From contig CALMFC010000014.1 in NCBI GenBank assembly GCA_937863415.1, positions 1-64,000 of the forward strand: a stretch of 64,000 bases of DNA. The letters are read 5' to 3'. The DNA comes from an uncultured bacterium. GTDB taxonomy: Bacteria > Patescibacteriota > Saccharimonadia > Saccharimonadales > Saccharimonadaceae. Under the pieces are notes generated by a model that was given only the letters and a program-made list of their open reading frames with translations, ran no database searches and was not told the origin of the DNA. Positions within the stretch are counted from its first letter, which is position 1. Each line of letters opens with the position of its first letter. Of the stretch, positions 1 to 64,000 are shown in pieces. Both the position numbers and the translations under genes were made by a program.

Positions 1-830
1 GTGTAGGTGGCGGGGGGTTCGCCTGCAGCCGGAGGGCCCTCAGGGTCTTTCTGGGCTGGAGCTACGCCGTTTCCACCTGGCTTGTTGTGCCCCTGCACTC
101 CTGGATCACGGTTCGGGCTGTCTTTGCAGACAGGCCAAGTGCCGTGAGGTGTCTCAGGTGGGCAGGGTGGTGCACAACTATTATCTGGACAAGGCGGTGC
201 ACACTGCGTTTCAGAGCAGGGTGGTATCACCGGCTGGAATCCACATTCCAGCCTAAGAGTTACTTTGGTTCCGTCCGGGTGAGTAAACACCAAGGCGGTT
301 CCAGCACTAGAGGTAAACCCCTGGTGAATGGTAACGCTCTTGCCGTCGGTGGTCGGCACCATATAAAGCGAAGGCAAACCTTTTGCCACCGCTTCGATTC
401 CAATTGCCGATTCCGCTTCCTTCTTTTCCATCTTGGCGATGGCAGCCCTCCAGGCTTTGTGGTCCTGGGCGAACTTTGCGGTCGTGGCGTCCATCTCGGA
501 GTACGAGATGAAGCCCCAACTGGCGAAGTGAGCTGATGTCAGTGCCGGGTCGACACAACGGCGATCGTGCAGATTCGTCAGGATTTCATCCTGTTCGGTC
601 TGCTCGATCCTGGGCCCGAAAGCGTATTTCACTTCCTTACCCCCATCGAGGGCGAAGTAGTGAATGCTTCCGTTTGTGCACTGGTCAGAGGCTTGTGCTT
701 CTGAACCACCGTTAGACGGTGGTCCAAAGAGCGAAAATACACCTCCGATGGTTAGTGCAAGAACTACAAGGGCAACGAGAAGCCACCCAAGCAGTCCAGA
801 TTTGTTACGGTTTTTCGATGTTTTCTGCAT
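1..830 (-). CDS. Secreted/membrane-anchored Cys- and Pro-rich protein, 3' end outside window
   Basis: Reading the minus strand from ATG at 830 gives an uninterrupted frame of 276 codons that leaves the window at position 1. The start follows an AAAGG ribosome site. Residues about 12-33 form one hydrophobic segment after a Lys/Arg-rich start, so it is a signal anchor or lipid-free signal peptide. The middle (about 45-180) is globular. The visible C-terminus is low-complexity, with Cys pairs such as CAPPC and a Pro/Gly-rich tail. It is the second gene after the membrane protein at 864-1286 and is probably co-transcribed with it. I do not recognise a family. The layout (short membrane protein plus Pro-rich exported protein in a G+C-rich block next to a tRNA) suggests cargo of an integrated element, possibly a secretion-related surface protein, but that is inference. 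Confidence 0.75.
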   Translation of the reverse strand, partial: MQKTSKNRNKSGLLGWLLVALVVLALTIGGVFSLFGPPSNGGSEAQASDQCTNGSIHYFALDGGKEVKYAFGPRIEQTEQDEILTNLHDRRCVDPALTSAHFASWGFISYSEMDATTAKFAQDHKAWRAAIAKMEKKEAESAIGIEAVAKGLPSLYMVPTTDGKSVTIHQGFTSSAGTALVFTHPDGTKVTLRLECGFQPVIPPCSETQCAPPCPDNSCAPPCPPETPHGTWPVCKDSPNRDPGVQGHNKPGGNGVAPAQKDPEGPPAAGEPPATY

Positions 831-863
831 CGTCTTACCTTTCTGGGTGGGTAGCAACTAGTG

Positions 864-1286
864 CTACGAGGTGGTTTTCTTGCTGTTTGCCTTGTCTTGC
901 ATCTTGCTGACGGCGATCCATAAAACACCAATCGCTCCGAGTGCCCCAAAGATCCACGCCCAAGGGGCGAAGATTGGAATCAGACCGGCCAGAGCGTTGA
1001 AAGTGACTGCTACGACAGCAGCAATCAGAATGACGAGAAGAATCAGGAGAGTTGCTTTCACATTCTCCATCACGTACAGTTCGTCAAGCTTCTTTCTGGC
1101 TGGCGCCGGTTTGCTCGGTGTAGGTGTGGTCGTTGGTAGGACGGAGGTTGCGAGTGCAAGCTCACGATTCAGTTCGACCTCAAGGGTCGCATCTTCCTCT
1201 GCTGCTTGAATCCTTTTCGCCTTCCTCTTGTTCAAACGCTCGATGTCCCTGAGAACGTCGGCTCTTGTCCTGGTGGTTGTTGCCAT
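864..1286 (-). CDS. Small membrane protein with N-terminal charged helix
   Basis: The product is 140 aa. The start is ATG at 1286 because AAAGGAG lies 7 nt upstream on the minus strand; a longer frame to 1373 has no such signal. Residues 1-40 are rich in Arg, Lys and Glu and look like an amphipathic or coiled-coil helix. A Thr/Pro linker follows, then two hydrophobic segments (about 75-100 and 103-122) and a Lys-rich tail ending KKTTS. It precedes the secreted protein ending at position 1 with a short gap and should share its promoter at 1622-1650. No family is recognised. The topology would suit a small inner-membrane component of an export or conjugation apparatus, but nothing in the sequence proves this. 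Confidence 0.7.
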   Translation of the reverse strand: MATTTRTRADVLRDIERLNKRKAKRIQAAEEDATLEVELNRELALATSVLPTTTPTPSKPAPARKKLDELYVMENVKATLLILLVILIAAVVAVTFNALAGLIPIFAPWAWIFGALGAIGVLWIAVSKMQDKANSKKTTS

Positions 1287-1614
1287 GGTATTTCTCCTTT
1301 CCCCCTTGGGATTTATGGTGTGACGGATGTCACGCTTGCTGCCCAGGGGGTTCGGGAGCAGCGCGTCATCCAATCAAATTGATTAACTGGCGCGCTGCTC
1401 CGAACAGAGAAATATCGTTTAAAACATAGATTTTCACACATACCTAAAGAGCCTTAAAGCTCGATCTAGGCGCTGCAAAGTGCAGCGTAATAGGCTAGTT
1501 ATAAACTAACCGATTACGCCACACTCATACAGCCATGAAAAACATGCACTATAATGATCTGACTTGTTAACGATCCTCCGTCGTCTAAAGGTCCTCACAC
1601 CTCGGACAACTGAT
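1287..1614 (-). other. Long structured 5' leader of the minus-strand operon
   Basis: About 330 nt separate the predicted minus-strand transcription start (about 1614) from the ATG at 1286. No gene is visible. The segment holds several inverted repeats: GGAGCAGCGCG at 1355-1365 pairs perfectly with 1391-1401, and CGCTGCA/TGCAGCG form a hairpin around 1471-1487. A long leader with hairpins suggests RNA-level control or a separate small RNA; I do not recognise a riboswitch class. Confidence 0.4.
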
Positions 1615-1621
1615 GGTTCTT

Positions 1622-1650
1622 AATTTACCACAATAACGTTAAAATGTCAA
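1622..1650 (-). promoter_or_regulatory. Sigma70-type promoter for the minus-strand operon
   Basis: On the minus strand TTGACA (1650-1645) is followed after exactly 17 nt by TAAATT (1627-1622). This predicts a start near 1614, divergent from the promoter at 1750. Confidence 0.6.
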
Positions 1651-1694
1651 TGCTTAACACAATAAATATCTAGTAAACACAAGCACTTTCAAAT

Positions 1695-1718
1695 AGACAC
1701 GCTAGATGTAGCGTGTCT
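1695..1718. repeat. Perfect 10-bp inverted repeat between divergent promoters
   Basis: AGACACGCTA (1695-1704) and TAGCGTGTCT (1709-1718) are perfectly complementary with a GATG spacer. It lies between the two divergent promoters (1645 and 1750) and has no T-tract, so an operator is more likely than a terminator. Confidence 0.45.
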
Positions 1719-1749
1719 GAGGATGTAAAAGCACTATATAAGGCACTAT

Positions 1750-1778
1750 TTGACATTAAATGTCAATCAGCGTATATT
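1750..1778 (+). promoter_or_regulatory. Consensus promoter with palindromic operator on its -35 box
   Basis: TTGACA (1750-1755), a 17-nt spacer and TATATT (1773-1778) form a near-consensus promoter for the two small genes at 1846-2315. The palindrome TGACATTAAATGTCA (1751-1765) starts inside the -35 box, so a repressor bound there would block the promoter. Confidence 0.6.
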
Positions 1779-1845
1779 GCATGTCTAAGTGTGATAGAGG
1801 AGACGGGCTCCGATACGCATGATATCCCTGAAAGGGGTGGTCATA

Positions 1846-2007
1846 TTGACCAAAACCGCAAGGAAGCGTCGTAGGGCGAAGGCTATCAAAAGCAAAGCTG
1901 CAAAGAAGCAGGTGAAGCTGATGCCGAGTCCAAAGGGGCGTGACCAGCGACAGGTACGCTGGCTTTCGGCAATCTCCGGTATTCTGGCGATTGAAGGGGG
2001 CGAGTGA
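1846..2007 (+). CDS. Small basic protein of the accessory segment
   Basis: The product is 53 aa. The TTG at 1846 is preferred because AAAGGGG ends 8 nt upstream; an upstream in-frame ATG (1819) lacks this signal. The first half is extremely Lys/Arg-rich (TKTARKRRRAKAIKSKAAKK), which suggests nucleic-acid binding, and the C-terminus is short and acidic. It overlaps the next gene at TGATG, so the two are translationally coupled, under the promoter at 1750. No family is recognised. It could be a small DNA-binding regulator of the element; evidence is limited to composition and coupling. Confidence 0.55.
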   Translation: MTKTARKRRRAKAIKSKAAKKQVKLMPSPKGRDQRQVRWLSAISGILAIEGGE

Positions 2008-2315
2008 TGCCAGAGCACGAGTTCGACGGTCGAATGTACAGCGTCGATGACGAGCTGTACGCCCAATTCGAGCAAATCGCTGGATCTTCGGGTCCGGTGG
2101 AAACCGAGCGAATCAACCAGATGATTAGCGTGTGTGAGACACAATCTCACTATGCCGATCTGTACACCTACCTCATCATGTGGCGAGGGATGATCCCCCC
2201 GCAACTGACTGAGGTATCGTCGAAGACCGACCCAAGTCTTTGTCGCCGCGTGGCACTTGCAGCCTCGAAAATCAGGAGGCAACGCATCGGGTACGAGGCG
2301 CCAGCCTACGGGTAG
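2007..2315 (+). CDS. Hypothetical 102-aa protein
   Basis: ATG at 2007 overlaps the stop of the upstream small basic gene (TGATG). The sequence is mixed helical with an acidic N-terminus (MPEHEFDGRMYSVDDELYAQ), a central Cys/His-containing stretch and a basic end, and no membrane segment. It looks like a soluble regulator or accessory protein of the G+C-rich segment. I do not recognise the family. Transcription should end at the terminator at 2414-2440. Confidence 0.55.
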   Translation: MPEHEFDGRMYSVDDELYAQFEQIAGSSGPVETERINQMISVCETQSHYADLYTYLIMWRGMIPPQLTEVSSKTDPSLCRRVALAASKIRRQRIGYEAPAYG

Positions 2316-2348
2316 CTAGATCCCCCGCCCAAAAGGCATGATCTGCAA

Positions 2349-2440
2349 CTTCGTGGAGCCCTCCCATCACTGGGAGTGCTCCACGAAGGAGAATAATATG
2401 CTATAGTTTATCCGCCCTAGTCAAAGAGGGCTTTTTTTGT
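2349..2440 (+). terminator. Hairpin plus intrinsic terminator closing the accessory operon
   Basis: CTTCGTGGAG (2349-2358) pairs perfectly with 2379-2388. It is followed by GCCCT/AGGGC (2414-2418 and 2427-2431) and a run of seven T (2432-2438), a standard rho-independent terminator. Confidence 0.75.
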
Positions 2441-2490
2441 TACAATCGACGGGCTAATGAGGCGCGATAGTCTTTTAGTAACACTGGTCC

Positions 2491-2549
2491 TCATATGGTC
2501 CCATCGTCTAACGGTTAGGACACCAGGTTTTCATCCTGGCAACCTGGGT
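2491..2549 (+). pseudogene. Truncated tRNA-Glu copy
   Basis: Positions 2491-2549 match 2676-2734 with a single difference over 59 nt. The match covers six bases upstream of the tRNA plus acceptor 5' strand, D-arm, anticodon arm and variable loop. The sequence then diverges where the T-arm should begin and runs into GAACTGCCA-G-TGGCAGTTC, a perfect palindrome. It cannot fold as a tRNA. It is probably a recombination scar from integration at the neighbouring intact gene. Confidence 0.8.
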
Positions 2550-2681
2550 GAGAACTGCCAGTGGCAGTTCGCAAGGCGACTTTCCGATGCGGGCTATGAT
2601 CGCAATCGTGAAATCGCGGGGTCGCGGAACGTGACCGATTCCCTCGCGGAAACGAACCAAACAGTTTACAATTTATCATAT

Positions 2682-2756
2682 GGTCCCATCGTCTAACGGT
2701 TAGGACACCAGGTTTTCATCCTGGCAACCCGGGTTCGATTCCCGGTGGGATCACCA
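2682..2756 (+). tRNA. tRNA-Glu (TTC)
   Basis: A full cloverleaf is visible: acceptor GGTCCCA paired with TGGGATC, D-arm, anticodon stem CCAGG/CCTGG with loop TTTTCAT (anticodon TTC), T-arm with TTCGATT, discriminator A and an encoded CCA. It is flanked by a 5' half-copy (2491-2549) and by a copy of its 3' end (2919-2931), and is followed by a terminator. Confidence 0.95.
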
Positions 2757-2764
2757 ATACAATA

Positions 2765-2789
2765 ACCTCAGCATTAGCTGGGGTTTTTG
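2765..2789 (+). terminator. Terminator after tRNA-Glu
   Basis: ACCTCAGC and GCTGGGGT (one G-T pair, ATTA loop) are followed by five T. Confidence 0.7.
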
Positions 2790-2918
2790 TATTGGCGCTC
2801 CACGCGGCGAATCGAACGTCGCAGGGTTCGAATTCTGTCAAATCTAGGATTTGTACAGAATTTAGTTGATGACAGAATAAGAAGCAAAGCGGATTATTAT
2901 GTCATCTTGCGTTGGACT

Positions 2919-2931
2919 GGTGGGATCACCA
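2919..2931 (+). repeat. 13-bp repeat of the tRNA-Glu 3' end
   Basis: GGTGGGATCACCA is identical to the acceptor 3' strand plus CCA of the tRNA-Glu (2744-2756). It lies 175 bp downstream and could be the core of an attachment site. The match also forms a small palindrome (CTGGTG/CACCAG), so chance is possible. Confidence 0.45.
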
Positions 2932-2974
2932 GTATCAGATGCTATAATTACAAGATGAAACGGGGCTTAAGAAT

Positions 2975-3361
2975 ATGAAAAAGTACATCATAATTATCAT
3001 TGCCGTTGTTACTTTGGTAGCTTTAGGGTTATTTTATTTCTTAAATCAGACTGAAAAAACTACTAATAAAGATCGAAGCGGCACTACTGAAACAGCAAAA
3101 AAAGATGTCAGAGAAGTGGTCTGGAGGCAGTTGTCAGAAAAGCAAAAAAGCGAGATCGTAGGGACTTGGGAGGATGGAAAAGTATCAAAGACTACTTTGA
3201 GTGAAGGAAATGCCATAAGTAGGGTCGGAGATAAATCTTACGTAGGACAGGGGGTTTATCTGATTAATTTTCCATCCAAACTGAACGCTACTATTGGCGA
3301 TGTAATAATTTACGCTGACGTAAAAACCTATAACATCATCGGTTATGGTCTGCGCGACTAG
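2975..3361 (+). CDS. Small exported/membrane-anchored hypothetical protein
   Basis: The product is 128 aa. It begins with MKKYIIIIIAVVTLVALGLF, a typical N-terminal signal anchor without a lipobox Cys. A charged linker (about 25-45) leads to a roughly 80-residue extracellular domain with the segments WRQLSEKQK, GTWEDGKV and VGQGVYLINF. The last part could be a small beta-rich domain. It stands alone between the tRNA-Glu locus and pyk. No family is recognised, and it may belong to the variable material around the tRNA. Confidence 0.65.
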   Translation: MKKYIIIIIAVVTLVALGLFYFLNQTEKTTNKDRSGTTETAKKDVREVVWRQLSEKQKSEIVGTWEDGKVSKTTLSEGNAISRVGDKSYVGQGVYLINFPSKLNATIGDVIIYADVKTYNIIGYGLRD

Positions 3362-3409
3362 GCAGTAGTCAGTGTCCCACCGTCTAAGTAAAGTGCTACA
3401 ATTAAACAT

Positions 3410-4825
3410 ATGGGTGTAATTTTTAAAAGAACAAAAATCCTAGCAACCTTAGGGCCACCAACAAACAGCGCTGAGATGATTGAAAAACTGGCCATCGCTG
3501 GTGTAAATGGTTTTCGGCTTAATTTTAGTCACGGTACTTACGAAGAGCGTGACGAACAGATTAAATGGATCCGCGAAGCGACAAGTAAAACCGGTAAACC
3601 TGTCGCAATTTTACAAGATTTACAGGGTCCAAAAATCCGACTTGGGATTTTAAACGAGAATGTCGATGTCCATACTGGCGACGAAATAACACTAGAATAT
3701 AAAGCCGAACATAGCGGCATGACTTTCCCTGTGCAGTATAATCTGGCCGAAAAGGTAAAAGTGGGCGAGCCAATCTATATATTTGATGGCAAAATCCGCA
3801 CAGTTGTGATTGATATTCCGACTGATACGGCCATTAAATTACGGGTCGAAAACGACGGCACGCTTATGAGCAATAAGGGTATTAATTTGCCCGATACTGA
3901 TTTTGGTGGTGATATCTTGACAGCCAAAGATATACGGGACGTTGAGTACGGCGCTACCAAAGATATAGACTACGTAGCGCTTAGCTTTGTACAGAGTGCG
4001 GAAGACATTCATAATTTACGTCAAATGCTAGTAGGGCTTGGGTCAGATGCTCAAATTATTGCCAAGATTGAGACCAAGGCAGCTATTGTCGACAAAACTT
4101 TAGCGGAAATTATTCGAGCTAGCGATGGCGTCATGGTCGCAAGAGGTGATCTGGCAGTTGAAGCCGGTGCCGAGGTGGTACCGATTGTTCAGCGACGTAT
4201 TATTTCGCTTTGCCGAAGGCACGGTAAATTAAGTATAGTTGCAACTCAGATGATGGCCAGTATGGTTGATGCGCCCGAACCGACACGGGCAGAGGTAAGT
4301 GATGTATCGAACGCTGTTGTTCAGGGTGCAGACACAGTTATGCTGTCTGATGAAACAGCCAATGGTAAATTCCCGATCGAGGCTGTGATGGCAATGAAAA
4401 AGACAATCCTATACACCCAAGAGCACGAACCAGTTGATTTAATTCATGATCCATCTTTAAGTAACAAAAAGCAACTAGATGCGATTAGTGTTACTGCGGT
4501 TAAGCTGGCTGAGCAGTTGGGGGTAGATGCCATTGTTGCTGAAACCAAATCTGGGGCAACAGCTGATAATATCGCAGCCCACAGACCGAATATGCCAATT
4601 ATCAGTGTGACTAGTGAGCTTCGGACGGCTCAGCAATTGTCGCTTAGTTATGCTAATCGCAGTTATGTACGGCCAGACAGCGAAGAAGCTGGCTACGAGA
4701 TTGCTCAGGAGCTTAAAGATACTGGATACTTTGGCGAAGGTTCAGCTACGGTTATTATTGTGAGTGGTGCTCAGCCGGGTATTATTGGTATGACAGATAC
4801 GATAAAAGTTCGGGTGATAGAATAA
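3410..4825 (+). CDS. pyk: Pyruvate kinase
   Basis: The product is 471 aa, the usual bacterial length. It converts phosphoenolpyruvate and ADP to pyruvate and ATP in the cytoplasm. Visible signatures are the N-terminal TKILATLGPPTN, the substrate loop GFRLNFSHGT, the ligands near residues 215-245 (IIAKIETKAAIV, VARGDLAVE) and IVATQMMASM. A B-domain lies at about 70-165 and the C-terminal regulatory domain after about 350. It is the first gene of a pyk-pgk-tpiA block encoding lower glycolysis. TACAAT at 3397-3402 lies 7 nt before the ATG and there is no Shine-Dalgarno site, so the mRNA is predicted to be leaderless. Confidence 0.97.
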   Translation: MGVIFKRTKILATLGPPTNSAEMIEKLAIAGVNGFRLNFSHGTYEERDEQIKWIREATSKTGKPVAILQDLQGPKIRLGILNENVDVHTGDEITLEYKAEHSGMTFPVQYNLAEKVKVGEPIYIFDGKIRTVVIDIPTDTAIKLRVENDGTLMSNKGINLPDTDFGGDILTAKDIRDVEYGATKDIDYVALSFVQSAEDIHNLRQMLVGLGSDAQIIAKIETKAAIVDKTLAEIIRASDGVMVARGDLAVEAGAEVVPIVQRRIISLCRRHGKLSIVATQMMASMVDAPEPTRAEVSDVSNAVVQGADTVMLSDETANGKFPIEAVMAMKKTILYTQEHEPVDLIHDPSLSNKKQLDAISVTAVKLAEQLGVDAIVAETKSGATADNIAAHRPNMPIISVTSELRTAQQLSLSYANRSYVRPDSEEAGYEIAQELKDTGYFGEGSATVIIVSGAQPGIIGMTDTIKVRVIE

Positions 4826-4838
4826 TAAAAAGGTGGGC

Positions 4839-6065
4839 ATGACATTCTTTAAACTGACAATTCGCGATATTCCGATTGAAAACCACACAGTTTTGGTGCG
4901 GGCTGATTACAATGTTCCATTAAACGACAAGGGTGCAATTAGTGACGATTTACGAATTAGAGCAAGCCTGTCAACACTTGAGTATTTACTAGATCACCAC
5001 TGTAAAATTGTCATCATAAGTCACCTCGGGCGTCCCGACGGTAAACAAAAGAAATATAGTCTTGAGCCTGTGGCCGACAGATTAGCAAAGCTTTTGAAGC
5101 GAGACGTCAGGTTTGTGCCCGATACGATTGGCGACAGAGTATATCAGGCTGTGAAACGTGCTCCAGGTACCAGTATTACAATGCTTGAAAATTTGCGATT
5201 TTATCCCGAGGAAGAGGCGGATGACTTTGACTTTGCCGCCAAAATTGCCAAAAGCACGGGTGCACGCTATTTCGTCCAAGACGGGTTTGGTGTGGTTCAT
5301 CGGGCGCACGCCAGTACCCATGCTATTACGATGTATATTCCAGGGGTGGCTGGGTTGTTGCTCGAAAAAGAGTACACAACTATAACAGAGGCGATGGATT
5401 CTCCTAAGCGACCGTTTGTGGCGGTAATGGGCGGCGCAAAAGTCAGTGATAAAATCGCAGTTATTGAACGCTTTGTTCAGATTGCTGACAAAATTATAAT
5501 TGGTGGAGCAATGGCCAACACATTCTTAGCCCACAAGGGTATATCGGTGGGTGCAAGCAAGGTTGAAGCAGACCAAAAGACAGTTCTAAATCATATTTAC
5601 GCTAAAGATCGCGAGAAGGTTGGCGAAGGGCACGAGGACGATTTTATTATTTTGCCAACGGATGTAGCGGTGGCTGACAAGATAGAGCCAAACGCAAAGA
5701 GACGCGTTGTGGCGCTACCAGACATAACCTCTGGCGATATCGTACTAGATATAGGCGACAAGACCATTGAACGGGTGGTGGACGCTATCAAGCCAGCCAG
5801 GACTGTAATTTGGAATGGAACGCTTGGGTATGCTGAAATTCCAGCCTTTGCCCACGGTTCGGCGCGATTAGCATTGGCACTTGCCTCTCAGCCTAACACG
5901 ACATCGATTATAGGCGGTGGTGACACGGCAGACTTTGTTATTAAGTGGGACGGGAACGACGGGGCTAGCTTTACTCACGTTTCTACTGGCGGCGGAGCAA
6001 GTTTGGAATTAATGGCCGGCGAACACCTACCAGGAGTCGAAAGTTTACTAGACGCTCATGGGTAA
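4839..6065 (+). CDS. pgk: Phosphoglycerate kinase
   Basis: The product is 408 aa. It makes ATP from 1,3-bisphosphoglycerate. The N-terminal substrate motif VRADYNVPLND, SHLGRPDGK, the hinge region GGAKVSDKI (about 197) and the nucleotide motif GGGDTADFV near the C-terminus are all present. I start at ATG 4839 because AAAAGG precedes it; a GTG at 4833 overlaps that ribosome site. It is 13 nt downstream of pyk, so the two are in one operon. The length is slightly above the usual ~395 aa, with no obvious insertion. Confidence 0.97.
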   Translation: MTFFKLTIRDIPIENHTVLVRADYNVPLNDKGAISDDLRIRASLSTLEYLLDHHCKIVIISHLGRPDGKQKKYSLEPVADRLAKLLKRDVRFVPDTIGDRVYQAVKRAPGTSITMLENLRFYPEEEADDFDFAAKIAKSTGARYFVQDGFGVVHRAHASTHAITMYIPGVAGLLLEKEYTTITEAMDSPKRPFVAVMGGAKVSDKIAVIERFVQIADKIIIGGAMANTFLAHKGISVGASKVEADQKTVLNHIYAKDREKVGEGHEDDFIILPTDVAVADKIEPNAKRRVVALPDITSGDIVLDIGDKTIERVVDAIKPARTVIWNGTLGYAEIPAFAHGSARLALALASQPNTTSIIGGGDTADFVIKWDGNDGASFTHVSTGGGASLELMAGEHLPGVESLLDAHG

Positions 6066-6107
6066 ATAGGGTACACTAAAATTAATAAACATAAGTGAAA
6101 TAGGGTG

Positions 6108-6893
6108 ATGGCACGCGACAAAAAACTTATCGTCGGTAACTGGAAGATGAACCTCAACATGCAAGAGGCGAGTTTGTATTTGCATCAGTTAGCTAAACTT
6201 ATCAAAACCCGTCGTGACGTCGAGGTTATACTGGCGCCGACTACTTTGACTCTGCAGTCATTAAGTTTGCAGGTTAATGGTCGTCAGTTTAAATTAGCCG
6301 CTCAAAACTTCTATTGGCGAGATCACGGAGCTTATACAGGCGAAGTATCAGCCACTCAACTACGCGGCATCGTGTCGTACGGATTGGTTGGACACTCTGA
6401 ACGTCGTCATATCTTTAATGAAGACGATAAAGATATGCGCAACAAAGTTGAAGCAGCCATTCGTAATAGGATTAGACCGATACTGTGTATTGGCGAGACT
6501 GCCTGGGAGCGGTCGAGTGGTGAGACGCATGATGTCATTCATGATCAATTAATTGGTGGACTCTCTAATGTTACTAGCGATGAATTAGAAGAAGTGGTGA
6601 TTGCATATGAGCCCGTTTGGGCAATTGGCACGGGTCAAAACGCCATGCCTGATGACGTAACCTCTGCCATTAAGGCGATTCGCAGTCAGATCAAGCATCT
6701 GTATGGGGCTAAGGCATCAGAGAATATCCAGGTGCTTTACGGCGGCAGCGTAACGGCTGATAGTGCGGCTGATTACTTGGCCTTGCCGGAGGTAGACGGG
6801 CTACTTATCGGTGGCGCCAGTCTAGATGCACATGCATTTAATGAGATTGTTAAAAAAGCACATAAGGGCTCGGCTGATGCCGATAAAGATTAG
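6108..6893 (+). CDS. tpiA: Triosephosphate isomerase
   Basis: The product is 261 aa. It interconverts dihydroxyacetone phosphate and glyceraldehyde 3-phosphate. Seen directly are GNWKMNL (catalytic Lys), GHSERR (catalytic His), AYEPVWAIGTG (catalytic Glu, followed by the flexible loop) and the phosphate-binding GGSV and LIGGASL. ATG 6108 is chosen over GTG 6105. It is third in the pyk-pgk-tpiA block with a short gap. No anomaly is seen. Confidence 0.97.
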   Translation: MARDKKLIVGNWKMNLNMQEASLYLHQLAKLIKTRRDVEVILAPTTLTLQSLSLQVNGRQFKLAAQNFYWRDHGAYTGEVSATQLRGIVSYGLVGHSERRHIFNEDDKDMRNKVEAAIRNRIRPILCIGETAWERSSGETHDVIHDQLIGGLSNVTSDELEEVVIAYEPVWAIGTGQNAMPDDVTSAIKAIRSQIKHLYGAKASENIQVLYGGSVTADSAADYLALPEVDGLLIGGASLDAHAFNEIVKKAHKGSADADKD

Positions 6894-6900
6894 GGGTTAA

Positions 6901-7953
6901 ATGGTGAAAGAATTTGATTTTGACGAACTAGACAGGGCAGTAAACTCACTTATTAGTCCGACCACAGCTAAACCAGACTCCCCTGCTCCGGCAAATCCGA
7001 GTGTTGACGAAAATACAACACCTGCAATTAACCCAAACTCAACACCTGATCCGTCGTCCGCACCAGTCCCCAACTCCCCTACTCCCACCCCTGTTACCCC
7101 TGTAACAAATAATTCAATAGTTGAAAAGCGACAGTCTGGTAGGTTTATGGACGTAGTGCATCCGTCTTCGGACATGAAAACAGCTACAAACTCTACCCCT
7201 GCTCCTAGGTCGCGCGATGAAATAAAAGTGGCTCCAAGGGGTGGTGAACCAGCGACTCCAGTAGCTTCACCAGCTACAGATAATGTATGGTCGGATCCAA
7301 TAGATTACAGTACATCCAAAGAGCCAGCTAAACCAGCCGAGTCATCAAGCCCTGCAGAGGCAACAAAACCCGAGGTAGAACCACAAATAACACCCGAATT
7401 AACGGTGGACGAGTCGTTGAATGCCGCTAGTTCAAATTCACCGTTCTTGCCAGACGCCAAGGTTGAAAAACGACCGCTTGGGGCTTTTTCGAGCGAACAT
7501 TCTAATGAAACCCCAAAGCCAGCAGAAGCACCAACTACAGATAACAAACCTGCGAATGACACCCCTACTACCCCCGAGGATAAAAAGCCTGTTGATGATC
7601 AACCGCTAGGTCCAGTTGGGCACGATGAAGTCGACACACCACTGCCCGCTGAGTTACAAGATAACGTACTGTCAATCGAAGCCGACAGCACTACACCCGC
7701 TACTTTAGACACAACAACTCGCGATGAAGAACCGGTTGGTCCAACATCAATTACTCAGCAGTACACTGCGACCCCTAGCACAAACAAGGAAAAACCGGGT
7801 GAGATTTATGACACCAAAGCCTATCACAAAGCCCTCAAGACCCCCCCTAAAAAGAAGTCTAGTTGGTGGTTGGTGGTTTGGATTGTCCTGTTACTTGTAG
7901 TTGGTGCCGGGGCCGGCGCAGCTATTTATTATTTCGTTTTACCAGCATTATAG
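6901..7953 (+). CDS. Pro/Thr-rich tail-anchored membrane protein
   Basis: The product is 350 aa. A short structured N-terminus (FDFDELDRAVNSLI) precedes about 270 residues of disordered Pro/Thr/Ser/Glu-rich sequence. Four loosely repeated short motifs lie within it: VEKRQSGRFMD, VEKRPLGAFSS, DDQPLGPVG and DEEPVGPTS. The C-terminus is basic (PPKKKSSWW) followed by one transmembrane helix (about 323-346) and no further domain, so the bulk is expected on the cytoplasmic side, like a tail-anchored adaptor. The four linear motifs suggest docking sites for a partner. It follows tpiA by 7 nt and may be co-transcribed. I do not recognise a named family. Confidence 0.75.
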   Translation: MVKEFDFDELDRAVNSLISPTTAKPDSPAPANPSVDENTTPAINPNSTPDPSSAPVPNSPTPTPVTPVTNNSIVEKRQSGRFMDVVHPSSDMKTATNSTPAPRSRDEIKVAPRGGEPATPVASPATDNVWSDPIDYSTSKEPAKPAESSSPAEATKPEVEPQITPELTVDESLNAASSNSPFLPDAKVEKRPLGAFSSEHSNETPKPAEAPTTDNKPANDTPTTPEDKKPVDDQPLGPVGHDEVDTPLPAELQDNVLSIEADSTTPATLDTTTRDEEPVGPTSITQQYTATPSTNKEKPGEIYDTKAYHKALKTPPKKKSSWWLVVWIVLLLVVGAGAGAAIYYFVLPAL

Positions 7954-8052
7954 GACTGCAATTCACAATTTATCAGTTCACAGTTTATAAATTAGTTTTC
8001 AGTTTTCAATTTTCAAATAGAAACTGGAGAGGCGTTTGGTGGTTGGGTGTAG

Positions 8053-8186
8053 AAAATCTCCATAGTACCAATCGGGGAGACTGTGAAATCGGTTGTGATA
8101 ACCGATTTCAGCCGAACGCTTTAATTTAGCTCCATACGGAGCTAAATTAAAAAAGTGCGCTCCCAGAGTGGTACTGTGGGGGTTTT
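8053..8186 (-). repeat. Three-way-junction repeat, family 1, copy A
   Basis: Outer arms 8053-8070 and 8169-8186 pair along all 18 positions if three G-T wobbles are allowed. Inside are hairpin 2 (8085-8109, GAAATCGGTT arm, 10 bp) and hairpin 1 (8123-8133 with 8138-8148, containing AGCTCC/GGAGCT). Unpaired conserved words on the minus strand are GCACTTTTTT, AAGCGTTCGGCTGAAATC and GATTTCACAGTCTC. The same words occur in copies B and C. It fills most of the gap between the tail-anchored gene and uvrD; no gene is visible in 7954-8275. Flanking A+T-rich text has the words TTTTCAGTTTTC and, inverted, GAAAACTGAAAA. Confidence 0.8.
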
Positions 8187-8275
8187 CGAGTGATGCTTTG
8201 TGACTATACTTTGAAAACTGAAAATTCGTGAACTGAAAATTATTACTACAGCCTGTAACTGTTACAATAGTACTA

Positions 8276-11200
8276 ATGGATTTATTAAAAGGATTAAACT
8301 CGGCGCAGGCAGAGGCGGTACAGGTCGCGTCTGGGCCACTTTTGATTTTAGCGGGTGCCGGTAGTGGCAAAACCAAAACTTTGACTCATCGAATCGCTTA
8401 TTTGATTGCGCACGAATCGATTTGGCCAAACGAAATTTTGGCCGTTACCTTTACTAACAAAGCTGCCCGCGAAATGCGCGAACGACTAGGTGTGTTGCTT
8501 GGTCAGGACAGCTCGAGCCGTGGCTTTATGCCCTGGATGGGGACCTTTCATGGTATTTGCGTGCGCTTACTCAGGACGGACGGCGAGGCGATTGGGGTTG
8601 CCAAGAACTTTGTGATTTATGATGAGGATGACAGGCAAGGTCTAGTCAAACAGGCGATGAAGCAACTATCGATAAGCGATAAAGAAATCAAGGCAAGGGC
8701 GGTTAGTAGTCTTATTTCGAACGCCAAAAACGCCATACAATCACCAGATGAGTTTGAGGCATCAGCCCAGTATCCGTATCAGAAAAATATAGCCAAGATT
8801 TACGCGCTGTATGAAAAATTACGCAAACTAGCCGGGGCACTAGATTTCGATGATCTGCTGCTTGAAACAGTTCGACTTTTTCGCGAAAGCAAACAAGTAA
8901 GGGAAAAGTGGCGCGGTCATTTTAAACACATTTTGATTGACGAATATCAGGATACGAACGCCGCACAATATGCCATCATCAAGGCGCTGGTCAATAATGC
9001 GCGTAATATTTGCGTTGTCGGTGATGATTGGCAATGTTTAGTGGGGGGTAGTCAAATTGAGACTGTAGATGGGCATAAACCTATCGAGACTATTAAATCG
9101 GGTGAAATGGTACGAGCTGCTGGTGGTTATGGAGCGACGAACTTTTTTAAGGTAATTGCTAATAAATCTTTTTCGTATGACGGCAAGGTAATAAAAATCA
9201 CTACACGGTCAGGACGGATTATAACCTCAACTCCTAATCATCTTCTTTTTGGTCGGTTTGAAAAAACCACTGATTATTTTGTTTATCTAATGTTCTCACG
9301 AGCCAAAGGTTATCGTATTGGAATAACTAAGGGAACACGTTTTGATGGCAAAAAGGACGACATTGGACTCAGAGTGCGCGCCAACCAAGAACGAGCCGAT
9401 CGAATATGGGTTTTAAAAATTTGCAAGACGCGCCAGGAAGCGGTGTTTCATGAAGCCAGATTATCTTATCAATATGGTATTCCTATGACTGTTTTTAAAG
9501 CGTTAAGTGGTAGTAGCTTACACCTTGACCAGAAACAAATTGATGATTTGTTCGGTCAAATCGACACAAAAAAGCGTGCGCAAACTTTAATGAAAGATTT
9601 AGGCCTATCGTTTGACTATCCTCATTTTTCACCCCAAGCTACAACTAGAAATGGACTCAAACGAGTTAATCTAAATATCGTAATGTTTGGCGATAAACGC
9701 ACTACACTCACTAGCCCTTGGTCAGCAAGTCGTTTATCGATAAATACTAGCAGTAAACAAGACCTGGTTGCTATGAGTGATTTAGGGTATAGTGTTCGTG
9801 CTGCCAAGGCAGGAACGTATCGGTCAGAAATACATAATTTAGATTACGGTAAAATTGAACAAATTTTGGATGAGATTACATCAAAGTCTGAACTAGATAA
9901 CTTACAGGTTCATAAATACGCCTACATTACAGACAAAGCTTACTCATTCATGCCCGCCTCACATATTCATCCCGGTATGATCCTCCCAACTGCTCAGGGT
10001 GCGACCCTGAGAAGTGATCGGGTTGTGAGTGTTGAAGTGTTAGAGCACAAGGGTTTGGTGTATGACCTAGATATCGACAAGGTTCATAATTATATAGCGG
10101 ATGGTGTGGCTGTTCACAATTCTATCTATAGTTGGAGGGGTGCAGATTTTACGAATATTTTGAATTTTGAACGTGATTTTCCTGGGTCTAAAGTTATTAA
10201 ATTGGAGCAAAATTACCGTAGCACTGGTAATATCTTGGACGCGGCCAGTAATGTTATTTCCAAAAACACCCAGCGAACTGATAAAAAATTATGGACGGCC
10301 GAAGGTGCCGGCGCACCTGTTTTGGTACATGGACTATATGATGAGGCTGAGGAAGCACATCTAGTAGCAGAGCGGATTTCAACCCATGTTGCCATGGGCG
10401 CACGTCAGTTTGGTGATTTTGCGGTTCTGTATCGCACCAACGCTCAAAGCTACACGTTAGAACGGGCTTTTATTAGACTGCGTGTCCCCTATCAGATTGT
10501 CGGTGGAGTTAGGTTTTATGATCGTAAGGAGATTAAGGATATAATCGCCTACCTAAGGTTAGTCTATCAACCAAGCGACCGAATGAGCTTTAGCCGGATT
10601 GTAAATGTTCCGACACGTGGAATTGGCGCAACTAGTCTAGAAAAGTTTTTAGCCTGGCAATCGACTAGCGATATGGATATTATTTCGGCGCTAGTTGGTG
10701 CAAATGATGCGGATGGGTTAGTGCCCAAGGCCAAAAAAGCTCTAACAGGATTAGGCTCAAAACTTCGTAAAGTTCAAGACATGGTCGAAACAGCTAGTCC
10801 GTCTGAATTAATCGAGAAAATTCTATCTTTAACAGGGTATCGAGACTATATTTTGGATGGAACGCCGCAGGCCGAAGACCGCGAGGCGAATATAGGGTCG
10901 CTCGTCTCTGACGCTCAATCATTTGCCAGTCTACCTGACTTTTTAGAAGAGGTAGCACTAATGTCCAGTGCCGATACCGACACTAGCGATCAAAAAGTTA
11001 CATTAATGACGCTTCATGCAGCAAAAGGCCTAGAGTTTCCAGTTGTCTTCATGGTTGGAATGGAAGAGGGAATTTTACCTCACGCTCGGGTTTACGAGGC
11101 TGGTCCAGCGGAGTTAGAAGAAGAGCGACGTCTAGCCTATGTCGGCATGACTAGAGCCCGCGAAGAGCTGCACCTGACTTATGCGCAAAGCCGCTTGCAG

Positions 11201-11467
11201 TTTGGTGAACGGGGATATAACGCAATGTCGCGTTTCATCGCAGACATTGGCGAAAGCGCAGCTACAATTAGCGCCAGTGAACCGCACGTCACACCTGACC
11301 AAGATTTCTATAGCGATGAGCCGTTCATGGTTGGCGATAGAATCAGGTCGGCGGCGTTTGGAGAGGGTGAGGTGAGTGACGTTGACGGTCTGGCCCTAAC
11401 TATTCACTTTGATAGTGGTCAAACCAAAAAGCTCAATGCGGAATATGCAAAGTTAGAGAAGCTATAA
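8276..11467 (+). CDS. UvrD/PcrA-type superfamily 1 DNA helicase containing an intein
   Basis: The precursor is 1063 aa. It is a 3'-5' DNA helicase used in repair and replication-fork maintenance. Helicase motifs are LNSAQAEAV (Q motif), GAGSGKTKTL (Walker A), TFTNKAAREMRER (motif Ia), LIDEYQDTN (Walker B), then the split motif III (GDDWQ / SIYSWRGAD), LEQNYRST (motif IV), VTLMTLHAAKGLEF (V) and AYVGMTRAREEL (VI). Residues 254-615 are an intein sitting exactly between Q and S of motif III. Splicing would give a 701-aa enzyme, a normal UvrD/PcrA length. TACAAT at 8263-8268 is 7 nt before ATG with no ribosome site, so a leaderless mRNA is predicted. Whether it is uvrD or pcrA proper cannot be told here. 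Confidence 0.95.
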   Translation: MDLLKGLNSAQAEAVQVASGPLLILAGAGSGKTKTLTHRIAYLIAHESIWPNEILAVTFTNKAAREMRERLGVLLGQDSSSRGFMPWMGTFHGICVRLLRTDGEAIGVAKNFVIYDEDDRQGLVKQAMKQLSISDKEIKARAVSSLISNAKNAIQSPDEFEASAQYPYQKNIAKIYALYEKLRKLAGALDFDDLLLETVRLFRESKQVREKWRGHFKHILIDEYQDTNAAQYAIIKALVNNARNICVVGDDWQCLVGGSQIETVDGHKPIETIKSGEMVRAAGGYGATNFFKVIANKSFSYDGKVIKITTRSGRIITSTPNHLLFGRFEKTTDYFVYLMFSRAKGYRIGITKGTRFDGKKDDIGLRVRANQERADRIWVLKICKTRQEAVFHEARLSYQYGIPMTVFKALSGSSLHLDQKQIDDLFGQIDTKKRAQTLMKDLGLSFDYPHFSPQATTRNGLKRVNLNIVMFGDKRTTLTSPWSASRLSINTSSKQDLVAMSDLGYSVRAAKAGTYRSEIHNLDYGKIEQILDEITSKSELDNLQVHKYAYITDKAYSFMPASHIHPGMILPTAQGATLRSDRVVSVEVLEHKGLVYDLDIDKVHNYIADGVAVHNSIYSWRGADFTNILNFERDFPGSKVIKLEQNYRSTGNILDAASNVISKNTQRTDKKLWTAEGAGAPVLVHGLYDEAEEAHLVAERISTHVAMGARQFGDFAVLYRTNAQSYTLERAFIRLRVPYQIVGGVRFYDRKEIKDIIAYLRLVYQPSDRMSFSRIVNVPTRGIGATSLEKFLAWQSTSDMDIISALVGANDADGLVPKAKKALTGLGSKLRKVQDMVETASPSELIEKILSLTGYRDYILDGTPQAEDREANIGSLVSDAQSFASLPDFLEEVALMSSADTDTSDQKVTLMTLHAAKGLEFPVVFMVGMEEGILPHARVYEAGPAELEEERRLAYVGMTRAREELHLTYAQSRLQFGERGYNAMSRFIADIGESAATISASEPHVTPDQDFYSDEPFMVGDRIRSAAFGEGEVSDVDGLALTIHFDSGQTKKLNAEYAKLEKL
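9035..10120 (+). other. Intein (362 aa) with a GIY-YIG-like insert in helicase motif III
   Basis: The intein begins with Cys254 (CLVGGSQIETVDGHKPIETI, block A) and has TSTPNHLLF (block B with the catalytic His). It ends with GLVYDLDIDKVHNYIADGVAVHN (blocks F and G, terminal His-Asn), followed by Ser616 as the +1 nucleophile. Between the Hint halves, residues 334-405 contain YFVYLMFSRA, GYRIGITKG and a later EAVFHEARLSYQYGIP. These resemble the GIY and YIG elements and downstream Glu of GIY-YIG/T5orf172-type nucleases. No LAGLIDADG or HNH motif is seen. The Hint assignment is firm; the nuclease assignment is tentative. Confidence 0.85.
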
Positions 11468-11468
11468 C

Positions 11469-11625
11469 AACCTGGCGACCGAGCGCCCTACTTACTTTTT
11501 CAGAGCACTCTTTTTAAGTACAAGCTCCACCGGAGCTTGTACTTAAGCGTTCGGCTGAAATCCTCGGGTACGCCTCGGATTTCACAGTCTCTTCAAAAGT
11601 AAGTAGGGCGCTCGGTCGCCAGGTT
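11469..11625 (+). repeat. Three-way-junction repeat, family 1, copy B
   Basis: Outer arms 11469-11499 and 11595-11625 are a perfect 31-bp inverted repeat. Hairpin 1 is 11516-11528 with 11532-11544 (13 bp, loop ACC). Hairpin 2 is 11557-11563 with 11577-11583. The single-stranded words AGAGCACTCTTTTTAA, AAGCGTTCGGCTGAAATC and GATTTCACAGTCTCT match copies A and C. It starts two bases after the helicase stop, so it may also act as transcription terminator or 3'-end protector. Confidence 0.85.
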
Positions 11626-11700
11626 AGCCCGTAAACTTTCAGAACATAGCAGCTTTTGTTATACTTAAATAACACACTCTGGGGTGTATAGAATAAATTA

Positions 11701-12975
11701 ATGAAGAGTCTAATAACTAGATCCGCCACGCCAATTGGGGCACTTATCGCCGCTGCGCTACTTATGATTGCAGTGGCTGTTATCGTAATGGCGAACATTA
11801 GCCATGCTGGTAATGGTGAATCTGGCCAAGATGGACGACTAGTGACTATACACGACCGAGGAACCGAGAAGGTTATCTTGACACAAGCTGGAACGGTTGG
11901 CGATGCGCTAGCTGAGGCTGGCGTTGTTCTTGACCCCAAAGACGCAGTTGAACCATCAACGAACCAAAAACTTGTCGCCTCGGACTACCAAGTAAACATA
12001 TATCGTGCTCGTCCTGTGATTGTGGTTGACGGGGTAATTAAACAAAAGATTGTCACACCGTATCAAACTGCACCACAAATCGTAAAAGATGCTGGCATCA
12101 AACTCTACCCCGAGGATACAACTAAGTTAGAGCGAGTTAATGATATTGTTGCCGAAGGTGCGGGTCTGAGATTGACAATTGACCGTGCAACACCGTTTAA
12201 ATTTACACTGTACGGCGAAACAATAACGGCGCGAACTCAGGCGGCAACAGTTGGCGATATGTTAGTAGAAAAGGGGATAAAGTTAGGTGCTAATGACCGC
12301 GTGTCGGTTGATAAATCCACGCCGATTACCAGTGACCTTAGTGTACGCGTTTGGCGCGAAGGCAAACAGACGGTGACCGTTGATGAATCTGTTGACTTTG
12401 CGGTTGATAAAATCTCTGATGCCAATAGGGAACCAAGTTATCGTGAAATTCGCACTCCAGGCGAAAAGGGTTCACGTAGCGTCACATACGAAATAGAAAT
12501 TCAAGACGGCAAAGAAGTTTCTAGGACTGAAATCGCTAGCATCGTTACAAAACAACCAAAAACTCAGGTGGAAGTCGTTGGAGTAAAGGGGCAGTACACA
12601 ACACCAAGCGAGAACCAAACCATCACATGGGATTATTTAATCGGCCAAGGATTCACCAGGAATCAAACTGCCGGTATCATGGGTAATTTGATGCAGGAGC
12701 ACCGCTTTAACACTTCTGGCGACGGCCTAGCTCAGTGGACGGGCGGACGTAAAGCCAAATTAATGGCGATGCCAAATCCGTACAACATATACACACAACT
12801 AGATTTTCTGATGTCTGAACTGAATAGTAACTATCGAAGTGTACAGAATGAAATTCGGGCATCTGGCACAGTTGAATTAGCCGTGAAAATCTTTCAAGAT
12901 AAATATGAGCGCTGTGGTATTTGTGCCGAATCGAATCGCATTCAGTATGCCTACAATATTTTAGCGAGTCATTAA
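11701..12975 (+). CDS. Secreted RpfB-like protein: DUF348 repeats, G5 domain, phage-tail-type lysozyme
   Basis: The product is 424 aa. An N-terminal signal/anchor helix (about 10-32) is followed by three DUF348-like (YabE/RpfB) repeats at about 45-235, seen from the recurring TVGDxLxExGxxLxxxD pattern. A G5-type segment (about 240-295) follows, then a C-terminal lysozyme-like domain starting TWDYLIGQGFTRNQTAGIMG (about 305-420). That domain has the catalytic-looking Glu in LMQEHRFN and GLAQWTGGR, as in phage tail lysozymes. It should act outside the cell on peptidoglycan during growth or host attachment. Two Cys near the end (RCGICAES) may form a disulfide. The next gene, rsmA, starts 3 nt after its stop. 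Confidence 0.85.
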   Translation: MKSLITRSATPIGALIAAALLMIAVAVIVMANISHAGNGESGQDGRLVTIHDRGTEKVILTQAGTVGDALAEAGVVLDPKDAVEPSTNQKLVASDYQVNIYRARPVIVVDGVIKQKIVTPYQTAPQIVKDAGIKLYPEDTTKLERVNDIVAEGAGLRLTIDRATPFKFTLYGETITARTQAATVGDMLVEKGIKLGANDRVSVDKSTPITSDLSVRVWREGKQTVTVDESVDFAVDKISDANREPSYREIRTPGEKGSRSVTYEIEIQDGKEVSRTEIASIVTKQPKTQVEVVGVKGQYTTPSENQTITWDYLIGQGFTRNQTAGIMGNLMQEHRFNTSGDGLAQWTGGRKAKLMAMPNPYNIYTQLDFLMSELNSNYRSVQNEIRASGTVELAVKIFQDKYERCGICAESNRIQYAYNILASH

Positions 12976-12978
12976 TCA

Positions 12979-13755
12979 ATGACCACTCCTAAAAAGTCAC
13001 TTGGTCAACATTGGTTGCATGATCGAGATGTTCTAGCTCATATCGCAGATTGTGCCGAAATAGATAAAAACGATACTGTACTCGAGATTGGTCCAGGCTT
13101 AGGAACATTAACTAGCGAACTTTTGCGACGAGCAGGCAAGGTGATTGCGGTTGAGTTTGACCCAGAACTAGCGCGCAAACTCCCCTCTCAATTTCCAGGT
13201 AAGAACCTTGATGTAGTGACGAGCGATATCTTGTCATACGACTTATCTGATTTACCGACAGGATATAAGGTTGTTGGCAATGTCCCCTATTACATCACTA
13301 GTAAAATCGTGCAGATGTTAATGACGGCTGCAAATAAACCTAGTATTTCTGTACTATTAGTCCAAAAAGAAGTAACGGAACGGTTAGCGGCTGAACCGGG
13401 TAATATGAGTATTTTGGCAATTAGCGCCCAAGTATTTGCCGATGTTACGATGGGCGACGTCGTCAAAGCTGAACTATTTACACCTCCACCAAAGGTAGAT
13501 AGCCAAGTGGTAATACTAAAGACCAGACAATCACCATTTTTGACGGACATTAGTGAAGTTGACTTTTTCAGAGTCGTGAAGGCTGGTTTTTCGTCAAAAC
13601 GCAAAAAACTTCGCAGCAGCCTGGCTGGTGGATTGAACTTATCAAAAACAGAGGTTGAACAATTGCTAGTGAAAGCTCAAATCAACCCAGATTCAAGGGC
13701 TGAAACGCTAGATCTAGCGTCTTGGGTGCGTTTAACTCGAATTGTACACTCATAG
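12979..13755 (+). CDS. rsmA: 16S rRNA dimethyladenosine transferase KsgA
   Basis: The product is 258 aa. It dimethylates two adjacent adenosines in the 3' hairpin of 16S rRNA with S-adenosylmethionine. Visible features are KKSLGQHWLHD at the start (usually LGQNFL), VLEIGPGLGTLT (SAM site), VEFDPELA, the catalytic NVPYYITSKI (usually NLPY) and the C-terminal KxGFSSKRKKLRSSL. The spacing to the upstream wall-lysozyme gene is only 3 nt, so they form one transcription unit. Length and motif order are normal. Confidence 0.95.
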   Translation: MTTPKKSLGQHWLHDRDVLAHIADCAEIDKNDTVLEIGPGLGTLTSELLRRAGKVIAVEFDPELARKLPSQFPGKNLDVVTSDILSYDLSDLPTGYKVVGNVPYYITSKIVQMLMTAANKPSISVLLVQKEVTERLAAEPGNMSILAISAQVFADVTMGDVVKAELFTPPPKVDSQVVILKTRQSPFLTDISEVDFFRVVKAGFSSKRKKLRSSLAGGLNLSKTEVEQLLVKAQINPDSRAETLDLASWVRLTRIVHS

Positions 13756-13792
13756 CGCTCATGCTAAAATACGCCTAAGGAATTAAATACCT

Positions 13793-15109
13793 ATGGGCAT
13801 CGGACAAAAATATATTCGCGGTTTTACAATTGTTGAGCTATTGATAGTCATCGTGATTATAGGTATTTTAGCCACGGTAACTGCAATTGTTTATAGTGGC
13901 ATACAGGCAAACGCGCGCGACACTAGTGTCTTGTCCGATCTGGATACTATGGATGGACTACAAACTAGCTATAGTTTAAAAAATGGTGGGAATGCTAAAC
14001 CTTATTATTCTGGTAATGGACCAGATACAGAACTGGACTTTGCGCCAAGCGGTGACAATGTGATCGATGTTGTCGTAAACGGTGATGATTATTGTATTCG
14101 AGGATATAATACAAAGTCTAGTTCATATAAAACCCTCTCTACCGAGGCTATTAAAGAGTCATCTAGTGGTGTGTGTGGTGCAACTTCTCCTTCGCAGCTA
14201 GCAATGTCTGACAGTATACCTCCCATTGTGTGGACAGAAGACTCTTACACTTCGGGTTATTGGATTGACATAGCCTCTTCAAGTGATGGCATTAAGCTTG
14301 CTGCAGCCGAAGGACAAAATGGTTATGTTGCCACTTCAACAAACGGAGGAGCTGAATGGGTTACATGGCACGATCCAGTGAATGTGGATGCTCTGCCCTT
14401 GACTGCGATTGCTTCATCAAGTGACGGTAATAAGCTAGCTGTGACTACTGAAGGTGGATATATTTACAATTCGATCGACGGTGGTATTAATTGGGTTGAA
14501 CGAACCACATCCGGGAGCAGATATTGGACGGATATTGCTTCATCAAATGACGGTAATAAATTAGCTGCTGTCGCAAACAATGGCTACATCTACACTTCAT
14601 CAGACGGTGGCGCTACTTGGGTTGAACGAACCACGTCTGGTATTAGAACGTGGCAGAGTATTGCTTCATCAAGTGACGGCAATAAACTAGCTGCTGTCGG
14701 AAGCTGGAATTACATCTACACTTCATCTGACGGTGGCGCTACTTGGGTTGAACGCGCTACGCCTCAGTCTGGAGTTTGGCAAGATATCGCTTCATCGAGT
14801 GATGGCACTAAGCTTGTCATAATGGGACAAGGTCAATATATAAACACTTCATCTGACGGTGGCGCTACTTGGGTTGAACGCGCTACCCTTGGAAGAAAGG
14901 ATTGGCAAGATATCGCTTCATCAAATGACGGTAGTAAATTAGCTGCTGTCGCAAACAATGGCTACATCTACACTTCCATTAATTTCGGTGACAACTGGAC
15001 GGAACAAACGACAGGCGGTAATAGACAGTGGAGTAGCGTTGCGTTGTCTGAAGATGGCGCAAGAATTTCAGCCACTGTTTATTCGGGGTTTCTTTATACT
15101 GGTATGTAG
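13793..15109 (+). CDS. Type IV pilin-like protein fused to an Asp-box beta-propeller
   Basis: The product is 438 aa. The prepilin signature is near the N-terminus: a short basic leader, then G-FTIVELLIVIVIIGILAT with Glu5 of the mature protein and a long hydrophobic helix. Residues about 45-135 look like a small pilin globule (with GDDYCIRGYN and a second Cys). From about 145 to the end the chain has seven or so repeats of about 45 residues, each with IASSSDGxKLAA and the Asp-box SSDGGATWVER, as in sialidase-like BNR propellers. It probably sits at the cell surface or pilus tip as an adhesin or carbohydrate binder. It is an independent gene between rsmA and metG. Enzymatic activity is not supported. 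Confidence 0.85.
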   Translation: MGIGQKYIRGFTIVELLIVIVIIGILATVTAIVYSGIQANARDTSVLSDLDTMDGLQTSYSLKNGGNAKPYYSGNGPDTELDFAPSGDNVIDVVVNGDDYCIRGYNTKSSSYKTLSTEAIKESSSGVCGATSPSQLAMSDSIPPIVWTEDSYTSGYWIDIASSSDGIKLAAAEGQNGYVATSTNGGAEWVTWHDPVNVDALPLTAIASSSDGNKLAVTTEGGYIYNSIDGGINWVERTTSGSRYWTDIASSNDGNKLAAVANNGYIYTSSDGGATWVERTTSGIRTWQSIASSSDGNKLAAVGSWNYIYTSSDGGATWVERATPQSGVWQDIASSSDGTKLVIMGQGQYINTSSDGGATWVERATLGRKDWQDIASSNDGSKLAAVANNGYIYTSINFGDNWTEQTTGGNRQWSSVALSEDGARISATVYSGFLYTGM

Positions 15110-15165
15110 GGCAAACATTTGATAATTTTTATAAAAACTAATCTGTTATAATAATAGTAATTGCA

Positions 15166-16650
15166 ATGGATAAAAAACTCTACATAACAACCGCTATTCC
15201 TTACGTTAACGGCGAGCCGCATATTGGCAATGCCCTTGATTACCTTTTGGCTGACATTTGGACACGTTATCAACACCAAAATGGGCGCGAAGTGCGCTTT
15301 CAGGTTGGTACGGACGAGCACGGCAACAAAATTGCCACTAAAGCTGCCGAGAATAATATGGATCCTAAATCCTATACAGACAAAATGTATGTTAATTTCG
15401 AGAATTTAATGAAAAAAGTCGGTGCTAGTTACACAGATTTTATCCGTACAACCGATCCGCATCATGAAGCGTCAGTGCAATATATTTGGAAAACACTGTC
15501 TCCGTATATTTACAAAGGTAAGTACGAGGGCTGGTATTGCATGGGCCATGAAGCGTTCTTTACAGATACCGAAGTCCAAGAGACGAATGGAGTTTGCCCA
15601 GACCATCAAACGCCGTATCAACAGATTAGTGAAGAGAATTACTATCTAAAGGCAAGCGCATTTAGTGACCGAATTCGTGAGGCGCTCGCAAATGACGAGA
15701 TGCAAATTGTGCCAGAGTTTCGTGAAAAAGAATTCTTAGAGCTCATGAAAGATGGTCTGCAGGACGTTAGTATTTCGCGTCCCAAAAAGAACCTTAGCTG
15801 GGGTGTGCCAGTCCCGGATGACCCCGATCAGGTTATGTACGTTTGGATTGACGCACTAGCTAATTACATCACAGTTCTGGGTTACCCAGATAAACCTGAG
15901 TGGCAGGAGTATTGGCCAGCTGACGTACAGGTGCTAGGTAAGGATATTTTACGATTTCATGCGGGGATTTGGCCAGCGATGCTACTTGGTCTAGGCTTGG
16001 CGTTACCAAAAAAACTATTAGTTCACGGATTTATTAACGTAGGTGGTGCCAAGATTAGTAAGACTGTCGGTAATGGCGTAGATCCTAACCAGGTAATTGA
16101 TCAATATGGCTTGGATGCTTTTCGTTACTATTTTTCGCGACACATTCCGACACAGGATGATGGAGATTTCACCTGGGAAAAGTTAGAAAATGCCTATAAC
16201 AATGAACTTGGAAATGACCTAGGTAACGCAGTTTCACGCGTAGCAAGCATGATTACCCAGTATCAGTCTGGCGTAATTGGTGATGCCACTCAGACTGAAC
16301 ATGACATGAAGGATTATCACGACCACATGGATAACCTGGAATTTGATAAAGCTATTGATGAGGTATTTAGCAAAGTACGTAGTTTGAATCAATATATCGA
16401 ACACGTCAAACCATGGGAAATCGCCAAGCGGCGCGAAAAAGACACCGAAGCCGAATCACATTTGGGTGAAGTTTTGGCGCACTGTGTCGGATCGCTACTG
16501 CAAATCGCAGATTTATTGGTACCGTTCCTGCCGAATGCGGCACTCAAGATTCACGATATGTTCGAGCGTGGCGTGGTTGCGCCGGTTGAGGGTGTATTGT
16601 TTCCGAAAGTTTACATTCATACGCCTGATCCCAAAGCACCAAAGGCCTAA
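15166..16650 (+). CDS. metG: Methionyl-tRNA synthetase
   Basis: The product is 494 aa. It charges tRNA-Met and initiator tRNA. The class I HIGH motif appears as EPHIGNALDY (about 20) and the KMSKS loop as AKISKTVGNGVD (about 303). ITTAIPYVNG at the start and VYVWIDALANY are also typical. CPDHQTPYQQISEENYYL resembles the connective peptide of the Bacillus-type enzyme. The C-terminal anticodon helix bundle is present (about 350-480), but there is no extra EMAP/Trbp111-type tRNA-binding domain, consistent with a short CPR form. TATAAT at 15147-15152 is 13 nt upstream and tatD follows at once. Confidence 0.96.
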   Translation: MDKKLYITTAIPYVNGEPHIGNALDYLLADIWTRYQHQNGREVRFQVGTDEHGNKIATKAAENNMDPKSYTDKMYVNFENLMKKVGASYTDFIRTTDPHHEASVQYIWKTLSPYIYKGKYEGWYCMGHEAFFTDTEVQETNGVCPDHQTPYQQISEENYYLKASAFSDRIREALANDEMQIVPEFREKEFLELMKDGLQDVSISRPKKNLSWGVPVPDDPDQVMYVWIDALANYITVLGYPDKPEWQEYWPADVQVLGKDILRFHAGIWPAMLLGLGLALPKKLLVHGFINVGGAKISKTVGNGVDPNQVIDQYGLDAFRYYFSRHIPTQDDGDFTWEKLENAYNNELGNDLGNAVSRVASMITQYQSGVIGDATQTEHDMKDYHDHMDNLEFDKAIDEVFSKVRSLNQYIEHVKPWEIAKRREKDTEAESHLGEVLAHCVGSLLQIADLLVPFLPNAALKIHDMFERGVVAPVEGVLFPKVYIHTPDPKAPKA

Positions 16651-16652
16651 GC

Positions 16653-17447
16653 ATGCTAGTTGATACACACTGTCACATACACGAATCGGATTATCCGATC
16701 GATATTGCTGAAGTTTTAACGCATGCCCGCGAATCGGGCGTTAAGAAGTTAATTTGCGTAGGGACTAACCAAGAAAGTTCGCGACTGGCGGTTAAGTTTG
16801 CCGCAAATCATGAAAACTCATATGCATCGGTTGGCGTGCACCCACACGAGGCGAAGGATGGCTGGGGCGACATCTTGGAATATAGAAGTTGGAGTAGGGA
16901 AGATGGCGAAACTGCCAATAGCCAAATTCCAAATTCCAATGGCCAACCGATAGCCATCGGTGAAATCGGTTTAGATTATTTTTATTCTCACAGCCCGCGG
17001 GTTGTTCAAATTCAGGCGTTAGAGGCTCAGATTGACTTAGCGGTGAAGAATAATTTACCGATTATTTTCCATGTTCGAGATGCATTCGATGATTTTTGGC
17101 CAATACTTGATAATTTCAGTGTCATAAAGGGCGTTTTACATAGTTTTACGGATAATCAGGACAATTTAAAAAGAGGGCTCGAGCGCGGTTTATATGTTGG
17201 AGTTAATGGAATTAGCACCTTTACAAAAGACGTCAGCCAACAGGCGATGTTTGATTCAATTCCGCTTGATAAATTGCTACTTGAAACAGATGCGCCGTTC
17301 TTGACGCCCGTGCCCTTACGTGGTAAAGTAAACGAGCCAGCATTTGTAAGGAATGTAGCAGAGTTTCATGCAGCCAAGAGAGGAATATCTCTTGATGAGA
17401 TTTCTGCTACGACTACTGCAAATGCTTTTGCGTTATTCGCACTCTAA
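16653..17447 (+). CDS. tatD: TatD-family metal-dependent DNase
   Basis: The product is 264 aa. Metal-binding motifs are VDTHCHIHE at the start, GVHPHEAKDG (about 57), GEIGLDYF (about 107), the His of PIIFHVRDA (about 145), VLHSFTD and LLETDAPFLTP. TatD proteins are 3'-5' exonucleases on DNA and RNA in the cytoplasm. The gene starts 2 nt after metG, the common metG-tatD pairing. Between HPHE and GEIG the protein carries an unusual Ser/Asn-rich insertion (about residues 75-97, containing ANSQIPNSNGQ). Its DNA is shared with an insertion in mnmA (see the repeat at 16908). Confidence 0.93.
   Translation: MLVDTHCHIHESDYPIDIAEVLTHARESGVKKLICVGTNQESSRLAVKFAANHENSYASVGVHPHEAKDGWGDILEYRSWSREDGETANSQIPNSNGQPIAIGEIGLDYFYSHSPRVVQIQALEAQIDLAVKNNLPIIFHVRDAFDDFWPILDNFSVIKGVLHSFTDNQDNLKRGLERGLYVGVNGISTFTKDVSQQAMFDSIPLDKLLLETDAPFLTPVPLRGKVNEPAFVRNVAEFHAAKRGISLDEISATTTANAFALFAL
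16908..16945 (+). repeat. In-frame dispersed repeat inside tatD
   Basis: This segment reads GAAACTGCCAATAGCC and continues with two runs of CCAAATT. It matches 20442-20479 inside mnmA at 36 of 38 positions. Both encode ANSQIPNSN in the reading frame of the host gene. The insertion is upstream of the GEIGLDYF motif, in a surface loop. Confidence 0.8.
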
Positions 17448-17495
17448 GACAAACAAAAAAACGTTATTAACCTAAGGTGAGGTGATAAATACTTT

Positions 17496-18245
17496 ATGCC
17501 AAATCGTCCGAACATAGATCATGCAGAATACCACCTGCCAATAGGTGAATCTGTCCTGACTCTCGAAAGACTCTCGCCCGAAGAGCTTAATTTAATTCGT
17601 GGCTCTGACCATATTGACAAAACACCATTATATACCGCCACGGCTCTTGAGTTTGAGCAAAAATTCAATCCTGTTAGTCCAGAACTGGAGTTTGCACCAG
17701 AGTCTCGTATACTGTTTAACTACTCTGAACATATTCTGTTCGCCAGGAGTAAGGCGATAGAGGAAGAGTTGCAAAGGCTTGCTCAACTTAGACCGCTAGA
17801 CTCGGAGACACCAATATTTAATAGTGTTAGCGAAAGAATGTTTGGGCGTGAATGGCGAGAAAAGCTACTTAACTCTTTGGTCGGTACATATAAACCACGA
17901 TCTCAGGAGGATATCGCGAGGCAACTGCTTGAGAAAGAAAGCGCCATAGGTGCCAGTGCGTTCTGGAAAGGTGCGGACAAAGAGGGTTATAAGTTTTTTA
18001 AGTTAGATGATATGGATAGTTGGCTTTTCGCTCAACCCTCAAAAAAAGCTAAGAATAGTTTCGAAACGACAAGGTATGTTGTTTTAAAAAGCGGGCTTAC
18101 TGAAGTTTCAAAGGCCGAAGGTATGCCGCTTATTCCAGTTCCTGAAGATATGAAGTCTATTTTTATGTTTGTTGCTAGAAAGTATCACGACGAAGTAATG
18201 GTTGCATATGGTCGTGACCCACAAACGGGCAAAAAACTTCAATAA
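17496..18245 (+). CDS. Hypothetical cytoplasmic protein
   Basis: The product is 249 aa and starts at an ATG downstream of an AAGGTGAGGTGAT purine-rich site. There is no signal peptide or membrane helix. The first half is rich in Glu and Leu (LSPEELNLIRG, ALEFEQKF, AIEEELQRLAQL). A middle part has GREWREKLLNSLVGTYKPRS, and the second half has aromatic-rich KEGYKFFKLDDMDSWLFAQP and ends near a helix KSIFMFVARKYHDEVMVAYG. Nothing resembles a catalytic motif. It sits between tatD and the cysteine desulfurase but has its own ribosome site. I do not recognise a family; it may be lineage-specific. Confidence 0.65.
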   Translation: MPNRPNIDHAEYHLPIGESVLTLERLSPEELNLIRGSDHIDKTPLYTATALEFEQKFNPVSPELEFAPESRILFNYSEHILFARSKAIEEELQRLAQLRPLDSETPIFNSVSERMFGREWREKLLNSLVGTYKPRSQEDIARQLLEKESAIGASAFWKGADKEGYKFFKLDDMDSWLFAQPSKKAKNSFETTRYVVLKSGLTEVSKAEGMPLIPVPEDMKSIFMFVARKYHDEVMVAYGRDPQTGKKLQ

Positions 18246-18262
18246 CCGTTATAATTAACTAG

Positions 18263-19420
18263 GTGAGTAAACCAGAGATAATTTATCTGGACCATGCGGC
18301 GGCAACTCCGATGGATCCACGCGTCTTGACTGCAATGCAGCCTTATTTTACTGATAATTTTTATAATCCATCTAGTCCATATTCCAGTGCAGTTAATGTC
18401 AGGAATGATTACGAATCGGCCAAACAAATCTTGGCGTCATGTATTGGTGCCAAGCCAGGTGAGATTATTATAACTGCTGGAGCGACCGAATCGATTAACT
18501 TGGCTTTTGCAAGTACGCATGGACATGTCGTAACGGCGAACATTGAACACCATTCGGTTCTAGCAAGCGCGAGTGCTCGTGATAACACTATTGTTTCGGC
18601 CGACGAGCGGGGACTTGTTTCGGCGGACATGATTAAATCTGCTATTACGCCATTAACCCAACTTGTTAGCGTGGGGCTTGCCAATAATGAACTAGGAACG
18701 ATTCAACCAATTAGAGATATCGCCGCTGTTATTAGACAGGAGCGTGAGTCAAGATTGTCGCGTGGTGACAGCACTCCGATTTATTTACATACCGATGCAT
18801 CGCAAGGTGTTGGGCAACTAGATGTTAATGTAGCCAGGTTAGGTGTCGATATGATGACGCTAAACGCCGGTAAAATTTACGGACCTAAACAAGTTGGTTT
18901 GCTGTGGGCGGGTATACATGTGGCACTAGAGCCACAAATTGTTGGTGGTGGACAAGAGCGCGGTATTCGCAGCGGCACCGAGAACGTCGCGGGTGTAATT
19001 GGGTTTGCCAAGGCGTTAAATTTGGCGTCCGATCATCGTAAATTCGAATCAGATCGTCTGAGTGAGCTGCGCGACAGCCTTCAAGACGCCTTGGTATCAG
19101 CGTTTCCAGATGCGGTTATATCTGGTCACAAAAAACATCGATTGGCTGGACATTTACATATTTCTTTTCCAGGATTAGATGCTGAACGCTTGGTATTTGC
19201 GCTTGAAAACAGAGGAGTATTAGTCGCAACTGGTAGCGCATGTGCGGCAAATCATGGTACGAGGTCGCACGTTCTAACCGCAATTGGACTGGCTCCAGAA
19301 GTTGCTGACGGTAGTCTGCGTATTACTTTGGGTCACCTGTCAACAGACGAAAATATTACTAGCGCTGGTCAAATTATTATCGAAGAAGTAAATCGAGAGT
19401 CAGCTAGGATTGCGCCATGA
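18263..19420 (+). CDS. Cysteine desulfurase (NifS/IscS family)
   Basis: The product is 385 aa and starts with GTG, 7 nt after TATAAT (18250-18255), so the mRNA is predicted leaderless. It is a PLP enzyme taking sulfur from cysteine. Motifs are YLDHAAATPMDP at the start, ITAGATESINLA, NIEHHSV, LHTDASQGVGQ and the PLP lysine in LNAGKIYGPKQ. The active-site Cys is in ATGSACAANHGTRS, and GQERGIRSGTENV is also typical. It overlaps the next gene (ATGA) and mnmA follows, so it most likely feeds sulfur to MnmA for tRNA 2-thiouridine. No scaffold protein (IscU) lies nearby. Confidence 0.94.
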   Translation: MSKPEIIYLDHAAATPMDPRVLTAMQPYFTDNFYNPSSPYSSAVNVRNDYESAKQILASCIGAKPGEIIITAGATESINLAFASTHGHVVTANIEHHSVLASASARDNTIVSADERGLVSADMIKSAITPLTQLVSVGLANNELGTIQPIRDIAAVIRQERESRLSRGDSTPIYLHTDASQGVGQLDVNVARLGVDMMTLNAGKIYGPKQVGLLWAGIHVALEPQIVGGGQERGIRSGTENVAGVIGFAKALNLASDHRKFESDRLSELRDSLQDALVSAFPDAVISGHKKHRLAGHLHISFPGLDAERLVFALENRGVLVATGSACAANHGTRSHVLTAIGLAPEVADGSLRITLGHLSTDENITSAGQIIIEEVNRESARIAP

Positions 19421-20019
19421 TTAGGTCATTAGTAATCGTAATTTTGGCTGCCGTCGTCGCTGTTATGGGGTTAAGTTGGTATTTGGCACCTGATGATTTA
19501 AAGGGGTGTGCCGACAAACCGTCAGGCGAGGGCGTGTGTCGTTCAGTCGATGCAATAGTTGCAGTCAGCGGTGGCGACACAAATGCCAGGACTGATGAGG
19601 CAATTAAATTATTTCAAAACGGTTGGTCTAATACGTTGATTTTTTCTGGTGCAGCTCAGGACAAGACTGGACTAAGTAACGCAGCCGCTATGCGACAAAG
19701 GGCGATTGCCCTCGGCGTTCCAGAATCGGTAATATATTTGGACGAATATTCCGAAACCACTAGGCAAAATGCCGAAAATGTTCAAAACATTTTTATGAAG
19801 CGCAAAATCGGTCACGTTATATTAGTTACCTCTGGATATCATCAGCGTCGTGCAAGTCTAGAGTTTAATGCTCGGACTTCAAACGTTACGATTGTTAATC
19901 ATCCAGTTCCAGCTGATAAAGACTGGTCGGCTTGGTGGTGGTTGACGCCACGTGGATGGTGGTTGGCTGGCGGTGAGATGGCGAAAATTATTGGATTTTA
20001 TTTGGGCGCATCACGATGA
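19417..20019 (+). CDS. YdcF/SanA-like DUF218 membrane protein
   Basis: The product is 200 aa. An N-terminal hydrophobic helix (about 3-23) anchors it. The DUF218 core shows DAIVAVSGGDTNARTDEAI, the conserved LIFSGAA, the loop ETTRQNAENV and VILVTSGYHQRRA. Members of this family (ElyC, SanA, YdcF) act in envelope or lipid-carrier metabolism, with the precise reaction uncertain. It overlaps both neighbours by four bases, between the desulfurase and mnmA, so it is translated as part of that operon although no functional link to tRNA thiolation is obvious. Cys residues at about 31 and 41 flank the exported start and may form a disulfide. Confidence 0.82.
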   Translation: MIRSLVIVILAAVVAVMGLSWYLAPDDLKGCADKPSGEGVCRSVDAIVAVSGGDTNARTDEAIKLFQNGWSNTLIFSGAAQDKTGLSNAAAMRQRAIALGVPESVIYLDEYSETTRQNAENVQNIFMKRKIGHVILVTSGYHQRRASLEFNARTSNVTIVNHPVPADKDWSAWWWLTPRGWWLAGGEMAKIIGFYLGASR

Positions 20020-21131
20020 ATAGGGCCATAAAGGTATATGTCGGCATGAGTGGTGGCGTTGATTCGTCACTGACCGCTGCGCTATTAGTCGAACAAGGTT
20101 ACGATGTAACCGGTATTTATATGAAGAACTGGACGCAGGATTTGCCCGGTATGAAGTGTCCGTGGGCTGATGATTTGGCCGATGCCAAACGGGTTGCGGT
20201 TCAATTGGGAATTGATTTCAAGGTGTTTGATTTTGAAAAAGAGTATAAACAAAAAGTTGTCGACTATATGATTTATGAGTACAAAAGTGGCCGGACGCCG
20301 AATCCGGATATTATGTGTAACCAAGAGGTGAAGTTCAAGTTGTTCCTAGAGGCTTCATTAGAAGATGGAGCGGATATGATTGCAACAGGACATTATGCCA
20401 GGGTGGAAGGTGGAAGGTGGAAGGTGGAAGGTGGCGACACTGAAATTGCCAATAGCCAAATTCCAAATTCCAATAGCCATAGCCTGCTGATGCAGGCGGT
20501 TGATAAAAACAAGGACCAGACTTATTTTCTATACCGCGTCACATGTGAAGCGCTGGGAAAAACATTGTTTCCGCTGGGTGAATATACCAAACCTCAGGTT
20601 CGCGAGATGGCTGAGGAGCGTGGGCTTTATACTGCTGGTAAAAAAGATAGTCAGGGCATTTGTTTTGTTGGCAAGGTTGGAATCCGAGATTTCCTATCGG
20701 TGTATGTTGAACAAAAACCAGGCAAGATTATTGACATGAAATCTGGTAAAGTTCTAGGCCATCACGACGGGGCGATTTTTTACACGCTTGGTCAGCGTCA
20801 TGGATTAGATTTAGGCGGCGGCTTTCCTTATTATGTGGTGGGGAAAGATATGGACAAAAACGAGGTTTATGTTACGACTGATTTGAACGATGATACTCTT
20901 TGGAAGACAAGCGTCAACCTAACGAACATGCACTGGATTAATCATGCTCCAATTGATGGAACATATCAAATTCGCGTTCGCCACCGTGCTAAATTAGTTG
21001 ATGCAAAATTAAAAACTGACGGGTCAAATGTTAAGTTAAAACTTGATAATCCCGAGCGCGCCGTCGCAGCCGGTCAATCAGTTGTAGTTTATGACGGTGA
21101 TATCTGCTTAGGCGGCGGCATAGTAATTTAA
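20016..21131 (+). CDS. mnmA: tRNA-specific 2-thiouridylase
   Basis: The product is 371 aa. It places sulfur on U34 of tRNAs Glu, Gln and Lys using ATP and a relayed persulfide. The PP-loop is GMSGGVDSSLTAALL (about 9). The catalytic cysteines are in DIMCNQEVKF and SQGICFVGK; GHYARVEGG and KDQTYFLYRV are also typical. The upstream cysteine desulfurase is the natural sulfur donor. After ATGHYARV there is an unusual insertion of about 26 residues (GGRWKVEGGDTEIANSQIPN) built from a GGTGGAA tandem repeat and a dispersed repeat shared with tatD. It falls in a loop before the conserved KNKDQTYF segment, so activity is probably preserved. Confidence 0.95.
   Translation: MNRAIKVYVGMSGGVDSSLTAALLVEQGYDVTGIYMKNWTQDLPGMKCPWADDLADAKRVAVQLGIDFKVFDFEKEYKQKVVDYMIYEYKSGRTPNPDIMCNQEVKFKLFLEASLEDGADMIATGHYARVEGGRWKVEGGDTEIANSQIPNSNSHSLLMQAVDKNKDQTYFLYRVTCEALGKTLFPLGEYTKPQVREMAEERGLYTAGKKDSQGICFVGKVGIRDFLSVYVEQKPGKIIDMKSGKVLGHHDGAIFYTLGQRHGLDLGGGFPYYVVGKDMDKNEVYVTTDLNDDTLWKTSVNLTNMHWINHAPIDGTYQIRVRHRAKLVDAKLKTDGSNVKLKLDNPERAVAAGQSVVVYDGDICLGGGIVI
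20400..20479 (+). repeat. Tandem GGTGGAA tract plus dispersed repeat inside mnmA
   Basis: About four tandem GGTGGAA units (20402-20434) are followed by the 38-nt repeat at 20442-20479, which matches tatD 16908-16945. The TatD insertion also has a degraded G+A-rich tract directly upstream, so the two insertions appear homologous over about 75 nt. The frame of mnmA is preserved. Confidence 0.75.
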
Positions 21132-21168
21132 CTAGCATAAACTCAGTCAAGCTGATAGAATAACAGAG

Positions 21169-23151
21169 ATGAATGCTCAACAAATTCGTAATGCGTACTT
21201 AGAATTTTTCAAAAGTCGTGGTCACACGATTATTCCACGCGCCAAATTAATTCCGTTAAATGACCCCACTACGTTATTTACGGGTAGCGGCATGCAACCA
21301 TTGTTGCCGTACTTGCTGGGCCAAGAACACCCTGACGGTAACCGACTCGTTAATAGCCAGACTTGTTTGCGTGCACAGGATATCGAGGATGTAGGTGATA
21401 ATCGTCACACAACATTCTTCGAGATGCTAGGCAACTGGAGCATGGGTGATTATTTCAAAGAACAGCAAATTCGTTGGTTCTTTGAGTTTTTGACTGATGT
21501 AGTTGGCCTAGATCCTAATAAAATTTATGTTACAGCGTATATTGGCGACAAAGAACACGACATTCCGCGCGACGACGAAGCTGCGAATATTTGGAAAAAG
21601 ATATTTGACGAAAAGGGCATTACGTCCGAGATTGTTGAAATCGGTAGTCAAGCCGATGGAGATAAGCGCGGCATCAATCCAGGTGAGCGAATTTTCTTTT
21701 ACGATGATGGTGAAAACTGGTGGTCACGCGGTGGCGGACTCGACAAAACTCCGATAGGTGATCCATGTGGTCCTGATAGTGAGGTGTTCTATGATTTTGG
21801 TCCAGAAAACCACGCCGAAGGTTTTGGATTAGCCCATCCAGCTAGCGATAGTGGTCAGTTTATGGAAATTGGTAATCAAGTCTTTATGCAGTATCGTCGC
21901 AACGATGACGGTAGCTTTAGTCCACTTGAAAAACAGAACGTTGATTTTGGCGGCGGACTAGAGCGCATCGCAGCTGCACAAATGGATAGTCCGGATGTTT
22001 TTAAAATTAGCTTGCTTTGGCCGATTATCGAAAAACTACAAAATCTGAGCGGTAAAAAGTATGACGATCACACCGAAAGTATGCGTGTAATCGCCGATCA
22101 TCTGCGTGCTGCCACGTTCCTAGCTGTTGACGGTGTTAAACCTGCCAATAAAGAGCAGGGTTATGTCATGAGGCGACTACTAAGACGAGCGATTCGTTTT
22201 GCGTTTGATCTAGGCATCGAACAAAATTTCTTAGAGGAAATCGTTCCAGTAATTGCAGATTTATACCACTCAGATTACCCAGAAGTAGCCGCGGCGCGTG
22301 ACGAAGTTATAATGATGCTTGTTAAAGAAGAAAAGGTGTTTCGTTTGACTCTTAGGAAAGGTTTATCGGAGCAAATTAAGCTAGCTCGATTAGCTGATGA
22401 TGAAAAACGAAGTGTTTTTCAGAGTGATGTGGATAGAGGATTTTTAATGGGCCTTGGTGCAGTAGCAGGCATTAAGCGTGATTTGGTTATTGATTATTTG
22501 ACCGGAAAGGATTTATTTAAACTATATGACACCTATGGCTTCCCTGTTGAGTTGAGCTTAGAGGAGGCTGCAAAGCAGGGTATAACGACATCTCACGACT
22601 GGCGCGAAGAGTTTGACGCCAAGATGGCCGAACAGCGTGAGCGTTCGCAAACTGCCGCCAAGGGTACATTCAAAGGTGGCCTAGGTGGACAAACGATGCA
22701 GCACAAAATATACCACACAGCGACGCACTTGATGTACGCCGCTTTGAAGCAGGTTTTGGGTGACCATGTCACTCAGCACGGTAGTAATATAACCGAAGAA
22801 CGTCTGCGCTTTGATTTTAATCATCCCGAAAAGGTTACACCCGAGCAGATCGCTGAAGTCGAAAAACTAGTTAACAAATGGATTGCAGCAGACCTGCCAG
22901 TGTCATTTCACGAATATCCTACCAAGCAGGCTTTTGAAATGGGTGCCATCGGTGCATTTGGCGATAAATACGGCGAGACTGTCAAAGTTTACAAAATGGG
23001 CGATGACGCATCCAGGGTTAGTTTTGAAATCTGTGGCGGCCCGCACGTCGACCACACCGGCCAACTAGCCGAAGGTGGTAAGGTATTTAAAATTACCAAA
23101 GAAGAATCAAGTTCGTCTGGAATTAGACGTATAAAAGCTATACTTGGGTAG
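21169..23151 (+). CDS. alaS: Alanyl-tRNA synthetase, short form
   Basis: The product is 660 aa against about 870 in most bacteria. The catalytic core is complete (RNAYLEFFKSRGHTIIPRAK, TGSGMQPLLP, FFEMLGNWSMGDYFK, then GGGLERIAAAQ). The editing domain is present with HTATH (about 519) and CGGPHVDHTG (about 625) as zinc/editing ligands. The chain ends at GIRRIKAILG, so the C-terminal DHHA1/C-Ala domain is missing. This fits reduced synthetases of CPR bacteria. TAGAAT (21156-21161) is 7 nt before the ATG with no ribosome site. The stop overlaps the end of the convergent hypothetical gene by 14 bp. Confidence 0.95.
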   Translation: MNAQQIRNAYLEFFKSRGHTIIPRAKLIPLNDPTTLFTGSGMQPLLPYLLGQEHPDGNRLVNSQTCLRAQDIEDVGDNRHTTFFEMLGNWSMGDYFKEQQIRWFFEFLTDVVGLDPNKIYVTAYIGDKEHDIPRDDEAANIWKKIFDEKGITSEIVEIGSQADGDKRGINPGERIFFYDDGENWWSRGGGLDKTPIGDPCGPDSEVFYDFGPENHAEGFGLAHPASDSGQFMEIGNQVFMQYRRNDDGSFSPLEKQNVDFGGGLERIAAAQMDSPDVFKISLLWPIIEKLQNLSGKKYDDHTESMRVIADHLRAATFLAVDGVKPANKEQGYVMRRLLRRAIRFAFDLGIEQNFLEEIVPVIADLYHSDYPEVAAARDEVIMMLVKEEKVFRLTLRKGLSEQIKLARLADDEKRSVFQSDVDRGFLMGLGAVAGIKRDLVIDYLTGKDLFKLYDTYGFPVELSLEEAAKQGITTSHDWREEFDAKMAEQRERSQTAAKGTFKGGLGGQTMQHKIYHTATHLMYAALKQVLGDHVTQHGSNITEERLRFDFNHPEKVTPEQIAEVEKLVNKWIAADLPVSFHEYPTKQAFEMGAIGAFGDKYGETVKVYKMGDDASRVSFEICGGPHVDHTGQLAEGGKVFKITKEESSSSGIRRIKAILG

Positions 23152-24082
23152 TAATAATTCTATTCAAATACTCAGCTTCTTCGACTAGACGTCGAAAACT
23201 CTCATATGAATTTTCATCAAGTATAATTTTCTCAAAACCGTACTCGACTGACTCAGTATTGTTGATGACAAAAGGGTCGATTGTGTCTAGAAACCCTTGA
23301 TTATATAGCGACATCTCTTTTTGTTTGCCGCTATATGACACTTCAATTGAAGAGTCGATACGATGATTCTTACCAAGTTCACCATCCATTACAGATAAGG
23401 ATTTGCTGATTTTTTTACTACGGATAAGCTCACTATCAAGCGACGGAAGTACCTCCGAGTTTGATATCGTAAAGGTTGTAGAGGTTTGTAGTGACCGACT
23501 CATCCCTTCACGGGGTAGTGTGTCCCCAGTAAGTAGGGGCACGTCGTAATCGTGCTGATTAAGCTCGGTTGGAATTTGCACCTGTTCTATAACTTGCCAA
23601 CCTTTTGTTGATGAAAGCAAGTTGCTTAACCATGTTTTATAATCCACTACGTTGTTGGTTGGAGGTTGTGGGTCGACGCCAAGTTGTTTTAGTATCTCTG
23701 CACTTCTCCCCAAAGGCATAGGAGGCGTATATCTTTTACTTGTAAGCGAATTTTCGACAAAACTACTCGTAACATATCCAAGTCGCTCAGTTCTAATCAA
23801 GTCGACTAGAGAATTTTGACCATTCAACTTCATACCCATGGTTTCTATCATGAAAGAACTAGAGTGTTGGTCGAAAAATAGCGATAGGTTTGCGCCGTAG
23901 GTACTATCAAGCGTTAACTGCAAGTAAGCTTCCATTTCTTTTTGGAGTAACATCGGTATCTCTACTCCGACGAGCTTCAGTGCATACTCTGGACCAGGTT
24001 TTAGCTGATCGACAGCGTAATCTACTAGTTCAATTAGTTTTTTCTCTCCGTAGGATTCTGGCTTGGGTAACATTTCTTCCAT
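23138..24082 (-). CDS. Hypothetical 314-aa protein
   Basis: The product starts MEEMLPKPESYGEKKLIELV and has no signal peptide or membrane helix. It contains LVGVEIPMLLQKEMEAYLQL, a Ser/Thr-rich middle (DTLPREGMSRSLQTSTTFTI) and an acidic end (DENSYESFRRLVEEAEYLNR). TATAAT on the minus strand (24096-24091) lies 8 nt before the ATG, predicting a leaderless mRNA. It is convergent with alaS and divergent from the FtsA-like gene. No domain is recognised. The A+T content and residue use resemble the hypothetical at 17496, so both may be lineage-specific. Confidence 0.65.
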   Translation of the reverse strand: MEEMLPKPESYGEKKLIELVDYAVDQLKPGPEYALKLVGVEIPMLLQKEMEAYLQLTLDSTYGANLSLFFDQHSSSFMIETMGMKLNGQNSLVDLIRTERLGYVTSSFVENSLTSKRYTPPMPLGRSAEILKQLGVDPQPPTNNVVDYKTWLSNLLSSTKGWQVIEQVQIPTELNQHDYDVPLLTGDTLPREGMSRSLQTSTTFTISNSEVLPSLDSELIRSKKISKSLSVMDGELGKNHRIDSSIEVSYSGKQKEMSLYNQGFLDTIDPFVINNTESVEYGFEKIILDENSYESFRRLVEEAEYLNRIITTQV

Positions 24083-24162
24083 ATGTCTTTATTATACCAT
24101 AAACACTACTCAATTGCAACGTCTAGTGAGCATAAGCACCGTAGTATATAATGGTTACACAT

Positions 24163-25428
24163 ATGGTATTCAACAAACTACGCGCGGCACGCAAAAATGC
24201 CAACAGTGATGATTATATTGTTGCCCTTGATATTGGGACAGAATTCGTCAAAGCACTAATCGCTAAACTCGATGACGATAAACTAAACATAGTAGGTGTC
24301 GGTCGTAAGCGCCAAGAAATAAGCGACATGCATTCGGGTGCGATTGCGGACATTTCGGGTGTGGTCCGGAACTGTGAAGAGGCACTATCAGAGGCCGAAG
24401 ACCAAGCGGGCCTTCAGGCTAAGCGTGTTGTGATTGGTATTGCTGGCGAGCTGGTCAAGGGCGTAACTAATACGATTCGCTACCGCCGTCCACAACCAGA
24501 TCGCCCGTTAGATGTCGGCGAAATGGAATTTATTATCGAAAAGGTTCAAGAGCGTGCTCAGGGCAAAGCTCAAAAGCAAATCGCACTCGAAACCGGCAAT
24601 GCTGATGTAGAGGTTAAATTGGTCAACAGTGCGCTTGTTAGTATCCATATCGATGGTTATAAGGTGAGTAATCCAATTGGCTTTCAGGGACGTGATGTGG
24701 CGGTCCAGATTTATACAGCTTTTGCACCAATGGTCCACATTGGAGCGCTGGAGCGCGTGGCAGAGGAATTATCGTTAGAATTATTAGCCGTAGCGGCTGA
24801 ACCGTTCGCAGTTAGCCGAAGCGTACTAGGTAGCGATGCCGGCAGCAACTTCACGGCAATTCTGGCTGACGTTGGTGGTGGTACGACCGATATAGCCGTT
24901 GTTAATGACGGTGGGGTCGAAGGCACCAAGATGTTTGGTATTGGTGGGCGTAGCTTTACGAACACAATCGCTACCGAAATGGACTTGTCCTATGATGACG
25001 CCGAAAAACTAAAGGTAAATATCGATAACAGTAACATTAAACCGACTGTCGCAAAGGACGTTAACGAGGCGATTGATAAAACCATGGAAGTTTGGGTAGC
25101 GGGCGTTGAACTGGCGCTGAGCGAATTTGACTCAGTTGATCATCTGCCAAATAGGATTTTGCTTTGTGGTGGTGGCGCTAGCCTGACTAAACTTGTCGAT
25201 GCGTTGCAGAAGTCCGATTGGCACAAGAGTTTACCGTTTACCAAGAAGCCGACTGTTCATCATATTAACCCATCAGAAGTTATTGATATCGACGACACAA
25301 CCGGCAAAGTAAACGACCATACGTTCATCACAGCTATGGGGTTACTGCGGGTTGGCTATGATACAATGATAGGTAGTAGCGACAGTGATACGATCAAGGA
25401 AAAGCTTAATCGGATCCTAAGAATATAA
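24163..25428 (+). CDS. FtsA/PilM-like actin-fold ATPase
   Basis: The product is 421 aa from ATG 24163 (an ATG at 24151 overlaps the TATAAT box at 24147-24152 and is less likely). Phosphate 1 motif: YIVALDIGTEFVKALIAK. A region with SDMHSGAIADI follows, then the SHS2/1C-like subdomain at about 75-200. Phosphate 2: AILADVGGGTTDIAVV; adenosine motif: ILLCGGGASLTKLVDAL. FtsA members tether FtsZ to the membrane, and PilM members form the cytoplasmic ring of type IV pilus machines. I see no clear C-terminal FtsA membrane helix, although KEKLNRILRI is amphipathic. The following gene encodes a membrane protein 2 nt downstream. With many pilin-like genes in the window, both roles remain open. Confidence 0.85.
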   Translation: MVFNKLRAARKNANSDDYIVALDIGTEFVKALIAKLDDDKLNIVGVGRKRQEISDMHSGAIADISGVVRNCEEALSEAEDQAGLQAKRVVIGIAGELVKGVTNTIRYRRPQPDRPLDVGEMEFIIEKVQERAQGKAQKQIALETGNADVEVKLVNSALVSIHIDGYKVSNPIGFQGRDVAVQIYTAFAPMVHIGALERVAEELSLELLAVAAEPFAVSRSVLGSDAGSNFTAILADVGGGTTDIAVVNDGGVEGTKMFGIGGRSFTNTIATEMDLSYDDAEKLKVNIDNSNIKPTVAKDVNEAIDKTMEVWVAGVELALSEFDSVDHLPNRILLCGGGASLTKLVDALQKSDWHKSLPFTKKPTVHHINPSEVIDIDDTTGKVNDHTFITAMGLLRVGYDTMIGSSDSDTIKEKLNRILRI

Positions 25429-25430
25429 AT

Positions 25431-27119
25431 ATGAACAAAGACGTAATATACATCGATGTCGAAGACGACGTAACAGCCATTATCGGCAAGATAAAGGCTA
25501 GTAAAGAGAAAATTGTCGCCATAGTGCCGCCGAAAAGAGTTGGCGTATTACAAAGTGCAGTAAATTTGCGCCTACTTGACCGTATGGCCAAGACTGCCGA
25601 TAAAAAGTTAGTTTTAATAACTAATAACCAGGCTTTGATTGCTCTGTCGGCTGCTGCCGCCATTCCGGTTGCCAAAAACTTGCAATCCAAACCCGAAGTA
25701 GCCGAGATTCCAGCGCTAGAAGTTGATGACGGCGAAGACGTAATTGATGGCGCACAGCTACCAGTCGGAGATCACGCCAAGGCTAGTGGCAAAGAGCCAG
25801 AAGCCGACAAGCCTAATCTAGACGACGCAATTGATGACGTAGATATCGACGAAGAAAAACCTTCAGCCGCCGCAGTAGTGCCTGTAAAAGATTCAACCAA
25901 ATCGGATGCCAAGATGTCAGCTCTCAAAAAGAGTGGCGTTAAAGTGCCAGATTTTTCCAGATTCCGTAAGCGTTTGTTTATTGGAGGCGCAGCTCTAGTC
26001 CTATTGATTGCATTCCTGGTCTGGGCGAATGTGTTTGCTCCGTCAGCCAAGGTAATTATTACTGCCAAAACTTCACCAGCGCCAGTCAGTATGACGGTAA
26101 CTTTAGGAGGGACGACGCCAACCAATGTCGACAAAGGTATTATTCAGACTGTCACCAAAACCATGAAAAAAGACGTTAGTGTTGATTTTACGCCTACTGG
26201 CCAAAAGGATGTTGGCAATAAGGCGTCAGGCACGATAACTATAACCAACTGTGACAGCAGTACCTCCTTTGTTATACCGGCAGGAACCATTTTTACGGCT
26301 AGTTTCGGGCAGAATTACCTCAACTCCTCTAGTGTTACCGTCCCAGGCTTCACTGGTTCATCATCGGCTTGTCAAAACACTGGAGCAGGAGCGGGTGTCG
26401 TAAAAGTCGACGTCAGTGCAGAAAAAGCAGGTACTAGCTATAACATTAGCGCAACATCGTACACGATTGATGGGGTTAGTGGATACGTTTACGCCCAGGG
26501 CACGGCAATGAGTGGTGGTACAACCAAAATTGCAACGGTTGCTACAGCTGACGACATCCAGAAAGCCAAGCAGGCCCTAGTCGATAAATCGTCAGACGAT
26601 ATCAAAGTGGCCTTAACTAAACAATTCGCGAATGGCGAATTTGTAATCGGTGATAGTTTTACAGTTGAGCATGCCGAGGCGGTCGTAACACCAGCTGAGG
26701 GTCAAGAGGTAACTGGCGGTAAAGCAACCGTTACCAGCGCGTCAACTTTTTCGATTACAGCTGTGGCTAAATCTGAACTAGAGGCGTTTTTGAAGAGTTC
26801 GATTAACAAACAAATTGATGGCCAAAAGAACCAACGTATTTATGATGATGGCATAGACAAAGCAACTTTGACGGGATACTCCAAGACTGACCAATCTACA
26901 ACTGTTAATATTGGCGCAACTGGTCGAATAGGCCCAAACATCGATCAAGATTCGGTCAAAAAGGAAGTTCAAGGCAAAAAATATGGCGAAGTTCAATCGC
27001 TACTTGAGGCGATCGACGGTGTCAGCGATGTGGACGTCAAATTCTCATACTTTTGGGTGACTACCGTTCCAAATGATATTAGTAAAATTGACGTTGAGTT
27101 CAAACTTCAAGATGCCTAA
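25431..27119 (+). CDS. Single-span membrane protein with baseplate-J-like exported domain
   Basis: The product is 562 aa and starts 2 nt after the actin-like gene. The N-terminal ~75 residues form a small alpha/beta domain (VIYIDVEDDVTAIIGKIKAS). An acidic disordered linker (about 90-170) follows, then one transmembrane helix (about 184-204, LFIGGAALVLLIAFLVWANV). The extracytoplasmic ~350 residues include KASGTITITNC, SFVIPAGTIF and YNISATSYTI, a pattern seen in baseplate J/gp47-like domains. The layout (cytoplasmic head, one span, large outer part) is like PilN/PilO or divisome linkers, so it probably works with the upstream ATPase. The exact role is not known. Confidence 0.75.
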   Translation: MNKDVIYIDVEDDVTAIIGKIKASKEKIVAIVPPKRVGVLQSAVNLRLLDRMAKTADKKLVLITNNQALIALSAAAAIPVAKNLQSKPEVAEIPALEVDDGEDVIDGAQLPVGDHAKASGKEPEADKPNLDDAIDDVDIDEEKPSAAAVVPVKDSTKSDAKMSALKKSGVKVPDFSRFRKRLFIGGAALVLLIAFLVWANVFAPSAKVIITAKTSPAPVSMTVTLGGTTPTNVDKGIIQTVTKTMKKDVSVDFTPTGQKDVGNKASGTITITNCDSSTSFVIPAGTIFTASFGQNYLNSSSVTVPGFTGSSSACQNTGAGAGVVKVDVSAEKAGTSYNISATSYTIDGVSGYVYAQGTAMSGGTTKIATVATADDIQKAKQALVDKSSDDIKVALTKQFANGEFVIGDSFTVEHAEAVVTPAEGQEVTGGKATVTSASTFSITAVAKSELEAFLKSSINKQIDGQKNQRIYDDGIDKATLTGYSKTDQSTTVNIGATGRIGPNIDQDSVKKEVQGKKYGEVQSLLEAIDGVSDVDVKFSYFWVTTVPNDISKIDVEFKLQDA

Positions 27120-27519
27120 GCCAAAGACCTACATTGCCCTTGATGTCGGTGAAAAACGCATCGGAGTGGCAGTAGGTGACGATTCAGTCCGTATTGCAGT
27201 TCCATTTGAAACCATTGATGTAGATGGAGGTGAGGTTGAGGCGATATCTGAAATAATGATAAAAGAAAATGCCGAAATCGTGGTCGTTGGTTACCCTAGG
27301 AACCAATCTGGCGAACCGACAGCACAGACGCAGTTTGTGGTTGATTTTGCCGACAAATTATCAGATGTAGCGCCGAACATCGTGTTTCAAGACGAATCAT
27401 TAACTAGTGTTATCGCCGAGAAACGTCTAGAGAGTTATAATCGACCATATCAAAAATCTGATATTGACGCCCAAGCCGCCGCAATTATTCTGCAAGATTA
27501 CCTGGAGCAACTGCCTTGA
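27112..27519 (+). CDS. ruvX: RuvX/YqgF-family Holliday junction resolvase or pre-16S rRNA nuclease
   Basis: The product is 135 aa, the usual length. I start at ATG 27112, which overlaps the end of the upstream gene (GATGCCTAA); a longer frame to 27073 lies inside the neighbour. Motifs are YIALDVGEKRIGVAVGD, VVVGYPRNQSGEPTAQT and VFQDESLTSVIAEKRL, with the expected acidic residues in the RNase H fold. In bacteria YqgF matures the 5' end of 16S rRNA; resolvase activity has also been proposed. It overlaps mltG by four bases at its end, the usual ruvX-mltG pair. Confidence 0.94.
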   Translation: MPKPKTYIALDVGEKRIGVAVGDDSVRIAVPFETIDVDGGEVEAISEIMIKENAEIVVVGYPRNQSGEPTAQTQFVVDFADKLSDVAPNIVFQDESLTSVIAEKRLESYNRPYQKSDIDAQAAAIILQDYLEQLP

Positions 27520-28709
27520 ATGATATACAACCTTCCAAAAAACCTGAACAAGATTTAAAACAGTCTTTGGTAGAACAGCCAACAGCTGAACCTATCGTTT
27601 TGCCTGAAACCATAAGCGACGAACCACCGTCTTTAAACAAGTGGCTTTGGCCAAAACGACACAAACCACTAGCGATAATTTTGGGAGTTTTGTCGATATC
27701 AATACTGGGATTACTGCTATTTTTTGTCTGGTATTTATGGGCTCTTAGCCCAGTTAACCCTAGTGATTTGCGTCACGATAGGGTTGAAATCGCAGCTGGT
27801 AGCTCTCCAGGTCAGATTGCCGAAACACTCCGTGGCAAGAAGTTGATTCGTAGTTCTGTGGCGTTTGACATTTACACTCGCCTAACGGGTACGAAATCTA
27901 ATTTGCAAGCTGGTATATATAGCATATCGCCATCCGAATCTACACCTAAAATAGTCGACAAACTCACCTCTGGTGATATAACTCATGAGCAGGTTGATAT
28001 TACTTTTTACCCTGGTGCAACTTTGGTTGATAACTCCGCTACGGCTGATAGTAAAAAACTAGATGTAAAGACGGTTTTAAAGCGGGCAGGGTATAGCGAT
28101 AGTGAAATCACAGCTGCGTTTGACAAGACATATACTGGACCTTTATTTGCGGGTAAGCCTGTGGGGTCGGATATCGAGGGCTATGTTTACGGAGATACCT
28201 ATAAGTTTAACAAAAACGCGACTGTCGAGCAGATTTTACAGCGTACTTTTGATGAATTTTATGGAGTTGTACAGAAAAATGATTTGGTTGATAAATTTAA
28301 ATCTCACGGACTTGATCTGTACCAGGGCATTACTTTAGCATCGATTGTTCAGCGCGAAGCTCATAACGCGAATGATCAAAAACAAGTTGCTCAGGTGTTT
28401 TATTCAAGGCTGGCTATTGGTATGCAGCTAGGATCGGATGTGACTTATCAGTATATTGCAGATAAATTGGGGGTCCCGCGCGACACTAATCTGGATTCAC
28501 AATATAACACAAGACGTTACGTCGGCTTACCACCTGGGCCTATCGCAACACCTGGCCTGAGTGCGCTCATGGCGGTCGCTGAGCCCGCCGAAGGCGATTA
28601 TCTGTATTTCTTAGCGGGTGATGACGGAAAGGTCTATTTTGCCCACACAAACGCTCAGCACGAAGCAAACATTCGGGATCACTGTCAAATCGGCTGTTCG
28701 ACGTTATAG
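27516..28709 (+). CDS. mltG: Endolytic murein transglycosylase
   Basis: The product is 397 aa and starts with TTG at 27516, overlapping the ruvX stop, with GGAG 8 nt upstream. A cytoplasmic Pro-rich N-terminus (about 1-45) leads to one membrane helix (about 50-75). A LysM-like region (IAAGSSPGQIAETLRGKKLI) follows, then the YceG catalytic domain with the catalytic Glu in LASIVQREAHN. RRYVGLPPGPIATPG and YLYFLAGDDGKVYFAHT are also typical. MltG cuts nascent glycan strands and sets their length. Two Cys at the end (HCQIGCSTL) are unusual and could form a disulfide outside the cell. Confidence 0.94.
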   Translation: MNDIQPSKKPEQDLKQSLVEQPTAEPIVLPETISDEPPSLNKWLWPKRHKPLAIILGVLSISILGLLLFFVWYLWALSPVNPSDLRHDRVEIAAGSSPGQIAETLRGKKLIRSSVAFDIYTRLTGTKSNLQAGIYSISPSESTPKIVDKLTSGDITHEQVDITFYPGATLVDNSATADSKKLDVKTVLKRAGYSDSEITAAFDKTYTGPLFAGKPVGSDIEGYVYGDTYKFNKNATVEQILQRTFDEFYGVVQKNDLVDKFKSHGLDLYQGITLASIVQREAHNANDQKQVAQVFYSRLAIGMQLGSDVTYQYIADKLGVPRDTNLDSQYNTRRYVGLPPGPIATPGLSALMAVAEPAEGDYLYFLAGDDGKVYFAHTNAQHEANIRDHCQIGCSTL

Positions 28710-28741
28710 ACAGGGCTCTACCTCATCGTACTAACCAGCCC

Positions 28742-28878
28742 CAATAACTCCCTTATTTCACACCAGAGCACTCTTTTTTAATAAAGCTCCACTGGAGTTT
28801 TATTAAAGCGTTCGGCTGAAATCGGTTATTCAACCGATTTCACAGTCTCTGGCTTAGGAGCAAGGTGGTTATTGGGCT
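28742..28878 (+). repeat. Three-way-junction repeat, family 1, copy C
   Basis: Outer pairing: 28742-28750 (CCCAATAAC) with 28870-28878, and 28765-28770 with 28849-28854. Hairpin 1 is 28782-28792 with 28796-28806 (one G-T pair). Hairpin 2 is 28820-28843 (10 bp, loop ATTC). The conserved words AGAGCACTCTTTTTTAA, AAGCGTTCGGCTGAAATC and GATTTCACAGTCTCT are as in copies A and B. It lies just downstream of mltG. Confidence 0.8.
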
Positions 28879-28913
28879 AGCGACAAAAGCGAAGATTATC
28901 ACCAGCTAGCGAA

Positions 28914-29035
28914 CCACCACTACAACTACGTGCTTTTACGTATCCCCTGGAACCCGAGTTCGATAAGGCGCCGGGGCACTTAGCGGACCCGGAGCGAAGC
29001 AGGATATGTAAAAGTATGGAGCTGTGGGGGTGGGA
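28914..29035 (+). repeat. Structured repeat, family 2, copy D
   Basis: The core 28931-29016 (TGCTTTTACGTATCCCCTGG ... GGATATG-AAAAGTA) matches copy E at 35269-35353 at most positions. Inside, CCGAGTTCGATAAG pairs with CTTAGCGGACCCGG. The outer arms (CCACCACTACAACTAC on the left, a G/T-rich arm on the right) pair imperfectly. It sits 35 bp after family 1 copy C and before the promoter of the LysM-CHAP gene. No coding sequence is seen in 28710-29334. Confidence 0.7.
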
Positions 29036-29079
29036 GCGGACTAGACAGGGTTGACAGATTTAGCATTTTATAAAATGAA

Positions 29080-29334
29080 TTGACACAAAATGCAATACTT
29101 GGTAAACTGGTTATCAGCACATTTGTGACTCCGTCTACTAGTGTTTTTCAAACACAAGCGAGTGGGAAGAACGAGCCATAAATGAGCCTACCGATAAATG
29201 TCGTTAAGGGTACCGCAAACTTCGAACTAATATCAATTAATTTCAATGGTCGACACGTACCCCGTTCTATAGCGAGAAGAAAGACAAAGTAAGGTAGACG
29301 CCTCTGTAGCAATACAGGCGGCAGGAGAACGATA
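29080..29334 (+). promoter_or_regulatory. Promoter and 220-nt structured leader of the LysM-CHAP gene
   Basis: TTGACA (29080-29085), a 17-nt spacer and TAAACT (29103-29108) form a promoter starting near 29115. The leader up to 29334 has no ORF and includes a hairpin CGCCTCTGTA-GCAA-TACAGGCG just upstream of the AGGAG at 29323-29327, close enough to affect ribosome access. A c-di-AMP riboswitch, common before such hydrolases, was considered but I cannot find its consensus. Confidence 0.5.
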
Positions 29335-30504
29335 ATTCGTAATCAGATCAATGCGGGCATAGCCCAACGATCAACTGCTGCTATAACCAAGCAGTCAACA
29401 GTCCGTCGCCGTAAGGCAAAGACTGCACTAAAAAGTTCAACAATTGCTATTTATGCTAGTGTTTTTGCCCTCCTTGTAGTCATCGTAGGGCTTGGTTATC
29501 ATGCTCCTGAAAAGGAATCCACAGTTGCTAACGCGACCGCTGTTAACACCTATAACACGACCGACAAGACGTCTGTCGATGACGTCGTTGCTACGACTAT
29601 TGCAGCTGATGTTGCTTCGACGACTAACCTTTCGGTTGCTCCAAATGCTGCTAGCCTAGCTGTTTCAACACAAATTCAGAGCGAGTTGTCTCAACCTAAC
29701 GCTTCAACTATTAGTAAGCCGCAACTAGTTGGTGTTGATAGTGGAGTACGATCTGTTATTAATTACACCGTAGTTGACGGAGACACTATGGATTCGATTG
29801 CTACTAATTTTGGTATTTCTAAACAGACTATTAAGTGGGCTAATAACATGACTTCCGATTCAATAACGGTTGGCTCAGCGCTCAAGATTCCACCAGTTGA
29901 TGGCGTGCTTTACACCGTCAAAGCTGGCGATACAATTGATTCGATTGCTAAAAAGTATGACGTAGACAAGACTCGTTTGGTGCTTTATAACGACCTAGAT
30001 TTAGGTGGCTTGAAGACGGGCGATCAGATTATACTACCTGCCGGAGTGTTACCTAATAACGAACGTCCTGGTTATGTAGCGCCAGTGGTAACTTTCTCGT
30101 CATATGTTGGCCAGGGAACCGGCTTTGGTGGACGCACCTGGTACATCAAGACGGGTACAGCTACTTTGGCTGGAAACACTTACGCACACGGTAACTGTAC
30201 TGCCTATGCATACGATAGGCGCATTGAACTAGGTCTACCTGTTAGTAATCAATGGGGCAACGCTGTAACTTGGGCAGCTCGTGCAGCCAGCGAGGGGCTA
30301 AAAGTTGACCGAACACCTAGCGTCGGAGCTATTATGCAAAACGGTGGTGGATTTGGTCACGTAGCGATCGTAGAAAGCGTGTTGCCAAACGGCGATGTGA
30401 GCGTCAGCGAGATGAACGCCTATGTTGCAGGTGGTGGTTATAACGTCGTATCTGGCCGAATAATCTTGGCGGCTAACGCTGGTCAATATCTATACATACA
30501 CTAG
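29335..30504 (+). CDS. Secreted LysM-CHAP cell-wall hydrolase with atypical start codon
   Basis: The frame is open from a stop at 29290 to 30504. The first ATG or TTG-type starts lie far inside, past the membrane helix, yet the upstream part clearly codes: a basic start (RNQINAGIAQRSTAAITKQS), an RRRKAKT tract and an export helix (about 41-58, IAIYASVFALLVVIVGLGYH). AGGAG at 29323-29327 is 7 nt before ATT (29335) and 4 nt before ATA (29332), so I place the start at ATT, giving 389 aa. Two LysM domains follow (about 138-185 and 195-240, VVDGDTMDSIATNFGIS and VKAGDTIDSIAKKYDVD). A C-terminal CHAP amidase has its Cys in HGNCTAYAYD and His in FGHVAIVE. It should cut peptidoglycan peptides outside the cell. 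Confidence 0.85.
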   Translation: MRNQINAGIAQRSTAAITKQSTVRRRKAKTALKSSTIAIYASVFALLVVIVGLGYHAPEKESTVANATAVNTYNTTDKTSVDDVVATTIAADVASTTNLSVAPNAASLAVSTQIQSELSQPNASTISKPQLVGVDSGVRSVINYTVVDGDTMDSIATNFGISKQTIKWANNMTSDSITVGSALKIPPVDGVLYTVKAGDTIDSIAKKYDVDKTRLVLYNDLDLGGLKTGDQIILPAGVLPNNERPGYVAPVVTFSSYVGQGTGFGGRTWYIKTGTATLAGNTYAHGNCTAYAYDRRIELGLPVSNQWGNAVTWAARAASEGLKVDRTPSVGAIMQNGGGFGHVAIVESVLPNGDVSVSEMNAYVAGGGYNVVSGRIILAANAGQYLYIH

Positions 30505-30523
30505 AAATAAAGAACTATTAGCT

Positions 30524-30555
30524 ATTCGCCCCTGTTAATCCAGGGGCGAATTTGT

Positions 30556-30556
<1 letters not shown>
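30524..30556 (+). terminator. Terminator of the LysM-CHAP gene
   Basis: ATTCGCCCCTG and CAGGGGCGAAT form a perfect 11-bp hairpin followed by TTGTT. Confidence 0.75.
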
Positions 30557-32030
<1,474 letters not shown>

Positions 32031-32043
32031 TTGAATTTTGTTA

Positions 32044-32072
32044 TTGACATAAGCAATAACTTGTGATATTAT
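32044..32072 (+). promoter_or_regulatory. Promoter of structured RNA 1
   Basis: TTGACA (32044-32049), 17-nt spacer, TATTAT (32067-32072). Predicted start near 32080. Confidence 0.65.
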
Positions 32073-32079
32073 ACAAGAA

Positions 32080-32615
32080 CCATTCGGTTGAAACAGTGTT
32101 TCCCGGGTCGGTACATTGACAAGTTGGATATATTTAACATTGCTGTAGCTTTGTGGTTATCAATTTTGGTGATCAGTAAGCTACAGCAATTCCGCTGGGC
32201 ACAAGGTAAAATGCATAACAAACTTTGCATTTTGAATCTACCTCTAACCAGGTAGGGAAAGGGGTCTCATCGATGAGAAGCCCCCCGTGCAACAATACCA
32301 GCAAGACCGATGTCGTTATTTCCCTCGTCGAGCGCGACCGCGCCGGCCACTGAATCGTGGCGGTCATCTTCGGATGGCTGCCATCGCCAGGGCTGAATCG
32401 ACTCTAGAATTGAACGGAGGAATTGTGCATCACTATTTACCCTAGGGGCCTAGCCCCGACTTGAATGTTTCGGTCCGCGCGAGATACAGCGGAGCATTAT
32501 ACGGTTGGTCATACTGGGCTGATCAACCGTATGAGACCGGGGGAGCACACTCCCCCGGTCTCGTTAATCATATATCCAATTTTCACATTAAACACATCTT
32601 TACGGTGTTTTTTTT
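32080..32615 (+). ncRNA. Candidate large structured RNA 1 (about 535 nt)
   Basis: There is no convincing ORF between obgE and the terminator at 32591-32615 (AACAC/GTGTT plus eight T). The segment instead holds a series of strong helices. They include TGCTGTAGCTT with AAGCTACAGCA, AAAATGC/GCATTTT, CTACCT/AGGTAG and GGCCAC/GTGGC. Near the end are ATACGGTTGGTCA with TGATCAACCGTAT and a 13-bp GAGACCGGGGGAG/CTCCCCCGGTCTC hairpin. A GGAGG followed by a six-codon frame (GTG at 32425, stop at 32445) lies inside. I compared it by eye with tmRNA, RNase P, SRP and 6S RNA and found none of their conserved words. The class is unknown. Confidence 0.6.
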
Positions 32616-32624
32616 CATTTGATA

Positions 32625-32653
32625 TTGACATTAATGCATAATAGTGCTATAAT
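32625..32653 (+). promoter_or_regulatory. Promoter of structured RNA 2
   Basis: A perfect TTGACA (32625-32630) and TATAAT (32648-32653) are separated by 17 nt, the strongest consensus promoter in the window. Predicted start near 32660. Confidence 0.8.
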
Positions 32654-32659
32654 GTACAT

Positions 32660-33023
32660 ATGCTTAGGTTGAGAGTACTCGCCAACGCAGGTTAATACTT
32701 GAAAAAATTAAACAGCTAGCAGGCGACACCGAACACCCGAATAGGTGTCGTCTGCTATCAGGTTGGCGTGAGGACACCCCCGTCCTAATGCCAACCACAC
32801 TCGGGGAATCGAACCCCCGTACTAAGGATGAAGCGTTGCTTACCCGCATTTCATCCCTCGGACCTTGTCCGAGAAGTACGATTTCCCCGAGCGAGCGGTG
32901 GTGGCCGAGACAATAGTCAGATGCCGGGCTTAGCACAGCAGCCCCCTGTCTATCTCTGCCGCCACCGCTCACACAATTCTTTCAAATATTAACCCTAACA
33001 CGCCCAAGCGGCGTGTTTTTCTT
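32660..33023 (+). ncRNA. Candidate structured RNA 2 (about 360 nt)
   Basis: It is bounded by a consensus promoter and an intrinsic terminator (AACACGCC/GGCGTGTT plus T-tract, 32997-33023). CGCCAAC near the 5' end pairs with GTTGGCG around 32762, enclosing a 14-bp hairpin TAGCAGGCGACACC/GGTGTCGTCTGCTA. A second domain is closed by CTCGGGGAATCG with CGATTTCCCCGAG and holds two inner hairpins. A third is a roughly 20-bp irregular stem starting GAGCGGTGG with CCACCGCTC. No ORF on the plus strand is credible. It resembles no RNA I know; the word CGGGGGTTCGATTCCCCGA on the opposite strand looks like a T-arm but lacks the rest of a tRNA or tmRNA. Confidence 0.6.
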
Positions 33024-33042
33024 ATACTTTTTATAAGAAGCA

Positions 33043-33071
33043 TTGACATAACAGCTAATCTATGATAGGAT
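33043..33071 (+). promoter_or_regulatory. Promoter of structured RNA 3
   Basis: TTGACA (33043-33048), 17-nt spacer, TAGGAT (33066-33071). Predicted start near 33078. Confidence 0.6.
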
Positions 33072-33077
33072 AATTGC

Positions 33078-33454
33078 AATCCATTACGGTGTTTTCGGAC
33101 GCTATAGTGGAGTTCTTCGATAAGCTGAAATATTACTTATTGTTTAGCTGAATATAGTTAAACAATAAGTAAAGGTAATACCATAGTCCCGACTTCGGTC
33201 GGGTTCGGCGGATGTTCATGCGATAGTCATCCGCCAGAGGCGGGGAACAGTTGGCTCAAAGCTACTGACCCCGCCTCACTAATACCCCTCGCAAGGTAGG
33301 GTTTCCCCCCACCAAACAAATCACGACCCTGCCTTGCGAGGTCTCTTTCAAGAGGGGGCCCGGGAGTTTTAACGTACTCCCGGGCCCGATACCTAACTTT
33401 CCAGCTTATCGTAAATTCAATTTGTTCAATTCACGCCTTTATGGCGTGTTTTTT
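33078..33454 (+). ncRNA. Candidate structured RNA 3 (about 375 nt)
   Basis: A closing helix CGATAAGCTG (33118-33127) with CAGCTTATCG (33402-33411) encloses a row of perfect or near-perfect hairpins. They are TTACTTATTGTTTA with TAAACAATAAGTAA, CCCGAC-TTCG-GTCGGG, GGCGGATG/CATCCGCC and AGGCGGGG/CCCCGCCT. These are followed by CCTCGCAAGGTAGGG with CCCTGCCTTGCGAGG, and GGGCCCGGGAGT/ACTCCCGGGCCC. The intrinsic terminator CACGCC/GGCGTG plus six T follows at 33432-33454. The whole is a multi-helix junction with no ORF. It is not a recognisable housekeeping RNA. Confidence 0.6.
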
Positions 33455-33468
33455 GTTATGCTAGGGGT

Positions 33469-34893
33469 ATGTCCAAAACTTTTTTCTTTTATGACCTCGA
33501 GACATCTGGTCTTAGCGCGCGCGATGCCCGAATCATGCAGTTTGCTGGCATACGAACGGATTTAAACCTTAAGACCATAGGCGACCCAGTTAACGTACTT
33601 GTGAAGCTAAATGACGACACTCTGCCAAGTCCTGAAGCGTTGATGGTAACTGGTATTACGCCGCAACAGACGATAGCCGACGGTATAACAGAGGCCGAAT
33701 TGTCGAAAATGTTAATTGATGGGGTGTTTACACCTGACACTATTGCAGTTGGGTTTAATAATATTCGCTTTGACGATGAGTTTATTCGCCATCTTTTTTG
33801 GCGTAATTTCTATGATCCGTATGAATGGAGCTGGAGTGAAGGGCGGTCACGTTGGGATTTACTAGACGTAGTTCGAATGACCAGGGCGCTTAGGCCAGAT
33901 GGTATAGAGTGGCCGGTGGTTGATGGTAAAGAAGTGAATAGGTTAGAACTAATCGCATCTGAAAACAACATTGCTCACGCCAAAGCTCACGATGCTTTGA
34001 GCGACGTTGAGGCTTTGATTGCTGTAACGAAACTCATTCGTGACAAACAACCACAGCTGTACGAATATCTGTTTAAAATTCGTGACAAGAACGAAGTCAA
34101 AAAACTAGTTAACCTCGATGATAAACAGCCGTTTGTTTATGTTAGTGGGCGATATGCGCCCGAGTTTCACAAGGCGTCGGTGGCGTTTCCGCTGACGTCT
34201 GGTGCTAATAACAATGTGGTAGTGTATGATTTGCGTCACGATCCATCGGATTTGATCGACCTATCGCAAAAAGAGCTGCAAAAACGGATGTATGCCACGT
34301 GGGAGGAGCGTCAGGCCGACGACTACGTTTATGTACCGGTCAAAGAACTGCAGTATAATCGCGCTCCGGCTGTGGCGCCGCTTGGCGTACTCGAGCAAGA
34401 GGATGGTTGGGCCAAGATTGGCCTAGATTTAGCAACAGTCGAGAAGCATAAAAGCATTTTACTAGCCGCGCCTCATTTTGCCGAGAATATTCGCAGTGTT
34501 TTTGAGTCCAAACCTGAATTCAAGCGTTCCTCAGATCCTGAATCGCAGCTATATGATGGTTTTGTTGGAGACCGCGACAAATTGCGAATTGAAACGGTAC
34601 GAAATGCTGACGAAAAGCAACTGGCTGACTTTCATCCAGATTTTAGCGATGAACGTCTGGCGCCATTACTACTACATTACAAAGCGCGTAATTTTCCTAA
34701 AACTCTTAGCCACGAAGAAATGTTGCTATGGGAAACTTGGCGAGCCGAACGAATTCACTCTGCGATGCCTGGCTTTGTTAAATCACTACAAAAAATCGCC
34801 GGTAGCGAGACCGACGAAAACAAACTATTTATTTTGCAAGAATTACAGCTTTGGGCCGAAAGTATCGTGCCAAGCGACCTGGACAATGATTAA
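33469..34893 (+). CDS. sbcB: Exodeoxyribonuclease I
   Basis: The product is 474 aa. It degrades single-stranded DNA 3' to 5'. The DnaQ-type exonuclease domain begins FFFYDLETSGLSARDARIMQ (Exo I, catalytic D and E). It continues with NNIRFDDEFIRHLFW (Exo II) and AKAHDALSDVEALI (Exo III, catalytic H and D). SH3-like and helical extensions follow, with WETWRAERIHSAMPGF near the end. This follows E. coli ExoI in length and order. TATGCT (33457-33462) is 6 nt before the ATG, so a leaderless mRNA is predicted immediately after the terminator of structured RNA 3. The 3' end overlaps the convergent small membrane gene. Confidence 0.93.
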   Translation: MSKTFFFYDLETSGLSARDARIMQFAGIRTDLNLKTIGDPVNVLVKLNDDTLPSPEALMVTGITPQQTIADGITEAELSKMLIDGVFTPDTIAVGFNNIRFDDEFIRHLFWRNFYDPYEWSWSEGRSRWDLLDVVRMTRALRPDGIEWPVVDGKEVNRLELIASENNIAHAKAHDALSDVEALIAVTKLIRDKQPQLYEYLFKIRDKNEVKKLVNLDDKQPFVYVSGRYAPEFHKASVAFPLTSGANNNVVVYDLRHDPSDLIDLSQKELQKRMYATWEERQADDYVYVPVKELQYNRAPAVAPLGVLEQEDGWAKIGLDLATVEKHKSILLAAPHFAENIRSVFESKPEFKRSSDPESQLYDGFVGDRDKLRIETVRNADEKQLADFHPDFSDERLAPLLLHYKARNFPKTLSHEEMLLWETWRAERIHSAMPGFVKSLQKIAGSETDENKLFILQELQLWAESIVPSDLDND

Positions 34894-35162
34894 ACGCGAC
34901 TGAGACGTTTACTAGCTGGTTTTTTGCTGGTGGTTGGCTGATGGAATTTGTTACGAAGTGGAACGAAACCAAATCGGTATAGAAATAAACCTGTTAGAAT
35001 CAGCATAAAGATTAGCATTTGGGTCGGCGACAGCACAAAGTTAGTGCCTGGGATAATTCCAGCCATCAAGAACATGATTAATCCGTGAGCGAAATTAATC
35101 GTCGCCAGAAAAATCAGTAAGCTAGCCGCTAGGCAAGCAATAACAATCACCTTCTTTACCAT
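34890..35162 (-). CDS. Small two-span membrane protein
   Basis: The product is 90 aa. Hydrophobic segments lie at about 3-22, 26-42 and 49-66, the middle one weaker. The C-terminus is strongly basic (KPASKRLSRV), so it faces the cytoplasm. TATAAT on the minus strand (35176-35171) is 8 nt before the ATG, predicting a leaderless mRNA. It is convergent with sbcB, overlapping by four bases. No family is recognised. Confidence 0.65.
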   Translation of the reverse strand: MVKKVIVIACLAASLLIFLATINFAHGLIMFLMAGIIPGTNFVLSPTQMLIFMLILTGLFLYRFGFVPLRNKFHQPTTSKKPASKRLSRV

Positions 35163-35253
35163 ATCTAATGATTATATCACATTTATTACGGTTATGCAAT
35201 AGTTTCTAGGATTTGTTGTGTATTTATAATTTAAAGTCACCTTACTAATGCTA

Positions 35254-35369
35254 GACAATAGGTTAGGGTGCTTTTACGTATCCCCTGGAGCCCGAGTTCA
35301 ATAAGGCGCCGGGGCCCTTATTGGACCCGGCGTGAAGAAGGATATGAAAAAGTACCCTAACCTATTGTC
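35254..35369 (+). repeat. Structured repeat, family 2, copy E
   Basis: Outer arms 35254-35269 and 35354-35369 are a perfect 16-bp inverted repeat. The core (GCTTTTACGTATCCCCTGG to GGATATGAAAAAGTA) matches copy D at 28931-29016. The inner hairpin pairs CCGAGTTCAATAAG with CTTATTGGACCCGG. Relative to copy D, one inner pair changes from G-C to A-T on both strands, a compensatory change. It lies upstream of uvrA, ending just before its promoter region. Confidence 0.8.
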
Positions 35370-35431
35370 GTTGGTTTCGTATTAGCCAGATACTGGAAAA
35401 AGCTCGCAAAACAGAGTACAATGGACGGGTT

Positions 35432-38245
35432 ATGTCAGAGGTAATTAAGGTTGTTGGCGCGCGCGAGCATAATCTCAAGAACATAAATGTTGAGATTCCG
35501 CGCGATAAATTAGTGGTTATAACCGGTCTTTCAGGATCCGGTAAATCTTCGCTTGCCTTTGACACAATCTATGCCGAAGGTCAGCGTCGTTACGTTGAAA
35601 GCTTGTCTAGTTATGCTAGGCAGTTCTTGGGGTTAATGGAAAAACCTGATGTCGATCAAATTGATGGCCTCAGCCCGGCGATTAGTATCGATCAAAAATC
35701 GACTAGTCGTAATCCGCGTAGTACCGTCGCCACGGTGACCGAAATTTATGACTACATGCGTCTATTATTCGCTCGAATCGGCGTGCCGCACTGTCCAGTT
35801 TGCGGTAAAGCTGTGACGCGTCGAACGTCTGAAACCATTATTGATGAAATTATGAAGCTGCCGTCTGGTGCTAAATTAATGATTCTAGCGCCAATCGCCA
35901 AAGACAAAAAGGGTGAATTCGCGCATGTGCCCGAGCAGTTCCAACGACTAGGGTTTGCGCGTGCTAGGGTAGATGGAGTTGTTTATGCACTCGACGAATT
36001 TCCAGAACTTGATAAAAAGTATAAACACGATATCGAGATTGTGGTTGATCGTATTGCTATGTCGCCAGATATGTTGGGACGTGTGACGCAGTCGGTTGAG
36101 CAGGCGCTTGAACTTGCCGAAGGAATCGTTGAAGTTTTAAACACTGACGACGAAACGTTAGTTGCTTTTAGTCAGCGCTATGCATGTCTTGATCATCCGA
36201 ACGAGGATATTCCTGAGCTAGAACCAAGGCTGTTTAGCTTTAACGCCCCGCAAGGTGCTTGCCCAGTTTGTACGGGACTAGGTAGTAGGCTAGAGGTTGA
36301 TCCTGATCTAGTGTTTAACCCAAACCTAACAATCTCAGAGGGTGCGATTCGTCCCTACAATCGTGTCAACAGCGACGCTTGGTATATGAAACGCTTGTCG
36401 GTGGTGGCTGAGACACACGGCTTTAGCACTCAAACACCGGTCAAAGATTTAAGTGCCGAAGATTTACAAAAAGTTTTATATGGAACTGGTGATCAAAAGT
36501 ACACAGTCAATCTAGGTGGCGGTCGTAGTTACCAATCGACTTATGAGGGCGTAATTCCAAACCTCGAGCGTCGCCACAAAGAAACTGACAGTGAATTTAT
36601 GCGCCGCGACATCGAACGCTTTATGCGCGAACGCCAGTGCTATGCCTGTAAAGGTGCGCGTTTGAAACCAGTGGTACTGGCGGTCACGGTCCACGATTTG
36701 AATATTATGGACATCTGTAACTTAGGTGTTGATGACGCTTTAGATTTATTTAAGAACACGTTGAAACTAAATGACCAAGAACTATTTATTGCCGAACAAA
36801 TTATGAAAGAAATCACAGCTAGACTGGGCTTTATGAGTAATGTCGGTTTGAATTATTTGGAACTGTCTCGTGCAGCCAACACATTATCGGGCGGTGAAGC
36901 ACAGCGCATACGCCTGGCCACTCAGATTGGTTCAGGCCTGCAGGGAGTTTTATACGTTCTAGACGAACCATCGATTGGATTACACCAACGCGATAACGAT
37001 CGGTTGATTAGTACATTGAAGCGCCTGCGTGATTTGGGCAACACGGTTTTGGTCGTTGAACACGACGAAGACACAATTCGTCATGCCGATTACTTACTAG
37101 ATATTGGACCTGGTGCAGGAGTTGCGGGCGGACATGTCGTAGCTAGCGGAACGCCAGACGAGGTGGCGGCTAATCCTGACAGCATTACTGGTAGATATCT
37201 AAGTGGTGCTGAAAAAATTGACACCCCAGGTAAGCGTCGTACAGTTGTGAAAGACAGGCAACTAGTAATTCGTGGAGCGCGTGAGAATAACCTGAAAAAT
37301 ATCGACGTAGCGTTTCCGTTAGGAGTTTTGACAGTTGTTAGTGGTGTCAGCGGTAGTGGCAAATCCACGCTTGTTAACGACATCTTAGCCAAAGAATTAT
37401 CGGCAAGGCTACATCGTTCGCATGTCGTACCAGGCGCACACGAGAATATCGAAGGTATTAATTTGCTAGACAAAGTAATTATTATTGACCAGTCGGCTAT
37501 CGGTCGAACTCCACGGTCTAATCCAGCGACATACACTGGAGTCTTTACGCCAATTCGCGAGCTATTCGCTGGCACTCCCGAAGCTAATATCCGTGGGTAC
37601 AAAGCCGGACGGTTTAGCTTCAACGTCAAGGGTGGGCGCTGTGAAAATTGTCAGGGTGATGGGGTGATTAAAATCGAGATGCATTTCTTGCCGGACGTTT
37701 ATGTGACCTGTGATGTTTGTAAAGGCAAACGCTATAACCGTGAGGCTCTTGAAATCAAATACAAAGGCTCAACAATTAGCGATGTCCTTGATATGACAGT
37801 TGAGCAATCTGCTGAGTTCTTCCAGAATATACCGGCGATTGCTCGTAAATTAAATACGCTAGTAGAAGTCGGGCTCGGCTATATTAAACTAGGTCAACCA
37901 GCTACGACATTCAGTGGTGGCGAAGCGCAGCGCATAAAGCTCGCTAGTGAGTTGTCGCGTCGTTCAACCGGCAAGACGTTGTATATTCTAGACGAACCAA
38001 CAACGGGTCTACACAGCGCTGACGTTAAACGACTGTTAACGATTCTTCAGAAACTAGTCGAAGGTGGCAACAGTATGGTCGTAATCGAACATAATCTAAG
38101 TGTCATTAAAACTGCCGATTATATTATCGACATGGGGCCGGAGGGCGGACAGGGTGGTGGAGCGATTGTCGCCAGCGGTACGCCCGAGGCAGTCACTAAA
38201 GTTGCAGATTCTTTTACCGGTCAGTACTTAAAAGAATTGCTTTAG
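35432..38245 (+). CDS. uvrA: Excinuclease ABC subunit A
   Basis: The product is 937 aa, full length. It recognises bulky DNA lesions with UvrB. Two ABC cassettes are visible: Walker [13 protein letters not shown] (about 31) and [12 protein letters not shown] (about 642), with signatures [12 protein letters not shown] and [12 protein letters not shown] and Walker [14 protein letters not shown] and [12 protein letters not shown]. Zinc modules occur at [23 protein letters not shown] and [17 protein letters not shown] (35417-35422) is 9 nt before the ATG and there is no ribosome site. uvrC and the UvrD-type helicase are elsewhere in the window; uvrB is not. Confidence 0.98.
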
Positions 38246-38917
38246 TTATTTAATTTTTGATTTAAAACCAAGCTGGTTTTTGGTCGCTTCCCACATCACA
38301 TGGCGGCGATCTTTGTCTTTGAAGATATGAATCAACGGTGGCAAAACGGAAATAAATATAATTACGGCAACTATCGGTAGCAAGATGGTGTCGACATCAA
38401 TGCCGATTGAGTTGAACCAGGCGCCCAAGAAATACCCAGCATAAGTGACACCGACAGCCCATAGGAAGCCACCGAGTATGTTGTAGGCTAAGAAGCGCTT
38501 ATAATGCATTTCACTAGCACCGGCAACAATTGGCGCAAAGGTTCTGATGATTGGGATGAACCTGGCGATAACGATTGTCTTGCCGCCGTGTTTTTCGTAG
38601 AATTCTTGAGCTTTTTGGACGTTTTCCTGTTTGAATATTCGACTGTTTGGTCGACTGAATACCTTAGGCCCCAGTCTATATCCGAAAGTATACCCGACAC
38701 TATCGCCCAAAACTGCGGCTACGAATAATATCAATACAAGAGCGTTAATATTAATCGGCAAGAATCCTTGATACACTAAGAATCCAGCCGTAAATAATAA
38801 ACTGTCGCCCGGTAAAAAGAATCCAATTAAAAGGCCCGACTCGGCAAAAATCACTAAGGCTACACCTAAAACACCTACAAATTTAATAAAATCAATTAAG
38901 TCTACGCCTGGAATCAT
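38246..38917 (-). CDS. DedA-family membrane protein
   Basis: The product is 223 aa. DedA/Tvp38 proteins act in membrane homeostasis, some as lipid-carrier flippases. The sequence has FAESGLLIGFFLPGDSLLF near the N-terminus (re-entrant helix), FYEKHGGKTIVIARFIPIIRTFAP with the conserved R and P, and GGFLWAVGVTYAGYFLG. About five membrane segments are seen. TAGAAT on the minus strand (38932-38927) is 9 nt from the ATG, so it may be leaderless and divergent from rplY. It is convergent with uvrA; the stop codons abut. Confidence 0.92.
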   Translation of the reverse strand: MIPGVDLIDFIKFVGVLGVALVIFAESGLLIGFFLPGDSLLFTAGFLVYQGFLPININALVLILFVAAVLGDSVGYTFGYRLGPKVFSRPNSRIFKQENVQKAQEFYEKHGGKTIVIARFIPIIRTFAPIVAGASEMHYKRFLAYNILGGFLWAVGVTYAGYFLGAWFNSIGIDVDTILLPIVAVIIFISVLPPLIHIFKDKDRRHVMWEATKNQLGFKSKIK

Positions 38918-39008
38918 TGTTATTTCATTCTATCACGTTTCCCTACTAGGGCAGTTAAGTGATATAATAGAATGTAAATCCAGAAATGCTTAAAAGGAGT
39001 ACTGAAAA

Positions 39009-39734
39009 ATGGTAAATATGTCGCTTAAATTAGATGGGCGAACTGTCAGCGGTAAACACGTTGCGAAATTACGTAAACAAGGCATTATCCCAAGTGTTGT
39101 GTATGGTGGGTCGAGTGACCCAATTTCAACACAATCTCCAGCTGTTGAAACTACTAAAATTGCACATGCGGCTGGCCGACATACTCCAATAGATGTCGTG
39201 GTTGATGGTAAAAAGAAACTAGCAATCATTAAATCAATTGATATGGATCCAATTAAACACACTGTGCGACATATTGCCTTCCATACCATTAGGCAGGATG
39301 AAAAGATTGTAACTCAGGTTCCAATTATCCTAACCGGAATTGGTGAGAGTATCGCTGAGCGAGCAGGCCTAGTTGTGCTGCAGGCAATTGAAGATATTGA
39401 AGTCAGAGCACTTCCAGCAAACCTGCCTGAATCTATTGAGATGTCAATTTTGAACCTAGCGACGGACGAAGATAAGTTGATGGTAAAAGATATTGTGCTT
39501 GGCGAAGGTGTAGAGTTTGCTGACCATGAGCAGGATCTAGAGCTAGTTATTGCTAACGTTTATGAACCGTCAGCACTTCAGGCTGCTAACGAAGCTAGTG
39601 GTGGAGACGCTGAAGACGAATCAGAAGTAGAATCCGAAAATGGTGAAGTCCCTGAGGGTGAAGAATCAAGCGAAGACGCAGAGTCGGGTGACAAGTCTGA
39701 AGCAAAACCAAAATCAGAACCAGAGACCAAATAG
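39009..39734 (+). CDS. rplY: Ribosomal protein L25 (CTC form)
   Basis: The product is 241 aa. It binds 5S rRNA in the large subunit. The N-terminal L25 domain (LKLDGRTVSGKHVAKLRKQG, IPSVVYGG, IKSIDMDPIKHTVRHIAFH) is followed by the TL5/CTC beta domain. The C-terminal ~45 residues are an acidic, Ser/Glu-rich tail. AAAGGAG is present 9 nt upstream, so this gene, unlike many neighbours, has a standard ribosome site. A terminator follows at 39753. Confidence 0.94.
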   Translation: MVNMSLKLDGRTVSGKHVAKLRKQGIIPSVVYGGSSDPISTQSPAVETTKIAHAAGRHTPIDVVVDGKKKLAIIKSIDMDPIKHTVRHIAFHTIRQDEKIVTQVPIILTGIGESIAERAGLVVLQAIEDIEVRALPANLPESIEMSILNLATDEDKLMVKDIVLGEGVEFADHEQDLELVIANVYEPSALQAANEASGGDAEDESEVESENGEVPEGEESSEDAESGDKSEAKPKSEPETK

Positions 39735-39752
39735 TTCTTAGACTTGGTACTT

Positions 39753-39782
39753 AAAATCCCGCATGAATTTGCGGGATTTTTT
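39753..39782. terminator. Bidirectional terminator between rplY and the ABC exporter
   Basis: AAAATCCCGC and GCGGGATTTTTT form a 10-bp hairpin with A- and T-tracts on both sides, so it can serve both convergent genes. Confidence 0.8.
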
Positions 39783-41532
39783 ATCCCTCTATAAACCCAC
39801 CAGATTGATGCTGCCATAGTTTGGAATACTTACCACCATGTTTTAGTAGACTGGCATGAGTGCCTTCTTCGATGATTTTACCATCGTCTAGAACTATTAT
39901 TCGATCAAGTTTTGCGATAGTCGACAGGCGGTGGGCGATTACGATACTGGTTCTACCTTTCATAAGCTTCACTAGCGCGTCCTGGATTAATTTCTCGCTT
40001 TCACTGTCGAGTGCTGAGGTGGCTTCGTCTAGCACCAAGATAGGTGCATCTTTTAGGATTGCACGAGCAATAGCAATGCGTTGACGTTGTCCGCCCGATA
40101 ATTTAACGCCACGTTCACCAACAACCGTATCAAGTCTGTCTGGCAGTTTATCAATAAAGTCTAGGGCGTTGGCTTTCTTGGCTGCGGCACGTACTTGTTT
40201 GTCGTTTGCATTTAGGTTACCGTAGGCGATGTTTTCTTTTAAGGACCTATGAAATAATGCTGGCTCTTGCGGTACGTACGATATGTTCTTACGTAAACTC
40301 GTCTGGGTTACATGAGAGATATCTTGACCATCAATATAAATTGCTCCATGCGATACGTCATCAAACCTAAGTAGTAATTTAGTAATTGTTGTTTTGCCCG
40401 CCCCAGAAGCTCCGACCAAGCCAACTTTTTCTCCATCGGCGATATTTAGTGTTAAATTACTAAGCACTAAAATGTCAGGACTATCCTGGTATGAGTAATT
40501 AACATTTGAGAATAAAATTTTACCTTGTTTGACCGACAAATCTTTGGCGCCCGTTTGGTCGATGATAGATTCGCTTTGCATTAGAATTTCTGTCATTGGT
40601 GCAGCTTGGATGAATAGACGGTCGTAACCGTTGATAATATCACCCAGCGAAAAGAGCTGACTAGCGATACGCTGAAGGTAGGCGATGGTAAATATTGCTA
40701 CTCCTAGTTCGAGTTGTCCGCTAAATAGTAGTTGGGCTAATATCGCCACTGCAATAATTTGCACAATCGACATCACCAAAATTCTAAGTGAGCCCTCAAC
40801 TGACATCATTCGGAAATCCTTTTGATAAACCTTCCGGTATTTCTCAGTTAGTTTGGATATGGTTGATTGCTCGTGACTTTCCCCAGCGAAAGTTTTGACA
40901 ATCATTGAGTTACCAATCGAATCTGCAATTGCACCGTTTACTTCGCCCACTAGTTTTTTCCTAGCAGTTCGATACGGTTTTCTGATTTTTATTGAAATTT
41001 GGATTTGAATAATCAGACCTATGATGAGCCCAAGTATAATAAAGCCAAGTAGAGGTGAGTGCATGAAAATAATAGCGATTCCACTACCGACGCTAATTAC
41101 GAATGACAACGTTCCCATAACGAATATGTCTTGAAGGCCGACATGGGCGTTTACAAAATCAATAAACTTGCCAGTTAAGGCTCCTATCTTTTGATTAGAA
41201 AAGAAGTCCTGGTCTTTTATTAGGATTTTTTCAATAGTGTGGTTAGCTAGGTCTCGTCGAACATGGCTTTCGTGGTGAATGGCGCTTTGAAAACCGACTA
41301 GATTGAGAATAACTCCGACAATTGCGGCACCAGACGCAAGTGCGATAAATTGCCAAAGCGCATTCGAGTCACCTGTAGTTAGCGTGCCCACTGCTAATGA
41401 CAAAAAGTAAGGCAGGGCTGTATTGATAAAAAGTGCTGCTATGGGTATACCAATAAGCATGCCGAAAAAGCTAAGCTTATGTCGACGTATTTCAGCCCAA
41501 TAAAGCTTTAACGTGTGTCGATTAGTGCCCAA
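39781..41532 (-). CDS. ABC exporter (fused membrane and ATPase domains)
   Basis: The product is 583 aa and starts with TTG; AAAGGAG lies 6 nt upstream on the minus strand. Six membrane helices are found in the first ~310 residues. The ATPase domain has VGLVGASGAGKTTITKLLLR (Walker A), KLSGGQRQRIAIARA (signature), LVLDEATSALDSE (Walker B) and IVIAHRLSTI (H-loop). It is a half-transporter of the MsbA/lipid-multidrug type that should work as a homodimer. Substrate cannot be told. It stands alone and is divergent from trhO. Confidence 0.92.
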   Translation of the reverse strand: MGTNRHTLKLYWAEIRRHKLSFFGMLIGIPIAALFINTALPYFLSLAVGTLTTGDSNALWQFIALASGAAIVGVILNLVGFQSAIHHESHVRRDLANHTIEKILIKDQDFFSNQKIGALTGKFIDFVNAHVGLQDIFVMGTLSFVISVGSGIAIIFMHSPLLGFIILGLIIGLIIQIQISIKIRKPYRTARKKLVGEVNGAIADSIGNSMIVKTFAGESHEQSTISKLTEKYRKVYQKDFRMMSVEGSLRILVMSIVQIIAVAILAQLLFSGQLELGVAIFTIAYLQRIASQLFSLGDIINGYDRLFIQAAPMTEILMQSESIIDQTGAKDLSVKQGKILFSNVNYSYQDSPDILVLSNLTLNIADGEKVGLVGASGAGKTTITKLLLRFDDVSHGAIYIDGQDISHVTQTSLRKNISYVPQEPALFHRSLKENIAYGNLNANDKQVRAAAKKANALDFIDKLPDRLDTVVGERGVKLSGGQRQRIAIARAILKDAPILVLDEATSALDSESEKLIQDALVKLMKGRTSIVIAHRLSTIAKLDRIIVLDDGKIIEEGTHASLLKHGGKYSKLWQHQSGGFIEG

Positions 41533-41648
41533 AAATTACTCCTTTGTTTTTTATAATTACTTGTCATTTTAGTTTGAAGGGCTTTTGCCGTACAAGAGGA
41601 CCCTCACGGGGTCATAGTCTATAGAATTATATAGTATAATATAGTTTG

Positions 41649-42551
41649 ATGCAAAAAATATTACTTTATTACAAGTTTACGCCCATCAAAGACACGGTTG
41701 CTATCAAATTATGGCAAAAGGCGCTTTGTGATGGGTTGAATCTGCGTGGTCGAATTCTGATTTCACCTCATGGACTTAACGGTACAGTTGGTGGCGAGAT
41801 AGAAGATTTGAAAAAATATATTAAAATGACCAAAGAGTTTCCTGGTTTCAAAAACACAGTATTCAAGTGGAGTGATGGTACCCGAGAGGACTTTCCTAAA
41901 CTAAGCGTGAAAGTTCGTGATGAAGTAGTGGCGTTTAGGGCGACGGATGAGCTTAGAGTTGATGAAACTGGTGTAGTTGGTGGCGGCAAGCACCTAAAAC
42001 CGCGCGATGTTCATAAATTAGTCGAAGAAAAAGGTGACGATGTCGTGTTTTTTGATGGTCGTAACGCGCATGAGGCGGCGATTGGTAAGTTTAAAAACGC
42101 CGTTGTACCAGATACGCATACAACTCATGATTTTATTAATGAACTCGACAGTGGTAAATACGACAGTCTTAAAGACAGACCAGTCGTCACATACTGTACG
42201 GGCGGAATTAGGTGTGAGATACTGTCGAGTCTTATGATTAATCGTGGGTTCAAGGAAGTCTATCAAATGGATGGTGGAATTGTTAAATACGGCGAAGCCT
42301 ATGGCGACGACGGATTATGGGAAGGTAGCCTGCGAGTTTTTGATAACCGTATGACGATAGATTTTAGTGATCACGCCAAAACAATTGGCAAATGTAGTCA
42401 CTGCGATGGTCCAACTAATAATTATGAGAACTGCGCCTACGCTAATTGTAACGATTTGGTGTTGATTTGCCTGAAGTGCAAGCAAAATCCTGATTTGCTT
42501 TATCACACCGAGACTTGTCGACAGAGCGCAGAACTCGGCGCCACTGTATAA
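41649..42551 (+). CDS. trhO: tRNA uridine-34 hydroxylase TrhO (rhodanese-like)
   Basis: The product is 300 aa, starting at ATG 41649. The N-terminal acylphosphatase-like part contains [20 protein letters not shown]. The central rhodanese domain has the active-site loop YCTGGIRCE. The C-terminus has a Cys-rich zinc-like cluster ([22 protein letters not shown]). TrhO makes 5-hydroxyuridine at U34 of some tRNAs with oxygen. TATAAT (41635-41640) is 8 nt upstream with no ribosome site. It is close to uvrC, which has its own leaderless-type promoter. Confidence 0.93.
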
Positions 42552-42559
42552 TAGACGAC

Positions 42560-44119
42560 GTGAACACAAAACTCGAACAGAAGCTTAAATCATTACCACG
42601 CTCTGCGGGCGTGTATTTTCATAAATCCGCTGATGGCGAGATTATTTACGTTGGTAAGGCTGCAGTCCTCAAAAATCGCGTCAAACAATATTTTCAAAAC
42701 ACACGTGACATGGATGTAAAAACCAAAGCGTTGGTTGCTGAAATTGATGATACCGATTGGATTGAAACGGAAAGCGAAGTTGATGCGCTATTCTTAGAAT
42801 CCGAAATGGTAAAACGCTACATGCCTCGTTTCAACATTTTGCTTAGGGACGACAAATCGCTTCTGTACGTGCGTATTAATATGAAGGACGAGTGGCCGCA
42901 TGTTAGTTTTACACGTAATCCGGCAGATGATAGGGCTGAATATTTTGGCCCGTACTATAACAGTTTTGCAATCAAAAAGGCACTTAGGTATCTACGAAAA
43001 GTTTTCCCTTATTACACGACCGAACCACGACAATCTGAACGTCCAGATCTAGATGTTCATATTGGACTGAGCCCATCGATTGGGACGACGAGTGACGAAT
43101 ATAAGCAAATTTTACGAAAACTCATTCGTTACATGGAGGGTGGACGAAAAACTATTGTTAGCGAATTGGAGCGTGAAATGAAACGAGCTGCTAGGTCACA
43201 AGATTTTGAAAAAGCAGCACAACTACGCAACAAAATAAACAATCTACGTGAACTCCAAAGCCGAATAATGTTTGGTGACAAAGAGTTCATGGATATTAGT
43301 AAGGATAGAGCACTGAGCGGTTTAAGGGATTTGTTGTTACTGCCCAAGATCCCATCTAGGATTGAGGGGTATGACGTGTCGCACATGGGTGGTACGAACG
43401 TCGTTGCTAGCATGGTTGTTTTTTCTAATGGTGTTAGTAATCGAGCTGAATATCGTAAGTTCAAAATGACCAAACAACAAAATGACGATTACGCTAGTAT
43501 GTATGAAACAATTTGGCGTCGTGCGAGTCCCAAGAATATTAAAACTTGGGGAATGCCAAGTTTAATTTTGATTGACGGTGGCAAAGGCCAACTAGACTCT
43601 GCCATAAAAGCTCTCGAAGATCACAAATTAAAGGCTCCAGTAGTTAGTGTTGCTAAACGCGAAGAAGAGATTATCGTGCATAAAACTCGTTCAAATATTA
43701 ATATTTCGACCCTAAGGTCGCTAACTAGTCAAGACCAACCTGGTGTAGCTGTCGAAAGTTCGGGCGATTATTATATCGTTAATTTACACGCTGGACAGAT
43801 AAATGCTGGGTCGCATTCTGGGAATTTGCGTGGCAATACGCCAATTAATGCAAATTACATTGATATTGTGAAATTATTTCAAAGAATTCGGGATGAATCT
43901 CATCGCTTTGCAGTCAGTTACCATACTGTATTAAAACGTCAAAAACAAACAGCTAGTAGTCTAGAGGAGATTCCTGGCATTGGGCCTAAAACGAAATCGA
44001 CGCTAATTCGCAAATTTGGCAGTATTCGCGCTCTCAAATCCGCAACTGAGTCAGATATAATTGAAGCAATTGGTCCAGCCAAGGCTAGACTTGTCATTTC
44101 TTACGTACAAACGTTATAA
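42560..44119 (+). CDS. uvrC: Excinuclease ABC subunit C
   Basis: The product is 519 aa from GTG 42560, 7 nt after TATAAT (42547-42552). A longer frame from 42515 runs through that promoter and overlaps trhO. The GIY-YIG nuclease is N-terminal (AGVYFHKSADGEIIYVGKA). The UVR motif at about 200 is DFEKAAQLRNKINNL. The RNase H-like nuclease starts near RIEGYDVSHMGGTNVVASMV, and (HhH)2 is C-terminal (LEEIPGIGPKTKSTLIRKFG). It cuts on both sides of a lesion. It is shorter than the usual ~600 aa and appears to lack the Cys-rich region, a CPR-type trimming. Confidence 0.95.
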   Translation: MNTKLEQKLKSLPRSAGVYFHKSADGEIIYVGKAAVLKNRVKQYFQNTRDMDVKTKALVAEIDDTDWIETESEVDALFLESEMVKRYMPRFNILLRDDKSLLYVRINMKDEWPHVSFTRNPADDRAEYFGPYYNSFAIKKALRYLRKVFPYYTTEPRQSERPDLDVHIGLSPSIGTTSDEYKQILRKLIRYMEGGRKTIVSELEREMKRAARSQDFEKAAQLRNKINNLRELQSRIMFGDKEFMDISKDRALSGLRDLLLLPKIPSRIEGYDVSHMGGTNVVASMVVFSNGVSNRAEYRKFKMTKQQNDDYASMYETIWRRASPKNIKTWGMPSLILIDGGKGQLDSAIKALEDHKLKAPVVSVAKREEEIIVHKTRSNINISTLRSLTSQDQPGVAVESSGDYYIVNLHAGQINAGSHSGNLRGNTPINANYIDIVKLFQRIRDESHRFAVSYHTVLKRQKQTASSLEEIPGIGPKTKSTLIRKFGSIRALKSATESDIIEAIGPAKARLVISYVQTL

Positions 44120-44132
44120 TGCCATTAAGCTT

Positions 44133-45695
44133 ATGCAGCGTAAATATCGTAAACTTCGACAAATTCATGGTTTCACAATTATTGAGATCATAGTTGTTAT
44201 TGCCGTAATTGGGATTTTGGCAACAATCGTAGCTGTTGGCTATGGGAACTGGAAAAGATCTACTATTGAATCGCAGGTAAAAAGCGATTTAACACATGTC
44301 GCCAGCGCAATGGAAGATTATCGTACGTTTAATAATGGCTATCCGTCGTCAGTTCCGAATACTTTTACTCCGAGTGAGGGCACGGTGCTGTCAGGAGGAA
44401 GTTATGATAGCGGTGCAACGTACTGTATCGACGGCACTAGTAGTGAATTTAGTGGGTTTGAATACTATATTGACTCATCAAGACTGACGGCTGCAGAAGG
44501 AACGTGTGCATCGAGGCCTGCGCCAGTAAATCCTCCAACTCAACCAAATGGCTTGGTAGCTTCAACCGCCTCCCCCTCCTCGATTGATGTAACGTGGAAT
44601 ACTTCGACAGGAGCAGATAGTTATGTATTAGAACGAGCGACTGACTCAGGCTTTAGTGATACACAGGTGGCAGCGACGCCGACTGGTGCATCGGCTAACG
44701 TTACGGGTTTGGCTAGTGCGACAACCTATTATTTTAGAGTTAAAGCAGTCAACAGTGGTGGTTCATCAAGTTGGTCGTCTTCTGCGTACGCGACAACCTC
44801 TGCATTTATTGGTATGGGTCTAGGTGCTGTGGCTGATTCGAATTCACAGATAACACTTACCTGGACCCAAGACCCTTCGGCAACTGACGGATATAATATT
44901 GATTACTCAACTGATCAAGCGTTTGGTACGTTTACGCCAATTCATGGTATTTCGCAGTCGACAACATCCCGAGTTGTAAGTGGTCTTTCGACGGGTGTTC
45001 ACTATTACTTTCGTGGTCAATCGGTTGCGGGTGGAACTTATGGACCATGGTCGTATGCTGATGCAACCACCTACGTTCCAGTTCCTGGCTCAATTTCGGC
45101 CACGACTAATTCATCAACCCAGATCACCGCAAGTTGGTCTAGTGTGTCAGTTGCAGATACCTATACTCTTGAATATTCTACAGATGTATCTTTTGCTCCA
45201 GCTTCAACAAGCAGTATAACTGGAATTACGGCAACCAGCCAGGCAGCCACTGGATTGAACCAGGGTAAAACTTACTACTTTAGGGTGTATGCATTGGTTG
45301 GCACTACTCCAAGTGCCGCCTCGGCAACCGCCAACGCTACTACTAGTGTGAGCACCCCGGGAGCACCAGGTGTAGCAGCCAGTCAACCTGGAGCAGTTAG
45401 AACCTGTGCAGCTGGCTCATGGATTAAATATCCTCAATATTGTCCTAATAATTACTATGCAACTGGTTGGATTACCTCTACCAGCTGTCCATCAGGAACA
45501 ACACCTATTTATCAGATGAGCGCTAGGTACAACAGCCCAACCACCAAGTATTACACGGGTTCAACAACTACATCACAGTGGTATTTTGAGGCTGCAAGTG
45601 GAGGATACTACACTTTGTGGGCTGGGCAGTACTATTGCAAAGGCGCAAATGCTAATTCCAGCTGGGGTCCATGGTCGAGCGAAGTGTCTACATAA
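44133..45695 (+). CDS. Type IV pilin-like protein with three fibronectin III domains
   Basis: The product is 520 aa from ATG 44133, 12 nt after TATAAT (44115-44120). The prepilin motif is HG-FTIIEIIVVIAVIGILAT, with Glu at mature position 5. A short pilin domain (to about 135, one Cys pair) is followed by three FN3 repeats at about 135-225, 225-315 and 315-405. Each has the SxTxxxVTWxxxxxADSYxLxxS and YYFRVxAV patterns. A C-terminal Cys/Trp/Tyr-rich domain of about 100 residues (YCPNNYYATGWI) ends the chain. This is most likely a surface adhesin displayed by the type IV pilus system. It follows uvrC but has its own promoter. Confidence 0.85.
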   Translation: MQRKYRKLRQIHGFTIIEIIVVIAVIGILATIVAVGYGNWKRSTIESQVKSDLTHVASAMEDYRTFNNGYPSSVPNTFTPSEGTVLSGGSYDSGATYCIDGTSSEFSGFEYYIDSSRLTAAEGTCASRPAPVNPPTQPNGLVASTASPSSIDVTWNTSTGADSYVLERATDSGFSDTQVAATPTGASANVTGLASATTYYFRVKAVNSGGSSSWSSSAYATTSAFIGMGLGAVADSNSQITLTWTQDPSATDGYNIDYSTDQAFGTFTPIHGISQSTTSRVVSGLSTGVHYYFRGQSVAGGTYGPWSYADATTYVPVPGSISATTNSSTQITASWSSVSVADTYTLEYSTDVSFAPASTSSITGITATSQAATGLNQGKTYYFRVYALVGTTPSAASATANATTSVSTPGAPGVAASQPGAVRTCAAGSWIKYPQYCPNNYYATGWITSTSCPSGTTPIYQMSARYNSPTTKYYTGSTTTSQWYFEAASGGYYTLWAGQYYCKGANANSSWGPWSSEVST

Positions 45696-45731
45696 CATCT
45701 ACTTACTGTGTTAGATACATATGGTAAAGTA

Positions 45732-46952
45732 GTGCCAGTGAGCATAGGTAAAGAATTTTATACTACAAATCGTCACAAGCTACTTGATAAACTCGATAGC
45801 GGCTTTGTTGTTTTGTCGGCTTATATGTCTATGCAACGTGGTAACGATGCGTCTTTTCGATTTGAACAAGAAGCTAATTTTTGGTATTTGACTGGTATTA
45901 ATAAGCCTGATTGGTGGGTAATTATTGACAGTGTGTCGAATAAAAGTTGGCTGGTCGAACCAGACATTTCCGAAACTCACCTTGTTTTTGATGGAGGATT
46001 ATCGAACGAGGAGGCTGTTAAGATTAGCGGTGTCAACGGTGTTATATCGCGTGAAGAGGCCATGATTATGTTGAGTAAGCTTTCTAAAAAGCACAAAACA
46101 ATACATACGATTGGCGAGCACCCACACCAAGAGCATTTCAATTTTGTAGTAAACCCAGCACAACAAAAAATGCGGTCAATGCTAGAAGGCATTTTTGATA
46201 ACGTAAAGGATTGTCGCCTAGAACTTGCAAAAATGCGAGCCATTAAGCAGCCGGCTGAAATTAAAGCTATGCGAAGGGCAATTAAATTAACGACCGAAGC
46301 ATTTGGAATCGTTAAACAGAATCTGCCTAGACTAAAATACGAATACGAAGTCGAAGCGGAGTTTAGTTATTATTTTCGTAAGCGTGGGGCGACTGGTCAT
46401 GCTTATGACCCGATTGTCGCGAGTGGTAAGAATGCCTGCACGCTACACTATTCTGATAATAACGCCGAACTTAATCAGAATGGGTTAATCTTGATTGACG
46501 TCGGTACCCGAGTCGATGGTTATACCGCTGATATAACCAGAACATTTTCACTCGGAACGCCTAGTGAGCGCGAACGCAGTGTTCACAAGGCAGTTGAAAA
46601 AGCCCATCGAAATATCATTAAATTACTGAAACCCGGGTTATTAATCTCTGACTATCAATCAAAAGTTGATGAAATCATGAAAAAAGCGCTAATAGACTTA
46701 AAGCTCATGACGTCAACCAGGGACGATAAAAAGTATAGGCGATATTTTCCTCACGCAATTAGTCATGGACTGGGAATTGATGTTCATGATTCACTCGGAT
46801 CTCCGGTTAAGTTTTTACCCAATATGGTAATTACGGTTGAGCCAGGTATCTATATTCCAGAAGAGGGTATTGGAGTGCGAATTGAGGATGACATATTAAT
46901 AACTGGCACGGGACACGAAAACCTTAGTGGGACGCTTGCGACCGAATTATAG
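45732..46952 (+). CDS. pepP: Xaa-Pro aminopeptidase, M24B family
   Basis: The product is about 406 aa. I start at GTG 45732, 6 nt after TATGGT (45720-45725), since an upstream TTG would lie in the promoter; GTG 45738 is an alternative. An N-terminal AMP_N domain (FRFEQEANFWYLTGINKPDW) is followed by the pita-bread fold. Metal ligands are Asp in LILIDVGTRVDGYTADITRT, His in HAISHGLGIDVHD, and Glu in VITVEPGIYIP and GVRIEDDIL. It removes N-terminal residues before proline, in the cytoplasm. Confidence 0.92.
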   Translation: MPVSIGKEFYTTNRHKLLDKLDSGFVVLSAYMSMQRGNDASFRFEQEANFWYLTGINKPDWWVIIDSVSNKSWLVEPDISETHLVFDGGLSNEEAVKISGVNGVISREEAMIMLSKLSKKHKTIHTIGEHPHQEHFNFVVNPAQQKMRSMLEGIFDNVKDCRLELAKMRAIKQPAEIKAMRRAIKLTTEAFGIVKQNLPRLKYEYEVEAEFSYYFRKRGATGHAYDPIVASGKNACTLHYSDNNAELNQNGLILIDVGTRVDGYTADITRTFSLGTPSERERSVHKAVEKAHRNIIKLLKPGLLISDYQSKVDEIMKKALIDLKLMTSTRDDKKYRRYFPHAISHGLGIDVHDSLGSPVKFLPNMVITVEPGIYIPEEGIGVRIEDDILITGTGHENLSGTLATEL

Positions 46953-47002
46953 TTCTAGATTAGTTTTTCATGGCGCTAGGATGGTATAATTAATAGTAGA
47001 TT

Positions 47003-47383
47003 ATGACTAGACCAATTACTGTTTTTGTTTTCAGGTGGCTTTTAAACTCACTGGGCCTTTGGGTGGCAGTGCGTTTACTTGGTACTGGGTATAATGACGT
47101 AGAGGTAACAGCTGGAGTAGTCGGGTTTTTATTTGCCGGACTTATATTCTCGGTCGTAAATACATTACTAAAACCTCTGATTGTACTGCTTTCACTTCCA
47201 GCGATTTTATTAACACTCGGCCTATTTATTTTGGTAGTCAACGGTGTGATGGTATATTTATCACTCAAACTCGCCCCAGGTATTTCAATGTCGTTCTTTA
47301 ACTCGATTCTAACAGGAATGTTACTTAGTCTGGTAAACTATATAGTAAGTGCCGGACTGATTGTTAAATCAGGCAAAGTTTAA
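47003..47383 (+). CDS. YvlD-like (phage holin family 4) membrane protein
   Basis: The product is 126 aa with four hydrophobic segments at about 8-24, 38-52, 56-83 and 95-118. The words GLIFSVVNTLLKPLIVLLSL and LFILVVNGVMVYLSLKL are characteristic of the mycobacterial/Bacillus YvlD family, whose function is unclear although members sit in envelope-stress operons. TATAAT (46985-46990) is 12 nt before the ATG. secG follows 13 nt after its stop and is probably in the same transcript. Confidence 0.85.
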   Translation: MTRPITVFVFRWLLNSLGLWVAVRLLGTGYNDVEVTAGVVGFLFAGLIFSVVNTLLKPLIVLLSLPAILLTLGLFILVVNGVMVYLSLKLAPGISMSFFNSILTGMLLSLVNYIVSAGLIVKSGKV

Positions 47384-47395
47384 TAAGGAAAACAC

Positions 47396-47629
47396 ATGAA
47401 TATTGACGGAATTTTACAGATAATTACATTAGGATCAGCGGTTTTGATGGTGCTAGCTATTTTGCTGCAACAACGTGGCGCTTCGCTTGGCGCTGGGTTT
47501 GGTAGTTCTGGTGAGCTATATACAACTCGCAGGGGACTAGACAAGAATTTGTTTGAAGTAACGATTATTTTGGCTGTAATTTTTGTTCTATCGATTTTAG
47601 CTGGGCTACTGTTGCCCGTCTTTAAATAA
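47396..47629 (+). CDS. secG: Protein translocase subunit SecG
   Basis: The product is 77 aa. Two membrane helices (about 3-22 and 50-73) flank a conserved loop with LLQQRGASLGAGFGSSGELY and TTRRGLDKNLFEVT. It belongs to the SecYEG channel and helps SecA cycling. AAGGA lies 8 nt upstream of the ATG. The neighbours, a holin-like protein and a membrane-anchored binding protein, are exported or membrane proteins. Confidence 0.94.
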   Translation: MNIDGILQIITLGSAVLMVLAILLQQRGASLGAGFGSSGELYTTRRGLDKNLFEVTIILAVIFVLSILAGLLLPVFK

Positions 47630-47639
47630 AGGTTAATGC

Positions 47640-49436
47640 ATGGCAGAAAACGACCGTGACAGGTGGTATCGGTTACCGAAACTTAGTTTAGACAAGCGTA
47701 GTCTATCAAAACGCATGCGCAAAGTTGAAACTGCGACTGTTAGGCATGCGAATCGATTCATAATAAAACGATGGAAGAATGCCCGCGAATCCAGTAGGCA
47801 TATCATAGGCTGGATAATAGGGGTAGGCTTGTTGATCGCTGCTGCCGGGCTACAATTGATGTGGTATCAACAAAGTTATCGGACTGATATTCCGGCGGTT
47901 GATGGAACATATGCTGAGGCGGTCTTGGGGCCGCTGAACACACTTAACCCTATATTTGCTAGTTCTAGTGCTGAACGTTCGGCTGGGTATCTGATGTTTT
48001 CTAGATTGCTAAATTATGACGACACCGGGCATCTCAGTAACGACTTAGCAACTAGCATTACGACCAACAAAGACAACACAGTTTATACGGTCGAAATCAG
48101 ACCCGACGTAAAGTGGAATGATGGCATATTGCTTAGTGCCAAAGACGTTGCCTTTACAGTAAATTTGATGAAGAACCCGGCAGTTCGAAGCACTATCACT
48201 GGTTGGAATGAGGTGGGAGTGAAGGTTGTCGATGATACGACCTTGCAGTTCACTCTAAAAACGCCCTATGCGGCGTTCAAACATGTACTGACATTCCCTG
48301 TATTGCCTGAACATATTTTGGGCGACGTGCCACCAGTTAATATCAGGGAGAATTCATTCAGCCAAAACCCAGTTGGTAGCGGTCCGTTTAAACTACGGTT
48401 CACTCAGGACGTTGAAACTAGCACTGACCGTAAGGTCGTGCACCTAGCTAGAAACGACCAGTATTATAATGGTGTTCCGAAGTTAGCTAGGTTTCAATTA
48501 CATGTATACGCTCAACCCGAAGCAATCCTAAGAGCCTTAAAGCTTAGTGAGGTAAATGCTGCTACTGACTTAACGTCTATTGATGTCGCTGACATTAATA
48601 AGGCACGATATGACGTAGTAACCACACCTGTGCAAAAGGGTGTATATGCGCTATTAAACGTAAAGAGCGACAATTTGAAAGATGTTAATATTCGTCGAGC
48701 ACTTAGACTTGCAACAAACACAGAAGCAATTAGAGAAAAGCTTCCAGTTGAGATGCCAGCGCTAGATTTACCATTTACAAACGGTCAACTTACAGGTGAC
48801 GTGCCGACTGCACCTGGTTACAACAAAGCTTCTGCAGAAAAGATACTAAGCGATGATGGTTGGAAAAAAGATTCTACCGGTGTTCTATCGAAGGACGGTA
48901 AACAGTTAAAACTTTCGGTAGTCGCCACCAAAGATAACGAGCTAGAGCGGGTCCTAGAGATTATATCTGGACAATGGCGCGAACTTGGAATTGATGTTGA
49001 ATCAAAGGTTATTGACCTATCTGACACTACCCAGAACGTGGCCCAAGACGTATTACAGCAACGAAATTATGATGTGTTACTGTCACAGTTAAATATTGGT
49101 GCCGATCCTGACGTTTATGCATATTGGCATTCGTCACAAGCTACACCGCAAGGTTCCAATCTATCAAACTATTCAAACGTCATTAGCGATGACGCACTAC
49201 TGACCGCCAGGGCACGGTCAGATGTGGCGCTTAGAAATGCTAAATATATTACATTCGCCAAACAGTGGTTAAATGATATTCCCGCAATCGGACTATATCA
49301 ATCAACCACTCAATATGTACACAGTAAGAGTATAAAGGCGTACGATGACACAGCAGTGCTCGTGTCACCAATCGATCGTTATAGTAACGTGGTAGATTGG
49401 TCTGTGGGTTCACAGCCAGCCTATAAAACCCCCTAA
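47640..49436 (+). CDS. Membrane-anchored peptide/solute-binding protein (SBP family 5)
   Basis: The product is 598 aa. A basic cytoplasmic N-terminus of about 55 residues leads to a membrane helix (about 56-76, IIGWIIGVGLLIAAAGLQL), with no lipobox. The DppA/OppA fold follows with GPLNTLNPIFASSSAERSAG, TVEIRPDVKWNDGILLSAKD, NPVGSGPFKLRF and VRRALRLATN-like NIRRALRLATN. Binding proteins of this family deliver oligopeptides to ABC importers, but no permease or ATPase genes of that kind lie nearby. It is 10 nt after secG and so probably shares its transcript. Confidence 0.9.
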   Translation: MAENDRDRWYRLPKLSLDKRSLSKRMRKVETATVRHANRFIIKRWKNARESSRHIIGWIIGVGLLIAAAGLQLMWYQQSYRTDIPAVDGTYAEAVLGPLNTLNPIFASSSAERSAGYLMFSRLLNYDDTGHLSNDLATSITTNKDNTVYTVEIRPDVKWNDGILLSAKDVAFTVNLMKNPAVRSTITGWNEVGVKVVDDTTLQFTLKTPYAAFKHVLTFPVLPEHILGDVPPVNIRENSFSQNPVGSGPFKLRFTQDVETSTDRKVVHLARNDQYYNGVPKLARFQLHVYAQPEAILRALKLSEVNAATDLTSIDVADINKARYDVVTTPVQKGVYALLNVKSDNLKDVNIRRALRLATNTEAIREKLPVEMPALDLPFTNGQLTGDVPTAPGYNKASAEKILSDDGWKKDSTGVLSKDGKQLKLSVVATKDNELERVLEIISGQWRELGIDVESKVIDLSDTTQNVAQDVLQQRNYDVLLSQLNIGADPDVYAYWHSSQATPQGSNLSNYSNVISDDALLTARARSDVALRNAKYITFAKQWLNDIPAIGLYQSTTQYVHSKSIKAYDDTAVLVSPIDRYSNVVDWSVGSQPAYKTP

Positions 49437-49456
49437 AGTATTATGCCTAACTAATT

Positions 49457-49483
49457 AAAAAACTGACGAATAGTCAGTTTTTT
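49457..49483. terminator. Bidirectional terminator between the binding-protein gene and tRNA-Val
   Basis: AAAAAACTGAC and GTCAGTTTTTT form an 11-bp hairpin with A and T runs, serving both convergent units. Confidence 0.8.
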
Positions 49484-49487
49484 AATA

Positions 49488-49564
49488 TGGTGGGCGCTGA
49501 GGGGCTCGAACCCCCGACCCCCTCGGTGTAAACGAGGTGCTCTAGCCAACTGAGCTAAGCGCCC
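49488..49564 (-). tRNA. tRNA-Val (TAC)
   Basis: On the minus strand the acceptor GGGCGCT pairs with AGCGCCC. The D-arm is GCTC/GAGC, the anticodon stem CCTCG/CGAGG with loop TTTACAC (anticodon TAC), and the T-arm loop TTCGAGC. Discriminator A and an encoded CCA are present. Confidence 0.95.
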
Positions 49565-49654
49565 TTACCTTGATGGATTATATAGATATAAGTCTGCTTT
49601 TTCAAGTAGTAACACCTTCGTTGAGCGTTCAACCGTGTTATAATTTATGGTAAT

Positions 49655-49741
49655 GCGCGCGTGCTGGAATTGGTAGACAGGCCAGCTTGAGGTGCTGGTG
49701 TCCTTCGGGACGTGGAGGTTCAAGTCCTCTCGCGCGCACCA
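49655..49741 (+). tRNA. tRNA-Leu (GAG)
   Basis: Acceptor GCGCGCG/CGCGCGC, anticodon stem CCAGC/GCTGG with loop TTGAGGT (anticodon GAG), a long variable arm (TGTCC-TTCG-GGACG) typical of class II tRNAs, T-loop TTCAAGT and an encoded CCA. It is divergent from tRNA-Val. Confidence 0.95.
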
Positions 49742-49746
49742 TGAAC

Positions 49747-49772
49747 AAATCGACTTTAATAGGTCGATTTTT
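49747..49772 (+). terminator. Terminator after tRNA-Leu
   Basis: AAATCGAC and GTCGATTT flank TTTAATAG and are followed by a T-tract. Confidence 0.7.
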
Positions 49773-49853
49773 ATTTATTATGGCTATGCTTGAACGTTTG
49801 ACTAATTTCTGATATAGTTACAGATAAGGAAGCCCTTTTTAGGGTATATTTTT

Positions 49854-51677
49854 ATGAAAGACCCAAATTTTATTCGCAACATTGCAATTATTGCTCACGT
49901 TGATCACGGTAAAACGACGATGGTTGATGGTCTATTGAAACAAAGTCATACTTTCCGCTCTAACCAAGCTGAAATGGAGCAGACTTTAATTATGGACAGT
50001 GGCGATCAAGAGCACGAGCGGGGTATTACGATTACCGCCAAACAGACGTCGGTTTATTACAGTGATTACAAAATCAACATTATTGATACACCTGGACACG
50101 CAGATTTTAGCGGTGAAGTCGAGCGGACACTTAATATGGCTGATGGAGTCTTGCTGATTGTCGACGCTCAGGAAGGCCCAATGCCACAGACCAAGTTTGT
50201 GCTATCAAAGGCATTAGAGTTAGGTTTAAAGCCAGTCGTCGTGATTAATAAAATCGACAAACCTTCACGTCGTATCGACGAGGTAATTGACGAGGTGTCA
50301 GATTTGTTCCTGGAGCTCGCAGTCGACGACGGCCAGTTGCAATATCCTGTATATTACGCAATTGGACGAGATGGAAAAGCGTGGACTGAACTACCAGATA
50401 ATCCGTCAGAACATACCGATTTGACACCGATTTTTGATGCAATTATAAATGATATACCAGCCCCAACAGCTGATATTAGTGGCGCTTTTCAGTTATTAGT
50501 CACATCCTTGCAGTACGACTCGTTTCAGGGAAAATATGCGATTGGACGTATATCACGTGGCGAGGTTCGTTCAAATCTGCCGGTTGTTCTTATTAAACGT
50601 GATGGATCCGTGGTTAGTGCCAAAATTGACAAGATTTTTGGATATCGTGGTCTAAGTCGCGAAGAAGTAACTAGCGCTATTGCTGGCGATATCGTTGCCT
50701 TGACTGGCATTAGCGATGCTCGAATCGGAGCTACAATTGCCGACAAGGAAACTCCTGAGGCATTGCCGGTTATCGATATCGAAGCACCAACACTTAGTAT
50801 GTATCTAGGTCCAAATACCAGCCCACTAAAAGGAAAAGAGGCTAAATATAATACCAGTCGACAAATTGGTGATCGCTTACGCAAAGAGCTTGAGACCAAC
50901 GTGTCTCTTCGCGTTGAAGAAAGTGGGATTGGGTTTATTGTATCTGGTCGTGGCGAACTTCATTTATCCGTTTTGATTGAAACCCTGCGACGTGAAGATT
51001 TCGAATTTGAAGTTGGACGACCACAGGTTGTAACGATCGAAGAGGACGGCGAAATAAAAGAGCCGGTTGAAGAGTTGTTAATTGAAGTTGGCGTGGAGTT
51101 TCTGGGTTCAGTTAGCCAAGAACTAGGAGCCAGACGCGCAAGTCTCATCAAACAAGAACAAACCAGTAGTGGCGCAACTCGGACGACGTATCTATTGCCA
51201 ACACGGGCTATGATCGGTCTTCGTAACGTCCTGTTAACTGCGACCAAGGGTACGATTATTATGAACAGCCTACCTCACGGCTACCAGCCACTTGGCCCTA
51301 AACTGCAAAAGCTTCGTAACGGTGCATTGGTCGCAACCGAAGCTGGCGCAACAACGGCATATGCACTTGACCTGGCGGCTGCCCGCGGTGAATTGTTTGT
51401 TGGCCCTGGTACGATCGTATATCAGGGTATGGTTGTTGGTATGTATAACCGACAGGGTGATTTAGATATTAACGTTTGCCGCGGTAAACAGCTAACTAAT
51501 ATGCGTACGTCATCTAGTGACGGTGCAATCCAGCTAACGCCATTTACTGATCTAAGCCTAGAGCAATCGATTGATTTTATTGAAGATGACGAACTACTAG
51601 AAGTAACGCCTAAATCTTTGCGATTACGAAAGCGATATCTTGACCCCAATCAGCGCAAACGCGCTGCGAAAAGTTAA
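49854..51677 (+). CDS. typA: Ribosome-associated GTPase TypA/BipA
   Basis: The product is 607 aa, the usual length. G motifs are [17 protein letters not shown] (G1), [10 protein letters not shown] (G2), [18 protein letters not shown] (G3) and [12 protein letters not shown] (G4). EF-G-like domains II, III and V follow, plus the TypA-specific C-terminal domain with [14 protein letters not shown]-like [19 protein letters not shown]. It acts on ribosomes under stress and cold and in 50S assembly. The Shine-Dalgarno site is weak. The gene follows tRNA-Leu as an independent unit. Confidence 0.96.
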
Positions 51678-52876
51678 TTTTTAGTTAAACTTGTGGTTGT
51701 CCAGTTGCTAAATAGGCCGGTTATATTTGACGATTTTTGTCTAACTCTATATTCGAACGTTATTCCAGTTGTTTGCGGCATGACATAACTCCCTGACCAT
51801 GTTAATGACGAGGTAGAATAGGGTATCATTGCAGAGAATAATGGGTCAGTTGAATATGGATAGGTGGGATTAGCGTTGCCGCATGACGGGCAGTCGGCGA
51901 TTCTGCGAATATACCAAGAACCCGCACCTGACCTGTATTGAACTTCAGCAATCGGGCTTGGCATGTTGTTATGGTTTGGCTTTGTCCAAGCAATAGTAAC
52001 ATTCGACCAGTCATTACTAGGTGTAATTGTAAGAGATGGGATTGTTGACATACTAGATCCTAGCGGAGGTGTTAGGCTGACGGTATTCCAGCTACTAGCA
52101 ACATTACCAGAGTCGTATGAGCGCAACCTGTATTGCATTGTTGTCGTTGACGTTCCTGGCATAACGTAACTTCCTGACCATATCTGAGATGTAGATGAAC
52201 CAGGAATCAAAGCAGAGTATAGTGGATCTGTTAAGTATGGATAAGACGGGTTAGCGTTTCCACAAGTTGGACAGTCAGCGATTCTACGTATATACCAAGA
52301 GCCAGACCCTGTTCTGTACTGAAGTTCGTAGTGGTCCGCATTCGGCACTTGATTCCAAGAAATTGTTACACTAGTCCAGTCGTCGTTTGTTTTTGCGATT
52401 AATCCACCGCCATCCCCATATGCCGTACCGGAACTGTATGACGGTGGTATTTTGGCAGTTTCATTGTAGTCGCCAATAATACTGCTATTAATAAGATCAC
52501 CACTACATAATCCTTCGGCAATTGTACCGCTTTCATCAGCGTGCCATAAGATATCGTCGTATTTTTGAGTGGTAACGTTAACACAAAAAGTACTACTGTC
52601 GCTAACCTCAGCTAGGGCGATGCCAATACCCTCACTAACTTTTATTGTACTGGGAAAGCTAGTTCCATATGAACCAGATTGAACACCGGCAAGTTTCATG
52701 ACATTAACTGCCTTACTAAGAGTGTCTTTGGCAGATGAGTCTGTTGCGCTTCGTTGAATCCCGGAATAGGCTATAAACGTAATCGTGGCCAAGATTCCAA
52801 TGATAACAATAACTATTAGTAGTTCAACGATTGTGAACCCACGATTAAATATAGGATGTCTCTGTTGTTTAGGCAT
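51674..52876 (-). CDS. Type IV pilin-like protein with two tandem FN3-like adhesive repeats
   Basis: The product is 400 aa from ATG 52876 (MPKQQRHPIFNR). A longer frame to 52930 has no start signal. The prepilin motif is RG-FTIVELLIVIVIIGILAT with Glu5. The pilin part (to about 150) has a Cys pair. Two tandem repeats (about 180-285 and 290-400) each contain DWTSVTISW or DWSNVTIAW, an ELQYRTGSGSWYIRRIADCP segment, CGNANPxYPY and SGSYVMP. The repeats are highly alike, including the paired Cys of CPxCG. It is convergent with typA (four-base overlap) and divergent from trehalase. It is probably a surface adhesin. Confidence 0.85.
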   Translation of the reverse strand: MPKQQRHPIFNRGFTIVELLIVIVIIGILATITFIAYSGIQRSATDSSAKDTLSKAVNVMKLAGVQSGSYGTSFPSTIKVSEGIGIALAEVSDSSTFCVNVTTQKYDDILWHADESGTIAEGLCSGDLINSSIIGDYNETAKIPPSYSSGTAYGDGGGLIAKTNDDWTSVTISWNQVPNADHYELQYRTGSGSWYIRRIADCPTCGNANPSYPYLTDPLYSALIPGSSTSQIWSGSYVMPGTSTTTMQYRLRSYDSGNVASSWNTVSLTPPLGSSMSTIPSLTITPSNDWSNVTIAWTKPNHNNMPSPIAEVQYRSGAGSWYIRRIADCPSCGNANPTYPYSTDPLFSAMIPYSTSSLTWSGSYVMPQTTGITFEYRVRQKSSNITGLFSNWTTTSLTKN

Positions 52877-52981
52877 TGTTTGTTTTGTATCCGTTAGGGT
52901 TAATTGTATCACGCTTATAGTTAACGACAAACATCGTGTAGTTTGCGTCTAATAATTAATTGCTTATACTTAATATTAGGT

Positions 52982-54553
52982 ATGATTGAAAAAATAAATA
53001 CAGACAAAATCAAATCATCGCTTGTGTCAACAGCTGGTCAGTTAATGCGTACAACTAAAAGTCCAGATGAGATGCTGGGTGAGTTGTTTGCTGACGTTCA
53101 AAATAATCGTATCTATAACGACGGCAAAACCTTTGCGGATTTGATTCCGCGTAGACGTATAAAGCAAATTCAACAGGAGTATCTGTTGCAAAAAGAAGAT
53201 CCTGATTTTGACCTACGAGATTTTATTAGTCGTCATTTTTACGCACTACATTCGAACAAGACATCAACATATAAGACTGACATGTCTATGTCACCACGCG
53301 AACACATAATAGAATTATGGGACGAGTTGGAGCACAAAAATCGTCGTGACAGAGGATCTTTAATCGCATTACCTTATCCGTACATTGTTCCGGGCGGTAG
53401 GTTTTCGGAGCAGTTTTATTGGGATAGTTATTTTATAATGGTAGGTCTTGCTGCTGATGGTAAATGGGACATGGTTGAGAATATGGTCAAAAACTGCGCA
53501 TACATGATACGCAAGTTTGGCTTCGTGCCAACGGCTAACCGGACGTATTTTACCAGTCGTTCTCAACCACCTTTTTTCTCAAGGATGGTCAGGCTGCTGG
53601 CTGGCCATAAGGGTCAATCTGTTCTGGTAGAGTACCTTCCGCATTTGGTGTTAGAGCATAGATTCTGGATGACGGGCCGATCTAAATTGACAAAAGCCGA
53701 ACATAAGGCGTTTGCACGAGTAGCCGAGATGCCCGACGGGTCACTAATGAATCGATATTATGATAACAAGACCACGCCACGTCCTGAGTCGTTGCAACAA
53801 GACACCGAAACAGCACTTAATGCCAAACGACGCCAATCCGACAGATTATACCTGCATCTGCGTGCTGGAGCGGAGTCTGGTTGGGATTTTAGTTCTCGGT
53901 GGTTAATTGATCCAGAAGATTTACGTACGATTCATACGGCCGATATTATTCCAGTTGATTTAAATTGTTTGCTATACGAACTTGAGACTACAATTGTCAA
54001 AGCGTATCACATAAGCAAGAATCCAGTTTTGGCACGTACATTTCAAGCAATGGCCGATAGGCGTGTACGCGCAATTAATAAATATTGTTGGAGCGAAAAG
54101 CAACAGTTTTTTGTTGACTATAATTTTCATAAAAGAAAGTCGACCGGTCGGATTACATTGGCTGCGGTTTTTCCGTTATATTCTAAGTTAGCATCTAGCT
54201 CGCAAGCAAGTGCAGTAGCTGACAGGTTGAAGCGTGATTTCTTAAAAGACGGAGGCTTAGTAACAACGTTAATCGAGACAGGCCAACAGTGGGACTCTCC
54301 AAACGGATGGGCACCTTTGCAGTGGGTCGCAGTCGAAGGTCTTCGGAACTATGGTTATTATCAGCTGGCTGATGAAATAAAAGAGCAGTGGATGGCGATT
54401 AATGACAAGCTGCTATCGAGCAAGGGTAAATTAGTCGAGAAATATAACGTGGTTGACATAAATAAAGCTGGCGGTGGGGGCGAGTACCCACTGCAAGATG
54501 GATTTGGATGGACTAATGGAGTGTTAGCGGGTTTCTTGAACGAAGATTTCTAG
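52982..54553 (+). CDS. Alpha,alpha-trehalase (GH37)
   Basis: The product is 523 aa from ATG 52982. It hydrolyses trehalose to two glucose. Family signatures are present: PGGRFSEQFYWDSYF (signature 1), the acid region RAGAESGWDFSSRWL, QWDSPNGWAPLQWVAVEGL (signature 2), and YNVVDINKAGGGGEYPLQDG followed by FGWTNGV. No signal peptide is seen, so it resembles cytoplasmic TreF; the N-terminal 60 residues are helical and charged. The glucose would feed the glycolytic genes at the other end of the window. TATACT lies 11 nt upstream. It overlaps the convergent rarA by four bases. Confidence 0.93.
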   Translation: MIEKINTDKIKSSLVSTAGQLMRTTKSPDEMLGELFADVQNNRIYNDGKTFADLIPRRRIKQIQQEYLLQKEDPDFDLRDFISRHFYALHSNKTSTYKTDMSMSPREHIIELWDELEHKNRRDRGSLIALPYPYIVPGGRFSEQFYWDSYFIMVGLAADGKWDMVENMVKNCAYMIRKFGFVPTANRTYFTSRSQPPFFSRMVRLLAGHKGQSVLVEYLPHLVLEHRFWMTGRSKLTKAEHKAFARVAEMPDGSLMNRYYDNKTTPRPESLQQDTETALNAKRRQSDRLYLHLRAGAESGWDFSSRWLIDPEDLRTIHTADIIPVDLNCLLYELETTIVKAYHISKNPVLARTFQAMADRRVRAINKYCWSEKQQFFVDYNFHKRKSTGRITLAAVFPLYSKLASSSQASAVADRLKRDFLKDGGLVTTLIETGQQWDSPNGWAPLQWVAVEGLRNYGYYQLADEIKEQWMAINDKLLSSKGKLVEKYNVVDINKAGGGGEYPLQDGFGWTNGVLAGFLNEDF

Positions 54554-55722
54554 AATATTTTATTATTTTTTATATCGTCCGGCAAAAAACCTTGTTCAGG
54601 TTTGAACCCGGATTGCCACTCGTAATCTTTACCGTAGCCAATATCTTTCATTAATTTTGTCGGAGCATTTCGAATATGTAGTGGAACGGGTGAGTCGGGA
54701 TATTGTTTAGCAAGTGTCATCGCTCGGTCCATGGCGTCAGTAGTTTGTCGTGATTTTTCACTTTTTGCAAGCGCTGCGGCCACATGAAACAAAATGTAAC
54801 TCGATTCTGGCATACCGACTCGTTCGACCGCCTGAAAAGCGTTTAGCGCTAGACCTAACGCACCGTTACCAGCAAGCCCAATGTCTTCGCTAGCGAAAAT
54901 TATCATACGCCTAGCGATGAATTTTGGGTCTTCGCCGGCATCTATCATGCGGGCTAAATAATATAGCGAGGCGTCAACGTCGCTACCGCGCATACTTTTA
55001 ATAAACGCGCTGATTACGTTGTAGTGCATGTCGCCTTTTTTGTCGTATCCAGGAACGCGTTTTTGGGCAGCAACTTTCACAATTTCTGGTGTAATCTTTT
55101 CACCCATACTGAGCGACAATTCTAGGTTTCCAAGTGCAACACGTGCATCGCCGCCGGAAAGTTCTGCCAAGTAATCTATCGCTTTGGGTGTAATGCGTTT
55201 GGTCGCTCTTTCGGATTTAATAGCGGACTTTAGAATGTTAATTATTTCATTTTTACCAAGTGGTTCCAGAACCAGAACTCTTGTTCGTGATAGTAATGGA
55301 TTAATTACTTCAAAACTTGGGTTTTCGGTCGTTGCGCCAATTAGGGTAATCAGACCGGATTCGACGTGTGGCAAGAATGCATCCTGTTGGGCTTTGTTGA
55401 ATCGATGAATTTCGTCAACGAACAAAATCGTGCGTAGCTGTAAGTTCCAGTTCTGTTTGGCGTGTTCGATTACCTTTTCGATATCTTTTTTACCGCTGGT
55501 TACGGCCGACAGTTCGATAAACTCAGCCTTGGTTTCCTTAGCAATAATTCTAGCAAGCGTTGTTTTACCGCTGCCTGGAGGGCCCCAAAATATCAAACTA
55601 ACTGGTTCTTTGTTTTTGACTATTTGGCGCAAGATCTCGCCATCACCCAGCAGGTGTGTCTGTCCAATCACTTGACTAAGTGTATTTGGACGCATGCGTT
55701 CGGCTAGCGGTATTCGTTGCAT
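54550..55722 (-). CDS. rarA: Replication-associated AAA+ recombination protein RarA (MgsA)
   Basis: The product is 390 aa from ATG 55722, 6 nt after TATAAT on the minus strand (55734-55729). The longer frame to 55767 would run into ddl. Motifs are [37 protein letters not shown] (Walker A), [20 protein letters not shown] (Walker B) and [11 protein letters not shown] (sensor 1). The C-terminal tetramer region has [19 protein letters not shown]. It acts at stalled forks. The gene is divergent from ddl with only 30 bp between the start codons. Confidence 0.95.
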
Positions 55723-55752
55723 GAATCTATTATAACCGTATACTAGTAGTAG
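55723..55752. promoter_or_regulatory. Minimal divergent promoter region rarA-ddl
   Basis: The 30-bp gap holds a minus-strand TATAAT (55734-55729), 6 nt from the rarA ATG, and a plus-strand TATACT (55739-55744), 8 nt from the ddl ATG. Both -35 regions must lie inside the opposite coding sequence. No ribosome site fits, so both transcripts should be leaderless. Confidence 0.65.
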
Positions 55753-56790
55753 ATGAAGCAAATACACATACTACTACTATTTGGCGGTGAATCGTCAGAG
55801 CATGAAGTTTCGATTGAGTCAGCACGAAATGTCTACGAAGCCGTTGATAAGGACAAATTTATCGTATCGCTGGGGTATATTAGCCGCAGGGGTATATGGA
55901 CGCTTGTCGATGCAGTTGCGGACCATAAAGAGTCCGAGGTTGGGACTAGAATCATTCCAATACTTGGTGATAGAAAATTCATGATTCAGGGTACTAGTGA
56001 CGCCTTGTCGCCTGATTTAATTTTGCCGATATTGCATGGACATAACGGCGAAGACGGTACGGTCCAGGGGCTAGCGGATTTGATGCATATTCCGATTGTG
56101 GGTTGCGGACAGGCTGCTAGTGCACTGTGTTTTGACAAGGTTAGCACCAAGCGGATCGCTGAAGCATGCCGTATTCCAGTTGCAGAGTATGTGACACACC
56201 TGGACGGCAGCCAACTACCTAGTTACGAATCATTGGTAGACAAACTTAGCCCTACTATGTTCATCAAGCCAGTCAAAGAAGGTAGTTCGGTTGGAGTAAG
56301 CAAGGTCGCAAATGCCAGTGAATTTAACGACGCGATAACTGAAGCTCATAAGTACGATGAGTTAATTTTAATTGAAAAAGCGGTCGTGGGCAGAGAACTT
56401 GAAGTTGCAGTGCTTGGTAATCTTCCTAATATCTCAGTTAGCGATGTAGGTGAGGTTATACCAGACGGCGAATTCTATAGTTATGAGGCTAAGTATGACT
56501 CTACCAGTTCAAGTGAAGTTATAATTCCTGCTGATATTAGCGATGAGATCAAGGCCAAAGCTCGCGATTATGCTAAGACGTTATTTACTGAACTGGGTTG
56601 CGAAGGTCTAGCGCGAATAGATTTCTTTTTGGAAGGCGACGTGTTGATGTTGAATGAAATCAACACTATGCCTGGATTTACGAATATTAGTATGTATCCA
56701 AAACTATGGTTGGCATCAGGTATGACCTATCCAGAGCTAGTCGAAAAGCTAATCACTTTAGCTATTGAACCTGTTACAATGGAGTCATAA
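55753..56790 (+). CDS. ddl: D-alanine--D-alanine ligase
   Basis: The product is 345 aa. It makes D-Ala-D-Ala for peptidoglycan. ATP-grasp features are HILLLFGGESSEHEVSIESA, LPILHGHNGEDGTVQGLAD, KPVKEGSSVGVSKV, LIEKAVVGRELEVAVLG, EGLARIDFFLEG and LNEINTMPGFTNISMYPKLW. These are complete and in order. A Tyr/Phe at the position that separates D-Ala from D-lactate specificity was not examined in detail. The gene supports a peptidoglycan-containing cell, in line with mltG and the LysM-CHAP enzyme. Confidence 0.96.
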   Translation: MKQIHILLLFGGESSEHEVSIESARNVYEAVDKDKFIVSLGYISRRGIWTLVDAVADHKESEVGTRIIPILGDRKFMIQGTSDALSPDLILPILHGHNGEDGTVQGLADLMHIPIVGCGQAASALCFDKVSTKRIAEACRIPVAEYVTHLDGSQLPSYESLVDKLSPTMFIKPVKEGSSVGVSKVANASEFNDAITEAHKYDELILIEKAVVGRELEVAVLGNLPNISVSDVGEVIPDGEFYSYEAKYDSTSSSEVIIPADISDEIKAKARDYAKTLFTELGCEGLARIDFFLEGDVLMLNEINTMPGFTNISMYPKLWLASGMTYPELVEKLITLAIEPVTMES

Positions 56791-56804
56791 GACAGGGGGT
56801 CATC

Positions 56805-57557
56805 GTGTACACAATAACAATTCTTGTAATAATTCTGGTCATATTTGTTCTCAGTGGGCTAAAGGTCGTTAATCAATACGAGCGAGGGGTTGTTTTGACA
56901 CTAGGCCGGCTTACTGGTTTGCGCGACCCGGGCTTGCGAGTTATTATTCCGATTTTTCAGCGCATGATTCGAGTTGATATCCGCACCAACACTATCGATA
57001 TTCCGAAACAAGAGGTTATTACCAAAGATAACGTGACGGTTAATGTTGATGCGGTCGTCTATTTCAGAGTTACCGATGCAACCAAAGCAATATTAGAGGT
57101 TACTAATTTTATTTACGCCAGTAGCCAGTTTGCGCAGGCAGCGTTGCGTGACGTGACTGGCAATGTTGAACTTGATTCACTGTTAGGTAAACGCGATGAA
57201 GTTAGCGCGCAAATCAAAGATATTGTCGACAAACAAACTGAAAAGTGGGGAATTGACGTCGAAAGTGTCAAAATTCAAAATATTGAACTGCCACAGGATA
57301 TGAAACGAGCAATGGCCAAACAAGCCGAAGCTGAGCGTGAGAGACGTGCCGTTATCATTACGGCTGAGGGTGAAAAGTCAGCTGCTGTTGCAGTGTCAGA
57401 AGCTGCTGCGATCCTAACCAAAATTCCTGGTGGAATAAATATTCGTACTTTGCAGACGTTAGAAAAGATTTCAGTCGAGCCAAGCCAGAAAACACTATTC
57501 GTCCTGCCCGCTGATTTAATCGAGAACGTCAAATCGGTTCTCGGTGGCAACAAGTAG
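56805..57557 (+). CDS. SPFH/band-7 (slipin/stomatin-like) membrane protein
   Basis: The product is 250 aa from GTG 56805, preceded by CAGGGGG. An N-terminal membrane hairpin (about 1-19) is followed by the band-7 domain with VNQYERGVVLTLGRLTGLRD, PGLRVIIPIFQRMIRVDIRT and VTVNVDAVVYFRV. A helical part contains AMAKQAEAERERRAVIITAE and AEGEKSAAVAVSEAAAIL. Bacterial slipins form oligomeric membrane microdomains, often with NfeD proteases. No nfeD gene is visible next to it. It follows ddl by 14 nt, so it is probably in the same operon. Confidence 0.9.
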   Translation: MYTITILVIILVIFVLSGLKVVNQYERGVVLTLGRLTGLRDPGLRVIIPIFQRMIRVDIRTNTIDIPKQEVITKDNVTVNVDAVVYFRVTDATKAILEVTNFIYASSQFAQAALRDVTGNVELDSLLGKRDEVSAQIKDIVDKQTEKWGIDVESVKIQNIELPQDMKRAMAKQAEAERERRAVIITAEGEKSAAVAVSEAAAILTKIPGGINIRTLQTLEKISVEPSQKTLFVLPADLIENVKSVLGGNK

Positions 57558-57619
57558 CAATCATCTTGAAAATTAGAGGTGTTTCGCCTACAATAGGCGG
57601 AGCACCTTGTGTGTAATTA

Positions 57620-57668
57620 ATACCATTATGGCTCTTTAGCTTAAATAATTAATCGTAGAGCAGGGGCT
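57620..57668 (+). pseudogene. Broken tRNA-Phe copy
   Basis: Positions 57620-57641 equal 57712-57733 (ten upstream bases plus GGCTCTTTAGCT of the tRNA). In place of CAGTGG the D-loop has 14 unrelated A+T-rich bases. TAGAGCAGGGGCT (57656-57668) then matches again before the similarity ends in the anticodon stem. It is a 5' half-copy of tRNA-Phe lacking the anticodon and T-arm. Confidence 0.75.
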
Positions 57669-57721
57669 AGCCGAATCGGAAATAACAATAAGGTGTGTAG
57701 TATAATTATAGATACCATTAT

Positions 57722-57796
57722 GGCTCTTTAGCTCAGTGGTAGAGCAGGGGCTTGAAGAGCCCTGTGTCCCCAGTTCGAGCCTGGGAGGAGCCACCA
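57722..57796 (+). tRNA. tRNA-Phe (GAA)
   Basis: Acceptor GGCTCTT/AGGAGCC (one wobble), D-arm GCTC/GAGC, anticodon stem GGGGC/GCCCT (wobble allowed) with loop TTGAAGA (anticodon GAA), T-loop TTCGAGC, discriminator A and encoded CCA. Confidence 0.95.
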
Positions 57797-57833
57797 ATTA
57801 AAAAATTGACCTATATGGTCGATTTTTTTAATT
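57797..57833. terminator. Terminator after tRNA-Phe
   Basis: AATTAAAAAATTGACC and GGTCGATTTTTTTAATT form a long A+T-rich hairpin around TATAT, with T-tracts on both strands. Confidence 0.8.
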
Positions 57834-57840
57834 GTGTGCA

Positions 57841-58007
57841 GGTGAAGAGACTCTAAGCTCCCGGCGCCTGTAGGCGCGGGAGCAATCTCGACTATTATTT
57901 GATTTTAAAGAGGTCGAGAGTTAGAGTTCAACACATACCAAATGCAAAACCCCAACGGCGAGGTTGGGGTATTACATTTGGTGCAAGATAGTTGACGCAT
58001 TTCAAAC
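57841..58007 (+). repeat. 167-bp direct repeat, left copy, at the edge of the copper island
   Basis: It is identical to 62757-62923 except for one base. The repeat itself folds: ACTCTAA/TTAGAGT closes two hairpins (GCTCCCGGCGCC with GGCGCGGGAGC, and TCTCGAC with GTCGAGA). A further stem ACCAAATG/CATTTGGT encloses ACCCCAAC/GTTGGGGT. Downstream (58008-58092) the copies differ at the DNA level but encode similar peptides ending YKLKHLVEVFNLSGELL. No intact gene is seen in 57834-58132. Confidence 0.9.
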
Positions 58008-58132
58008 ATCAGCAATCAACGCACATAACGATTATAAACTAAAACACTTAGTAGAAGTATTTAACTTATCAGGCGAACTGCTTACTGATTAGTGATTTTT
58101 TACGAGCACCATTGGATGGTCCTTAATAAAGC

Positions 58133-60214
58133 TCACTGACTACTCAGGTCCACTCGCCTTAATAGCTGTGCATTCAACGCGACCACAATAGTAGAAATGG
58201 ACATAATCGCTGCACCCAGAGCAGGAGCTACCACAATCCCTACACTAAACAGCACGCCAGCTGCTAAAGGTATTACAAGCACATTGTAACCAGCTGCCCA
58301 GACAAGATTTTGAACCATCTTTCTATAAGTAGCCTTTGATAGTTTGACTATTTTAACTACATCAATAGGGTTACTTTTTACTAAGATAATATCCGCTGAC
58401 TTTATAGCAACATCTGTTCCAGCTCCAATCGCAACTCCAATATCAGCTTGGCTAAGAGCAGGGGCATCATTAACACCATCACCAACCATAGCGACTTTTC
58501 TACCATTTTTTTGTTGTTTCTTTACTTCATTGGCTTTGTCTTCTGGTTTTACATCCGCAAAGTAGGTATCTAGTCCAAGCTGTTTGGCGACATACGCAGC
58601 TACTTCTTTGCTATCGCCTGTAATCATTGCCGTTTGAATGTTCATTGCTTTGAGCGACTTAATAGCCATTTTAGCCTCATCTCGAATAATGTCAGCTAGT
58701 GCAATTGCTCCAATGACCTTATCGCTTTTAACTAAATATACTTCTGTCTTACCCTCTTTCGCTGAGCCTCTTACTTTATCTTTTATGTCGTTTGGAATAG
58801 CTAAATCATTTTCGTTAATATAGCTGTAACTAACGGCTAAGTATTTTTCCTTACCGATTTTTGCTTTTACGCCATACCCAGGAATAGCAGAAAAATCTGA
58901 TGTTTCTTTCGTTTTTGCAGATTGCTCATCAGCAAACTTAACTATGCCTTTGCCGACAATATGTTCACTGTTTTGCTCCAATGAAGCCGCTAGTGAAACA
59001 ATATCTTCTTCTTTGTAGCCTTTAGCTGCCCACACATCAGTTACACCGTGTTCGCCTTTGGTTAATGTGCCTGTTTTATCAAATAACACCATATCTAGCT
59101 TGCGTGCCGCCTCTAAAGCTAGGCGTTTACGCACTAGCAATCCGTTTCGTGCAGATAGCGTTGTCGATATAGATACTACTAACGGTATCGCCAAACCGAG
59201 TGCGTGCGGACAAGCGATAATTAGCACGGTTACAGCACGCTCTAACGCATAGCCAGTTCCATCTATCACAAACCATACGACGAACGTAAGAAACGCAGAA
59301 ACTAGGGCAATGATAGTTAGTGTAAAAGCTGCCTTATCCGCCAAGACTTGAGTTTTAGACTTGGTGCTTTGTGCCTCTGATACAAGACGCATAATTCCAG
59401 CTAGAGCAGTGTCGTCGCCTAGCTTAGTTACCTCAACCTTGATTGAGCCATCTTGATTGATTGTCCCTGCAATTACTTCATCATCTACAGATTTAGTAGT
59501 CGGTTTACTCTCACCAGAGATTGCTGCCTCATTCACGCTTGAACTTCCTTCAACAATTGTGCCATCAACAGGTATGTTTGAGCCAGGTCGCACTAAAACT
59601 ACATCTCCGACACTAAGTTCACTTACCCTAACTTTCTTCGGCTTACCATTTACTATTTTTTCTGCCTCATCAGGTAATAGTTCCGCAATAGCATCTAGAG
59701 CATTTTCCGCTTTAGCAATAGCTGACATTTCTAGCCAGTGCCCAAGTAGCATAATCGTTACAAGTGTTGCTAGCTCCCAAAAGAACGTATCGCCGTCGAT
59801 AAAAAATTGTGTCGCAACACTGTAAGAGTAGGCTGTAACTATCGCCATACTAATTAGGGTCATCATTCCTGGCATTCTGGCTTTCAGCTCGCTAACGGCA
59901 CTTTTAAGGAAGACCATTCCGCCATAGAAGAAAATAATTGTGCTAAAGATGAAAGGAATGTAGAAAGAACCTGTAAAATCAGGCGACGAAAAATTAAGCC
60001 ATTCTTGTATGGACTGAGAGTATGCCAAGACGGGTATGGTCATCAGTAGTGATAGCCAAAATTTATTCTTAAATATAGACACCGAATGCCCAGCGTGTTT
60101 ATCGTGGTTTTCGTGACTATCTTTTTGGGCAATTAAGCCCATTTTGCACTTCGGACAAATCCCAGACTTTTCTTGGCTAACATCTGGGTGCATAGGGCAT
60201 ACATACTTACTCAT
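58133..60214 (-). CDS. CopB-type copper/silver-exporting P-type ATPase
   Basis: The product is 693 aa. A small N-terminal heavy-metal domain has CPMHPDVSQ and CPKCKMGL (two Cys pairs and a His/Met). Eight membrane segments are expected. The metal motif is [10 protein letters not shown], the CPH variant typical of CopB (P1B-3) pumps instead of CPC. Others are [12 protein letters not shown] (actuator), [12 protein letters not shown] (phosphorylated Asp), the HP pair in [11 protein letters not shown], and [17 protein letters not shown]. It exports Cu or Ag. It is last in the csoR operon, and its start overlaps the previous stop (ATGA). Confidence 0.94.
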
Positions 60215-61092
60215 CTGACCTTATTCCAGGTTGTTGCTCCGTCAGTTGTTTTGAATATCTCTAATGATTGGTTTATTGCATATACAGCATCCGAGTTTTG
60301 AGTGTCATAGGCAATATGCATAATCAGGTCGCCACTGTAACCACCTACAGCTTGCCACGATTTACCGCCGTCACTAGTCTTAATTAGACCAGTATCTACG
60401 ACATAGGCAACAATCTTTTTACTATCATCTGGGCTAACTGCTACTGAAGCAATCGTGCCGTCTAAGCCTAAATTTCTCCAGGTGTTGCCTTTGTCGTCGC
60501 TTACCTGTAGTCCGTTAGCAGTGCCAGCATACACGACATTCTCATCATCTGGGCTTGTAGAAAGAGTATAGATGCCCGCAGGTGCAGACTGAACCAGCTC
60601 CCAGTCCTTGCCCTCATTTATGCTGCGTTGCAGTTGCCCTTTATATGTTCCATAGATAATATTTGGATTTGTTTGGCTGACGGTCATTGAGTGAAAGTCG
60701 ACAGGACCATCCACTCCATCTGATACTTTGGTCCAAGTCTTGCCACCATCTGTGGACTTTTGAAACCCAATATTTCCGCCACGACTAGGATGACCACTTG
60801 TGTAGAAGATACTTGCGTCTGAGGGATGAGCAGAAAAGCCCATATAGTCATCACGAGCTTCACTTACTCGAACAAACTCATTGTCATCAACCAGAGCAAG
60901 CAAGCCTGTATGTGTGGCGATGTAGACTTTCGATGGGTCACTGCGGTCTACCGCTAAACCGTGTGCATCTTGCAGCCTGGTTATTACCTCGGCTTTATCA
61001 GTCTGATTATTGTTATGCTGGCTGGGTTTTGCTACTACCAAAAACATTGCTAACGCTGCTATTGCCACTAATCCTATTACGATTTTTTTCAC
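60211..61092 (-). CDS. Secreted beta-propeller protein (BNR/sortilin-like) of the copper operon
   Basis: The product is 293 aa and starts with GTG 61092, overlapping the stop of the upstream gene (GTGA) with AAGGAG before it. An N-terminal signal (KKIVIGLVAIAALAMFLVV) is followed by five or more Asp-box repeats (KSTDGGKTWTKVS, RSINEGKDWELV, DDKGNTWRNL, KTSDGGKSWQAV). Similar propellers accompany copper-resistance genes in other bacteria, but their activity is not established. It may bind metal or cell-envelope partners. There is no lipobox. Confidence 0.85.
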   Translation of the reverse strand: MKKIVIGLVAIAALAMFLVVAKPSQHNNNQTDKAEVITRLQDAHGLAVDRSDPSKVYIATHTGLLALVDDNEFVRVSEARDDYMGFSAHPSDASIFYTSGHPSRGGNIGFQKSTDGGKTWTKVSDGVDGPVDFHSMTVSQTNPNIIYGTYKGQLQRSINEGKDWELVQSAPAGIYTLSTSPDDENVVYAGTANGLQVSDDKGNTWRNLGLDGTIASVAVSPDDSKKIVAYVVDTGLIKTSDGGKSWQAVGGYSGDLIMHIAYDTQNSDAVYAINQSLEIFKTTDGATTWNKVR

Positions 61093-61286
61093 TTTGTCTC
61101 CTTTTGACTAGTATTCTTGTCGTTAACTTTATTGGCAAATTCCAAAGCTTCGGCTGAAAATTTCGTAATTTCAAGATTGCAACTCTTGTTTTCTCTACAC
61201 CACTTCTCGCATTTACTTGCTAGTTCCTTATCTGAGTAATGCAGTTTGCATTCGGGGCATTGGTGCAGTTGTTTCTCGCTATCCAT
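61089..61286 (-). CDS. Small Cys-rich metal-binding protein
   Basis: The product is 65 aa with CPECKLHY near the N-terminus and CEKWCRENKSC in the middle, five cysteines in two groups, as in a small zinc ribbon or copper-binding knuckle. The rest is helical and charged. It starts 5 nt after the upstream gene and overlaps the next by four bases. In a csoR operon a cytoplasmic metal buffer or chaperone role is likely; this is inference. Confidence 0.75.
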   Translation of the reverse strand: MDSEKQLHQCPECKLHYSDKELASKCEKWCRENKSCNLEITKFSAEALEFANKVNDKNTSQKETK

Positions 61287-61291
61287 TTTGA

Positions 61292-62089
61292 TTAACCACC
61301 ACAGGTGCTATCGTGCAATGGCACTAGATTACTAAATCTTTCAGTTACCTGTTCACTAGTAGGCTCTATTTCTTGGGCAAAAATTACAACATTCCCAATT
61401 AGGTTATTGATGCGTTTTAGCTCCTCTTCACTTTTCTCACTACTCTCGGAATGCTCGTCTTCTACTTCACCGTGAGCATAGGCTTTAGGAAAAAAGACCT
61501 TTTCAATAAGCGATGCTTGCTCGTCACGGCTTAAATTACTTTTTTGTCCAAAAAATTCTTCCAAGTCTTGATTGATAAAATCATCCCAAGATTTTTGTTG
61601 ATAACTATTTTCGTCACCTACATAGACATAGTAGCTCGATGCTTCTGATGGGTCAGGAATAAAGTCGCCATAAATACCTACGCTGGAAGGAGACAGAATG
61701 CCGTTAGTGTAGTTGTTGCCAAGACTGTTATCAACGCCACCCAGGACATTTAAGCCGTAGTATTTTAGCAGTTGACCACCAGTCATACTATCCCAATGAA
61801 CGTGGACGAATTGGTCTACGCCGTCGTGAAAATCAAACGGCTCTTCACTTATCTCTGCACTACAAGTATTACCGTCATATTCTCGCTGAAATTCATTTTT
61901 TGAAAAATCAACACTTTCGCCATCTATTACGACCTGGGTTCTTAGGTGATAATGTTCAAACTCTGGTGTTCTGATATTTGCAGGTGTTGAAGCGTAAGAG
62001 TAGCCGAAAACACCCACAACGCCTAAGACAATAATAGCCATTAGGCTGCCGACTACAATGATTGATTTTCTGTTTATTTTAACCCCCAT
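61292..62089 (-). CDS. Exported His-rich protein of the copper operon
   Basis: The product is 265 aa from ATG 62089, with GAGGT before it. A longer frame to 62173 runs through csoR. One N-terminal membrane helix (about 9-33) anchors an outer domain with EFEHYHLRTQVVIDGE, PFDFHDGVDQFVHVHWDSM and TGGQLLKYYGLN, and a His/Glu-rich segment YAHGEVEDEHSESSEK. Multiple His suggest metal binding outside the cell. The C-terminus ends DSTCGG. It overlaps csoR by 11 nt. No named family is recognised. Confidence 0.78.
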   Translation of the reverse strand: MGVKINRKSIIVVGSLMAIIVLGVVGVFGYSYASTPANIRTPEFEHYHLRTQVVIDGESVDFSKNEFQREYDGNTCSAEISEEPFDFHDGVDQFVHVHWDSMTGGQLLKYYGLNVLGGVDNSLGNNYTNGILSPSSVGIYGDFIPDPSEASSYYVYVGDENSYQQKSWDDFINQDLEEFFGQKSNLSRDEQASLIEKVFFPKAYAHGEVEDEHSESSEKSEEELKRINNLIGNVVIFAQEIEPTSEQVTERFSNLVPLHDSTCGG

Positions 62090-62372
62090 TTTTACCTCGT
62101 ATTGATGATAGTTCGTATAATTTAAGCAATTCGTCGATAGCCTTTTTCTGTTCAGTCTCTGAGCTTGAAGCAAGTTGGTCCTTAGAACAGGTTTTCAAAT
62201 GATTTTCTAAAATCAGCTTATTCAATGAGCCAATCGACTTTTGTATAGCGAGGTTCTGGGTAAGAATGTCCATACAATATTCTTCGTTGTCTATCATCTT
62301 TTGAACGCCACGCATCTGACCCTCAAGTATCTTTGCTCTATGCAACGCTCGTTTTTTTATGTCTGCAATCAT
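62079..62372 (-). CDS. csoR: CsoR-family copper-sensing transcriptional repressor
   Basis: The product is 97 aa from ATG 62372. CsoR/RcnR proteins are four-helix DNA-binding repressors released by Cu(I). Seen directly are ALHRAKILEGQMRGVQKMI and the copper ligands Cys in EEYCMDILTQ and His-Cys in ENHLKTCSKDQ, the C-H-C pattern of CsoR rather than RcnR. It is first in the copper operon. Its own promoter carries a perfect 10-bp palindrome over the -10 box (62381-62405), so autoregulation and operon control are likely. Confidence 0.93.
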   Translation of the reverse strand: MIADIKKRALHRAKILEGQMRGVQKMIDNEEYCMDILTQNLAIQKSIGSLNKLILENHLKTCSKDQLASSSETEQKKAIDELLKLYELSSIRGKNGG

Positions 62373-62380
62373 ACGACAAG

Positions 62381-62405
62381 TATAATACCCCCATAGGGTA
62401 TTATA
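62381..62405 (-). promoter_or_regulatory. CsoR operator overlapping the -10 box
   Basis: TATAATACCC-CCATA-GGGTATTATA is a perfect 10-bp inverted repeat with a G/C-rich centre, like CsoR boxes. On the minus strand TATTAT (62387-62382) is 9 nt from the csoR ATG, so a bound repressor would cover the -10 region. The transcript is predicted to be nearly leaderless. Confidence 0.75.
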
Positions 62406-62434
62406 CAAGCTCAAAATTTCATTACTCTAGTAGG

Positions 62435-62761
62435 GGGATTACTACCGACCAATATGACGAATATGTAACTGACCTTGAAAGCAGACAGCAAGAATTGAAT
62501 GACCGCCTAAAGATGCTAACGAGCGATAACAAGTCATTCCAACTTAACGCTTCTTATCTGTTAGATTTAGCTCAGAGAGCAGAAGAATTGTTTAAAGCAA
62601 GCGATGAGGCGTTACAAAACAAGTTATTGGAATATGTGCTTTCAAACATTGAATTGAAAGACAAAAAGTTGTCTTATGTGCTTAACGACCCCTTTAAGAC
62701 CATTGTTGAGACAAAGAAAAAAGCCCTTTCGGGCTCAAATTCAGATATTTGGTGCGGGTGA
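62435..62761 (+). pseudogene. C-terminal remnant of a large serine recombinase
   Basis: About 108 codons resemble the C-terminal helical part of CPR/Firmicute large serine recombinases: ITTDQYDEYVTDLESRQQEL, YLLDLAQRAEELFKASDE, LLEYVLSNIELKDKKLSYVL and NDPFKTIVETKKKAL, ending DIWCG. The catalytic resolvase and recombinase domains are absent. The frame upstream runs into the csoR promoter, so the 5' part was lost or replaced. Its stop lies within the first bases of the 167-bp repeat. Confidence 0.8.
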
Positions 62762-62923
62762 AGAGACTCTAAGCTCCCGGCGCCTGTAGGCGCGGGAGCA
62801 ATCTCGACTATTATTTGATTTTAAAGAGGTCGAGAGTTAGAGTTCAACACATACCAAATGCAAAACCCCAACGGCGAGGTTGGGGTATTACATTTGGTGC
62901 AACATAGTTGACGCATTTCAAAC
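62757..62923 (+). repeat. 167-bp direct repeat, right copy
   Basis: It matches 57841-58007 with one difference and starts at the stop of the recombinase remnant. It is followed by a tail encoding FQTAAMLAQEDYKLKHLAEQ and ending at a stop at 63000-63002, which parallels the tail of the left copy. The two copies enclose the whole copper operon. Confidence 0.9.
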
Positions 62924-63014
62924 GGCAGCTATGCTTGCTCAAGAAGATTACAAGCTAAAACATCTCGCCGAACAATTCCAGTTGTCGGGTAGCTTACTGT
63001 AATACAGTGTAATT

Positions 63015-63380
63015 CTATACGTGCGTAAGCCACAACCCGACTGCCGCAGCCGAAAGAGATAGAATGGCAGTACCGAAAATCTGTGACATTACAGCCATAT
63101 AGCGACGTTCTTCAATTAAACGCACAGCCTCAAATATAGACGTACTAAAGGTCGTGAAGCCGCCGCAAAAACCAGTGCCAATTATCAGCAGCAGATTGTT
63201 ACTTGCCTCATTATTTAAAACGAAACCTGCCAATAATCCAAGAATAAATGACCCTATTACATTTATAATTAGCGACCCCCAAGGGAACTTACGACCAAGT
63301 ACCGTACGTATCGTACCGTCTGTTACAAATCGTAGAACAGCACCTAGCCCACCAAATACAGCAACCCACAAAGCTATCAT
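63015..63380 (-). CDS. Fluoride channel subunit (FluC/CrcB)
   Basis: The product is 121 aa with four hydrophobic segments. The signatures GGLGAVLRFVTDG, WGSLIINVIGSFILGLLAG (conserved Asn) and GTGFCGGFTTFSTSIFEAV (fluoride-coordinating Phe box) are present. It overlaps the second crcB gene by four bases, forming a pair as expected for a heterodimeric channel in which each half-gene is distinct. Confidence 0.94.
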   Translation of the reverse strand: MIALWVAVFGGLGAVLRFVTDGTIRTVLGRKFPWGSLIINVIGSFILGLLAGFVLNNEASNNLLLIIGTGFCGGFTTFSTSIFEAVRLIEERRYMAVMSQIFGTAILSLSAAAVGLWLTHV

Positions 63381-63895
63381 TTCTTGGTAACTTTCTCTGC
63401 GTGGTAAAAAGCAGCTATTTTAATGCCAATTGCACAGAGTAAGAGACCGCCCAAAATGCTGCTCGCTACAAATAGCGAGGCTGTAAAGACCGCACTGTGA
63501 CGAATAAGCTCATTGGTTTCTACTGCGAATGTACTATATGTAGTAAAAGCCCCAATATACCCCGTACCCAGCAATAGACGAAGTGCTCGTAAAGCTCCCT
63601 CGTCACGTCCACGTCTTGATAAACCCTCAAGCAGCATACCAAGCAGAAAAGCCCCCAGCAGGTTTACGAAGAGCGTTGATACGGGAAAGCCATCGTTAGC
63701 GGTTGGCAATATGGCTATCACCCCGTACCTTGCCAAAGCCCCTACACACCCGCCGATAAAAACTATGGCAAGCAAGACGGGTGTAAAATGAGGCGGCCAT
63801 CTATATACTCCTGGCTGTACAACATCAGGGTCAATAGGCAGTTCAGGATGCGTGTCTCGTGCAAAAATATCTTTTTGTTTGAATAACTTCATCAT
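63377..63895 (-). CDS. Fluoride channel subunit (FluC/CrcB), longer paralogue
   Basis: The product is about 172 aa (ATG 63895 or 63892). A cytoplasmic N-terminal extension of about 45 residues precedes the FluC fold: IGGCVGALARYGVIA, STLFVNLLGAFLLGMLLEG and GTGYIGAFTTYSTFAVE. The extension is longer than usual. The start overlaps the stop of an upstream membrane-protein gene. With the shorter paralogue it should make an antiparallel dimeric fluoride exporter. Confidence 0.92.
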   Translation of the reverse strand: MMKLFKQKDIFARDTHPELPIDPDVVQPGVYRWPPHFTPVLLAIVFIGGCVGALARYGVIAILPTANDGFPVSTLFVNLLGAFLLGMLLEGLSRRGRDEGALRALRLLLGTGYIGAFTTYSTFAVETNELIRHSAVFTASLFVASSILGGLLLCAIGIKIAAFYHAEKVTKK

Positions 63896-64000
63896 CGTGC
63901 CACCTTGCTTGGTACAAGTTGCTTTCTAAAAGAAAGCATAAGGGCGACGGCTACAAACGACAATATGGCACTAAAGTAGAATGGCATACTCGGATTTATC
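63892..64000 (-). CDS. C-terminal end of a membrane transporter, 5' part outside window
   Basis: Thirty-five codons read MPFYFSAILSFVAVALMLSF followed by RKQLVPSKVAR and stop TGA at 63894-63892, overlapping the crcB start. One last membrane helix and a basic tail resemble the end of a major facilitator transporter, but the family cannot be decided from this fragment. Confidence 0.5.
   Translation of the reverse strand, partial: INPSMPFYFSAILSFVAVALMLSFRKQLVPSKVAR

Follow-up and report, generated by a model that had tools for sequence, protein, structure and literature searches.

Structured transcription units between obgE and sbcB in a Saccharimonadales bacterium, and the covarying RNA family that includes the first of them

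The window, by which we mean the whole stretch of 64,000 nt that was analysed (contig CALMFC010000014.1, from an uncultured member of the Saccharimonadaceae), carries on its plus strand the gene for the GTPase Obg (obgE, positions 30735–32030, a 431-aa ORF) followed by that for exonuclease I (sbcB, positions 33469–34893, a 474-aa ORF). The interval of ∼1.44 kb between them holds no conserved gene. It contains three consecutive units of promoter, structured region and terminator, all on the plus strand, which are referred to here as RNA1, RNA2 and RNA3.

The RNA1 promoter (32044–32072, +) reads TTGACA-17-TATTAT with a TG preceding the -10 box and matches 11 of the 12 consensus bases. Taken alone this match is not significant, as 3.6 such matches are expected in shuffles of 2 kb; we count the promoters as significant because the same distance to a conserved 5′ hairpin recurs in relatives. 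The unit itself (32079–32615, +; 536 nt) has a predicted folding energy of -219.2 kcal/mol, as compared with -157.3 ± 7.4 kcal/mol for dinucleotide shuffles (z = -8.39, reached by 0 of 100). It begins with the hairpin H1 (32079–32112, +), which consists of an outer stem, a 5′ UU bulge and the inner stem GAAAC/GUUUC. This is followed by the 5′ strand of the helix P1, TGACAAGTTGGATATAT (32117–32133, +), predicted to pair with the 3′ strand P1′, ATATATCCAATTTTCA (32570–32585, +), in an end-to-end helix. Between the two strands the fold predicts a first arm CATTGCTGTAGC...GCTACAGCAAT of 13 bp and a further 9 bp (32138–32190, +), in which compensated base changes relative to the units at loci L050 and L044 are seen by eye, a 13-bp arm ATACGGTTGGTCA...TGATCAACCGTAT (32499–32532, +), and a last, G+C-rich arm of 13 bp before P1′ (32533–32562, +). 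The intrinsic terminator AAACAC/GTGTTT with T8 (32590–32615, +) is a modest one (6 bp, a 9-nt loop and 8 T), and it was missed by a consensus scan because of the length of its loop. No Rfam family matches RNA1 at the gathering score and none is credible at E up to 5. Within the obgE-sbcB region there is likewise no Rfam model match for tmRNA, RNase P, SRP or 6S RNA, nor for OLE, ROOL or GOLLD, and an Rfam search of 32000–33480 with E up to 5 yields no hammerhead (core CUGANGA...GAAA).

RNA2 (32625–33020, +; fold z = -11.9) starts from a perfect promoter (32625–32653) with a predicted transcript from about 32660. It has an H1-like hairpin GGUUGAG..CUC with a UU bulge, a P1 helix (32690–32709 with 32975–32994) and a terminator (32997–33020). 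RNA3 (33043–33454, +; fold z = -15.1) has its promoter at 33043–33071, a predicted transcript from about 33078, a shorter P1 (33118–33127 with 33402–33411) and a terminator at 33432–33454. The long-range P1 was found by folding in all three units. The family models described below do not detect RNA2 (R2 search) and do not recognise RNA3, which reaches only 8.5 bits to R2. Thus, RNA2 and RNA3 may belong to the family by architecture only, and they may be homologous to RNA1 or merely alike. Both strands of RNA2 fold well, and its minus strand contains a T-loop-like GGGGGTTCGATTCCCCG hairpin (32801–32858, -) with a weak match to a tmRNA fragment (14.3 bits against a cut-off of 47). We rejected an antisense reading based on this tRNA-like TTCGATT loop, as promoter and terminator belong to the plus strand and ARAGORN detects nothing.

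An earlier sequence-only reading had described RNA1 as a large orphan structured RNA forming a complete transcription unit. Its view of a discrete, heavily structured unit outside the known RNA classes is borne out by the promoter, fold, terminator and Rfam searches given above. It had also held that RNA1 is not the leader of a protein gene, and with regard to sbcB this is supported. The helix P1 was absent from that description. The term orphan has to be given up: two more units adjoin RNA1, and relatives occur at the same junction in other genomes and at other loci.

To compare the junction between relatives, 80 named loci were fetched, with tblastn searches using the obgE ORF marking the same junction. 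sbcB was located in 56 of 60 relatives, and in 51 of the loci obgE lies directly upstream of it. Judged by promoter, fold and P1 together with reading by eye, 25 of these 51 junctions hold at least one unit and 16 have a gap of 18–115 bp; the rest contain other genes or unclear sequence. The obgE-sbcB gap of Saccharimonadales is therefore either nearly empty or filled with one to three units, apart from this remainder. A decayed unit is seen at L016 (1382–1501) and L048, where half of an H1 runs straight into a lone P1′ strand followed by a terminator, with no promoter. Comparison of this remnant with L047 indicates that units have been lost at the junction.

The units differ almost everywhere except in H1, with its 5′ UU bulge between the stems, the linker between H1 and P1 (ACAUU or ACUUU), P1 itself (consensus TGACAAGTTGGATA, with the partner strand near the 3′ end) and the presence of arms. 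The arms are very variable; the last one is usually G+C-rich, and a G-rich last arm is common to most obgE-sbcB units by eye. No consensus structure emerged from an initial MAFFT alignment of 18 leaders, and this was replaced by structure-guided alignments. In these, 10 of 14 P1 pairs show compensatory change with 97.8% of cells paired (ten sequences; 0 of 500 shuffles), and 8 of 10 H1 pairs are changed on both sides (26 sequences; the covariation score is reached by 0 of 500 shuffles), although these pair counts lean towards structure, as models and alignments were built stepwise from hits and fitted to it. For H1, 34 sequences from other loci also gave 8 of 10 pairs changed on both sides. 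Slid controls for H1 are far lower, which argues against the structure-fitted alignment being the whole cause of the signal. Covariation had been named by the sequence-only reading as support for a structured RNA, and it is present in both helices.

Models R1 and then R2, which comprise H1, the linker and the 5′ strand of P1, detect the family at other loci across Saccharimonadales. To see whether obgE-sbcB and other-locus units form a single family, model R3, which covers the same elements, was trained on other-locus units only and included no obgE-sbcB copy. R3 detects RNA1 with 36.2 bits (E = 9.2e-9) as well as L035, L103, L056 and L051. It has no match at the obgE-sbcB gap of ∼16 control loci with empty junctions, one of which (L061) is matched weakly (E 0.03) at another place in the locus. 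As R3 was built off-locus, these matches show that both groups of units form one family. Of the 393 Saccharimonadia genomes, about 45 contain matches with E below 1e-5, and one genome holds as many as 16 copies. A P1 partner 100–1500 nt downstream accompanies 39 of the 49 model matches examined, which at most 3% of shuffles equal. Outside the class there are two marginal matches among 287 genomes of a phylum sample, neither with P1, and in the genome of the window the other matches either fall within coding sequence or do not exceed chance. At least five units, several of them hammerhead-ended, lie together at 308–325 kb of one contig (C4; loci L181 and L182) in genome G003, which belongs to the same genus as the window. 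Based on sequence comparison, we conclude that RNA1 is part of a new RNA family of Saccharimonadales with covarying helices. We found no description of it in the open-access literature.

The ends of the units at other loci follow a common pattern. In 26 of 43 units inspected the -10 box ends 6–10 nt before the first position of the model, and the RNA1 promoter has the same spacing before H1; transcription should therefore start at the foot of H1. At the other end, at least 24 off-locus units carry, by core motif, a type III hammerhead (RF00008) directly after P1′, with a stem I hairpin, the CUGANGAG core, stem II, CGAAA and stem III. Stem II varies while its pairing is kept (TCC/GGA, CTC/GAG, CTG/CAG, CCG/CGG). 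Rfam Hammerhead_3 is found in nearly all of nine off-locus loci, with full-length matches of E 1e-6 to 7e-4, but the scores of 28–45 bits lie under the curated cut-off of 48.5. These hammerheads are predicted to self-cleave. RNA1, RNA2 and RNA3 have no hammerhead, and in the obgE-sbcB copies the terminator occupies its place. In two off-locus units the first arm matches RAGATH-10 (RF03147), above the cut-off in L202 (72.9 bits) and weakly, below it, in L178 (33.5 bits); this model covers an 82-nt piece only and does not match RNA1.

Most units at other loci contain a Shine-Dalgarno (SD)-preceded ORF of 80–313 aa inside P1. About half of the 25 ORFs with 80 or more codons start within a cluster 111–136 nt inside P1. 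Fold z-scores of -4.0 to -14.4 mark the whole units as structured, whereas those of the embedded ORFs (0.4 to -2.7) do not. Their products are diverse, and several resemble phage lipoproteins or secreted proteins. Among them are a Band-7 lipoprotein, with phage relatives solely in phages of Mycobacterium, Rhodococcus and Corynebacterium, a secreted-protein family that occurs predominantly, though not exclusively, in actinophages, a lipoprotein with relatives in Vibrio and Synechococcus phages, those of Vibrio being best, a DUF6197 protein and a weakly holin-like protein.

We consider it moderately probable that RNA1 is a member of a lineage-specific group of end-sealed structured transcripts of Saccharimonadales, most likely a small mRNA in a protective frame. 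Transcription would begin at the foot of H1, and the long-range helix P1 would clamp both transcript ends. The 3′ end would be made by the terminator in the obgE-sbcB copies and by the hammerhead ribozyme in most copies elsewhere. Variable arms would fill the space between the P1 strands, joined in most off-locus copies, and in many of those at obgE-sbcB, by an ORF or micro-ORF with an SD. The frame would provide defined, nuclease-resistant ends and a long life, with the ORF as its cargo. The evidence read in the DNA covers the family, the covariation of H1 and P1, the promoter spacing, the hammerhead motifs and the ORFs with their codon bias; transcription, ribozyme activity, stability and translation of the units we infer. 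Many family members are thus probably short self-trimming mRNAs rather than purely noncoding. The RtcB gene is absent in 19 of 20 genomes, which makes circularisation by RtcB ligase unlikely.

The ORFs of the off-locus units have an unusual codon usage. In 27 of them mean GC1, GC2 and GC3 are 0.59, 0.44 and 0.73, as compared with 0.59, 0.42 and 0.56 in neighbouring genes; GC3 is higher than in the neighbours in 24 of the 27 and a few show no rise (one apparently frame-shifted ORF, at L204, was left out of a second codon count). High expression in the symbiont was rejected as the cause, as tuf does not share the bias: in 17 such genomes tuf has a GC3 near 0.48 and other codon preferences, and unlike tuf the cargo ORFs prefer GAG, CTG/CTC and AAG. 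Strong local structure was also rejected, as the ORFs are not extra structured relative to dinucleotide shuffles; since such shuffles keep the composition, selection for overall stability could still raise GC3. The raised GC3 is compatible with translation directed to the host, with the codon usage of a donor following transfer, or with selection for stable RNA.

The first of these would mean that the sealed RNAs are mRNAs made for the actinobacterial host, with the frame protecting them outside the cell and the ORFs suited to host ribosomes. The rise of GC3 while GC1 and GC2 stay near those of neighbouring genes, the codons preferred and the likeness of some cargo to actinophage proteins are in agreement with such a delivery. 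On the other hand, AGA and AGG, which together make up 17% of arginine codons, are not avoided, which speaks against host-directed translation, as do the few ORFs without a GC3 rise; one cargo is closest to Vibrio phage proteins, and both other causes would raise GC3 too. We regard delivery to the host as unlikely.

Phage-related cargo also bears on whether the units are mobile or phage-derived cassettes that are explained by their spread, with the frame serving the element, and not by a function in the cell. This would explain why the same junction is sometimes filled and sometimes not (25 of 51 occupied, 16 nearly empty), and would also account for genomes with many copies and the decayed remnant at L016/L048. 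In addition, hammerheads are known to flank single genes in prophages, where the transcripts are ribozyme-trimmed and varying genes lie between the ribozymes (Perreault et al., 2011; PMC3088659). These transcripts are the nearest precedent to the ribozyme-trimmed single-gene units described here, although the units have their own promoter, a conserved 5′ hairpin and the end-to-end helix, and their inspected neighbours look chromosomal by eye. No integrase or transposase was noticed beside the units inspected, where neighbours were judged by eye, and no convincing copy was present in the viral contigs tested: a P1 18-mer matched four viral contigs in which the architecture is missing, and a gapped pattern gave 80 listed viral matches with no convincing model match. 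As each copy also has its own promoter and the copies differ almost everywhere except in H1 and P1, we find a purely mobile element unlikely. That P1 is merely the terminal inverted repeat of a DNA element, with incidental RNA structure, is highly improbable. Its strands are indeed inverted repeats bounding variable DNA, but promoter and H1 lie outside P1 and are conserved along with it, the internal arms are helical too, the units fold with z of -4 to -15, and a ribozyme follows P1′ in many copies.

Small ORFs are also seen in the obgE-sbcB units. SD-preceded ATG codons number 19 on the sense strand and 3 on the antisense strand, as compared with 3.2 (maximum 8) in mononucleotide shuffles; some of the 19 represent a single start counted in more than one overlapping SD register. 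The peptide M-x(1-4)-S-G-F, followed by 0–3 residues, is encoded by nine micro-ORFs with an SD, where 0.01 are expected. Eight of these SGF(T) micro-ORFs are in obgE-sbcB units (L050, L051, L056, L088, L094, L044 and L071) and one is in L192. The serine is written both TCN and AGY, so that the peptide is what is kept, and a conserved ultrashort peptide is possible. Related units at L072 and L073 have a similar 43-codon ORF with codon-sized length differences; in L072 about 95% of its third positions are G or C.

In RNA1 a possible SD, GGGAAAGGGG (32255–32264, +), lies 8 nt upstream of the ATG at 32273 of a candidate 26-codon ORF, MRSPPCNNTSKTDVVISLVERDRAGH (32273–32353, +). This ORF starts 139 nt inside P1, adjoining the modal offset of the other members. 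Its GC3 is 20/25 (p = 0.009 against 0.55, uncorrected and for one sequence), and the SD is about 65% paired in the predicted ensemble. Alone this is weak and only suggestive of a gene. RNA1 may make only a 26-residue peptide, or this copy may no longer have its ORF. The statement of the sequence-only reading that RNA1 has no credible gene is consequently in doubt, given an SD-preceded ORF where relatives carry ORFs. Its picture of a large noncoding RNA could hold at best for some copies, perhaps RNA3, and does not suit the several obgE-sbcB copies with SD-preceded micro-ORFs.

A noncoding reading would make RNA1–RNA3 structural or regulatory RNAs whose arms bind protein or RNA, the ORF-bearing copies being a derived use. 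RNA3 lacks an SD-preceded ORF and that of RNA2 is poor, the obgE-sbcB copies consist largely of very strongly folded arms, and the position between obgE and sbcB is retained though cargo-like ORFs are absent or tiny. Against this stand the enrichment of SD-preceded starts on the sense strand and the retention of the SGF motif at the peptide level with synonymous serine codons. The arm sequences are unconserved, which is difficult to reconcile with binding to one fixed partner. We see a noncoding role as possible but doubtful.

OLE, ROOL, GOLLD and other large ornate bacterial RNAs resemble RNA1 in size range and helix density. The analogy to OLE and ROOL drawn from the sequence is not supported, as relatives of RNA1 away from this junction are for the most part protein-coding transcripts ending in a hammerhead ribozyme. 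Obelisk-type viroid-like RNAs are about 1 kb long and highly structured, and have an ORF and in some cases a type III hammerhead; the units described here differ in being DNA-encoded, with bacterial promoters and terminators and a branched rather than rod-like fold. If the mRNA reading is true, the family would extend the known bacterial transcripts by a new type, a small mRNA embedded in a conserved, covarying RNA frame that ties its own two ends together, in many cases with hammerhead trimming, and carries exchangeable cargo. The family gives a chromosomal setting to the bacterial hammerhead and to RAGATH-10, which were fragments without a clear role. In ultrasmall bacteria living on Actinobacteria, it also makes testable whether long-lived RNAs act in their maker or reach the host.

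Elsewhere in the window, a lysM-TM7 RNA (RF03005, 102.7 bits; 29186–29327, +), a cis-regulatory RNA already known from this lineage, lies upstream of a LysM/CHAP-like ORF (29686–30504). A UvrD/PcrA-like helicase ORF (8276–11467, +) contains, by sequence reading, an apparent intein with a GIY-YIG-like segment. At 2498–2756 a partial 5′ copy of tRNA-Glu is located upstream of the intact tRNA-Glu (2682–2756), and integration of an element at this tRNA gene may account for the G+C-rich first 2.4 kb of the window.
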